This document shows, piece by piece, positions 1 through 35,364 of a stretch of DNA of 35,364 nucleotides. The stretch covers positions 1 through 35,364 of the forward strand of contig WQVM01000009.1 in assembly GCA_009783985.1 (NCBI GenBank), read 5' to 3'. The notes beneath the pieces are model-generated. The model was not told the DNA's origin and made no database searches. It saw nothing but the letters and a program-made list of their open reading frames with translations. A program made the position numbers and the translations under genes. This stretch comes from Bacillota bacterium (GTDB lineage Bacteria > Bacillota > Clostridia > Christensenellales > Pumilibacteraceae). The stretch's first letter is position 1. Each line of letters opens with the position of its first letter.

Positions 1-1
1 A

Positions 2-307
2 AAAGGGCAAGATGTTAAGCTAGAAGTTATTAATGACGGTCCTAACAAATTGGCGGCACGCAGACGCATAATGGCTAAACTCCACGATGTGCAACTTGTC
101 CGTGAAGAAAAAGAAACAAAAACAGCTTTTAAGGCAAGAAGTGCCGACATCAGGCACCCTCTTATCGAAAAGATTTTTAACGATTACGCTCCAAAATACG
201 CAAAGCGTGCAGAGGAAGTAGGCAACCGTGGCGGCTACACTCGTGTACTAAAACTAGGTCCGCGCAGAGGCGACGCCGCCGAACTAGCCATAATCGAATT
301 AGTGTAA
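2..307 (+). CDS. rplQ: 50S ribosomal protein L17 (3' part)
   Basis: This is the C-terminal part of ribosomal protein L17, a component of the large ribosomal subunit near the exit tunnel. The reading frame is open from the first complete codon at position 2, so the true start lies before the window; the TTG at 50 is an internal leucine. The recognisable L17 signature is the end of the protein, [19 protein letters not shown] followed by a short hydrophobic tail ending IIELV. An insertion of charged residues around [16 protein letters not shown] sits between the conserved blocks and is longer than in model L17 proteins. A strong hairpin terminator follows directly, so rplQ ends its operon here, as in most Bacillota. 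Confidence 0.95.
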
Positions 308-309
308 TT

Positions 310-347
310 AAAAAAGGATATGCAATGATTGTTACATATCCTTTTTT
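310..347 (+). terminator. Intrinsic terminator after rplQ
   Basis: A perfect 13-bp stem (AAAAAAGGATATG pairing with CATATCCTTTTTT) closes a 12-base loop, and the 3' arm ends in a T run. It lies two bases after the rplQ stop codon. The A run on the 5' side means it could also stop transcription from the other strand. Confidence 0.9.
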
Positions 348-350
348 GCA

Positions 351-381
351 TTGACAGTCTAAAATAAGAGTGCAGTAGAAT
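351..381 (+). promoter_or_regulatory. Probable sigma-A promoter for the FRG gene
   Basis: A consensus TTGACA at 351-356 is followed after 19 bases by TAGAAT at 376-381. The spacer is two bases longer than ideal. It starts right after the rplQ terminator and 54 bases before the FRG start codon, so the FRG gene probably forms its own transcription unit. Confidence 0.5.
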
Positions 382-434
382 AGGGTGAGAGGATAAGTAA
401 TAAATCAACAAGGCTATTCGAGGGACAAAAAATA

Positions 435-1520
435 ATGTCTACTAAAAAAACAAAACATAGCAAAACATCAAAATCGACAGCGGTTACATCTGTGACTACA
501 TTTTTGAATAAATTTTATCCCAGTATTTTAGAGGAAGCTGAAACTGCGAAAAAGACAGAGAACATAGCAAAAAAAGTATTTAATGCTGTAGGCAGTGTGC
601 CAGCAAACAAATATTTTTTCAGAGGGCATGCCGATGAATCAAGGGATATAGTTCCCTCAGCGCTTAGAAAAGATATGCTTAGTAAGGCAGGTAAGAGTAG
701 AGAACAACAAATTTATTATGAAGCGATGACGCAATATCCTCAAGAATTTGAAGGATTGTCGAGTATTGACAGACTTGCAAAAATGCAACATTATGGATGG
801 CCTACGAGACTATTAGATATTACAACCAATCCGCTTGTAGCGTTATGGTTTGCTTGTTTTAAGCATAATAATAAAAATGGCTCAGTATTAGTACATAAGA
901 CTGTGAACATAGAAAACGAGCAGACTAACATATTGGCTTTTGATAGCGTTAGGGCACTTATGCTTGCCTGTTTGCCTCGCTTAAATGCGAAAGAGCAAAG
1001 TGATATGTTTAGTATGATCTGTTGGTTTGATAAGGCTGACATAAAGATTGACAATAAATTGATAGAAATGATGAAAAATGGCAATTTGCCACCCGAAGTT
1101 AAAACAAAGATAACTGAGCAGTTGGATAAACTAGGAGATGCAACTGACAAGAAAAAGCTAGAGTCGCTCTTAAAAGAAAAATCAGAAAAAGTGAAAACGG
1201 CATCAAAAGCATTTGATCGTTTTATATACGAAGTAGTTTGTGAGAGGCAAGCGTTTCAGAATCATCACATTGTGCCTAGTGATTTGCTTAATTCTTTTGT
1301 TGTAATGCCTAAAGTGTCAAATATACGAATGAGACTACAAAAAGGAGCCTTTATAATTTTTGGTTTAAGAAAACTAAACTTAGAGTTTGACAAGATACTT
1401 ATTGATAAGGATAGCAAACCAAACATTTTGCGTGAACTTGATATGTTTGGGGTAAATAAAGCGACGATATTTGAGGATTTAGCAAGTGGTGCTGAATATT
1501 TCAAAAGCAAATGGAAGTAA
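435..1520 (+). CDS. FRG-domain protein
   Basis: This 361-residue cytosolic protein carries an FRG domain (named for its Phe-Arg-Gly motif). The hallmark FRGH is at residues 62-65, followed by a conserved PSALR (74-78), and MQHYGWPTRLLDITTNPLVA starts near residue 117 with the typical QH.G.PTRLLD core. The C-terminal 200 residues hold a Lys-rich helical stretch and no family I recognise. FRG proteins are common accessory genes in bacteria and are often found near defence loci; their activity is not well established. Here it stands alone behind its own promoter with a GAGGG ribosome binding site ten bases before the ATG. It has no N-terminal signal. An anti-phage role is inference from family habit only. 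Confidence 0.8.
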   Translation: MSTKKTKHSKTSKSTAVTSVTTFLNKFYPSILEEAETAKKTENIAKKVFNAVGSVPANKYFFRGHADESRDIVPSALRKDMLSKAGKSREQQIYYEAMTQYPQEFEGLSSIDRLAKMQHYGWPTRLLDITTNPLVALWFACFKHNNKNGSVLVHKTVNIENEQTNILAFDSVRALMLACLPRLNAKEQSDMFSMICWFDKADIKIDNKLIEMMKNGNLPPEVKTKITEQLDKLGDATDKKKLESLLKEKSEKVKTASKAFDRFIYEVVCERQAFQNHHIVPSDLLNSFVVMPKVSNIRMRLQKGAFIIFGLRKLNLEFDKILIDKDSKPNILRELDMFGVNKATIFEDLASGAEYFKSKWK

Positions 1521-1570
1521 AACGATATTAAATAAAAAACAAATGCAAGATTTCATTTCTAACCCACAAA

Positions 1571-1810
1571 GGGCATTGTTCAAAAGGTATGGAAAACAAT
1601 CCTTGTAGGAAATACTCATAAAACAAATTATATCCCCAAAAAACAAGGTGTCATTTCGACCGAAGCGGAGAAATCTCCTCAAAAGCTGTACAAAAACACG
1701 ACCAATGAGGAGATTTCTCCGCTTCGGTCGAAATACCTTCGGTGCTTCGTAGGACACCCTTATTAACTTCCTCATATAAACTCACATAATACAAACACTT
1801 TGAATAACCC
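1571..1810. mobile_element. MITE, copy 1, carrying the CGACCGAAGCGGAG hairpin
   Basis: The element begins GGGCATTGTTCAAAAG (1571) and ends CTTTGAATAACCC, giving imperfect terminal inverted repeats. The heptamer CCCACAA lies on both sides (1563-1569 and 1809-1815), which may be a target duplication. The interior holds a long hairpin (about 1647-1758) with arms containing TTTCGACCGAAGCGGAG. It is homologous to the element at 14405-14614, with the right 60 bases best conserved. No transposase is encoded. Compared with copy 2, the right hairpin arm is interrupted by 18 extra bases, ACCTTCGGTGCTTCGTAG, between GGTCGAAAT and GACACCC. Confidence 0.7.
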
Positions 1811-1858
1811 CACAATGAAGGAAAGTGTGTTTTGTAAGCGATGCAAGTTATATATAAG

Positions 1859-1895
1859 CCGACAAATGTCAATAATGACAGGTGTCGGTTTTTTT
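1859..1895 (+). terminator. Intrinsic terminator
   Basis: CCGACA (1859) pairs with TGTCGG (1883-1888), and inside it TGTCA pairs with TGACA around an ATAA loop. Seven Ts follow the outer stem. It is about 340 bases past the FRG stop codon, just beyond the MITE, so the MITE may have separated the FRG gene from its original terminator. Confidence 0.75.
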
Positions 1896-1910
1896 ACATC
1901 TATAAAAAAC

Positions 1911-2083
1911 GGATAATTACTATTCGGGCGGTCAATAGACTTGTTGCGTAATTGATTTTTAGTTGCGGGCGGCAGAATGCCGCCCCTACAACTTGTATAA
2001 ACAACTGTACTAGAAAAATCCGCTGTAGGAGCTGGCGTCGCAGACCAAGCGAAGCGTCTTGCCTGCCCGAATAGTAATTATCC
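1911..2083. repeat. GC-rich intergenic inverted repeat, long form
   Basis: Perfect 19-base ends, GGATAATTACTATTCGGGC and its complement at 2065-2083, bound a composite interior. The interior holds two GCCCCTAC / GGGCGG half-units in opposite orientation and the short module GACCAAGCGAAGCGTC near 2043. This family (ends GGATAATT, core TTCGGGCGGTC to GCCCCTAC) is the most abundant repeat in the window. Confidence 0.8.
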
Positions 2084-2115
2084 TTATCATAGCAAGCTGT
2101 ATTATTAAAAAAATA

Positions 2116-2273
2116 TGGCAGTGCTAAATACAGGTGAAATCATTAAGTGTAAGTATATAGAAATGGTGACAGCAAATAGTAGGGGCGAATATTATGAGTC
2201 CGATACTTAAACATTATATTTAGATACGGATTATTGTTATTCGGGCTCATGATATTCGCCCCTACTATTTGCT
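2116..2273. repeat. Repeat shared with the window end, plus hairpin
   Basis: Positions 2116-2232 match 35227-35364 almost throughout, including AAGTGTAAGTATATAGAAAT. Within it, AGCAAATAGTAGGGGCGAAT (2171) pairs with the complementary sequence ending at 2273 to form a long hairpin. The window-end copy has extra bases containing GACGCTTCGCTTGGTC after GGGGCGAAT, which this copy lacks. Confidence 0.8.
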
Positions 2274-2345
2274 AGTCCATTACATCTCTATTCACCGATA
2301 TAATACTTGCTACAAAATCACCTGCTTTTAGCCTCGAAAATATAT

Positions 2346-2738
2346 ATGAGAAAAAATAGTGTATGGATAGCCCGTTTTATGTGCTTGATGGGTGTTATGC
2401 TAGTTCTTGTGGGAGCGAGGATTGGTTATACGGGGTTGTTTTGGAATAGTGGGCTTGAGGGGCTGAGTGTGCCTAACGGGGCTGTTTTTGAGACAACGGA
2501 ATTTGGGGATAGACTTGATTTTGATGGGGATATGGGCGATGTGGATAATGTTATGAGGCAGTTAAGGGCGATAGAGGTACGGCGGGAGAATTTGGATGAC
2601 GGACTTGTTATTATTTATGCTGTTAGTAATAGATTAAATGATAGGACTCAAGAGAGGTGGGGGGAGTTTAATGTTATGATAGCGGTAAGAGGTGACAGAA
2701 TTGCGGTAGGGTATCCTGTGCTTAATGGAAGTTTTTAG
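2346..2738 (+). CDS. Small secreted or membrane-anchored protein, possibly YwmB-like
   Basis: This protein has 130 residues. An N-terminal hydrophobic segment (about residues 7-27, FMCLMGVMLVLVGARIG) preceded by basic residues acts as a signal anchor or signal peptide, so the rest is extracytoplasmic. The C-terminal part ends FNVMIAVRGDRIAVGYPVL, which resembles the end of YwmB proteins (a ...iGtP hydrophobic ending). In Bacillus ywmB lies just upstream of murA-spoIID-spoIIQ, and here a SpoIIQ-like gene follows, which is why I suggest that family. It is shorter than usual for YwmB. ATG 2346 is preferred over the upstream TTG at 2307 because the extra 13 residues add nothing to the signal; no clear ribosome binding site precedes either. 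TATAAT at 2299-2304 is a possible -10 box. Confidence 0.5.
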   Translation: MRKNSVWIARFMCLMGVMLVLVGARIGYTGLFWNSGLEGLSVPNGAVFETTEFGDRLDFDGDMGDVDNVMRQLRAIEVRRENLDDGLVIIYAVSNRLNDRTQERWGEFNVMIAVRGDRIAVGYPVLNGSF

Positions 2739-3084
2739 GTGGGAGTGGGTATTATGTTATAGGATAATTGTTGTTCGGGACGCCGAGGGCGGCGTCCCCT
2801 AACTTGGGTTGTCTTGTGTAGTTGATACCCCATATGTAGGGGACGCCCGCCTTCGGCGTCCCGAATAGTAATCAACAATATTATAATAAAGATAATTACC
2901 ATTTGGGCGGTCGGGCGAAGACCAAGCGAAGCGTCTGCCCGCCCCTACAACAGACAGGATAATCTGCATACGAATCATCTTAATAGTCCATATGGCACAC
3001 CCAAAAAAATATTTTTGATTATTGTGTATAAGAAAATAACAATAGGCAATAATCAAAGTCAGTGGAGGAAAAAAACAAAAAATA
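2739..3084. repeat. Repeat-filled gap upstream of spoIIQ-like gene
   Basis: Two members of the GC-rich family fill most of this 346-base gap. One spans 2762-2874, starting GGATAATTGTTGTTCGGGAC and ending with a matching complement. A second at 2891-2960 starts GATAATTACCATTTGGGCGG and contains GACCAAGCGAAGCGTCTG. The last 120 bases carry a sigma-F-like promoter and the ribosome binding site of the next gene. Confidence 0.75.
3026..3054 (+). promoter_or_regulatory. Candidate sigma-F-type sporulation promoter
   Basis: GTATA (3026-3030) and GGCAATAATC (3045-3054) match the sigma-F consensus (GYATA ... GGNNANANTR) except for the last base; the 14-base spacer is one shorter than the usual 15-16. 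Bacillus spoIIQ is transcribed by sigma-F in the forespore, so the match in this position is meaningful, though short motifs of this kind can arise by chance. Confidence 0.4.
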
Positions 3085-3696
3085 ATGAGTAAAACTTATC
3101 AAAAAACAAGCAAAAAGCATCCTAACTTTTTTAAGCGTAATATCTATGCGATTTTGTTAGCTATTTCGGTGTTAGTTATAGCGGTTATCGTTACTATAAC
3201 ATTGATTTTGGGGACACGCAATGTTGCGCCTCCCGGTGAGGTAGAGCCACCGCCTTATATTCCGACGGTAACGGCACCTGAGTGGGTTATGCCTGTATCA
3301 AATGTCGTAATCGGTCAAGAAGCAAAAATTGACGGACTTATTTGGTGCAGAACTTTGCGTCAATGGCGTAGTCAAGACGGAATTGACTTCTTAGGTGCGG
3401 CAGGAGCAGAGGTCTATGCGATTATGGACGGTACTGTTGCAAGCGTGCAAAATACTATTATGCACGGAACAGTTATCACCATCAATCACAAAGACGGACT
3501 TGTCAGTCGCTACAAATCACTTGATGCAACAACTTTTGTACAAGTAGGTCAAACCGTAAAAAGCGGTGACAGAATCGGAACAATGAGCGATAGCAAAATT
3601 GTCAATGCCGAACAAGGGATTCACTTGCATTTGCAAATGACCCAAAACGGCAGACTTGTTGACCCTATGCAATTTTTGCCTAACGGCGACAAGTAA
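3085..3696 (+). CDS. spoIIQ: SpoIIQ-like protein with degenerate LytM/M23 domain
   Basis: This 203-residue protein has a basic N-terminus, one transmembrane helix (about residues 21-44) and a LytM/M23 fold (about 80-200) outside the membrane. Active M23 enzymes need His and Asp in HxxxD plus a final HxH. Here the second motif survives (HLHL in GIHLHLQM), but the first His is replaced by Gln (SQDGIDF) and the conserved YxHL loop reads SRYKSL. It is therefore probably not a hydrolase. B. subtilis SpoIIQ is also a degenerate LytM protein, which anchors the engulfment channel in the forespore membrane by binding SpoIIIAH. The GGAGG ribosome binding site is 16 bases before the ATG, separated by an A-rich stretch. 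A candidate sigma-F promoter lies upstream, and a strong terminator makes this a single-gene unit. Confidence 0.75.
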   Translation: MSKTYQKTSKKHPNFFKRNIYAILLAISVLVIAVIVTITLILGTRNVAPPGEVEPPPYIPTVTAPEWVMPVSNVVIGQEAKIDGLIWCRTLRQWRSQDGIDFLGAAGAEVYAIMDGTVASVQNTIMHGTVITINHKDGLVSRYKSLDATTFVQVGQTVKSGDRIGTMSDSKIVNAEQGIHLHLQMTQNGRLVDPMQFLPNGDK

Positions 3697-3716
3697 TTAA
3701 ATGTTGGAAAAAAAGG

Positions 3717-3747
3717 ACTCACGGCAACAAAAGCCGTGAGTTTTTTT
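3717..3747 (+). terminator. Intrinsic terminator after spoIIQ-like gene
   Basis: ACTCACGGC (3717-3725) pairs with GCCGTGAGT (3733-3741) around a short A-rich loop, followed by a T run to 3747. It lies 20 bases past the stop codon. Confidence 0.93.
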
Positions 3748-3832
3748 GTGTTAATTAGTATAGGTAAAAATTAGATTGCAAAAACAGCACTAATTTTTCT
3801 AGAATTATTTTTGAAAAAGACTTGAAAAATAG

Positions 3833-3861
3833 TTGACAGGTCTTTTTTTGTGTGATATAAT
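3833..3861 (+). promoter_or_regulatory. Consensus sigma-A promoter, leaderless geometry
   Basis: TTGACA (3833-3838), a 17-base spacer and TATAAT (3856-3861) form a full-consensus promoter. The ATG of the next gene starts only six bases after the -10 box, so the predicted transcription start coincides with the start codon. Confidence 0.88.
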
Positions 3862-3867
3862 GCCGAT

Positions 3868-4038
3868 ATGAAAAATTGTTATTGTCCAAGATGCGGAGCA
3901 AAGCAGAGGTATAAGGTGGATGACCCTTGCCGGATATTACAAGCCTGTATTGAATGCGGTAGGTCGCTTCTTGTTAAGATGAATAATGACGAGATGATTA
4001 TTAAAGTTAGAGCAGTTTCAAAGTTATCTATTCGTTAA
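3868..4038 (+). CDS. Leaderless zinc-ribbon mini-protein
   Basis: This short protein (56 residues) begins MKNCYCPRCGAK and contains a second pair CIECG at residues 27-31, so CPRC and CIEC form a Cys4 zinc ribbon. An additional Cys is at residue 21. The C-terminal 20 residues are basic and hydrophobic (MIIKVRAVSKLSIR). I recognise no named family; nucleic-acid or protein binding is the usual role of such ribbons. There is no ribosome binding site; a perfect promoter ends six bases before the ATG, so the mRNA is predicted to be leaderless. It sits between the SpoIIQ-like gene and a structured RNA. The promoter, intact frame and cysteine spacing argue that it is real. Confidence 0.7.
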   Translation: MKNCYCPRCGAKQRYKVDDPCRILQACIECGRSLLVKMNNDEMIIKVRAVSKLSIR

Positions 4039-4056
4039 GATGTGGTTACAACTAAA

Positions 4057-4062
4057 TATAAT
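4057..4062 (+). promoter_or_regulatory. Possible -10 box for the structured RNA
   Basis: TATAAT lies 19 bases after the zinc-ribbon stop codon and just before the first stem of the putative RNA. No good -35 box is seen 16-18 bases upstream, so the RNA could also be transcribed by readthrough. Confidence 0.35.
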
Positions 4063-4065
4063 GCG

Positions 4066-4231
4066 CCTTTATCTACGACAAGACTTCATGCAATAGCTGC
4101 ATCCTAAGTCACTCATAAGGATAAAGGAATAGAGTTTGTTACAAGCAGACGGATTATCTTAGCAAGGCTAAGGAGCGATTTGTACCCTGACAAAAATAAC
4201 CGATTACGGTTGTTTTTGCCGGGGTTTTTTT
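4066..4231 (+). ncRNA. Unassigned structured RNA ending in a terminator
   Basis: Three successive structures can be drawn. First, CCTTTATC (4066-4073) pairs with GATAAAGG (4120-4127) and encloses GACTT/AAGTC (4082-4086 with 4106-4110) and ATGCA/TGCAT (4088-4092 with 4098-4102). Second, TACAA/TTGTA (4140-4144 with 4180-4184) encloses CTTAGC-AAG-GCTAAG (4158-4172). Third, a terminator with a run of Ts. I compared it mentally with T-box, SAM, TPP, purine, preQ1, THF, c-di-GMP and guanidine motifs and with 6S and SRP RNA and found no match. It may be a free small RNA or an attenuating leader of the sigma-like gene 78 bases downstream. Confidence 0.5.
4185..4231 (+). terminator. Intrinsic terminator of the structured RNA
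   Basis: CCCTGACAAAAATAACC pairs with GGTTGTTTTTGCCGGGG across a short ATTA-type loop, followed by TTTTTTT. It forms the 3' end of the putative RNA and lies upstream of the sigma-like gene, so it could be a regulated attenuator. Confidence 0.85.
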
Positions 4232-4244
4232 GACTCAAAAATCC

Positions 4245-4273
4245 TTGACCAGAACTTCGTTTTCGGATTTTAT
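4245..4273 (+). promoter_or_regulatory. Weak promoter candidate for the sigma-like gene
   Basis: TTGACC (4245-4250) is followed after 17 bases by TTTTAT (4268-4273), with an AT-rich stretch continuing to the ribosome binding site. The -10 box is poor, and readthrough from the upstream RNA is an alternative. Confidence 0.35.
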
Positions 4274-4308
4274 ATAAATAACAAATATAAGAACTGGAGG
4301 AAAAGAGT

Positions 4309-4710
4309 ATGAAAAAAACAACTGTGTACATTGTGGACGGAGAGGGTAAGCGGATTGCTGTTGAGGTGACTTATGAGGTTGCCGAGGCTATGGCGGAGTG
4401 TCGCAAAGCTGAGTGGCGGAATGATGCTAAGGAGAAGTATTATCGGGATAAAGAACTTGGGAGTTTGAGCGATATGGATGACCAAATTGCTTGTCGGGGT
4501 GCCTTGGGAGAGGATAGTGAGAGGGATTTGCGTAATTTAGGGATTAGGCAGGTTTTTAGGTCGCTTACGGCACGGCAAAATGAGATCGCACGCTTGTTGT
4601 ATAAGGGTAAGATGGTTAAAGAGGTAGCGGAGATTTTGGGTGTAACACATCAAAGTGTTAGTGATATAAAAAAAGCTATCTCAAAAAAGTTGAAAGAATT
4701 TTTGAAATAG
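4309..4710 (+). CDS. Sigma-70 region 4 type HTH regulator
   Basis: This protein of 133 residues has a C-terminal helix-turn-helix of sigma-70 region 4 type (about residues 85-130): a SLTARQNEIARLLYKGKMV segment, then VAEILGVTHQSVSDIKKAI as the recognition helices. The N-terminal half is charged and lacks region 2, so it is not a complete sigma factor of the ECF class. Similar small proteins occur in phages and integrative elements, where they drive late or transfer genes, so it could control the phage module 1.4 kb downstream (inference). A GGAGG ribosome binding site lies eight bases before the ATG. A structured RNA with a terminator precedes it and may attenuate it. Confidence 0.7.
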   Translation: MKKTTVYIVDGEGKRIAVEVTYEVAEAMAECRKAEWRNDAKEKYYRDKELGSLSDMDDQIACRGALGEDSERDLRNLGIRQVFRSLTARQNEIARLLYKGKMVKEVAEILGVTHQSVSDIKKAISKKLKEFLK

Positions 4711-5106
4711 TGCCTGCTAAAGAGGGTGTTTTTCTCTGTATTATGTAATAGGATGTAGGGAGTAGTTGGGATAACAATAATATACGGATAATTGTTGTTC
4801 GGGCGGTCGAGGACGCCCGCCCCTACTATTGTGACGGCTCGCAAAGACGATAATGGGTTAAGCTTTTATTTCAGCACCTGCTGACCAATGCCCTACGATT
4901 TTGGGTATGAGTTGCCATTGAAAAGCAAGTGTAGCAAGAATACAAGTTGTAGGGGCTGGCGTCGCGGACCAAGCGAAGCGTCTTGCCTGCCCGAATGGAA
5001 ATTATTAATGTTTTTTATAAGGACAAGTGTTCGGGCGGTCGGGGACGCCCGCCCCTACGGTTACCCCAACCAACTAATCCCTAACCACTAATCCCTAATA
5101 TAGCCA
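4711..5106. repeat. Repeat-filled gap between sigma-like gene and SH3-like gene
   Basis: This 396-base convergent gap holds a GC-rich unit at 4786-4828 (GGATAATTGTTGTTCGGGCG to GCCCCTAC) and a paired set at 4947-5059 containing GACCAAGCGAAGCGTCTTGC. It ends with a short run of the ACTAATCCCTAACCACTAAT type at 5070-5100. Positions 4830-4940 show nothing recognisable. Confidence 0.7.
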
Positions 5107-5910
5107 CTAGTTTTTGTGGCGGGGGGTTCGGTTTGCGGCGGAAACTATAGGGCGGTAGAGTGCGAGTATGACAAAAATGGCGGCGATTACAAGGCAAGCG
5201 ATTATAATCCATTGACGGATATCATCCAGTTCAAACGGGTCACGGTAGGTTTGGTTGGTGGTATTGTTGCCGTCGTTTACCGCCTCTATAACATTGGGCG
5301 GAATAGGTGTTATGACTTCGACAAGACCGCCGTAGACATAGCCAAAAAAAGTCCGCGCGCCGTCAAAGTAACGGACAAAATACCAAGTTGTACCGAGTAG
5401 GGGGTGTGCGAGTGTCCCCTCAATAGTTCCGTAAAAATGCAGATTAGTGTTGGGCGGCACAAGAAAAAGCGGAGTAAGGGTGTGGTCTGGGGTTGAATGG
5501 AGATAGACCCGCAACGCTCCCGTAAAGGGGCGTAAAGTTCCGACAGCGGATTTGGTAACTGGTTCGAAATCAACAAAAACTACATTTGACCGTCTGACAA
5601 AACCAAAAAGGTCATGATAAGCTACAGCAAAAAAGTCGGGGTCAGTGCGGTCCGTGACAAGGACAAAGTAATCTATTGGCAGAGAGGTCATCGGTGTAAA
5701 AGTACCGTTGTTACGGGAGTAAAGATTGGTGTCGGGGAGTATTCGTGCGTATTGTGCCCGTGTAGATGCGTGAGCGGTAGGGGTGGTGTGGGTGGTGTAC
5801 ACAACAAAAAAACCTAGCCCAAAAGTTAGGATAAAAAAAATGAATAATGAATAGCGAATAATGAATAACGATAGACGAAGTAAGTTGTTTTGTTTATGAC
5901 AATTTGGCAC
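5107..5910 (-). CDS. Membrane-anchored protein with two SH3-like repeats
   Basis: This 267-residue envelope protein has an N-terminal hydrophobic segment (about residues 10-37) and a C-terminal transmembrane helix (about 235-255, WIIIACLVIAAIFVILALY), so the middle faces outside. The middle holds two related SH3-like units: the first runs from ARILPDTNLYS to FGFVRRSNVVF, the second from GTLRPFTGALRVYL to FFGYVYGGLV. SH3-like folds outside the membrane usually bind cell wall. The start is GTG, the only plausible one in frame, with no ribosome binding site. An extended -10 box ends six bases before it, predicting a leaderless mRNA. Part of the N-terminal hydrophobic stretch is encoded by iterated AATGAATA-type DNA at 5838-5872. 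Not a phage family I recognise. Confidence 0.65.
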   Translation of the reverse strand: MPNCHKQNNLLRLSLFIIRYSLFIFFILTFGLGFFVVYTTHTTPTAHASTRAQYARILPDTNLYSRNNGTFTPMTSLPIDYFVLVTDRTDPDFFAVAYHDLFGFVRRSNVVFVDFEPVTKSAVGTLRPFTGALRVYLHSTPDHTLTPLFLVPPNTNLHFYGTIEGTLAHPLLGTTWYFVRYFDGARTFFGYVYGGLVEVITPIPPNVIEAVNDGNNTTNQTYRDPFELDDIRQWIIIACLVIAAIFVILALYRPIVSAANRTPRHKN

Positions 5911-5916
5911 GATATC

Positions 5917-5925
5917 ATTATAGCA
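5917..5925 (-). promoter_or_regulatory. Extended -10 promoter, leaderless geometry
   Basis: Read on the minus strand, TGCTATAAT is an extended -10 element (TGn plus TATAAT). There is no good -35 box. Six bases separate it from the GTG start of the SH3-like gene at 5910, the same distance as at 3861/3868 and 30014/30021. Confidence 0.6.
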
Positions 5926-5980
5926 CAGTTAGGCGGTGGGATTTTTGGAAGAATTGTGGAAATATGAGAGAAAATGAAGA

Positions 5981-6086
5981 TTAGGGGATTAGTGATTAGT
6001 GGTTAGTTATTGACGAGTGTTATAGCTAGTAGATAATCCATCATAATACTAAGTCCTTAACTAACCACTAATCACTAATCCCCTAA
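5981..6086. repeat. TTAGTGATTAGTGG-type inverted repeat upstream of TerL
   Basis: Perfect 29-base arms: the left starts TTAGGGGATTAGTGATTAG (5981) and the right ends ATCACTAATCCCCTAA (6086). The loop holds GACGAGTGTTATAGCTAGT, also present in the related repeat at 18711-18824. The right arm ends five bases before the TerL ATG, leaving no space for a ribosome binding site. Confidence 0.88.
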
Positions 6087-6091
6087 AAAAT

Positions 6092-7522
6092 ATGACAGAA
6101 GTTGAGATAATTACTGCTTTGCATCGGCTTGACACAGAGCTTGCTTGTCGGCGAAAAAAAGAGCGGCTTAGGTATTATAATGCAGGTGAGCCTATTCATC
6201 ATAAGCAGGTGATGTTTCATCAGAGCCTCAAGCGTAATCGGTGGGTGCTGGGCGGTAATAGGAGCGGCAAAACCGAATGCGGTGCAGCGGAGGTTGTTTG
6301 GATGGCTCGTGGGACAAGTCCGTATCGCCCTAACCGTAAGGAAACTAACGGCTGGGTGGTTAGCTTATCCAGAGAGGTGCAACGAGATGTGGCACAGGCA
6401 AAAGTGCTTGACTACCTTAATCCCGATTGGATAGCCAATATTGTGATGGTCAGCGGACGGTCGGACGACCCTAGAGGCGGCGTGATAGATTATATCGCTG
6501 TCAAGAGCGTGTCGGGTGGCATAAGCAAAATCAGCTTTAAGAGTTGTGACCAAGGGCGAGAAAAATTCCAAGGTACTAGCCTAGATTATGTATGGTTTGA
6601 CGAAGAGCCACCCGAGGATATCTACAAAGAATGCCGTATGCGTGTGCTTGACCGCAAGGGCGACATATTCGGAACTATGACACCGCTCAAGGGGCTGACC
6701 TTTGTCTATAATAAGATTTGGCTCAACGAAGACGGCGACCCTGAGGTTGAGTGTATCTGTATGGAGTGGGCGGATAATCCGTATTTGGATAAAGACGAGG
6801 TAGCCTCACTTACGGCGACTATGAGTGACGAAGAGCTAAAGAGTCGGCGATACGGAAAATTTGCGGCATCTAAGGGTCTTGTGTATCACGAGTTTGACCC
6901 TAAGATTCATATCATCAAACCTTTTGATGTGCCGATAGAGTGGTATGACAATATGTCGATTGACCCCGGACTTAACAATCCGCTTAGTTGTCATTGGTAT
7001 GCGGTGGACGGGGACGGCAATGTGTTCGTAGTAGCTGAGCATTATGAGGCAGGTAAGGATATCGGGCACCATATTAAGGCTATCAAGTCTATATCGGAGA
7101 GTTTGGGGTGGTATACGGATTTTTGCGGGCGGTATAGTGCTTTGATTGATAGTGCGGCGGGGCAGCGGACATTAGCGTCAAGCAAGAGCGTTGCGGAGCT
7201 ATTTTTGGACGGAGGCATAAGTGTTAATACCAAGGTCAATAAGGATTTGTTTGTCGGAATCGCTAGGGTCAAAAGTTATCTCAAGGATAGTAACGGCAAG
7301 CCGAGAATTTTTGTTTTTGAGAATTGTGTCAACTTAATTAGGGAGTTTAAGACATATTACTGGGGCGAGGGCGATGTTCCTAAGAAAAAAGACGACCACG
7401 CACTAGACGAACTTAGGTACTATATAATGTCAAGACCCGAAGCGGCATATGTGAGGGAAAAGCCTAAGGGGATTGTGGAGATTGATAAAGAGCGACAGAT
7501 TAGACGGTTAAGAAAAAAATGA
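6092..7522 (+). CDS. terL: Phage terminase large subunit
   Basis: This 476-residue protein is the ATP-driven DNA packaging motor and nuclease of a tailed phage. The N-terminal ATPase has Walker A GGNRSGKT at residues 54-61 and Walker B VWFDEEPP at 167-174, with the catalytic Glu in DEE. The C-terminal RuvC-like nuclease shows the expected acidic residues: D291 in SIDPG, D353 in LIDSAAG, and D435 or D439 in DDHALDE. Length and motif order are complete, so the gene looks functional. The start ATG at 6092 has no ribosome binding site and follows the right arm of an inverted repeat after five bases. The stop overlaps the next start (ATGA), the only tightly coupled pair in the packaging part of the module. 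Confidence 0.95.
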   Translation: MTEVEIITALHRLDTELACRRKKERLRYYNAGEPIHHKQVMFHQSLKRNRWVLGGNRSGKTECGAAEVVWMARGTSPYRPNRKETNGWVVSLSREVQRDVAQAKVLDYLNPDWIANIVMVSGRSDDPRGGVIDYIAVKSVSGGISKISFKSCDQGREKFQGTSLDYVWFDEEPPEDIYKECRMRVLDRKGDIFGTMTPLKGLTFVYNKIWLNEDGDPEVECICMEWADNPYLDKDEVASLTATMSDEELKSRRYGKFAASKGLVYHEFDPKIHIIKPFDVPIEWYDNMSIDPGLNNPLSCHWYAVDGDGNVFVVAEHYEAGKDIGHHIKAIKSISESLGWYTDFCGRYSALIDSAAGQRTLASSKSVAELFLDGGISVNTKVNKDLFVGIARVKSYLKDSNGKPRIFVFENCVNLIREFKTYYWGEGDVPKKKDDHALDELRYYIMSRPEAAYVREKPKGIVEIDKERQIRRLRKK

Positions 7523-7830
7523 TGGTCGAGCATGGGAGGGACTGCGTGGATATTGCTGATAACGACATAAAAAAAATTGAGTCGGCACTACTAAAAAAAG
7601 CTCAAGGATATACGACAGAAGAGACGGTAGAGGAGTATTCGGGTGACCAGTCACTTATCAAGCGTAAGATTACCGAAAAGTATGTGCCGGCGGATTTGTC
7701 TGCTATTAAGCTAGTGCTAGAGGCAAGTAATGCAGGCAAGGGGGAGTTAGAGGAGTTGAGTGATGAGGAGATTATGAAACTTAGGGGGAAGTACCTTAGA
7801 GAACTGGGGAAGATGGTGGTTAGTGATTAG
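7519..7830 (+). CDS. Small phage protein resembling the C-terminal part of terminase small subunit
   Basis: It is 103 residues long and starts at ATG 7519 (or the adjacent ATG 7522), overlapping the TerL stop codon, so translation is coupled. The segment ALLKKAQGYTTEETVEEYSG followed by ITEKYVPADLSAIKLVLE looks like the conserved tail of many Bacillota TerS proteins (a ...A.GY...E.. stretch, then vPpD.tAi..wL). The N-terminal DNA-binding helix-turn-helix of TerS is missing. It could be a reduced TerS or a protein that associates with TerL. The last four residues (VVSD) and the stop codon come from a repeat of the TTAGTGATTAGTGG type. Confidence 0.55.
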   Translation: MMVEHGRDCVDIADNDIKKIESALLKKAQGYTTEETVEEYSGDQSLIKRKITEKYVPADLSAIKLVLEASNAGKGELEELSDEEIMKLRGKYLRELGKMVVSD

Positions 7831-8382
7831 TGGATAGTGGTTAGTTGCGGTCTTAGTATTTTGGTTATGTAATGTAGGTGTAGGGGCGGGCGTCCCCGAC
7901 CGCCTAAATACTTCTCGCTTTAGCGTTGGTAGTAGGGGTAGGGCAATATAAGGGTGTATCAAGTGCAGTTGTATTGTAGGGGACGATGGCGATCGTCCCG
8001 AAATGTTAGGTATCAGGTATCGTTCGGGTGGAATAATACCGTTTCCGTTCAAAGTCATTGCGAGGAGCATTAGCGACCCATTCGACAAGCTCAGGGCAGG
8101 CTCCGCAATCCCATGAGGAGGGTTCTATTCGTGGGATTGCTTCGTCGCTAACGCTCCTCGCAATGACTTTTGGTAAAATGTTTTTTATAAGGAGGGTGTT
8201 CGGGCGGTCGATGCCCGCCCCTACGGAAAATAAGGACAAGTATTCGGGCGGTCTGGGACGCCCGCCCCTACGACTGTCGTATCAAGTGCAATTGTATTTC
8301 CAAGTGTAGGGGCGACATTCTGTCGCCCGAATAACAATTTATCAATATTTTATTTTATGGCAATAAGGAGAACCAAACAAAA
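7831..8382. repeat. 552-bp repeat field inside the phage module
   Basis: No gene is supported. In order: a half-unit of the TTAGTGATTAGTGG family (7806-7853), a GC-rich unit at 7880-7910, a GGGGACGATGGCGATCGTCC palindrome unit at 7976-8003, a CATTGCGAGGAGC hairpin at 8051-8170, and GC-rich units at 8188-8225, 8231-8271 and 8305-8343. A ribosome binding site for the next gene follows at about 8366. Confidence 0.8.
8051..8170. repeat. CATTGCGAGGAGC hairpin repeat, copy 1
   Basis: The outer arms AAAGTCATTGCGAGGAGC and its complement close at 8170. The left arm is interrupted by about 30 bases containing TTCGACAAGCTCAGGGCAGG, a different repeat type, with no equivalent in the right arm. The clean copy at 32455-32543 shows what the uninterrupted element looks like. 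Confidence 0.85.
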
Positions 8383-8598
8383 ATGGAACTAATCAAATCA
8401 AGGTATCAAATCAAGTGTGAAATGGGTGGGTGCCGCAATATTAGCGAATACACGATAAAAACCGCTAGAGTGGGTATCCGTGCACACTTGCACATATGTA
8501 CACCGTGTATGGGCGCACTCTATAATCTTCTCGCAAAAGAAATTGTGCCTAAACCGATTGAGAATGCTATAGGCGGTAGGAGAAAAGGGGAGAGATAG
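8383..8598 (+). CDS. Small Cys-rich protein, function unknown
   Basis: It has 71 residues and an AAGGAG ribosome binding site 12 bases before the ATG. Cysteines at CEMGGC (12-17) and HICTPC (35-40) could bind zinc as a small treble-clef or ribbon. The C-terminus is basic (GGRRKGER). It lies between the TerS-like gene and the portal gene, a position often filled by small phage DNA-binding proteins. I recognise no specific family. Repeats flank it on both sides. Confidence 0.55.
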   Translation: MELIKSRYQIKCEMGGCRNISEYTIKTARVGIRAHLHICTPCMGALYNLLAKEIVPKPIENAIGGRRKGER

Positions 8599-8945
8599 AA
8601 TAAAGATAGTAACAATCAATATTTTGTAATAAGGACAAGTATTCGGGCGGTCGGGGGCGAACCGCCCTTTGGGTGTCATTTCGACCGAAGCGGAGAAATC
8701 TCCTCATTTGGTGGTATATTAGTATAGTTTTTGAAGAGATCTCTCCGCTTCGGTCGAGATGACACCCAGTTTTTACGGGGTATAAATTTTGTTTAGGACT
8801 TAATCGTGCTACGATAATAAAGGTGAGCATTCGGGAGGTCGGGGACGCCCGCCCCTACGACTAGGGTTAGGAAAACCAACCAACTAGCCACTACTCCCTA
8901 ACTACCAAAACTAATCCCTAACCACTATTCCCCTAATAATAGATT
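8599..8945. repeat. 347-bp repeat field upstream of the portal gene
   Basis: It holds a GC-rich half-unit (8632-8665), a complete CGACCGAAGCGGAG hairpin with ends GGGTGTCAT / ATGACACCC (8671-8767), another GC-rich unit (8829-8860) and an unpaired ACTAATCCCTAACCACTATT arm (8875-8940). The last arm ends just before the portal ATG and leaves no ribosome binding site. Confidence 0.8.
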
Positions 8946-10691
8946 ATGAATAAAACGATAAAAAAGATAAAAGAGAAACAGGCGGAGAGAAAGTCAATTC
9001 GATACGCTGATGAGATTGCTCAAGAGGTTATGGCGGATTTTGAGGAGAGGCGGAGGACACGCAGGCATTTTGAGGCACAATGGCAGTTGACGGCTAATTT
9101 TGTTATGGGTAATCAGCATTGTGTTATTTCGCCTACTGCCACCTTGGAGGATACGGAGCGAGATTACTTTTGGCAAGAGCGAGAGGTCTACAATCATATG
9201 GCACCTATACTTGAGACACGACTTGCAAAGCTTGGGCGGGTGCGTCCTGTTATGAGCGTGGTATCGGCGAGTGACAATGAGAATGACATTAAGTCTGCCA
9301 TAGTGGGGACTAAGGTGCTTAACTCTTGCTACAATCGGCTTGCGGTGAGTGAGATTATTTCTCGTGCTACTATGTGGAGCGAGATAACGGGGACGGTTTT
9401 TTATAAGGTCACTTGGGACCACGGGGCAGGCAAGGTGCTTGGGCAAGTGGGGGGCAAAAAGGTGACAGGCGGAGATGTTTGGATTGATGTGTGTCCGCCG
9501 TATGAGATTTTTCCTAGTAGTTTGACGGCGGAGACTGTGGAGGAGTGTCCGAGTATTATCCACGCTAAGGCTGTGCCTGTTGCCGAGATTAAGAGACTTT
9601 GGAATATCGACATAGAGGGCGAAAACCTTGACCTATACAACTATCAGAGCAGTTATAATGCAGGCGGGTTGGGATTATCAAGTAGCGGTATTGCCACAGG
9701 TCCTGAAAGACGGCGAGACCACGCTATTGTGATTGAGCGGTATACTTTGCCCGATGACAAGAGTCCAAACGGTGAGCTTGTGATAGTTAGTGGCAGTAAG
9801 CTACTCTATAGCGGGGAGTTGCCTTATCTTAACGGCAGAGACGGCGAGCGAGGATATCCTTTTATACGGCAACAATGTCTTGCTATGACGGGGATGTTTT
9901 TTGGAACGAGTATACTTGAGCGTGTTATTCCTATTCAGAGGGCATATAACGCTGTCAAAAATCGTAAGCACGAATACCTCAACCGCATAGCAATGGGTGT
10001 GCTTGCTGTGGAGGACGGTAGTGTTGATGTGAATAATCTGGAGGACGAGGGACTTAGCCCTGGTAAGATTTTGTTGTATCGTCAGGGCAGTCAACCGCCG
10101 TCTATGCTGTCGCTTGGGAGAGTTCCGCCTGAGTTTAATGCCGAAGAAGACAGGTTATTTGGTGAGTTTGTGTCTATTAGCGGTGTGAGTGAGGTTATGC
10201 GTAATTCTATCACACCTACAGGGGTGGTTAGCGGTGTTGCGTTACGGCTGCTTATAGAGCAGGACGAAACAAGGTTGTCGATGGTGGCGGATAATATCAG
10301 GGGTGCGATTAGACGAATGGGTCAGCATATTATTAGGCTCTTTAGGCAATTTGCTTGCGAAAAAAGACTTGATAAGACAGCTGGCGAAAACGGTCAGATT
10401 GAGCTGCTTGCGTGGAGCAAAAGTGACCTAACTAGTGACGAGATTATTTTTGAAACAGATGCGGAACTTAGCAATACGCCGGCGGCAAGGCAGAGTATGA
10501 TTTTTGACCTGCTTAGCACAGGACTACTCAATGATGAGACGGGTAAATTGACTAACAGTATGAGGCGTAAGATATTGGACAACTTGGGGTTTAATGCGTT
10601 TAGTGAGGAGTTTAAGGATTGCGGGGGAGATGAAAAAAGTATGGGAGAGATGTTAAAAGAAATGTTGACGCCGACAAATGCCGAGTTTTAG
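8946..10691 (+). CDS. Phage portal protein
   Basis: This 581-residue protein would form the dodecameric ring through which DNA is packaged and released. The pattern is that of the larger portal proteins of podovirus/P22 type: a charged N-terminus with a long helix, the VYNHMAPILETRLAKLGRVRP segment near residue 80, the Trp/Tyr-rich clip and wing region (TVFYKVTWDHG near 155), then a core with IPIQRAYNAVKNRKHEYL near 320 and a helical stem ISGVSEVMRNSI followed by SGVALRLLIEQDETRLS near 420. The order TerL - portal - scaffold - capsid supports it. There is no ribosome binding site before ATG 8946. No frameshift is visible, so it should be full length. Confidence 0.85.
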   Translation: MNKTIKKIKEKQAERKSIRYADEIAQEVMADFEERRRTRRHFEAQWQLTANFVMGNQHCVISPTATLEDTERDYFWQEREVYNHMAPILETRLAKLGRVRPVMSVVSASDNENDIKSAIVGTKVLNSCYNRLAVSEIISRATMWSEITGTVFYKVTWDHGAGKVLGQVGGKKVTGGDVWIDVCPPYEIFPSSLTAETVEECPSIIHAKAVPVAEIKRLWNIDIEGENLDLYNYQSSYNAGGLGLSSSGIATGPERRRDHAIVIERYTLPDDKSPNGELVIVSGSKLLYSGELPYLNGRDGERGYPFIRQQCLAMTGMFFGTSILERVIPIQRAYNAVKNRKHEYLNRIAMGVLAVEDGSVDVNNLEDEGLSPGKILLYRQGSQPPSMLSLGRVPPEFNAEEDRLFGEFVSISGVSEVMRNSITPTGVVSGVALRLLIEQDETRLSMVADNIRGAIRRMGQHIIRLFRQFACEKRLDKTAGENGQIELLAWSKSDLTSDEIIFETDAELSNTPAARQSMIFDLLSTGLLNDETGKLTNSMRRKILDNLGFNAFSEEFKDCGGDEKSMGEMLKEMLTPTNAEF

Positions 10692-10729
10692 GTGTCATTA
10701 GAGTTGTTGGAAAATGCTTGCCTCGTAAT

Positions 10730-10793
10730 AAACACCCCGTCACTTCGTGCCACCCCTCTTTTAAGAGGGGTGGCACGAAGTGACGGGGTGTTT
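10730..10793. repeat. Near-perfect ACCCCGTCACTTCGTGCC hairpin
   Basis: Two 31-base arms starting AAACACCCCGTCACTTCGTG are separated by only TT. The element lies between the portal and scaffold genes. The same arms flank the nested element at 14309-14653, and one arm recurs at 26513-26567. It lacks a T run, so it is not a typical terminator. Confidence 0.9.
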
Positions 10794-10839
10794 ATCCCAA
10801 TTGATATTTTCGAATAACTCTATTGCGAGGAGGACACAT

Positions 10840-11454
10840 ATGGACAAATGTACAAATAAGGACGATACAAGCATACTTTTAGGTAAATTCGACAGCGTTG
10901 ATGCACTCTTAGAGGCTTATGGGAATCTTGAAAGAGAATTTACAAGAAAAAGTCAGCGGCTTGCGGAGTTAGAGGATAACAAGGGCAAAATGGCAAAAGA
11001 GGATAATGCAAGTTTGGATAATTGTGATGAGGTAGCGGAGCGGTCTGATGAGGGTAACCGTGAAACCGTGGAGGCACAACCCAAAGAGGAAAAAGAACAG
11101 GATGAGATGCGCACGGCGGCGAGCCGCAATGAGAGTGAGGCGCTAGGGGACAGTCCGTCTATTCCGAATAACAGTCCTGCTCAAAATCAAGTAGAGGATT
11201 TGACGGGAGAGCAACGTGAGGCTACAGGCACAGATACACCGCAAGATTTGAGCGAGGATATGTTGTTAGAACTGGCACTAAGTACCGACAGCATTAGGGA
11301 TAAGATAATTGATGATTATCTGCATAGCCTTGCCGCTAATAACGGTGTAAGGATTTTGAGCGGGAGAATCGGGGCAATGCCTTTGACTCCTCTGGAAAGA
11401 CCAAAGACGCTGAGGGAGGCGAAGGTGGTTGCGGACAAGTTGCTTCGCCGTTAG
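10840..11454 (+). CDS. Probable phage head scaffolding protein
   Basis: It is 204 residues long, starting at ATG 10840 with AGGAGG close upstream; the longer frame from 10780 would translate the repeat and is rejected. The first 40 residues contain GKFDSVDALLEAYGNLEREF followed by TRKSQRLAELE, a motif common at the start of Bacillota phage scaffold proteins. The middle is very acidic and low-complexity (residues 55-150, Glu/Asp/Gln-rich), as expected for a scaffold that is removed from the capsid. The C-terminus is basic (RPKTLREAKVVADKLLRR), which in known scaffolds binds the coat protein. The position between portal and capsid genes fits. Confidence 0.75.
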   Translation: MDKCTNKDDTSILLGKFDSVDALLEAYGNLEREFTRKSQRLAELEDNKGKMAKEDNASLDNCDEVAERSDEGNRETVEAQPKEEKEQDEMRTAASRNESEALGDSPSIPNNSPAQNQVEDLTGEQREATGTDTPQDLSEDMLLELALSTDSIRDKIIDDYLHSLAANNGVRILSGRIGAMPLTPLERPKTLREAKVVADKLLRR

Positions 11455-11459
11455 CTGTT

Positions 11460-11556
11460 GTAGGGGCGGTCGCCCTCGACCGCCTGAACACATAAGTCCG
11501 TATTATTTTGATAAGGATAATTGTTATTCGGGCGGTCGAGGGCGACTGCCCCTACG
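11460..11556. repeat. GC-rich inverted repeat between scaffold and capsid genes
   Basis: GTAGGGGCGGTCGCCCTCGA (from 11460) and its complement ending GCCCCTAC at 11556 form a long hairpin with GATAAGGATAATTGTT in the loop side. The upstream arm begins six bases after the scaffold stop codon. Confidence 0.85.
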
Positions 11557-11628
11557 ACTTGGTGTCCGTGTGTAGAACACTTCAAAGTAGAGAACAAGAA
11601 CAAAAACAATAGGAGAGAAACCAACAAA

Positions 11629-12774
11629 ATGGTTACATTACAAAGAGCAGAGGACGCACTCAAGTCCGTGTATTTGGGGACGGTGACAGAATTACTTAAC
11701 ACCAAAATCAATCCCCTTTTGGCAAAAATTGAGCAAACAAGTCAAGATGTTTGGGGTAAGGAAATCCGTAAGGCGGCAAAGTTCGGCATTAACGGCGGTA
11801 TCGGAGCAGGTGACGAGGCAGGCGAATTGCCGTCCGCCGCACCTAACAACTATCTACAATTTGTCACCACTCTCAAAAACCTCTACGGTCAAATTGAGAT
11901 AAGTGACAAGGCTATAAGGGCAAGTTCTGACGAGAGGGGAGCTTTTACCGATCTTCTTAACGCCGAGCTTGAAGGACTTTTGGAGGCTTCGAGGTTTAAC
12001 TTAGGGCGAATGCTCTATGGTGACGGCACAGGGATTTTGGGCAGAGTTACGGCGATGGGAAGCAACCCGCAGGTTGACAAGCCACATAATTTTATTGAGG
12101 GAATGGTCGTTGACTTGTACAGTCCCGACGGTAACTTTATAAGAAGCGGACTTAGGGTAGCGCATGTTAATCGTGATACAAACAGGATAAGATTTGAATG
12201 CAACAGTATAATAGCTAACAATCATCAGCTGTGTGTGCAGGGCAGTCGTGGCAAAGAGATTACGGGCTTAGGGGCGTTGTTTGACCCTACAAGGGATATT
12301 TATGGTATCTCTAGGGATAGACACCCTTTCCTTGTTCCGCATATCGCCGAGCCGACAGCAATGAGCGAAATAGCCATACAAAAAGCTATCGACAGGCTCG
12401 AGACACACGCTAATAGCGTAGTTGATTTTATTGCGGTGTCGGCTGATGTCAAGTATGAGTATCAAGAATTTTTGGGGACTTTTAAGCGTAATATCGACAT
12501 TATGGAACTCGAAGGTGGCTTTAGAACACTTTCTTATAACGGGATTCCTGTTGTGTATGACCGCTTTGTAGACCCAAAAACTATGTATTTGCTCAATACT
12601 AAGGCTTTTAAGTTGCATCAGTTGAGCGATTGGCGATACCTAGAAACCGAAAACGGCAAGATTTTGCGTCAAACACAAGGTAAGCCGACCTACAGCGCAA
12701 CACTTGTTAAGTACTGCGACTTGATTTGCGACAGACCTAACGGGCAAGCGAAATTGACAGGATTTGGACTGTAA
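11629..12774 (+). CDS. Phage major capsid protein
   Basis: It has 381 residues; ATG 11629 is chosen because AGGAGAG lies 11 bases upstream, and the longer frame reads through a repeat. The sequence shows a coat-protein pattern: an N-terminal helical part (TLQRAEDALKSVYLG), the QIEISDKAIRAS segment (E-loop and spine helix region), LYGDGTGILGRV near residue 125, a strand-rich middle and a C-terminal SYNGIPVVYDRFVDP followed by MYLLNTKAFKLHQLSDW, typical of the HK97-like P domain. It follows the scaffold gene as expected. Codon use and length give no sign of decay. Confidence 0.85.
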   Translation: MVTLQRAEDALKSVYLGTVTELLNTKINPLLAKIEQTSQDVWGKEIRKAAKFGINGGIGAGDEAGELPSAAPNNYLQFVTTLKNLYGQIEISDKAIRASSDERGAFTDLLNAELEGLLEASRFNLGRMLYGDGTGILGRVTAMGSNPQVDKPHNFIEGMVVDLYSPDGNFIRSGLRVAHVNRDTNRIRFECNSIIANNHQLCVQGSRGKEITGLGALFDPTRDIYGISRDRHPFLVPHIAEPTAMSEIAIQKAIDRLETHANSVVDFIAVSADVKYEYQEFLGTFKRNIDIMELEGGFRTLSYNGIPVVYDRFVDPKTMYLLNTKAFKLHQLSDWRYLETENGKILRQTQGKPTYSATLVKYCDLICDRPNGQAKLTGFGL

Positions 12775-12777
12775 GGG

Positions 12778-12881
12778 ATAATGCAAAACGCATAATGTCG
12801 GATAAGAAAGCAATCGAGTGTATTATCAAGTTAAAACACTCATCATTCATTTTGCGTTATGCGTTATGCGTTTGGCATTAC
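12778..12881. repeat. AATGCAAAACGCATAA-type inverted repeat
   Basis: TAATGCAAAACGCATAATG (12778) pairs with TTATGCGTTTGGCATTA (to 12881). Between them is TGTCGGATAAG followed by an AT-rich spacer. A longer relative lies between ffh and rpsP (31717-31857). It starts one base after the end of the capsid stop-codon region and fills most of the gap to the next gene. Confidence 0.8.
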
Positions 12882-12920
12882 TCTTGTCAAATCATTCCTA
12901 ATTTTGTTTTTGGAGTAAAA

Positions 12921-13232
12921 ATGGATAAGGTACAACTAACAGGTGACCTGCACGATATTTGCGGACGGCTCAAAGAGATTGATGCCGGATATTATGTTAT
13001 GTTTGACGGCAAACAAAAGAGGTTTGAGGTGCATCACAAGGGGCAAAAAGGTAATACCTTGTGTGTGACTTTGCCGTATGACAGACTTGATGCCCGCGCG
13101 GTGACTTATGTAAGACAAACAAGAGCCGAGAGGTTGCGGCAAGTTATAGCCGAAATGGATAGAGAAAATGAGAGGGCGGAGAGAGAGGCGAAGGATAAGG
13201 CGGTGAGGAAAATAAGTAAGGAGTATAAGTAA
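12921..13232 (+). CDS. Conserved phage-type small protein, function unknown
   Basis: It is 103 residues long from ATG 12921, with TGGAG six bases before it; the frame is open upstream to 12795, but that part is the repeat. The N-terminal 60 residues look like a small beta-rich domain (YYVMFDGKQKRFEVHHKGQK), and the C-terminal 40 are a highly charged helix (RLRQVIAEMDRENERAEREA). It lies between the capsid and adaptor-like genes, where head-associated small proteins are common. I cannot name a family. The final codons (SKEYK and stop) run into an AAGTAAAAGGTAAAAAG repeat arm. Confidence 0.6.
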   Translation: MDKVQLTGDLHDICGRLKEIDAGYYVMFDGKQKRFEVHHKGQKGNTLCVTLPYDRLDARAVTYVRQTRAERLRQVIAEMDRENERAEREAKDKAVRKISKEYK

Positions 13233-13581
13233 AAGGTAAAAAGTAAGAAGTAAAAAGTATTGACGAGGAGCGAAGCACCTGTTTCCTATGCTCCTCGTAA
13301 TAGAGTTGTAACGAAACGCCAAAGTGGAGTCTGTCATCCTGAGCGTAGCGAAGGATCTAGCGAAGCGGAAAATGCAGGAAATTGCGATTTTTTATGGACT
13401 TTTTATTCGCTAACGCTAGATCCTTCGCTACGCTCAGGATGACAGACTAACAATGTTTCATCGTCTAAATATAGGGTTTCGTTACAACCCTAATGACGGT
13501 AGCCCTACAGGGGTGGCTCACTTTGCTCCCCCATAAGGCAAATCTCTTGTCCGCACTTTTTACTTATTACCTTTTACTTTC
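13228..13581. repeat. Nested stack of three inverted repeats
   Basis: The outermost arms are AAGTAAAAGGTAAAAAGTAA (13228) and its complement ending CCTTTTACTTT (13581). Inside lies ACGAGGAGC / GCTCCTCGT (13263-13299), then arms GTTGTAACGAAAC (13305-13317) and GTTTCGTTACAAC (13475-13487). Innermost is a TCTGTCATCCTGAGCGTAGC hairpin (13330-13446). The simple relative of the outer element, at 30249-30333, has only about 28 bases between its arms, which suggests successive insertion. Confidence 0.8.
13330..13446. repeat. TCATCCTGAGCGTAGCG hairpin
   Basis: TCTGTCATCCTGAGCGTAGC (13330) and its complement ending at 13446 form arms of more than 30 bases around an AT-rich 45-base loop. The type, a long GC-rich hairpin built on CGAAGGATC, is the third of three hairpin classes with similar design in the window. 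Only this copy is seen here. Confidence 0.85.
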
Positions 13582-13603
13582 ACTTCCGACTTTAGGAGGA
13601 ATA

Positions 13604-14188
13604 GTGAAAGAAATCATACAATATGTGTCTGCATTACTACAGATGGAGGAGCTACACGAGGATATTGTTAGCGGTAAGGCTCAGACGGTGGACGGAGCTG
13701 CTGTAGTTACTGACAAACCGCACCTTAACGGGGCTTTACGACAGTTGCTCATATGTGCAAATCTGGTAATTACAGAGGTGGCGAGCTACTACTTGCCCCT
13801 TAGAGCAAGGCAGACTCTCAAGACAACAGCAAATGGCAGTATAACCTTTGCTCGTTTTAGGCATAGGCGAGTGGTCGACCTAATTAGGGTGACAAAAGGC
13901 GGTAGTAGTGTCAGGTACGAAAGACGCCCCGATAGGATAGTTTTGCCTAGAGGGACTTATGAGATAGAGTATACTTATTTGCCCCCGACTCTAAGGCTTG
14001 AAGACAGACAACCCTTCGCACACAAAATTGGTGCAAGGATTTTGGCACTTGGCACAGTCTGTGAATATTGTATCATCAATAGTATGCTGGACGAGGCAGT
14101 TATGTGGGACAAGCGATATAGAGATGCAGTAATTGCGGCGGCTATGCCAAAACGGGAAATACGGTTGCCAAGACGAAGATGGGGATAG
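13604..14188 (+). CDS. Probable phage head-tail adaptor or completion protein
   Basis: It is 194 residues long, starting at GTG 13604 with AGGAGG upstream; the earlier frame crosses repeats. The protein begins with helices (EIIQYVSALLQMEELHEDI), then a long stretch NGALRQLLICANLVITEVAS, a strand-rich region with YERRPDRIVLPRGTYEIEYT near residue 105, and a basic C-terminus. This resembles the all-helical plus beta insert plan of podovirus adaptor proteins and fits the position after the capsid gene. The family assignment is inference from position and shape. The stop codon TAG lies in the start of an iterated GGGATAATTAGGAATTAGG sequence. Confidence 0.5.
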   Translation: MKEIIQYVSALLQMEELHEDIVSGKAQTVDGAAVVTDKPHLNGALRQLLICANLVITEVASYYLPLRARQTLKTTANGSITFARFRHRRVVDLIRVTKGGSSVRYERRPDRIVLPRGTYEIEYTYLPPTLRLEDRQPFAHKIGARILALGTVCEYCIINSMLDEAVMWDKRYRDAVIAAAMPKREIRLPRRRWG

Positions 14189-14308
14189 GGATAATTAGGA
14201 ATTAGGAATTGCGGTCTGGGGGGGGGGAGTTGGGTTATCAAGTCGTAGGGGCGGGCGTCCTCGACCGCCTAAATACTTCTATCCTTATTATTCTCTCGTC
14301 CTATTATC

Positions 14309-14653
14309 AAGAACCACCCCGTCACTTCGTGCCACCCCTCCGTAGAGGGGAATTTTGAGTGGTCAAATTATTACTAAGTCCGTTAAAAAATTCCCCTCAA
14401 TGGACGCATTGTTCAAAAGGTATGGAATTGAACCCAAACTTATTTATAGTTAAGAGTAAGTTAATTGGGTGTCATTTCGACCGAAGCGGAGAAATCTCCT
14501 CAAAAGCTGTACAAAAACACGACCAATGAGGAGATTTCTCCGCTTCGGTCGAAATGACACCCTTATGACTTTCTTGCATAAACCTCACACAATACACACG
14601 CTTTGAATAATGCCCTCAATGGAGGGGTGGCACGAAGTGACGGGGTGGTTCTT
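14309..14653. repeat. ACCCCGTCACTTCGTGCC hairpin interrupted by a MITE
   Basis: AAGAACCACCCCGTCACTTC (14309) and its complement ending at 14653 are the outer arms; an inner pair AGAGGGGAATTTT / AAAAAATTCCCCT follows. The MITE at 14405-14614 splits the right part. The uninterrupted sequence, TTCCCCTCAACGGAGGGGTG, is present at 26522-26541 and shows the unoccupied state. Confidence 0.88.
14405..14614. mobile_element. MITE, copy 2, with 9-bp target duplication
   Basis: The 210-base element begins CGCATTGTTCAAAAGG and ends CTTTGAATAATGCC (imperfect terminal inverted repeats). CTCAATGGA is duplicated at 14396-14404 and 14615-14623. The interior carries the CGACCGAAGCGGAG hairpin (14469-14564). 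There is no coding capacity; a transposase acting in trans must be elsewhere in the genome. The element is homologous to 1571-1810. Confidence 0.88.
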
Positions 14654-14745
14654 GGTAGTTGTACTTATCGCAAAAGTGAGGACACGATTGCATAGCATAG
14701 ACCGATTATGGTGCTGGCAACAACTAACTAACCACTATAACAGAA

Positions 14746-15543
14746 ATGACAAAAATACGATTATCAGTTGACTTGCTTCCTAAGGGGGCATGGGGAAATA
14801 ATTTAAGCAAAACACTGCCAAAAAAAGATTGGGACACTCTAAGGCAGGAATGTTACAAGAGAGCAAAATACAATTGTCAGATTTGTGGCAAAGAGACTAT
14901 AGATTTGGACGCACATGAGGAGTGGGATTTTGATATTAGGACACAGACGCAAACTCTCAAAAATATCATTGCATTATGCTCGGCTTGTCACGGTGTCAAG
15001 CATATGAGACACTCACAGCTGATTGGCTACGGCGACAATGCCAAGAGACATTTTTTGAGGGTCAATAACTGTGACGAGATGACTTTTGTTAGGCATTATG
15101 CCGATGCTCAAGGATTGTTTGACGAGCACAATAAGGTCTTGAGATGGAAAATGAATGTGGAGTTAGACAAATTCGGTGGCAAAGGAATAAGGCTAAAGCA
15201 AAGAGAAATACCGCTAATAATAATCCCAAAAAAATCTGACATCAAATATCTGTCACGACCTAACAATCATAACGGAACACCAAGGGTTAGGTCGGTAGAG
15301 GTGGATAATTATCAGGAGGTAATTACTGTTGTTAGCGATGACGCAGATAAGATAGAGTGGATTTTGGACGGCAAAATTATCAAGACAAAATACTGCGTAG
15401 TCGGAAGATTTGTGACATCACTAAGCGTCGAGATCCTAAAGGGCAAAGAGTTATTTTTTTGCTTAATAGGCGACGGCGGAATGGCAATCTCTCAAAAATA
15501 CACATTAGCAGAATTTGACAAAGCGTATCAAGAGGTGATATAA
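14746..15543 (+). CDS. HNH-domain protein, putative nuclease
   Basis: It is 265 residues long. Residues about 25-100 form an HNH domain: WDTLRQECYKRAKYNCQICG provides the first Cys pair, DAHEEWDFD the catalytic His region, and IIALCSACHGVKHMRHS the second Cys pair and last His. This matches a known HNH group with a CxxC...HExW...CxxCHxxKH pattern. Residues about 165-265 form a separate domain, strand-rich and Ig-like, which I do not recognise as standard in that group. No clear ribosome binding site precedes ATG 14746. Its stop codon overlaps the next start by one base, making an operon with the toxin-like and immunity-like genes. Confidence 0.75.
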   Translation: MTKIRLSVDLLPKGAWGNNLSKTLPKKDWDTLRQECYKRAKYNCQICGKETIDLDAHEEWDFDIRTQTQTLKNIIALCSACHGVKHMRHSQLIGYGDNAKRHFLRVNNCDEMTFVRHYADAQGLFDEHNKVLRWKMNVELDKFGGKGIRLKQREIPLIIIPKKSDIKYLSRPNNHNGTPRVRSVEVDNYQEVITVVSDDADKIEWILDGKIIKTKYCVVGRFVTSLSVEILKGKELFFCLIGDGGMAISQKYTLAEFDKAYQEVI

Positions 15544-15830
15544 TGGGATTTGGACTTAGTGGCGGAGTAATAAGGGTAACAGAAGAAAGTAAGTTGCCAA
15601 AACCTAAAGAGCCTGGTGTAGCTAATGCGAGATACGAGTATTACAAAAAAGGTGTTTTGGATAAAGTTAGGTATACAGATGCATCAGGCAAGCCAACATG
15701 GGATAAGCATTATACAGACCATGGTAATTCTAAGTTGCATCCTGAAGTGCCACATTATCAAAAGTGGTCAGATGGGAGGCTACAGACAAAAAAAACACCT
15801 GTCGAGCAGGTGCCTGAGTATATTAGGTAA
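15543..15830 (+). CDS. Toxin-like small protein (polymorphic-toxin tip type)
   Basis: It is 95 residues long; GAGGTGAT just upstream serves as ribosome binding site within the HNH gene. Residues 28-80 contain YEYYKKGVLDKVRYTDASGK, then HYTDHGNSKLHPEVPHYQKW, a pattern with conserved Asp, His and Gly seen in my recollection in small domains at the C-terminal tips of Bacillota polymorphic toxins and in prophages. The first 25 residues (VTEESKLPKPKEPGVANA) look like a linker rather than a trafficking domain. The next gene has the features of an immunity protein, and a damaged copy of this gene's 3' end lies after it. Nuclease-type activity is inference. Confidence 0.5.
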   Translation: MGFGLSGGVIRVTEESKLPKPKEPGVANARYEYYKKGVLDKVRYTDASGKPTWDKHYTDHGNSKLHPEVPHYQKWSDGRLQTKKTPVEQVPEYIR

Positions 15831-15846
15831 ATAACTGGAGGACAAA

Positions 15847-16302
15847 ATGAGAATTCTTGAAAGAAATGTAAGCGCAAATTGCGAGTTATGTAAAAAATCA
15901 ATTCTTGTGACTGAATTTGGTTCGGGGAAATGTCCATATTGTGATTGGGTGCAAAATAATACTAGTGAGACGGACGAGGATTTAGATGTTATACACTACC
16001 CTAATCCAGTGTCTTTTAATAGAGCTAAGGAGCTATTAGCACAAGGTAAGCCACTTGAGCCTAACCTTGAAGAGTTTGTTATAGGACTAGAAATCTACGC
16101 ACATATGGAGTTTTTGTATGAGGGGCGTCGTTATGGCGTGTTGGGGGTAGAGCATGGGGTTGATTTTTATGAGTGGGATGTGCTGGAAGGATTTCAGGAA
16201 TATGGTTCGCCAGAGGAGTTTTATCAAAAAGCAAACATAGGCGGTGTATTACTCAAAGACTTATGGCATAAAGTCAAAAAGGCAAACTTTATGGATGGGT
16301 AG
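15847..16302 (+). CDS. Immunity-like protein with zinc ribbon
   Basis: It is 151 residues long with GGAGG five bases before ATG 15847. The N-terminus has a Cys4 ribbon, CELC at 18-21 and CPYC at 34-37. The rest (about 60-150) reads FNRAKELLAQGKPLEPNLEE, then MEFLYEGRRYGVLGVEHGVD and FYEWDVLEGFQEYGSPEEF, a small acidic alpha/beta domain like those encoded directly after toxin tips. It ends with KDLWHKVKKANFMDG. Position, acidity and the adjacent orphan toxin fragment support an immunity role, but no direct evidence exists in the sequence. Confidence 0.5.
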   Translation: MRILERNVSANCELCKKSILVTEFGSGKCPYCDWVQNNTSETDEDLDVIHYPNPVSFNRAKELLAQGKPLEPNLEEFVIGLEIYAHMEFLYEGRRYGVLGVEHGVDFYEWDVLEGFQEYGSPEEFYQKANIGGVLLKDLWHKVKKANFMDG

Positions 16303-16308
16303 TTAGGT

Positions 16309-16377
16309 GTGCCACATTATCAAAAGTGGGTGGATGGGGAATTGCAGACAAAAGCGTCAGAGTATTTAGGTAAATAA
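16309..16377 (+). pseudogene. Orphan 3' fragment of the toxin-like gene
   Basis: The frame reads VPHYQKWVDGELQTK and ends SEYLGK. At DNA level GTGCCACATTATCAAAAGTG is identical to the toxin-like gene, and the ending AGGTAAATAA is shared too. The intact gene has an extra palindromic CACCTGTCGAGCAGGTG before its last codons that the fragment lacks. The fragment has no start codon of its own in context and begins seven bases after the immunity-like stop codon, as in displaced toxin tips. Confidence 0.75.
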
Positions 16378-16413
16378 GCCTAGTAGATAAAAACATAGGA
16401 GAATAATTTTTTT

Positions 16414-17148
16414 ATGCGACAACAGGATGATTTGATGTCACAGGATTTTTTGGTGCAAAAAAAATCTAACGACCACGAAAAAACTCTCAAAAAACAAAGA
16501 ATAGTCCGCAACGAATTTGAGACCGTGGGCAAATATGATATTCCGCTTGTACGAAAACAGAGTATAGACCTAGACAAAATTGAGCCGTGGTGTTTTACAA
16601 AAACTAAGCTAGACGATACCGAAAATCAGCATAAGACAATACACTTTTTTACTTATGATTGGCTATACGAAACTGTGTACTCTAAGCCGGAAGTCGCATT
16701 AGAAAAACTTGACCAATATTATGCTCTGATGACCCCTGATTTTAGCTGTTATTTTGGGATGCCTAAGGCACTGCAAATCCATAGTATTTTTAGGAATCGT
16801 TGGTGTGGGGCTTTTTGGCAAAAACAAGGTTTTAGAGTAATTCCGACAATTGAGTGGAGTGACCCAAGTAGCTTTGAGTTTGCTTTTGACGGGGTAGAGC
16901 AGGGGGCGGTGGTTGCCGTGTCAACATATGGGCGAGAAGACTACGAGAGAGAGTTTTTGCTTGGATATGACAAGATGCTAGAAGTTATTAAGCCATCGGC
17001 GGTGATTTGCTACGGTGAGCCTTTTGCTAAGATGTCAGGCAATGTCAGAGCCTTTAGCCCCTTTAATCAAAAAGAGTTAATAGACCAGTTAGGACTAGAC
17101 GAGTATATGAGACGATATAGCGAGGGCAAACTGTATCCGAGTTATTAG
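16414..17148 (+). CDS. DUF4417 phage-associated protein
   Basis: It is 244 residues long with AGGAG 12 bases before the ATG. Residues about 85-230 match what I know of DUF4417: a FFTYDWLYETVYSKPE region, YYALMTPDFSCYFGMPKALQ, VIPTIEWSDPSSFEFAFDG, then VVAVSTYGR, VICYGEPF and a final hydrophobic-to-acidic motif. DUF4417 proteins are common in phages and mobile elements; their function is unknown. The N-terminal 45 residues are charged and probably disordered. The stop codon TAG falls inside an iterated TTAGGGGATAATTAGGG repeat arm. Confidence 0.75.
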   Translation: MRQQDDLMSQDFLVQKKSNDHEKTLKKQRIVRNEFETVGKYDIPLVRKQSIDLDKIEPWCFTKTKLDDTENQHKTIHFFTYDWLYETVYSKPEVALEKLDQYYALMTPDFSCYFGMPKALQIHSIFRNRWCGAFWQKQGFRVIPTIEWSDPSSFEFAFDGVEQGAVVAVSTYGREDYEREFLLGYDKMLEVIKPSAVICYGEPFAKMSGNVRAFSPFNQKELIDQLGLDEYMRRYSEGKLYPSY

Positions 17149-17385
17149 GGGATAATTAGGGATTAGGAATTTAGGAATGATTGTCGGGATATAGGTGTAG
17201 GGGCGGTCACCCTTGACCGCCCGAATAGGTAAAAATCCGATTGTTTTATGCCGATGTGCCACAGTTGTCGGGTTATGATATGTAGTTAGGTTGTCAAGGT
17301 GTAGGGGCGAATATTATGAGCCCGAACTTTCAAACTACAAAAAAAGCCGTACCCCGCTTGTGGAAAAACGGTTTACGGCTTATGT
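17149..17385. repeat. Repeat field before the propeller gene
   Basis: It holds an iterated TTAGGGATTAGGAATTTAGG arm (17146-17178), a GC-rich half-unit (17197-17228), a short GTAGGGGCGAATATTATGAG unit (17301-17327) and a hairpin AAGCCGTA / TACGGCTT (17345-17380) lacking a T run. No gene is seen. Confidence 0.75.
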
Positions 17386-18729
17386 GTGCAAATTAAAAAA
17401 TGGTACCAAAATATGTTTAGGCAAGTGCCGATAGGGGCGACAGTTACTCCGATTGGTACACAGGCGGTGACGGGCGGACATAACCTGCGTTTTGCGACAG
17501 GGGACAACAATCCGAATTTTGAGCTGATTTTGTGTCATAACAGAATCCCGCAAGCCCGCATCAACTTTAGGTCGCATACGCTTGGACTTGCTCCGGGGCA
17601 GCTTGTTTGTGCCGTGCCTAATGCGTTGGAGGTGTCGCTCGAAGGACAAATTTTTGAGAGGGTGTCAAGTCTGACCCGTGCAGGGGTGGGTGTACCTTTT
17701 GCGGCGAGTAGGTTTTCGTATAATCTTGATGAGGTTGATACGCTCAATATGCCTGTGAGGTTTGCGAGGGATTGCAGAGTGACGGCGGATTTTAGCGGTA
17801 GATACTTAGCTGTGATGTCGGATAAGGATTGTAAGGTTTTTGACTGTCTAGATACTTTTAGACCTATCGCTAGCCAAAATATCGAAGTCGATAGTGGTTC
17901 GGTTATGGGGATTGCTACGGACGGGACGGTTTTTGTGAGCGGGGGCGGTCGCATTACGGCATACAGGCTGACGGACGGCGGATATTTTGAGGCAGGGCAG
18001 ATTGAGGCTAACGGGGTGCGCCGTATATTGGTGTCTTCGCTTAATCCTATAGTCGTGTGTGTGGAGGCAGAGGATAGCGTGAGTTTTTTTGGATATACGG
18101 CTAGTGGATTTTCGTCCTTGCTTACGATTAGCAGCCCTAATCGTACTTTTTTTAATCAGGCGGACGGCAATATTATCCAGTTTTTTACCCCTAACGGTGC
18201 AAGCGGAGAATTTGTCGGGGCGACACATCGAGTGCTGATGCCCGAATTTGCGAGTGTACTGACCAATCAAGAGCTTAATGTCGGCAGACTAGCTAAGGTT
18301 AGAGTTTCTAGAGGTGTATTATTAGCCGAAAGAACTGACGGAAGTCGATTTTTGGTGTCGGCTCGTGGGACAACCCCGATTCCGTTGCCGTCACTAGTGG
18401 GGGCAGTCGATGTAAGGATTTTTGGACAGTATCTGCTGGTAGAATACAGCGACCGATACGAAATCTTTGTGATAAGCATAGCGACTAACAGATGCGTGAG
18501 GGTACAGACACTGGACAAGGGTTCGGGAGTGCGAGGGGTAGTACAAAACGGTCAATGGGTTGTCGTGTTATATGCGGACGGTTCTACAAGACTGTTTGCA
18601 TCCCGCTTCGACAGTCTGGCTCTTATAGGCAGTTTTGGTGTAGGGCAAGTTTTTATCGCCAATGCCTTCGCCAGACAAAATTTCAGAAATAATGAAAATG
18701 TGGAAATAAAGTTAGTGATTAGTGGATAG
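17386..18729 (+). CDS. Beta-propeller-like phage protein
   Basis: It has up to 447 residues. The frame opens with GTG 17386; ATG 17413 (MFRQVPIGA) is an equally good start, and neither has a ribosome binding site. From residue 120 on, short repeated strands of 30-45 residues recur, for example YLAVMSDKDCKVFDC, GTVFVSGGGRITAYRL, PIVVCVEAEDSVSFFGY, YLLVEYSDRYEIFVI and WVVVLYADGSTRLFA, as in WD40 or YVTN propellers. The position after the head genes suggests a tail hub or receptor-binding component (inference). The last codons (LVISG and stop) are supplied by a TTAGTGATTAGTGG repeat. Confidence 0.55.
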   Translation: MQIKKWYQNMFRQVPIGATVTPIGTQAVTGGHNLRFATGDNNPNFELILCHNRIPQARINFRSHTLGLAPGQLVCAVPNALEVSLEGQIFERVSSLTRAGVGVPFAASRFSYNLDEVDTLNMPVRFARDCRVTADFSGRYLAVMSDKDCKVFDCLDTFRPIASQNIEVDSGSVMGIATDGTVFVSGGGRITAYRLTDGGYFEAGQIEANGVRRILVSSLNPIVVCVEAEDSVSFFGYTASGFSSLLTISSPNRTFFNQADGNIIQFFTPNGASGEFVGATHRVLMPEFASVLTNQELNVGRLAKVRVSRGVLLAERTDGSRFLVSARGTTPIPLPSLVGAVDVRIFGQYLLVEYSDRYEIFVISIATNRCVRVQTLDKGSGVRGVVQNGQWVVVLYADGSTRLFASRFDSLALIGSFGVGQVFIANAFARQNFRNNENVEIKLVISG

Positions 18730-18824
18730 TGGCTAGTTATTGACGAGTGTTATAGCTAGTGATAGCCCATTGGGACACTAAGTCTATAACTAACCACTAA
18801 TCACTAACCACTATCCACTAATCA
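18711..18824. repeat. TTAGTGATTAGTGG-type inverted repeat filling the gap to the holin
   Basis: The left arm starts GTTAGTGATTAGTGGATAG and overlaps the propeller stop codon; the right arm ends CACTATCCACTAATCA and abuts the holin ribosome binding site. The loop contains GACGAGTGTTATAGCTAGT, shared with 5981-6086. The right arm has an extra internal unit compared with the left. Confidence 0.88.
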
Positions 18825-18839
18825 AAAAGGAGCAATACA

Positions 18840-19088
18840 ATGTGGGAAGAAATAATGCAAATCGTCATCTCCAGCGGTATTTGGGCAATACTTTTTTGCT
18901 CACTGCTGGCTTATCAGCTCAAAGACGGACAAAAAAGAGAGCTGCAATATCAGGAGACAATAGAGCGCCTAAGCAAAGGTCTTGAGGAGCTTACCCGTGC
19001 GTGGGACGGCATTAAGCGGGGCATAGAGGAGATTAACCGAGATATCGAAATGCTCAAAAATCAAAGGGTAATAGGGAGTAGGGGTTAG
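18840..19088 (+). CDS. BhlA/UviB-type holin-like protein
   Basis: It is 82 residues long with AAGGAG eight bases before the ATG. One transmembrane helix at residues about 8-26 (VISSGIWAILFCSLLAYQL) is followed by KDGQKRELQYQETIERL and a coiled coil to residue 75. This is the BhlA/UviB layout (short N-terminus, one helix, then a Lys/Glu-rich coiled coil), a family linked to phage holins and bacteriocin release in Bacillota. It lies after the structural genes, where lysis genes are expected. The last residues VIGSRG and the stop codon are encoded by a TAGGGAGTAGGGGTTAGG repeat. Confidence 0.75.
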   Translation: MWEEIMQIVISSGIWAILFCSLLAYQLKDGQKRELQYQETIERLSKGLEELTRAWDGIKRGIEEINRDIEMLKNQRVIGSRG

Positions 19089-19103
19089 GGAGTAGGGAAT
19101 AGG

Positions 19104-19147
19104 TCGTAGGGGCGGGCGTCCCCGACCGCCCGAATAACAATTATCCG
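19104..19147. repeat. GC-rich unit after the holin
   Basis: GTCGTAGGGGCGGGCGTCCC through CGCCCGAATAACAATTATCC is a complete half-unit of the main GC-rich family, following directly on an iterated GTAGGGGTTAGGGAG arm that ends the holin gene. Confidence 0.8.
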
Positions 19148-19178
19148 TTTTTTCCAAAACAAGGGAGTAAAATACACA

Positions 19179-19424
19179 ATGACATTCAGACGCAATTCGA
19201 TAATACTCGGCACAGGACGGGTAAGCAGTGCAGTCGCGGACGGAGAGGGCAATATAAGTTTTTTTGTGAACGAGGGCGGCGGAATTGAGGAGCGGCAACT
19301 TGATACGGACAAAAACCATATAAGGAGTAATGCCCCTATCGTATCCTATGCGGACGATGTCGCACGAGTAAACGGCGGACTGCTTGAGGTGAGAGGCGGA
19401 CGGGTAGTGTTTAGAGAGGTGTAG
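19179..19424 (+). CDS. Small phage protein, function unknown
   Basis: It is 81 residues long with AAGGGAG 11 bases before the ATG. The sequence is strand-rich with short Gly turns (SIILGTGRVSSAVADGEGN, GGLLEVRGGRVVFREV) and has no membrane segment or cysteine. It resembles a small structural or decoration protein, but I cannot name a family. It is flanked by repeats on both sides. Confidence 0.5.
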   Translation: MTFRRNSIILGTGRVSSAVADGEGNISFFVNEGGGIEERQLDTDKNHIRSNAPIVSYADDVARVNGGLLEVRGGRVVFREV

Positions 19425-19473
19425 GGATAGGGTGAAAAATTAAAGTCGAAAATAAGAATTGCAGTCGATGTAT

Positions 19474-19582
19474 CAAGTCGTAGGGGCGGATGCCCTCAGC
19501 CGCCTAACAACAATTATCATTATTAAAAAATTACGGATAGAAATATTCGGGCGGCTGAGGGCATCCGCCCCTACGACTTGGT
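19474..19582. repeat. GC-rich inverted repeat before the coiled-coil gene
   Basis: CAAGTCGTAGGGGCGGATGC (19474) and its complement ending at 19582 form arms of about 35 bases; the variable core reads GATGCCCTCAGCCGCC, different from other family members but matching between arms. Paired changes in the two arms suggest that the hairpin itself is conserved. Confidence 0.85.
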
Positions 19583-19704
19583 GCACAATTACAATACTTG
19601 CCTCTAGTTTTAGGAATAACAATTATGCCACAAAAACTTATACAAGCAAGGATTATCCGTCACGCAATAATCAGACAAGCACTTAGTGCAAGCAAGGAGA
19701 AAAT

Positions 19705-20478
19705 ATGTCAAACACAAACGAGAGAGAATTTGAACGCAAACAAAAATCAACCAAGACCGATGGCCAAATCAGAGAGTTAGCGGGCGCAAATCTAAGCGAG
19801 TGGGAGCAGGCTAACCGCAGGCAAATCGACAACGCAAGAGAGGAGGCGGAGCGGTTACTTAGTAGCAACCGTGAGGCGGAGCAAAGGCGGGGCGAGGAGC
19901 AGTTGCGGGAGATTGAGTCGGCTTTTGCACAGGCGCAACAGCGTGCCGACAATGATGCATTGAGAAGAGGACTTGCCAGAAGCAGTATTGCTGTTAATCG
20001 CACGGCGGATATTCAGACAGCGTCAGCAGAGGCAGAGAGTAATGCTAGGGGTGAAAATTCGGTGAGGCTTGCTGATATTGATGCACAACTAGCAAGGCTG
20101 GACAGCCAAAGAGAGCAAGCCCTTAATGATTTTAACATAGCGCACGCCGCAAGGATTACGCAAGAAATCAACCGCCTGACAGGGGAGCGAACCGCCCAAA
20201 ACGATGCGGCGATACAATTTAATAACAATGTACTTAATCAAGAAATGCAAAGAGAACTTAATGCCGTCCAACTAGCACAGCGCACCGATGACCTCAACGC
20301 CTCAAGAGCCTCCGCCGAAAGAGCAAGACATCAAGAAGCACTTTTTACAAGCACCTTTAGGGAACTAGAAGCAATGAGCGCAAGAGACGCCCGCAACGAA
20401 ATCCGCAACAATGTACTGCTAAGAGAGCAGTTGACACCATCACAATTTTTTAGACTGTACGATAGATTCGGGCGATGA
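19705..20478 (+). CDS. Coiled-coil phage structural protein
   Basis: It is 257 residues long with AAGGAG eight bases before the ATG. Almost the whole length is Ala/Glu/Gln/Arg-rich helix with heptad character (WEQANRRQIDNAREEAERLL, EEQLREIESAFAQAQQRADN, RAQNDAAIQFNNNVLNQEM-like segments). It lacks a signal or transmembrane segment. Such proteins in podovirus-like modules can be internal ejection or fibre-linker proteins; that is inference. The last part, LTPSQFFRLYDRFGR, may be a small globular cap. I see no tape-measure hydrophobic region, and it is too short for one. Confidence 0.6.
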   Translation: MSNTNEREFERKQKSTKTDGQIRELAGANLSEWEQANRRQIDNAREEAERLLSSNREAEQRRGEEQLREIESAFAQAQQRADNDALRRGLARSSIAVNRTADIQTASAEAESNARGENSVRLADIDAQLARLDSQREQALNDFNIAHAARITQEINRLTGERTAQNDAAIQFNNNVLNQEMQRELNAVQLAQRTDDLNASRASAERARHQEALFTSTFRELEAMSARDARNEIRNNVLLREQLTPSQFFRLYDRFGR

Positions 20479-20492
20479 TATGTAACACAATT

Positions 20493-20555
20493 CCTAATCT
20501 CATAATATAATGTATTACACCAAAATTAGGAGATACATAATATTATGGGATTAGG
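20493..20555 (+). promoter_or_regulatory. Hairpin covering the start codon of the SleC-like gene
   Basis: CCTAATCTCATAATAT (20493-20508) pairs with ATATTATGGGATTAGG (20540-20555) with one mismatch. The 3' arm contains the ATG (20545), and the 31-base loop contains the AGGAG ribosome binding site (20528-20532). Folding would block initiation, so translation could respond to temperature, a binding factor or coupled transcription. Confidence 0.5.
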
Positions 20556-22395
20556 ATATTTAACCGTTACGGCGCATATGGGAGACCACGCCTTGCCGAT
20601 TGTTGATGCACTTGTTACTGTCAAGGACAAACAAGGCAATGTGCTTTTTGAGGTGCATACGGATGCTAACGGCAATACGGGGACTTTTAGCCTGCCGTGT
20701 CCCGACAAATATCTGTCGCTTGATTCGGGGTATTCGCAACCCGCATATGCTGTGTATGATGTGGAGATAAGCAAGGACGGTTATCAGCCGATGGTTGTGC
20801 ATGATGTGCAGGTTATGGACACGGTTGAGGGTGTTCAGCCTTTTGATATGGTTCCTGTGCCCGAAGGGGAAGCACCTGCCTATGACCATATTTATATTCC
20901 GACACTTTCTGTTCTTACTGATGAGCAATCGGCACAAGTCGGATATATGGGTGTTACCCGTAACAGCCGTTTTACATTGCAACCAGAAGTTATTATACCG
21001 GACTATATTAGAGTCAAATTAGGCCGTCCGACTTCTCCCGCCCGCACCGCCCGTGTGAGCTTTGCCGATTACATAAAAAATGTCGCCTCGTCCGAAATCT
21101 ACCCCACATGGCCGGTTGCTTCTCTTATCGCTAATATCCATTCGATTGTCACCTTTACGCTCAACCGTGTATACAGCGAATGGTATCCGTCACGAGGATT
21201 TAGTTTTGATATAACCAACACGACACAATACGACCAAGCTTTTGTCTACGGGCGGACGATTTTTAGAAACATAAGCGACTTGGTTGACCAGTATTTTAAT
21301 GTGTACGCAAGACGCTTCGGTTTCCGCAATCCGTACTTTACATCATATTGCAACGGAACAACCGCACGGTGCGGCGGTCTGTCGCAATGGGGAACGGTAA
21401 CGCTTGCCAATAGAGGTTTTTCTCCGCTTCAAATCCTGCATTATTTTTATCCTCGTGATTTGGAACTTATTAGTTCTCATAATATCGGACCTATTACTGA
21501 TTCTTTTTCGGGAGTCAACTTGAGAGAGGGCAGTACGGGTGACTCGGTAAGACGCCTGCAATTTATGCTTAACCGTATCCGCCAAAACTTTCCGCTAATA
21601 CCTGAGATAGCTAATGCGGACGGAGTATTCGGGGCTGACACGGCGATGGCAGTAAGAGCTTTTCAGCGGAGCTTTAACTTGACGCAAGACGGCGTTGTCG
21701 GTAGGCAGACATGGAATAACATTACGAGGATTTATACGGCGGTTATCAGGCTGTCGGAGTTGGAGGGCGAAGGTGAGCGAATAACTGTGGGGCAGAGTCC
21801 GCCTGATGTGGTTTTGCGTAAAGGTAGCAGCGGTAACTATGTTAGAGAACTTCAGTTTATACTTAATATGGTTTCGGCGTATTATCCGAGTGTGCCGAGC
21901 GTAACAATAGACGGGCGTTTTGGGACAGGGACAGAGAATGCTGTGAAGGAGTTTCAAAGAACTTTTGGATTGACAGCTGACGGAGTGGTCGGACCTGTTA
22001 CATGGAATAAGCTGTATTCTGTCTATAGGAGCCTTGCCAGTGCGGGGGGCGGAGGAACAGTGCCGCCACAGATACAACCCCCGATAATACTCCCGCCACC
22101 GCCAGAATTGCCGACACCTCCGCCACCGCCGACTATGCCGATTAGTCCTCCGTATCCCAATGTGCTTACAAGGCAAGGCGACCGAGGCGACAATGTGCGG
22201 ACGATACAAACTCTAATCAATCGTGTAGCCGACAGAGTGGCAGAGATACCCAGACTTAATGTAGACGGGATATTCGGACCGCTCACAGATACCGCCGCAA
22301 GAGCTTTTCAGACAGTTTTTGGACTAACAGCAGACGGCATAGTAGGACCGCTCACATGGGACGCACTTATTAGAGAGGCAAATATATCAGAATAA
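20545..22395 (+). CDS. SleC-like cortex-lytic protein with three peptidoglycan-binding domains
   Basis: It is 616 residues long. Residues 1-115 form a carboxypeptidase-regulatory-like beta domain (GYLTVTAHMGDHALPIVDAL). Residues about 150-325 match the SleC/SpoIID-like catalytic region: TLNRVYSEWYPSRGFSFDI, AFVYGRTIFRNISDLVDQ, YCNGTTARCGGLSQWG. The Glu in SEWY is the candidate catalytic acid. Then come three PG_binding_1 domains (about 335-395, 415-480, 530-610), each with GDSVRRLQ or similar and a DGVFG/DGIFG...FQ...DGIVG...TW pattern; a Pro-rich linker precedes the third. Clostridial SleC degrades spore cortex during germination and usually has one binding domain. No signal peptide is seen. 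It closes the phage-like run and may be a host gene or a phage lysin. A terminator follows. Confidence 0.75.
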   Translation: MGLGYLTVTAHMGDHALPIVDALVTVKDKQGNVLFEVHTDANGNTGTFSLPCPDKYLSLDSGYSQPAYAVYDVEISKDGYQPMVVHDVQVMDTVEGVQPFDMVPVPEGEAPAYDHIYIPTLSVLTDEQSAQVGYMGVTRNSRFTLQPEVIIPDYIRVKLGRPTSPARTARVSFADYIKNVASSEIYPTWPVASLIANIHSIVTFTLNRVYSEWYPSRGFSFDITNTTQYDQAFVYGRTIFRNISDLVDQYFNVYARRFGFRNPYFTSYCNGTTARCGGLSQWGTVTLANRGFSPLQILHYFYPRDLELISSHNIGPITDSFSGVNLREGSTGDSVRRLQFMLNRIRQNFPLIPEIANADGVFGADTAMAVRAFQRSFNLTQDGVVGRQTWNNITRIYTAVIRLSELEGEGERITVGQSPPDVVLRKGSSGNYVRELQFILNMVSAYYPSVPSVTIDGRFGTGTENAVKEFQRTFGLTADGVVGPVTWNKLYSVYRSLASAGGGGTVPPQIQPPIILPPPPELPTPPPPPTMPISPPYPNVLTRQGDRGDNVRTIQTLINRVADRVAEIPRLNVDGIFGPLTDTAARAFQTVFGLTADGIVGPLTWDALIREANISE

Positions 22396-22405
22396 ATGTA
22401 GTAGG

Positions 22406-22440
22406 GGGAGCGGGCAGATGTTGTCCGCTTCCTTTTTTTT
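22406..22440 (+). terminator. Intrinsic terminator after the SleC-like gene
   Basis: GGGAGCGGGCA (22406-22416) pairs with TGTCCGCTTCC (22422-22432) including two G-T pairs, followed by eight Ts. It marks the end of the long + strand run that includes the phage module. Confidence 0.9.
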
Positions 22441-22449
22441 GTAGTAGAT

Positions 22450-22566
22450 AAGGATAATTGCCATTCGGGCGGTCGGGGACGCCCGCCCCTACGACTATTG
22501 TCTATTACAGGATGATGGATAAAACAACGACAAAAGATGTAGGGGCGGGCATAGACCGCCCGAATA
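22450..22566. repeat. Pair of GC-rich units between the terminator and metF promoter
   Basis: One unit (22450-22492) reads AAGGATAATTGCCATTCGGG to GCCCCTAC, the other (22538-22566) runs in the opposite orientation, GTAGGGGCGGGCATAGACCG. Together they form an imperfect inverted repeat with a 45-base loop. The rest of the 298-base gap holds the metF promoter. Confidence 0.78.
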
Positions 22567-22631
22567 AGTATCAACTTTTTTAACATCTATAAGTAAAATC
22601 ATAAAAATTACACGCAAAGGCTTATAGCTAA

Positions 22632-22685
22632 TTGACACAAGTATCTGGGAGTGATATACTTGACTTATTACAACAAGTAAGTCAA
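22632..22685 (+). promoter_or_regulatory. metF promoter with overlapping inverted repeat
   Basis: TTGACA (22632-22637), 17 bases, TATACT (22655-22660) make a strong promoter. TTGACTTA (22660-22667) and TAAGTCAA (22678-22685) are a perfect 8-bp inverted repeat with a 10-base spacer, starting on the last base of the -10 box and covering the expected transcription start. It looks like an operator for a dimeric repressor controlling the methionine genes. There is no SAM riboswitch or T-box in this leader. Confidence 0.65.
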
Positions 22686-22693
22686 TTTTGCAT

Positions 22694-23545
22694 ATGAAAA
22701 TCAGTCAATTATACAAACAGAACAGAACGGTAATTTCTTTTGAGGTTTTTCCGCCTAAGAAAGATGATGACATTAGGACGCTTTATGATGCGCTTAGTGG
22801 GCTTAGTGTATTTGAGCCTGATTTTATATCGGTTACTTTTGGTGCGGGTGGCGGTCGTAAGGGGACATCTGCTACGGCAGAGATTGTCAGGCACATCAAG
22901 GACAAGCACGGTATAGAGGCACTTGCTCACATAACTTGCTCGGGGATGAAGCATAGCGATGTCGCACCGATAGTCAAGGATTTTAGGCAAAAAGGTATCT
23001 CTAATCTTCTTGCGCTTAGGGGTGACGAGATTGCGGACGGCGGTTTTGTATATGCTAAGGACTTTATTGCCGAGTTAAAAAACCACGATTTTTGTATAGG
23101 GGCGGCGGCGTATCCCGAGGGGCATATTACTTGCTCTGACCTAAATAAGGACATTAGTCATCTTAAACAAAAACAAGATGCAGGTGCGGACTTTTTTATT
23201 ACGCAACTGTTTTTTGACAATGATTGTTTTTATCGTTTTTTGGATAAGGCACGGGCGGTCGGTGTCAGCAAGCCGATTTCGGCAGGCATAATGCCTATGC
23301 TTAGTAAGGCACAAATTCAACGGATGATATTTATGTGCGGAGCGTCCTTGCCTGCACCTATTATCAAAATCATCGGCAAGTACGGCGACGAGGGCGAGAG
23401 CCTAGTCAAGGCAGGGATGGAATACGCCTATAACCAAATGCAAGACCTATGCGACAATGGCGTGGACGGCATTCATATGTATATTATGAACAAGCCTTCT
23501 ATAGCCGAATATTGCCTAAGCCGTCTAAAGGTCAAAAGGGTATGA
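22694..23545 (+). CDS. metF: 5,10-methylenetetrahydrofolate reductase
   Basis: This 283-residue protein reduces 5,10-methylene-THF to 5-methyl-THF, the methyl donor for methionine synthase. It is a TIM-barrel flavoprotein; family motifs are SFEVFPPK near residue 14, FGAGGGRKGTSA near 50 with the FAD/folate-binding region, HITCSGMK near 80, LALRGDE near 105, FFITQLFFDNDCFYRF near 165 and AGIMPML near 200. ATG 22694 is used; a TTG two codons earlier is possible. No ribosome binding site is evident. The stop codon overlaps the start of the MetH-activation gene (ATGA), so the two are translationally coupled. The leader is about 27 bases and carries the putative operator. Confidence 0.92.
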   Translation: MKISQLYKQNRTVISFEVFPPKKDDDIRTLYDALSGLSVFEPDFISVTFGAGGGRKGTSATAEIVRHIKDKHGIEALAHITCSGMKHSDVAPIVKDFRQKGISNLLALRGDEIADGGFVYAKDFIAELKNHDFCIGAAAYPEGHITCSDLNKDISHLKQKQDAGADFFITQLFFDNDCFYRFLDKARAVGVSKPISAGIMPMLSKAQIQRMIFMCGASLPAPIIKIIGKYGDEGESLVKAGMEYAYNQMQDLCDNGVDGIHMYIMNKPSIAEYCLSRLKVKRV

Positions 23546-24012
23546 TTAGAGACAAGGCAACCCCAAGATTTGCGTACAAAGAGTATGCTATGAGTATAGA
23601 CGGCGACAAGGTGGTCATAGACGGCAGGACGACCTTTGTTAGTGCTGACCTTAGTCGGCATCTTAAGGGGTGTAGGCAATGTGTCATACTAGCAGCAACA
23701 CTAGGACATACCGTAGACCGTATTTTGAAAAAGCTACAATACACCGATATGGCTAAGGCACTAGAGACGGATATACAAGCTAACTTACTCATAGAAGAAA
23801 TATGCGACAACCTACAAGAGCAAATCGCTAAGCAAGCCTTAGACAAGGGTCACCAAATAACAAATCGCTACGGTGTAGGGTACGGTGACTTCTTGCTAGA
23901 GAATCAAAGTACACTACTAAGACTAAGCGGTATCAAAGGAATAACGGTAACGGATAGCAATTTGTTGTTGCCGCAAAAATCAGTAACAGCTATAGTAGGG
24001 GTTAGGGAATAG
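23542..24012 (+). CDS. Stand-alone MetH reactivation-domain protein
   Basis: This protein is 156 residues long from ATG 23542, overlapping the metF stop codon; the longer frame from 23449 lies within metF. It resembles the vitamin B12-dependent methionine synthase activation region: CVILAATLGHTVDRILKKLQ near 50, then ALETDIQANLLIEEICDNL, YGVGYGDFLLENQSTLLRL near 110 and LLPQKSVTAIVGV. In E. coli this domain is the C-terminus of MetH and binds SAM for reductive methylation of cobalamin; here it is a separate, shortened polypeptide next to a MetH that lacks it. The last residues (VGVRE) and the stop codon come from a GTAGGGGTTAGGGAATAG repeat arm. Confidence 0.85.
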   Translation: MIRDKATPRFAYKEYAMSIDGDKVVIDGRTTFVSADLSRHLKGCRQCVILAATLGHTVDRILKKLQYTDMAKALETDIQANLLIEEICDNLQEQIAKQALDKGHQITNRYGVGYGDFLLENQSTLLRLSGIKGITVTDSNLLLPQKSVTAIVGVRE

Positions 24013-24073
24013 GGAGTAGGGAATAGTTGGGAGTAAAGGTCATCACATTACTACTCCCTAATCCCTATTCCTA
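23995..24073. repeat. TAGGGGTTAGGGAATAG-type repeat between activation gene and metH
   Basis: The left arm TAGTAGGGGTTAGGGAATAG overlaps the end of the upstream gene and carries stops in three frames. The right arm, CTACTCCCTAATCCCTATTC, ends three bases before the AAGGTGAT ribosome binding site of metH. The loop is about 30 bases. Confidence 0.8.
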
Positions 24074-24088
24074 AGCAAGGTGATAACA

Positions 24089-26443
24089 TTGAAAAACGAC
24101 ATTAAAACACAACTAGGTCAAGCTCTCACAATTTTTGACGGAGCTATGGGGACAATGCTCCAAGAGGTCTGTCAGAAGGGCGAGCAACCGGACCTTCTTA
24201 ATATTACGCATCCTGAGCTTATAACTAAGGTTCACACTCAATATGTAGAGGCAGGCAGTCATATCATTACGGCTAATACCTTTGGGGCTAATGCACTCAA
24301 GCTAAAAGGCTCTAGTTATAGCGTAGACGAGATTATCGGGTCGGCGATTAGTAATGCCCGCAAAGCTAATGCCCCTTTTGTCGCTCTTGATATAGGACCG
24401 TTAGGACAGCTTGTAGAGCCGTTGGGCACACTTGCTTTTGAGAGTGCTGTTGAGCTTTTTGCCGAGCAAGTCAGAGCAGGGGACAAGTACGGTGCTGATG
24501 TGGTCTTGATAGAAACCATGTCAGACCTATTAGAGATTAAGTCTGCCATAATTGCCGTCAAAGAAAATAGCAATTTACCCATTATCGTGTCGCTAACCTT
24601 TGAAGAGAATAACCGCACCTTTATGGGGGTGGATGCACTTACTGCGGTGACTTTTCTCAATGCTATCGGGGTAGACGCTATCGGCATCAACTGCTCCCGA
24701 AATCCATTTGATATTGCCCCTATCGTTGATACCTTTATGCGTTATAGCCGTATGCCTGTTATGGTAATGCCTAATGCGGGCTTGCCCTTGCCTACAGGTA
24801 AGTATAGCGTCAGTCCTAAGGATTTGGGGCGGGCACTTGTCGGCTATTACAAAAAAGGTGCAAGGATTTTTGGCGGTTGCTGTGGTACAAGACCCGAATA
24901 CATCGCCGAACTCAAAAAACTCCTAAACGGCAAAAAGCCACTCAAAAAGAAACCCCTAGAAGTAACAGCGATAACATCAGGGACACGCACAGAGATTTTT
25001 GATGACAAGATAACTATCATCGGCGAAAGAATCAACCCGACAGGCAAGCCTAAGCTAAAGGATGCTATCAAAAATAATGATATGGGTTTTGTGGTAGGTG
25101 AGGCGATAGCACAGCAAGAAAACGGTGCAACTGTGCTGGATGTCAATTGCGGATTACCTGATATTGACGAGCCGAGTACCTTAGCAAGTATGGTCAAAGA
25201 GCTTCAGAGCGTGATAAGTCTACCGTTGCAAATCGATAGCGCTAACCCTATGGCAATTGAGAAGGCTGTGAGAGTGTATAACGGTAAGCCCCTTATCAAC
25301 TCCGTCACGGGCGAGCAGTCGAGTATGGATAGGATTTTCCCTATAGTTAAGAAGTACGGGGCGGCGGTTATCGGTTTGACTTTAGACCAAAACGGGATTC
25401 CCAAAAAGGCAGCTGAGCGATTGCAAATTGCAAAGAGGATTGTCCAAACCGCCCAAAGTTACGGCATCCCAAAAAAAGACATTTTTATTGATTGCTTAGT
25501 GCTTACAGCATCTGCACAGCAAGAGCAGGTTTTTGAAACGGTCAAAGCAATACAGTTAGTCAAGCAAAAGTTAGGAGTCAAGACGGTTTTGGGAGTTAGC
25601 AATGTTTCGTTTGGGCTACCTAACCGTGCGTATCTCAACAGTATATTTTTGACTAGTGCTATGACAGCAGGATTGGACGCAGGTATAGTCAACCCTATGA
25701 GCGATGAGATTATGTCGGCGGTCAAGGCTTTTAGGGTGCTTAACGGCTATGACAAAGGGGCAGAAGTGTATATAGAGGCTTTTAGGCAAACCATAGAGCC
25801 GAGTGTAGCCCAAGCAGCTCAAAGCTCAGACCTAATAGAGCTGATTGCGACAGGGCAAAAGAAAGCAGCGGTGAGTGTCGTGACGGGACTGTTGGGCAGT
25901 CTTAAACCACTAGAGATTATTAACAAATACCTTGTCAAGGCACTTGATATAGCAGGCAGGGATTACGAGTCAGGCAAGATTTTTTTGCCTAGACTTATTA
26001 AGGTTGCCGAGACAGCTAAGGCTTGCTTTGAGATTGTCAAACAAGACATAAAGTTAGATGACCAAACTCTAGTTAAGGGCAAAATTATTTTGGCTACAGT
26101 CAAGGGCGATATTCATGACATAGGCAAAAACATTGTCAAGGTACTCTTGCAAAGTTACGGCTATAGCGTAATTGACCTAGGCAAAGATGTAGACGGTGAG
26201 CTTGTCGCCGGTGAAGTAGTAAGGCACAATGTCAAGCTAGTAGGACTATCCGCACTTATGACAACCACCATCCCCGCTATGAAAGACACCATAGAAAAGA
26301 TTAGAAAAGTCAGCCCCACTTGCAAAATAATGGTTGGCGGAGCAGTCCTAAATCAAGAGTACGCAAAGTATGTAGGTGCAGACCATTACGCACAAGACGC
26401 AATGGCAGGGATAAAAATAGCAGAATTAGAAAGCAAAGGGTAG
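24089..26443 (+). CDS. metH: Cobalamin-dependent methionine synthase, short form
   Basis: It is 784 residues long from TTG 24089, which AAGGTGAT precedes by about six bases; GTG 24080 lies within that site. It transfers the methyl group from 5-methyl-THF to homocysteine through cobalamin. The homocysteine domain (1-285) starts IFDGAMGTML and has zinc ligands in NCSRNP (about 202) and GGCCGTRPEYI (about 262). The pterin domain begins ITIIGERINPTGKPKLKD (about 307). The four-helix cap and B12 domain carry the cobalamin His in GDIHDIGKNIV (about 673), the DxHxxG motif. The SAM activation domain is absent and is encoded by the preceding gene, as in many Clostridia. The cofactor requirement implies B12 uptake or synthesis elsewhere. 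Confidence 0.95.
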   Translation: MKNDIKTQLGQALTIFDGAMGTMLQEVCQKGEQPDLLNITHPELITKVHTQYVEAGSHIITANTFGANALKLKGSSYSVDEIIGSAISNARKANAPFVALDIGPLGQLVEPLGTLAFESAVELFAEQVRAGDKYGADVVLIETMSDLLEIKSAIIAVKENSNLPIIVSLTFEENNRTFMGVDALTAVTFLNAIGVDAIGINCSRNPFDIAPIVDTFMRYSRMPVMVMPNAGLPLPTGKYSVSPKDLGRALVGYYKKGARIFGGCCGTRPEYIAELKKLLNGKKPLKKKPLEVTAITSGTRTEIFDDKITIIGERINPTGKPKLKDAIKNNDMGFVVGEAIAQQENGATVLDVNCGLPDIDEPSTLASMVKELQSVISLPLQIDSANPMAIEKAVRVYNGKPLINSVTGEQSSMDRIFPIVKKYGAAVIGLTLDQNGIPKKAAERLQIAKRIVQTAQSYGIPKKDIFIDCLVLTASAQQEQVFETVKAIQLVKQKLGVKTVLGVSNVSFGLPNRAYLNSIFLTSAMTAGLDAGIVNPMSDEIMSAVKAFRVLNGYDKGAEVYIEAFRQTIEPSVAQAAQSSDLIELIATGQKKAAVSVVTGLLGSLKPLEIINKYLVKALDIAGRDYESGKIFLPRLIKVAETAKACFEIVKQDIKLDDQTLVKGKIILATVKGDIHDIGKNIVKVLLQSYGYSVIDLGKDVDGELVAGEVVRHNVKLVGLSALMTTTIPAMKDTIEKIRKVSPTCKIMVGGAVLNQEYAKYVGADHYAQDAMAGIKIAELESKG

Positions 26444-26797
26444 TGAGTAGTGGCTAGTTGCGGACTTAGTATTCGGGACACCGAAGACGGGCGTTCCGAA
26501 TAACAATTATCCGTTAAAAAATTCCCCTCAACGGAGGGGTGGCACGCTTGCGTGACGGGGTGGTTTGGTAGTAGGGCGAGGGAATAATAAGGATAATTAT
26601 TATTTGGACTCATAGTCGAAGACCAAGCGAAGCGTCTATTCGCCCCTACGATTGGGAAAACAACTGTAGTCTAAATTCCAAATGTAGGGGACGCCGCCTT
26701 CGGCGTCCCGAATACTCTTATCCTTTTTCTATCTATTTTCTTCTTATTATATCAAAAAAACATTCAAACTTATTTTGAAGTTTTGAGATGAAGATAA

Positions 26798-26827
26798 TTG
26801 ACAATAATTATCTTTTGAGTGTATACT
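26798..26827 (+). promoter_or_regulatory. Sigma-A promoter for the YitT gene
   Basis: TTGACA (26798-26803), 18 bases, TATACT (26822-26827). An ATAATTGACAATAATTAT palindrome covers the -35 box, a possible regulator site. The leader is about 50 bases. Confidence 0.7.
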
Positions 26828-26858
26828 GTGACTATAGTAAGAAAATCCGCATAAATAA

Positions 26859-26882
26859 GTAATACATAGGAAAGTGTATTAC
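26859..26882 (+). promoter_or_regulatory. Leader hairpin presenting the ribosome binding site
   Basis: GTAATACA (26859-26866) and TGTATTAC (26875-26882) pair perfectly, and the 8-base loop TAGGAAAG contains the ribosome binding site. The stem ends two bases before the ATG at 26885. This would keep the site single-stranded but the start region structured, or could bind a protein. Confidence 0.55.
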
Positions 26883-26884
26883 AT

Positions 26885-27787
26885 ATGACGGCAAGAAAGA
26901 AAAGCAAATTTTTAGGTTTTGGGGTCAAGGAGATTGGGCTAATTTTTGTCGGTTCGTCGCTTATGGCTTTAGCTATTACTTGGTTTAGTGCCAGTATAGA
27001 TATGGTTGTCGGGGGTGCGGCGGGACTGGCTATTATTATAAGGCATTTTAGCAGACTTGCTTTACCTTTCGAAATCCCTGTTTTTGCATCATTTGTGATA
27101 CTCAATATTCCGCTTTTTATTATCGGAGCGGCACAGCGAGGCTTTGGGTTTGTCAAAAAAACAGGACTTGCCGTTATTGTGGTGACAGGTGTGCAGGCGA
27201 TATTAGAGCAGTTTGCGGTGCCATTTGACCTTAGAGATGACTTGCTTATCAACGCACTGATATTTGGGGTGCTTAGCGGTGCGGGGGTAGGATTGGTTTT
27301 TGGAGTGCAGGCGACTACGGGCGGCTCGGATATGCTTGCGGCGATTATCAAGCACAAATTCCCGAGGACATCAACCGCAAAAACTTTGCTGATAATAGAT
27401 GCTGTGATAATTCTTGCAGGTATGATTGTTTTTGGATTTAGACTCAGCATATACGCTATAATCGCCGCCTTTGTGGCAAGCAGGGTAATCACATATATTT
27501 TAGAGGGGTTAAGGTTTAGTAAGGCGGCTTTTGTGATTAGTGCCAAGCATGAGGAGATAGCGGCGTTGATTAGTCAAAAAATGGGGCGGGGCAGTACGGC
27601 GTGGGCATCGCAAGGAATGTATACGGGCAATAAGGTGGATATGCTTTTTGTGGTGATTGGGAGTAAAGAGGCGGCGGATTTGAGGAGTATAGTGTACGAG
27701 ACCGACCCGAGTGCTTTTGTGGCAATTGCTGATGTGCGAGAGGTATTGGGTGAAGGGTTTGTCACTTATGACAGTCAGCAACTATAG
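26885..27787 (+). CDS. YitT-family membrane protein (DUF161/DUF2179)
   Basis: It is 300 residues long. After a basic N-terminus (TARKKSKFLGFGVKEIG) there are five or six hydrophobic segments between residues 15 and 205, including GLAIIIRHFSRLALPFE-type and GVGLVFGVQATTGGSDMLAA loops typical of the YitT membrane domain. The C-terminal DUF2179 domain (about 215-295: AFVISAKHEEIAALISQKMG, TAWASQGMYTGNKVDMLFVV, IADVREVLGEGF) is cytosolic. Function is unknown; YitT proteins are widespread in Bacillota. The last eight codons and the stop codon form half of a perfect 52-bp palindrome, with the stop codon starting the second half. Confidence 0.9.
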   Translation: MTARKKSKFLGFGVKEIGLIFVGSSLMALAITWFSASIDMVVGGAAGLAIIIRHFSRLALPFEIPVFASFVILNIPLFIIGAAQRGFGFVKKTGLAVIVVTGVQAILEQFAVPFDLRDDLLINALIFGVLSGAGVGLVFGVQATTGGSDMLAAIIKHKFPRTSTAKTLLIIDAVIILAGMIVFGFRLSIYAIIAAFVASRVITYILEGLRFSKAAFVISAKHEEIAALISQKMGRGSTAWASQGMYTGNKVDMLFVVIGSKEAADLRSIVYETDPSAFVAIADVREVLGEGFVTYDSQQL

Positions 27788-27810
27788 TTGCTGACTGTCA
27801 TAAGTGACAA
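27759..27810. repeat. Perfect 52-bp palindrome across the YitT stop codon
   Basis: Two 26-base arms meet with no loop: the left arm ends GTCAGCAACTA at 27784 and the right starts TAGTTGCTGAC at 27785. I checked every position and all pair. The stop codon TAG is the first triplet of the right arm. There is no T run, so it may act as a cruciform or a poor terminator rather than a standard one. Confidence 0.95.
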
Positions 27811-27870
27811 TTGTATTTGCCCTATGGGCAAGTGGAATTTATTAAAAAATAAAAAAGGGAGATATATACA

Positions 27871-28416
27871 ATGACAAAAAAACTAAAAGGCTCTAAGACG
27901 GAGCAAAACCTGATGAATGCTTTTGCGGGCGAGAGCATGGCACGCAATAAGTATACTTATTACGCCTCTAAGGCAAAGAGCGACGGCTATGTCCAAATCT
28001 CGCAAATTTTTGAAGAGACGGCGGCTAACGAAAAAGAACACGCCAAGCTATGGTTTAAGCTCTTGCATGACGGAGTACCCGATACGCTTACCAATCTTGA
28101 GGATGCGGCTAACGGCGAGAATTTTGAATGGACCGATATGTACAAGAATTACGCTAAGGTGGCAAGGGAAGAGGGCTTTGAGGATATTGCGAGAGAGTTT
28201 GAGCTAACCGCAAGCGTAGAAAAAAACCACGAGGAGCGTTACCGCACCTTGCACCAAAATATCAAAGACGGCAGAGTCTTCGCCCGCGAAAAAGCCGTAA
28301 CATGGGAATGCCTCAACTGCGGCTACGAATATACCCAAAAAGACGCCCTCAAAACCTGTCCCCTCTGCAATCACCCTCAATCTTTCATGGCAGTCAAGTG
28401 CGACACTTGGAAATAG
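27871..28416 (+). CDS. rbr: Rubrerythrin
   Basis: It is 181 residues long with AAGGGAG nine bases before the ATG. It is a cytosolic peroxidase that protects anaerobes from hydrogen peroxide. The ferritin-like diiron domain (about 1-135) has [20 protein letters not shown], the first EKEH ligand motif in AANEKEHAK, and the second in [11 protein letters not shown]. The C-terminal rubredoxin-like domain has [10 protein letters not shown] and [10 protein letters not shown] with the four iron-binding Cys. Length and motif order are standard for the classical rubrerythrin, and it supports an anaerobic host. It is probably transcribed separately from YitT, since a perfect palindrome divides them; a small hairpin TTGCCC-TAT-GGGCAA lies in the leader (27817-27831). 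Confidence 0.96.
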
Positions 28417-28469
28417 TGCCAATAGTATACGCTGCTTGCAATAACAAAACATCAATTAAGTGTTAAGTT

Positions 28470-28574
28470 AGCTAGGTATCATTTCGACCGAAGCGGAGAA
28501 ATCTCCCTCAAAGACTGTGTTAAAATATAGCAAATCAGGAGATTTCTCCGCTTCGGTCGAAATGATACCTAGCT
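28470..28574. repeat. CGACCGAAGCGGAG hairpin, stand-alone copy
   Basis: AGCTAGGTATCATTTCGACC (28470) and its complement ending CCTAGCT pair over about 38 bases around a 29-base loop. The outer bases GGTATCAT match ATGATACC, while other copies read GGTGTCAT / ATGACACC, a paired change. The flanking MITE ends seen at 1571 and 14405 are absent here. The element begins 54 bases after the rubrerythrin stop codon. Confidence 0.9.
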
Positions 28575-28636
28575 TACCGACATTTTAGGGGATATGCAAG
28601 TATTGCGATTTATTTTGCACACAAGGGACTATTCGC

Positions 28637-28665
28637 TTGACAACACTATTTTTAAGTAGTATAAT
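28637..28665 (+). promoter_or_regulatory. Consensus promoter of the tRNA locus
   Basis: TTGACA (28637-28642), 17 bases, TATAAT (28660-28665). The predicted start is about 25 bases before the broken tRNA copy, so the precursor would contain both the broken and the intact tRNA. Confidence 0.88.
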
Positions 28666-28696
28666 GACAAAGCTATAGTCAGCCGTGTGCAAATAT

Positions 28697-28729
28697 CGCG
28701 GGGTGGAGCAATGGCAGCTCGTCGGGCTC
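28697..28729 (+). pseudogene. Broken 5' half of an initiator tRNA gene
   Basis: These 33 bases equal the first 33 bases of the intact tRNA at 28858, ending in the anticodon loop just before the CAT anticodon; the identity starts four bases upstream (37 bases in all). After the break the sequence is unrelated and cannot complete a tRNA fold, although TCGG / CCGA can still pair locally. It is separated from the intact gene by 161 bases start to start. Confidence 0.85.
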
Positions 28730-28857
28730 CTCAGCCGAGTGGGCAATATTGACTCCATACCTAATACTAAACGCTACAAAAGAAGTAGCTCTAAAGTGCC
28801 CACGACCGCCGAGCCCCACTATACTAGTAAAAACAACTTAAGCCAATACCCATATAT

Positions 28858-28932
28858 CGCGGGGTGGAGCAATGGCAGCTCGTCGGGCTCATAACCCGAA
28901 GGTTGTAGGTTCGAGTCCTGCCCCCGCAACCA
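28858..28932 (+). tRNA. Initiator tRNA-fMet (CAU)
   Basis: It is 75 bases long including the encoded CCA. The acceptor stem CGCGGGG / CCCCGCA has the C-A mismatch at the first pair that marks bacterial initiator tRNA. The D arm is GAGC-loop-GCUC with a short 7-base loop; the anticodon stem TCGGG/CCCGA carries the three G-C pairs typical of initiators, with loop CTCATAA; the T arm has TTCGAGT. Confidence 0.95.
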
Positions 28933-28948
28933 AAGAAGTACGCCCAAG

Positions 28949-29004
28949 AGGTGTTAAACAACAAAAAACACAACATATGTTGTGTTTTTTGTTGTTTAAC
29001 ACCT
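28949..29004. terminator. Perfect 56-bp palindrome after the tRNA, probable terminator
   Basis: Two 28-base arms without a loop: AGGTGTTAAACAACAAAAAA at the left, with the centre CAACAT/ATGTTG at 28976/28977. The right arm contains TTTTTT followed by GTTGTTTAAC, so it may end the tRNA transcript even though the T run is inside the stem. Confidence 0.8.
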
Positions 29005-29048
29005 TCGAGCATTATGTCCCACAAACAAATTAGTTTGTTTCAATTAAC

Positions 29049-29081
29049 AAAAGCACTCTCAATCATTTTGAGAGTGCTTTT
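29049..29081. terminator. Bidirectional intrinsic terminator
   Basis: AAAAGCACTCTCAA (29049-29062) pairs with TTGAGAGTGCTTTT (29068-29081) around TCATT. A runs on the left and Ts on the right let it serve both the tRNA transcript and the convergent gene ending at 29102. Confidence 0.92.
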
Positions 29082-29101
29082 CTGCGATATAAGCCATCAA
29101 G

Positions 29102-29854
29102 TTAATTATCAAAAAAGTTATTAAAAAATCCTTGCATTGAAAAACTATTTAAGGAATTAGGTTGTTGGATATTTTGAATTTCATTATTAAGCGCTATACA
29201 CTTGCGTTCAAATTTATTCATTAATACAAATGGCGGAATAGCAAAAATCATCAAAATGACCCCTAAAGGAACAGTTATTCTCCAATCGAGTAAAATTGAT
29301 AGAAATAGAGTGACCATTCCTCCTGCACCGAAAATCAAACAAAGAGCAATCATTAGAATCATAAGCTTCTTAGATTTTTTCTTTTGCAATAATTTTTCAT
29401 TAACCATTGATATGGTTTTTTCTTGTTGCCCTTTTCTATGTGCTTCGCTTAATTTTATAAACTCATTACAAAGATTTTCAATAAGTAATTTTTCATCGTC
29501 GTTAGCAACGGCAAGAGCATTATTGTAATATTCTAGATGTTCCGTATCGTCCAAGTCCGTGAAACTTTCTGTATAACTTCGTACTAGACCAAGCCAACAC
29601 TTGTAATTATCAGGGTCTAATTCGGCAGCGTCCTCAAATGCGTCAATAGCTCTTTCCCAATCTTTAAGTTTAATAAATGTTTCGCCTCGAGTAAGATTTT
29701 TGTGTACTTTGTCTTTTTCATTGTCCTTTGTTATATTTACAACTTTTTGTGTGACAAAAGTTGTTCCGCAAAAACGACAAGTTCCTGTTTTTTTACAATC
29801 ATCAATTTCAATTTTGGCTGCACACTCGGTGCATTTTGCAGCAACTAAAGCCAT
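29102..29854 (-). CDS. Zinc-ribbon and TPR membrane protein
   Basis: It is 250 residues long from the ATG at 29854, which has AAGGAG ten bases upstream; the longer frame from 29887 is rejected. Residues 8-30 are a zinc ribbon, CTEC and CRFC, of the kind found at the N-terminus of many Bacillota membrane proteins. Residues about 50-110 contain a TPR-like helical pair (AIDAFEDAAELDPDNYKCWL, EYYNNALAVANDDEKLL). Two transmembrane helices follow (about 165-187 and 193-215). The C-terminal tail is polar with Asn/Gln. It is probably a membrane-bound scaffold with the ribbon and TPR in the cytosol. I do not recognise a named family. It ends at a shared terminator. Confidence 0.75.
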   Translation of the reverse strand: MALVAAKCTECAAKIEIDDCKKTGTCRFCGTTFVTQKVVNITKDNEKDKVHKNLTRGETFIKLKDWERAIDAFEDAAELDPDNYKCWLGLVRSYTESFTDLDDTEHLEYYNNALAVANDDEKLLIENLCNEFIKLSEAHRKGQQEKTISMVNEKLLQKKKSKKLMILMIALCLIFGAGGMVTLFLSILLDWRITVPLGVILMIFAIPPFVLMNKFERKCIALNNEIQNIQQPNSLNSFSMQGFFNNFFDN

Positions 29855-29877
29855 TAGACAAATACTCCTTATATAAC

Positions 29878-29907
29878 AGTATAACATAGTTTAAGAATAT
29901 TTGTCAA
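29878..29907 (-). promoter_or_regulatory. Sigma-A promoter of the zinc-ribbon/TPR gene
   Basis: On the minus strand TTGACA (29907-29902), 18 bases, TATACT (29883-29878). The leader is about 17 bases and contains the ribosome binding site. It is divergent from the ylxM promoter, 75 bases apart. Confidence 0.8.
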
Positions 29908-29984
29908 GGTTGTGGTGGCGGAATAGAGAATTTTAGGAATCTTGTCAATATTGTGCAAAATATCGACTTGTCAGGTTAAAATGC

Positions 29985-30014
29985 TTGACAAAGGTCTTTT
30001 GTTTGTGGTATAGT
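29985..30014 (+). promoter_or_regulatory. ylxM-ffh promoter, leaderless geometry
   Basis: TTGACA (29985-29990), 18 bases, TATAGT (30009-30014). The GTG start of ylxM follows after six bases. GGAGG sits between them and would lie upstream of the predicted transcription start, so it may not be in the mRNA. Confidence 0.75.
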
Positions 30015-30020
30015 GGAGGG

Positions 30021-30260
30021 GTGAAAACGATTGAGGCGGCGATATTGCTTGATTATTACGGTCCGCTACTTACTGATAAGCAGAGGCGGATAATGGAATT
30101 GTTTTGCAATTTTGATTTGACGCCGAGTGAGATTGGGGAAGAACTTGGAATGACGAGACAGGCGGCACACGAGGTTTTTGTTAAGTGTTGTGCGGTGCTT
30201 GAGGAGTATGAGAAGAAACTAGGATTTATAGAAAAAATAAGTAGGTTAAGTAAAAGGTAA
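30021..30260 (+). CDS. ylxM: YlxM/p13-like HTH protein
   Basis: It is 79 residues long, starting at GTG 30021. The frame is open back to 29985, but that TTG belongs to the -35 box. The protein is the small helix-turn-helix partner encoded before ffh in most Bacillota: EAAILLDYYGPLLTDKQRRI, then LFCNFDLTPSEIGEELGMTR with QAAHEVFVKC, as in region-4 type HTH proteins. Its exact role is unsettled; it is thought to act with the signal recognition particle or regulate the operon. It is shorter than the usual 105-115 residues, lacking the C-terminal tail. The last residues SKR and the stop codon lie in an AAGTAAAAGGTAAGAAG repeat arm. Confidence 0.85.
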   Translation: MKTIEAAILLDYYGPLLTDKQRRIMELFCNFDLTPSEIGEELGMTRQAAHEVFVKCCAVLEEYEKKLGFIEKISRLSKR

Positions 30261-30333
30261 GAAGTAAAAAGTGTTGTCGGGGAGTTAATATATATATAAG
30301 TCTGCACTTTTTACTCTTTACCTATTACTTTTA
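30249..30333. repeat. AGTAAAAGGTAAGAAG inverted repeat filling the ylxM-ffh gap
   Basis: The left arm AAGTAAAAGGTAAGAAGTAA overlaps the ylxM stop codon, and the right arm CTTTTTACTCTTTACCTATT ends 15 bases before the ffh ATG. The 28-base loop contains a TATATATATA run. It is the simple form of the nested element at 13228-13581. Confidence 0.85.
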
Positions 30334-30347
30334 TTTTCGGGGGTCTA

Positions 30348-31712
30348 ATGGCTTTATTTAGTAGTTTGTCAGAAAGACTGGGGCATGTCTTTAGCAAGAT
30401 AACACAGCGGGGTAAGCTGAGTGAGCTGGAGATAAAGAGTGCCATGCGTGAGATTCGTGTCGCCTTGTTAGAGGCAGATGTTAATTTTGGTGTTGTTAAA
30501 GATTTTGTTAATAAAGTTAGCGAGCAAGCGGTCGGGGAAAAGATTATCAACAGCTTGACACCCGGTCAACAGGTTGTCAAGATAGTCAACGACGAGCTTG
30601 TCGCACTTATGGGGACGGCTCATACCAAACTTGCTGTAGCATCTAAGCCGCCCACTGTCATAATGATGTGCGGGTTGCAGGGTGCGGGTAAGACGACAAT
30701 GTGCGGTAAGCTTGCGAGATTGCTTAGTAAGGACGGCAAAAAACCTCTCTTAGTAGCGTGCGACATCTACAGACCTGCGGCGATTAAGCAGTTGCAAGTT
30801 GTGGGCAAAAATGTCAATATCCCTGTATTTGAGATGGGCATAGCTAAGCCCAAAAAGATTGTTGCCGAGGGGCTAAAGCACGCAGAGAAAAACGGTTTTG
30901 ATACGGTTATTATAGATACGGCGGGACGGCTACACATCAATGAGGAATTGATGTCCGAGCTTATCGAGGTCAAAAAAGAAACCAATCCGACCGAGATTTT
31001 GCTTGTTGTAGACAGTATGACGGGGCAGGACGCTGTTACTGCGGCATCGAGCTTTGATGCTAAACTTGATTTGTCGGGTGTAATACTGACTAAGCTTGAC
31101 GGTGATACGAGGGGCGGTGCGGCATTATCTATAAGGGCGGTGACGGGTAAGCCGATTAAGTATTGCGGAACAGGCGAAAAGCCGACTGACATAGAGGCTT
31201 TCTATCCGGACCGTATGGCATCTAGGATACTCGGTATGGGCGATGTCTTGACGCTTATTGATAAAGCCGAGGCGGCAATGTCCGAAGCCGATATGAAGAA
31301 GATGGAGAAGAAGCTCCGTGAGAATAGCTTTACTCTTGAGGACTTCTTGGTTCAGTTTGAAAGTATCGGCAAAATGGGTAATATTGAGGAACTTTTGAGT
31401 ATGATGCCCGGTATGGGTAAGCAAAAGATTTCGGCTAAGGATATTGATGAGGAGCGTATGCAGAGGTTTAAGGCGATTATCCAAAGTATGACCCCGATGG
31501 AAAGAGAAAAGCCCGAGATTATCAAGGCATCAAGACGCAAAAGGATAGCGGCGGGTAGCGGTACGACAATACAAGATATCAACCAACTGCTTAAGCAATT
31601 TGAGCAAGCCAAACAACTTATGAAGAGTATGGGCGGCGGTGCAATGGCGGGAATGGGAAAAAAGAAACTGGTAAGCAAGAAGTTGATGAAGAAGAGCAAA
31701 AAAAGAAGGTAA
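30348..31712 (+). CDS. ffh: Signal recognition particle GTPase Ffh
   Basis: It is 454 residues long. It binds signal sequences of nascent membrane proteins and, with SRP RNA and FtsY, delivers ribosomes to the membrane. The N domain (1-85) is followed by the G domain with GLQGAGKTTMCGKLA near 107, DTAGRLHINEEL near 187 and TKLDGDTRGGAALS near 245. The C-terminal M domain (from about 325) is Met-rich (MMPGMGKQKI, MKSMGGGAMAGMGKKK) and ends with a Lys-rich tail. The start is ATG 30348 after GGGGG at a short distance. The order ylxM-ffh-rpsP is conserved in Bacillota. Confidence 0.97.
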   Translation: MALFSSLSERLGHVFSKITQRGKLSELEIKSAMREIRVALLEADVNFGVVKDFVNKVSEQAVGEKIINSLTPGQQVVKIVNDELVALMGTAHTKLAVASKPPTVIMMCGLQGAGKTTMCGKLARLLSKDGKKPLLVACDIYRPAAIKQLQVVGKNVNIPVFEMGIAKPKKIVAEGLKHAEKNGFDTVIIDTAGRLHINEELMSELIEVKKETNPTEILLVVDSMTGQDAVTAASSFDAKLDLSGVILTKLDGDTRGGAALSIRAVTGKPIKYCGTGEKPTDIEAFYPDRMASRILGMGDVLTLIDKAEAAMSEADMKKMEKKLRENSFTLEDFLVQFESIGKMGNIEELLSMMPGMGKQKISAKDIDEERMQRFKAIIQSMTPMEREKPEIIKASRRKRIAAGSGTTIQDINQLLKQFEQAKQLMKSMGGGAMAGMGKKKLVSKKLMKKSKKRR

Positions 31713-31716
31713 GAAT

Positions 31717-31857
31717 ATAATGCAAAAGACGCTTTGCTTGGTCTAGACGCATAACGCATTAATGCAAAATGTCGGATAAGGAAGTAATCTAGTTGCATTA
31801 TCAATTAAAATACTAAGTCAATCATTATGCGTTATGCGATTTGCATTATGCATTAAA
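31717..31857. repeat. AATGCAAAACGCATAA-type repeat between ffh and rpsP
   Basis: ATAATGCAAAAGACGC at the left and ATTTGCATTATGCATTA at the right are the ends; inner copies of GCATAACGCATTAATGCAAA pair with TTATGCGTTATGCGA. The left end contains GACGCTTTGCTTGGTC, the complement of the GACCAAGCGAAGCGTC module with one change. TGTCGGATAAG is shared with 12778-12881. Confidence 0.8.
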
Positions 31858-31896
31858 AACATAAAGCACAAACACAAGGAGTTTAACAAAAACAAA

Positions 31897-32433
31897 ATGG
31901 CAGTCAAAATCAGACTAACCCGTATGGGTGACAAAAAAAGACCTTTTTATAGGGTTGTGGTAGCGGATTCAAGAAGTCCGAGAGACGGTAAGTTTATTGA
32001 GGTGTTGGGAACTTATGACCCGCTCAAAAATCCCGCCGAAATCAAAATTGATACCGAAAAAACAAAAAAATGGTTGGCTAACGGTGCGCAACCTACCGAT
32101 ACGGCTAAGTCTATACTTATAACAGCCGGAGCTATTCCTGCACCTAAAAAGAGACCTCCGGCAAAAACTTACAAAAAAGCTGAAGAGCCGGTAGTAGAGG
32201 CAAAGCCGGAAGTTAAACCGGAGCCTAAGGTAGAAGCACCTCCTGTAGTAGAGGAAAAGGTCGAAGCTCCGGTAGAAGTAGTAGCCGAGCCTGTTGCCGA
32301 GCCTGTAGCCGAAGAAGCCCCAGCAGAAGAAGTAGTGGCAGAAGCTGTAGCAGAAACCCCTGCAGAAGAAGCAAAAGCAGAAGAGCCAACAACAGAAGCA
32401 ACCGAAGTTGCAGAAGAAAAGACAGAGAGTTAA
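31897..32433 (+). CDS. rpsP: 30S ribosomal protein S16 with long acidic tail
   Basis: It is 178 residues long from ATG 31897, with AAGGAG 15 bases upstream; the longer frame reads through a repeat. The first 80 residues are S16: [20 protein letters not shown], then [24 protein letters not shown] and [14 protein letters not shown]16 is normally 75-100 residues. Here a tail of about 90 residues follows, built of Ala, Glu, Pro and Val ([38 protein letters not shown]), acidic and probably disordered. Extended S16 tails occur in some lineages, but this one is long. The tail could be a late addition; frame and stop codon are clear. Confidence 0.95.
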
Positions 32434-32454
32434 AAGCAATCTGAGTATAAAATG

Positions 32455-32543
32455 TCATTGCGAGGAGCGAAAGCGACGAAGCAATCCCATGTAAAGTGTT
32501 CTATTCGTGGGATTGCTTCGTCGCTTTCGCTCCTCGCAATGAC
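32455..32543. repeat. CATTGCGAGGAGC hairpin between rpsP and khpA
   Basis: Perfect 36-base arms, GTCATTGCGAGGAGCGAAAG at the left and its complement ending at 32543, enclose a 17-base loop. It is the uninterrupted form of 8051-8170. It lies inside a housekeeping operon, 58 bases before the khpA start, and lacks a T run. Confidence 0.92.
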
Positions 32544-32601
32544 TACAATGTTTTGCGGAGGATTTCTGCCTCTCGCAAAGACATCATAGGAGTATAACGC
32601 C

Positions 32602-32835
32602 ATGGAACAAATGGTTGAATTAGTCAAATATTTGGCTCAAAATTTGGTAGACAAACCTGAAGGAGTTAAAGTTACTCTTGACGGGGACAAAATAAGCCTA
32701 ACGGTTGACCCTAGCGATATGGGTAAGGTTATCGGCAAGCAAGGCCGTATAGCTAAGGCTATCAGAAGCATTGTGCGTTCTGCCGCAATTAAGGCTAATG
32801 TCAGAGTAACGCTTGATATTGTAGACGCAGAGTAA
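32602..32835 (+). CDS. khpA: KH-domain RNA-binding protein KhpA
   Basis: It is 77 residues long with AGGAG 11 bases before the ATG. It is a single KH domain with GxxG loop GKQG in SDMGKVIGKQGRIAKAIRSI near residue 40, and VKVTLDGDKISLTVDP before it. KhpA (formerly YlqC) forms a dimer or pairs with KhpB and affects small RNA and cell-division gene expression. It lies in its standard place between rpsP and rimM, and its stop codon overlaps the rimM start (TAATG). Confidence 0.95.
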   Translation: MEQMVELVKYLAQNLVDKPEGVKVTLDGDKISLTVDPSDMGKVIGKQGRIAKAIRSIVRSAAIKANVRVTLDIVDAE

Positions 32836-33335
32836 TGGTTGCAATCGGTAAAATTGTCAAAGCGCAAGGAATAAGAGGCGAAGTTAAAGTTATGTCTCTT
32901 ACCCGAGATGTCACTCATTTTGCCGTGCTTAAAAATGTCTATATAGACGGTGTTTTGTATGACATCAAAGCGGTCAGAATTAGCGGTGATTTTGCGTATT
33001 TGCTATTAGACGGGATTAGTGACCGCAATACTGCCGAAAGTCTTAGGAACAAACAAATCAGTATAGAGCGTGACAAAGTTAAACCTTTGGACACGGACGA
33101 ATATTATATTTCGGACCTTATTGGTTGCCGTGTGGTGACTACTGACGGGTTAGAAATCGGGACACTTGCCGAGGTTATTGAGACGGGTACGGCAGATGTT
33201 TTTGTGGTCAAAAGCACAGACGGTAAGGATGTGCTTTTTCCGCATTTGACGAGAGTTGTTGTCGGAGTTGACCTAGGGAGTAGAGTTGTAACGGTTGATA
33301 AGACGGAACTGGATAAGGTGATTGTTATCAATTAG
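32835..33335 (+). CDS. rimM: Ribosome maturation factor RimM
   Basis: It is 166 residues long. It assists 30S assembly by binding S19 and the 16S rRNA head. The N-terminal beta barrel (IGKIVKAQGIRGEVKVMSLT, then GISDRNTAESLRNKQISIER) and the C-terminal PRC barrel (YYISDLIGCRVVTTDGLEIG, VFVVKSTDGKDVLFPHLTRV) are both intact. It starts on the last base of the khpA stop codon. The last residues IN and the stop codon TAG are within an ATTAGGAATT repeat arm. Confidence 0.96.
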   Translation: MVAIGKIVKAQGIRGEVKVMSLTRDVTHFAVLKNVYIDGVLYDIKAVRISGDFAYLLLDGISDRNTAESLRNKQISIERDKVKPLDTDEYYISDLIGCRVVTTDGLEIGTLAEVIETGTADVFVVKSTDGKDVLFPHLTRVVVGVDLGSRVVTVDKTELDKVIVIN

Positions 33336-33382
33336 GAATTATTGCTAAAATTATTAGTTTAATAAGTCAGCAATTCCTAATT
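33330..33382. repeat. ATTAGGAATT inverted repeat between rimM and trmD
   Basis: AATTAGGAATTATTGCT (from 33330) and AGCAATTCCTAATT (to 33382) pair with a small bulge. The left arm supplies the rimM stop codon; the right arm ends nine bases before the trmD ATG and leaves no purine-rich ribosome binding site. Confidence 0.8.
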
Positions 33383-33391
33383 AAAATTTCT

Positions 33392-34030
33392 ATGAAATTT
33401 TCCATACTTACATTACATCCCGCAATGTTTGCCCCCCTAGAGACCAGTATTATAGGGCGGGCACGCAAGGCGGGGCATATAAATATCGAGATAGTCGATA
33501 TCAGGGATTTTTCTAAGGATAGGCACAAGAAGTGTGACGACTATCCTTTTGGCGGCGGGGCAGGAATGGTGATGACCGTTCAGCCGATTTATGATGCTAT
33601 CCAAAGTGTTGACCCTAAGCACAAAGCCTTGCGGATTTATATGTCGCCTAAAGGGGCAAAACTTACTCACGCTATGGCAGGTGAACTTGCGGCAAAGTAT
33701 GAGCATATTGTTATTCTTTGCGGACATTATGAGGGAGTGGACCAAAGGGCGATTGACCTATGCATAGATAGAGAAGTCAGTATCGGCGATTATGTTGTGA
33801 CAGGTGGCGAATTGCCTGCAATGGTTCTTGTGGATTCTACGGTGAGATTTGTTAAGGGCGTAATAGACGAGGAGAGCATAAAAACAGAAACCTTTGTTGA
33901 CGGACTGCTAGAATATCCTCAATACACCCGTCCGCAAGATTTTATGGGATACACCGTCCCCGAAGTGCTTGTCTCGGGCGACCACGCCAAAGTAGACAAG
34001 TGGCGTAGGGAACAAAGTAAAAAAATATAA
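33392..34030 (+). CDS. trmD: tRNA (guanine-N1)-methyltransferase TrmD
   Basis: It is 212 residues long. It methylates G37 of tRNAs using SAM, which prevents frameshifting. The knot motifs are present: FSILTLHPAMFAPLETSIIG at the start, CDDYPFGGGAGMVM near 50, GHYEGVDQRAID near 112, SIGDYVVTGGELPAMVLVDS near 130 and YPQYTRPQDF near 172. The C-terminus ends HAKVDKWRREQSKKI, which in typical TrmD is followed by 20-35 more residues, so the last helical part is missing; the knot and SAM site are complete. No ribosome binding site lies before ATG 33392. The usual next gene, rplS, is absent. Confidence 0.95.
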   Translation: MKFSILTLHPAMFAPLETSIIGRARKAGHINIEIVDIRDFSKDRHKKCDDYPFGGGAGMVMTVQPIYDAIQSVDPKHKALRIYMSPKGAKLTHAMAGELAAKYEHIVILCGHYEGVDQRAIDLCIDREVSIGDYVVTGGELPAMVLVDSTVRFVKGVIDEESIKTETFVDGLLEYPQYTRPQDFMGYTVPEVLVSGDHAKVDKWRREQSKKI

Positions 34031-34031
34031 C

Positions 34032-34051
34032 AGTCCATATTATAATGGACT
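34032..34051 (+). terminator. Hairpin after trmD
   Basis: AGTCCAT pairs with ATGGACT (within 34032-34051) around TATTATA, followed by only a short T stretch. It is a weak terminator candidate at the end of the ylxM-trmD operon. Confidence 0.5.
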
Positions 34052-34221
34052 TTACATAAAAAATCTATTTAACTGCCAAAAAACAGGGGCAAAATATACT
34101 TTGCGGCTTTATCTAATGCGTGCAAATATGCTTATGAATATACTCATAAAGCAAGCATTATTCGGCATATATTTCATAGAATATAGCTATGGATATTACA
34201 TCAAGTCAAATATTTTTGGCT

Positions 34222-34250
34222 AATATTCATAAAATATAATAATGAATATT
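34222..34250 (+). promoter_or_regulatory. Inverted repeat over the XRE gene start: probable auto-operator
   Basis: AATATTCAT (34222-34230) and ATGAATATT (34242-34250) are perfect 9-base complements with an 11-base spacer containing TATAAT. The right half includes the start codon. Related ATGAATAT and GAATAT half-sites lie upstream at about 34133, 34183 and 34192. A repressor binding here would block its own transcription. Confidence 0.6.
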
Positions 34251-34451
34251 CCTTTTGGAGAAAGACTCAAAGAATTGCGTCAAGAGCGAAATTTGAGCAC
34301 TACAGAACTTGGAGAAATTATTGGGGTAACTAACGGCACTGTTAGTCGTTGGGAAAATAATAAGACAGAAATAATATCTCAACATATAATCACTTTGGCA
34401 AAATTTTTTGAAGTGACAACCGATTATTTATTAGGACTTACGGATTATTAA
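34242..34451 (+). CDS. XRE-family HTH repressor
   Basis: It is 69 residues long, nearly all of it a lambda-repressor-type helix-turn-helix: FGERLKELRQERNLSTTELG, then EIIGVTNGTVSRWENNKTEI and LAKFFEVTTDYLLGLTDY, the normal ending of the domain. No dimerisation domain follows. There is no ribosome binding site before the ATG, and TATAAT lies only one base upstream, so the real transcription start must use another -10 box. Probably autoregulated through the inverted repeat over its start. It could belong to a small mobile or phage-remnant region with the ArpU-like gene downstream. Confidence 0.85.
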   Translation: MNIPFGERLKELRQERNLSTTELGEIIGVTNGTVSRWENNKTEIISQHIITLAKFFEVTTDYLLGLTDY

Positions 34452-34485
34452 AAAATCTAAGTAGTGAGAAATAGCGGTAAAAATG

Positions 34486-34514
34486 TTGACAAAAAGTCTG
34501 TTATATGTTATAAT
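34486..34514 (+). promoter_or_regulatory. Full-consensus sigma-A promoter
   Basis: TTGACA (34486-34491), 17 bases, TATAAT (34509-34514), starting 34 bases after the XRE stop codon. It drives either the short peptide at 34554, a leader RNA or the ArpU-like gene at 34809. Confidence 0.85.
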
Positions 34515-34553
34515 ATTAAGTATCAGTGCGTGTATTCGGAAGTAATTATAACG

Positions 34554-34664
34554 ATGAGAATATTTAATCTGATTACAAAAAGACCCTCAATAGTGCTGTT
34601 GGAAGTTATTAATGACCGATGTTGCTATAAACCCAATGTTAAACAATATGGTATAGTTTTTTAG
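34554..34664 (+). CDS. Possible 36-residue peptide
   Basis: The frame starts MRIFNLITKRPSIVLLEV and ends PNVKQYGIVF; it contains an adjacent Cys pair in DRCCYKP. GGAAG lies about 11 bases upstream, and a perfect promoter is 40 bases upstream. There is no recognisable family and the peptide is short, so the region may instead be an untranslated leader of the ArpU-like gene. Confidence 0.3.
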   Translation: MRIFNLITKRPSIVLLEVINDRCCYKPNVKQYGIVF

Positions 34665-34808
34665 TGGCTTTTTGTCGGCTTTTTATCCGGTAAGAAGTTT
34701 TTTTATATATGTAAAAACAAGTCTAATAAATTGTTGGCAAAAAACACATCTTTAGTACCGAATTTATCAGATGCCTGAGAAGGTAGGAAAATCATAGATA
34801 TAAAAGAT

Positions 34809-35198
34809 TTGAATGTAAAAGAATGGCTTAATCAAACAAGACACTTTAATAAGCAGATTGAGCTAATCAAAATAAGGCAATCAAATTATTACGAACATAG
34901 GGATTTATTGATGGAAGTATCGTGTGAGTTTACAGACGGTATTAATTTGTGCATGAATACAATAGAGTCGCGCATAAATAGTCTTTTTAATGTAAGGGGG
35001 CAAATAGAACAAATGATGGCTCAAGTAACAGATATTAATAAAAGAATAGCACTTGAAAGTTATTTTTTGAATGATAAATCAATTGCCGAAATAGCACAAG
35101 AAGAATATTATTCAAAGCGACATGTTGAAAGGCTTTTGGAAGACGGAATAAAAGAAATTGAAATGATGCTAACGGAAATGAAGATTCCTGATATTTAG
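34809..35198 (+). CDS. ArpU/DUF1492-like phage-type transcription regulator
   Basis: It is 129 residues long from TTG 34809; no ATG or GTG start fits, and the frame is open back to 34779. The N-terminus KEWLNQTRHFNKQIELIKIR is a helix like that of DUF1492 proteins, and the C-terminus has RIALESYFLNDKSIAEIAQE followed by YYSKRHVERLLEDGIKEIEM, a sigma-region-4-like HTH. ArpU/DUF1492 proteins regulate late genes in Bacillota phages. With the XRE repressor it suggests a phage-derived remnant downstream of the trmD operon. No phage structural genes are next to it inside the window. Confidence 0.6.
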   Translation: MNVKEWLNQTRHFNKQIELIKIRQSNYYEHRDLLMEVSCEFTDGINLCMNTIESRINSLFNVRGQIEQMMAQVTDINKRIALESYFLNDKSIAEIAQEEYYSKRHVERLLEDGIKEIEMMLTEMKIPDI

Positions 35199-35226
35199 GT
35201 TGCGGGAAAAGTCTATAATATTTTTG

Positions 35227-35364
35227 GTAGTGCTAAATACCGGTGAAACTTCATTAAGTGTAAGTATATAGAAATGGTGACAGCAAATAGTAGGGGCGAA
35301 TAGACGCTTCGCTTGGTCTTCGACTATGAGCCCGAATACTTAAACATTATATTAGATACGGATT
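35227..35364. repeat. Long repeat, second copy, cut by the window end
   Basis: It matches 2116-2232 over its length and includes AAGTGTAAGTATATAGAAAT and TTAGATACGGATT. It differs by an insertion carrying GACGCTTCGCTTGGTC after GGGGCGAAT (35297-35330). The hairpin partner seen at 2240-2273 would lie beyond the window. Confidence 0.85.

Follow-up and report, generated by a model that had tools for sequence, protein, structure and literature searches.

Heptad-armed palindromes in tight operon gaps of a Pumilibacteraceae genome: probable MITE-like elements whose arms often carry the upstream stop codon

Genes and repeats of the window

The stretch of DNA analysed here, referred to as the window, comprises 35,364 nucleotides (positions 1 to 35,364 of contig WQVM01000009.1, contig 9 of assembly GCA_009783985.1) from a Bacillota bacterium of the family Pumilibacteraceae. 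The assembly totals 1.6 Mb in 110 contigs and is 88% complete. Among the genes of the window are those for a P22/SU10-like portal protein, a DUF4417 protein and a BhlA holin, followed by metH, ylxM, ffh and rimM. The name metH is that of the initial annotation; YlxM and RimM were confirmed by Pfam. For the prophage portal protein two relatives were found at 51% identity.

Several gene ends in the window coincide with arrays of degenerate seven-base units (heptads), most of which form the arms of palindromes. At the end of a propeller-like gene, for example, the reading frame closes as ...LVISG* within TTAGTGATTAGTGGATAGTGGCTAG; this is followed by a core, the complementary arm ACTAACCACTAATCACTAACCACTATCCACTAATCA, the sequence AAAGGAG and the ATG of the next gene. 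The features are listed below, with "unstranded" marking those to which no strand was assigned.

5839..5871, forward strand: AATGAATAACGAATAG heptad array of the AACGAAT family
5981..6086, unstranded: heptad palindrome of the TAGTGRT family with arms of 29 nt, directly 5' of the gene at 6092; predicted RNA fold -57.7 kcal/mol, z -12.4
7816..7849, forward strand: left arm (TAGTGRT) in which the 103-aa TerS-like gene ends (stop 7830); heptads of opposite orientation lie at 8889-8932
12778..12870, unstranded: heptad palindrome of the CATAACG family, 3' of a gene that ends at 12774; arms at 12778-12797 (left, ATAATGCAAAACGCATAATG) and 12845-12870 (right), core from TCGGATAAGAAAGCAATC onward; the core resembles that of element L005_1607
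13225..13581, unstranded: AAGTAAR element with arms at 13225-13259 (left) and about 13553-13581 (right), interrupted at 13332-13450 by another repeat, GTCATCCTGAGCGTAGCGAAGGATCTAGCG
14184..14210, forward strand: short AATTAGG array following the gene whose end is at 14188
17152..17178, forward strand: short AATTAGG array 3' of the DUF4417 gene, whose stop is at 17148
18712..18824, unstranded: heptad palindrome of the TAGTGRT family separating the propeller-like gene from that of the BhlA holin; arms at 18712-18741 (left) and 18788-18824 (right), core ends TTGACGAGTGTTATAGC / GACTTAGTGTCCC; predicted RNA fold -46.2 kcal/mol, z -6.0
18727..18729, forward strand: TAG stop of the propeller-like gene, from the third heptad of the left arm
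19072..19111, forward strand: TAGGGAR heptad array at the holin gene end (stop 19088), without a clear partner arm
23996..24071, unstranded: heptad palindrome with TAGGGAR words, occupying the gap between a 187-aa gene (stop 24012) and metH
26438..26459, forward strand: GGGTAGT GAGTAGT GGCTAGT array that supplies the metH stop (26443) and is followed by TGCGGACTTAGTATT, a core end
30248..30330, unstranded: AAGTAAR heptad palindrome occupying the ylxM-ffh gap; the ylxM stop, TAA at 30258-30260, lies within the left arm
33330..33382, unstranded: short element separating rimM (stop TAG at 33333-33335) from the next gene, with TTGCTAAAATTATTAGTTTAATAAGTCAGCAA enclosed by arms of one or two AATTAGG heptads each; its core resembles that of other AATTAGG copies
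7879-7915, 11459-11559, 14244-14280, 17196-17232, 19105-19141, 22447-22496 and others: REP-like hairpins

The presence of GTCATCCTGAGCGTAGCGAAGGATCTAGCG nested within the element at 13225-13581 points to repeated insertion at one junction. Three further kinds of repeat were observed. The REP-like hairpins, which are GC-rich and of the form GTAGGGGCGGGCG...CCGCCCGAATAACAATTATCC, are abundant in the longer intergenic regions of the window. A MITE-like repeat, TGTCATTTCGACCGAAGCGGAGAAATCTCC, is present at 1647-1734, 8669-8772, 14465-14560 and 28472-28575, with two of the copies identical over 88 nt, and the repeat GTCATTGCGAGGAGCGAAAGCGACGAAGCAATCCC occurs in inverted pairs at 8054-8168 and 32455-32544, the copies being 91% alike. 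A search of the whole window against Rfam at the gathering threshold matched a tRNA alone and no family for the heptad elements.

Period, words and core of the heptad palindromes

The heptad elements were surveyed in 820 kb of the same genome, about half of it, made up of the window and forty further stretches. Arms were scored as heptad when at least 13 of 18 positions matched at lag 7. This sample contained 235 intergenic palindromes, 62 of them with heptad arms, corresponding to approximately one heptad palindrome per 13 kb; palindromes with arms of period 5, 6, 8, 9, 10 or 11 numbered 0-1 each. The unit is therefore seven bases and not the six to eight that had been proposed from the window. 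In the window itself, six arrays reached at least 17 of 21 matches at lag 7 and none did so at the neighbouring lags, while in 435 kb we counted 65 arrays at lag 7, 33 at the harmonic lag 14 and 0-7 at each of the remaining lags tested.

The heptad palindromes measure roughly 65-220 bp overall, most of them 70-190 bp; in each, a core of mostly 10-70 nt separates a pair of inverted arms about 20-40 nt long. Some nine families can be distinguished by their words: AAGTAAR, AATTAGG, TAGTGRT, AATTATA, ACTTAAA, CAATGCT, GAATATT, CATAACG and AACGAAT. The two arms of one element have their words in common, often in a different order. These families had been described as unrelated-looking, but alignment from the inner arm ends revealed a core common to families with different heptads. 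The core is slightly asymmetric, reading ...(G)CGGACTTAGT at one end and ...TTGACKWAGTGTTTT at the other; its end types are (G)CGGACTTAGT and TTGAC[TGA][T]AGTGTTTT, and one element often has one of each. The motif G[AG]C[TGA]T?AG was present in 52 of the 124 half-elements, whereas 500 shuffles gave 3.9 on average and 10 at most, a comparison which is descriptive since the motif was derived from the elements in which it was counted. AATTAGG copies at dispersed sites have near-identical cores.

Similar elements were observed elsewhere. Another genome of the same family (G434) has about 16 elements in 94 kb around a TCGGAT...ATCCGA core (L272, L277, L285, L286, L287), and its further heptad words are AGATAAC, AGTGATA, GTGAGGA, AAATTAC and AATGCAG. 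Two Bacteroidales MAG species (L053 and L100) carry an orthologous AATTAGG palindrome at the same site, in which the words of the left arm differ and the right arm is unchanged; this pair could be of use for dating arm changes.

Position in operon gaps and relation to stop codons

Using gene calls from a simple hexamer model rather than a curated annotation, 58 of the 62 heptad palindromes in the 820 kb were found to lie between genes on the same strand. Forty-four occupy co-directional gaps in which only 0-30 nt remain when the element itself is excluded. Gaps of this size account for approximately 1.75 kb of roughly 105 kb of intergenic DNA, and 44 of the 151 present carry a heptad element; among the other palindromes, 6 of 124 are in such tight gaps. 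Long intergenic regions are nearly empty of heptad elements. With the initial annotation came a check for genome-wide enrichment of arms at stop codons, and the check did not refute the idea: the outer arm edge lies a median of 1.5 nt inside the upstream stop. Since the edge on the other side has a median distance of 11.5 nt to the next start, it is the tight operon gap that is enriched for arms, and not stops as such. The upstream stop is overlapped by 35 of the 62 elements and the downstream start by 7, which would fit if arms can stand in for a stop codon but not for a start codon.

Relatives have corresponding junctions that lack the element. In genomes of the same family none was present in the readable cases at the rpmH-rnpA junction, and none at the ylxM-ffh junction, where the genes overlap or are separated by about 10 nt, except in G434, which has an element with a different heptad (AATGCAG) and a related core. 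Upstream of rimM, the same-genus genome G019 reads TAA-GGCTT-ATG, that is, a stop, about 5 nt and an ATG, while G434 has, between its stop and the ATG, an AATGATA-armed palindrome of about 128 bp and then six bases. No target-site duplication was identified, the flanks of this G434/G019 junction being too diverged to define the exact insertion point. RpmH has kept its family C-terminus, KPLGSN, with the stop at the first AATTAG of the arm. The YlxM of the window (30248-30260) ends at the arm and is without the 20-25 or so residues which follow the KLGF motif in most YlxM proteins of the family, so that insertion may have cost it C-terminal residues. Insertion at stop codons, one of the two explanations originally offered, is thus supported in a modified form, namely insertion between stop and start in tight operon spacers.

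The elements span nearly the whole distance from stop to start, their arms co-vary and their predicted RNA folds are strong (z -4 to -12), which would suit functional intercistronic hairpins kept for mRNA stability, for processing, or for translational coupling in which the stop and the next start are brought together. Yet A-C mismatches between the arms (54) are as frequent as G-U mismatches (42), as for palindromy at the level of DNA, and nothing here points to selection on the sense transcript; that version of the proposal was rejected. Further, the junctions of relatives do without the element and no common gene set was noticed. We regard a functional RNA hairpin as unlikely.

The observation from which this work departed, that the arms of these repeats begin a few codons before the upstream stop and supply it in all three frames, is largely real. 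Of the stops at the 62 gene ends, 28 lie at least 3 nt inside the arm and 11 no more than 2 nt from its edge; another 17 precede the arm by 3-30 nt and the remaining 6 are more distant, so the description holds for about half of the cases. Among the gene ends singled out in the window, the arm gives the stop at 7830, 13232 (where the TAA comes from the first heptad, AAGTAAA), 18729, 19088, 24012, 26443 and 30260. At 14188, 17148 and 33335 the TAG falls where the array begins and could be the gene's own; in alignments, the C-terminus of RimM agrees to within two residues with that of most homologues.

Read inward, 86 of 122 arms (70%) have stops in all three frames, compared with 41 of 122 read outward and with 16% after shuffling the letters of each arm. 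This, like the overlap of 35 of the 62 elements with the upstream stop, speaks for cassettes maintained by selection to guarantee termination in every frame at gene ends or to aid ribosome release. However, permutation of the seven columns within the unit, with the period kept, already gives 54%, because 7 = 1 mod 3 and a single stop per unit reaches every frame. With one vote per family, inward three-frame stops are found in 8 of 9 families against about 7.1 expected from permuted units, and the difference between inward-only (4) and outward-only families (1) is not significant. Moreover, the CAATGCT family has no inward stop and yet occupies the same kind of site: at four of its six gene ends the arm comes after a native stop, at a distance of 0 to 5 nt, and in the other two the gene reads 34-35 nt through the arm to a stop in the core. 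Over all families, a native stop precedes the arm in many cases, in 17 of them by 3-30 nt. On these three grounds (the permuted-unit control, the stop-free family and the native stops) we rejected a selected stop cassette, which in our judgement is very improbable. The precedent for the stop logic is the TAACTGA heptamers, which have stops in all frames and are hence necessarily at ORF ends, 13 sets overlapping the upstream stop (PMC4679880).

Relation to known repeats and probable origin

Cyanobacterial STRR sequences are reportedly degenerate, intergenic tandem heptads with several words per genome and with small repeats inserted among the heptads, and are said to be known mainly as direct arrays. 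The elements described here are likewise intergenic tandem degenerate heptamers, but form inverted pairs around a common core instead of head-to-tail arrays without an inverted partner. Heptamer repeats are known in cyanobacteria and Beggiatoaceae, TAACTGA also in Bacteroidetes (MacGregor 2015, PMC4679880). The TAACTGA repeats share with ours the tandem heptamers, the intergenic position, the forward three-frame stops and the overlap of upstream stops; they differ in consisting of one word in direct orientation, hardly ever inverted (1/170), in lying usually just upstream of starts, and in having no palindromic core (PMC4679880). The layout is also that of the class 3 sites of Geobacter metallireducens, five tandem heptanucleotides (MTYCTGA) paired on opposite strands, comprising 16 sequences of one word, for which the main text and legends describe no core, operon-gap location or several families (PMC2700814). 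Our literature search, mostly outside subscription journals, found no paper with the heptad strings of this genome.

The G. metallireducens arrays were called predicted global regulator binding sites (PMC2700814) and the TAACTGA repeats were suggested as sites of a translational regulator (PMC4679880). Binding by a DNA- or RNA-binding protein that reads repeats would be in keeping with a fixed period and variable words, but at least nine heptad words in one genome could hardly be read by one regulator and there is no candidate protein. We accordingly think this reading very doubtful. An ordinary REP/RAYT-type system, with hairpins mobilised by an IS200-like Y1 transposase, is the least probable and was dismissed, as the two PF01797 matches and the REP-like GTAGGGGCGG hairpins of this 88% complete genome are outweighed by heptad elements that lack the GTAG-type foot and GC-rich hairpin of REPs, by a PF01797 distribution that does not track heptad richness (genome G010 has six matches and one heptad hit, and element-poor relatives have the gene as well), and by the lack of heptad words or GTAGGGGC within about 1.5 kb of the Y1 gene on contig C13. 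That gene (C13:17587-17880, L293) is located upstream of an argininosuccinate-synthase-like gene.

Palindromes of facing AATTAGG arms are present in at least 119 stretches of named genomes from many phyla. Carriers among the matches listed include Bacteroidales, Prevotellaceae, Selenomonadaceae, Oscillospiraceae, Chitinophagaceae, Verrucomicrobium, Treponema, Chloroflexi, Acidobacteria, Thermoanaerobaculales, Latescibacteria, Ignavibacteria and others. Among the same listed matches, 55 of 73 classifiable cases are between same-strand genes, 28 of the 73 have a residual spacer of no more than 30 nt, and the arm starts within 10 nt of the stop at 44 of 76 gene 3' ends; the tight-gap rule is thus strongest in the genome of the window and weaker across phyla. 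The cores of the distant cases look different from those of the window, and the likeness observed is one of pattern. Within the class to which the window belongs, 1 of 390 other sampled genomes has the pattern, making the distribution patchy. Viral contigs yielded the AATTAGG palindrome pattern in only two stretches and the AAGTAAR pattern in none, and spread by phages was discarded on this basis. One of the rare viral cases, a 100 kb IMG/VR contig (L178), has two AATTAGG palindromes 1.2 kb apart.

The reading we prefer, with a probability of about 0.62, is that the heptad elements are MITE-like palindromes resident in tight operon gaps, and that the stops supplied by their arms are a by-product and not the reason for the elements. 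Like MITEs, REPINs and small dispersed palindromes, they are about 100 bp long, palindromic, non-coding and intergenic, and occur in dozens to hundreds of copies; the 62 dispersed copies and the variable occupancy of the rpmH-rnpA, ylxM-ffh and pre-rimM junctions are as in MITEs. The ends of MITEs are conserved, while in the heptad elements the ends are the most variable part, the arms differing between families, and only the core is conserved. No transposase for the heptad elements was identified, and a non-exhaustive search gave no conserved terminal inverted repeats with a transposase-bearing parent.

From these features we infer mobility, tolerance of insertion and homogenisation of the arms. 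Insertion would take place mainly into very short co-directional spacers, beside the upstream stop and just before the region of the downstream start. Insertion a few codons 5' of the native stop, or into it, would be tolerated when the arm soon gives another stop, and since a period of seven puts the stop of the unit in all frames within three units, the range of tolerated sites would be broadened. Simple tolerance leaves the emptiness of long intergenic regions unexplained, and some targeting step or positive role has still to be invoked. Matched arms with different words in each element are best explained by tandem slippage in one arm, with template switching across the hairpin then carrying the change over to the second arm, and it is probably such switching that keeps the arms matched. 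Reports on template switching describe homogenisation of the arms of inverted repeats (PMC8604942) as well as the creation and maintenance of hairpins (PMC8794818). Writing of the heptads by a telomerase-like reverse transcriptase was rejected, as there was no RVT_1 match in the 88% complete genome.

The stop-codon property is arithmetic and should not be taken for a termination device; where an annotated protein has a short C-terminal tail, VVSD or VISG for instance, a repeat can be what encodes it. It is possible, and we put it forward tentatively, that such intercistronic palindromes form a widespread class in which the core stays constant and both heptad arms of an element are rewritten jointly, with words that differ by element and by genus. 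Should the rewriting of arms prove true, it would imply a dedicated mechanism, either for writing seven-base words into the two arms or for targeting operon gaps. If the class is real, palindromic insertions can fill some 30% of a genome's tightest co-directional gaps with no visible break in the operon, and the elements would offer a clean case for the origin of long hairpins and the upkeep of arm matching.
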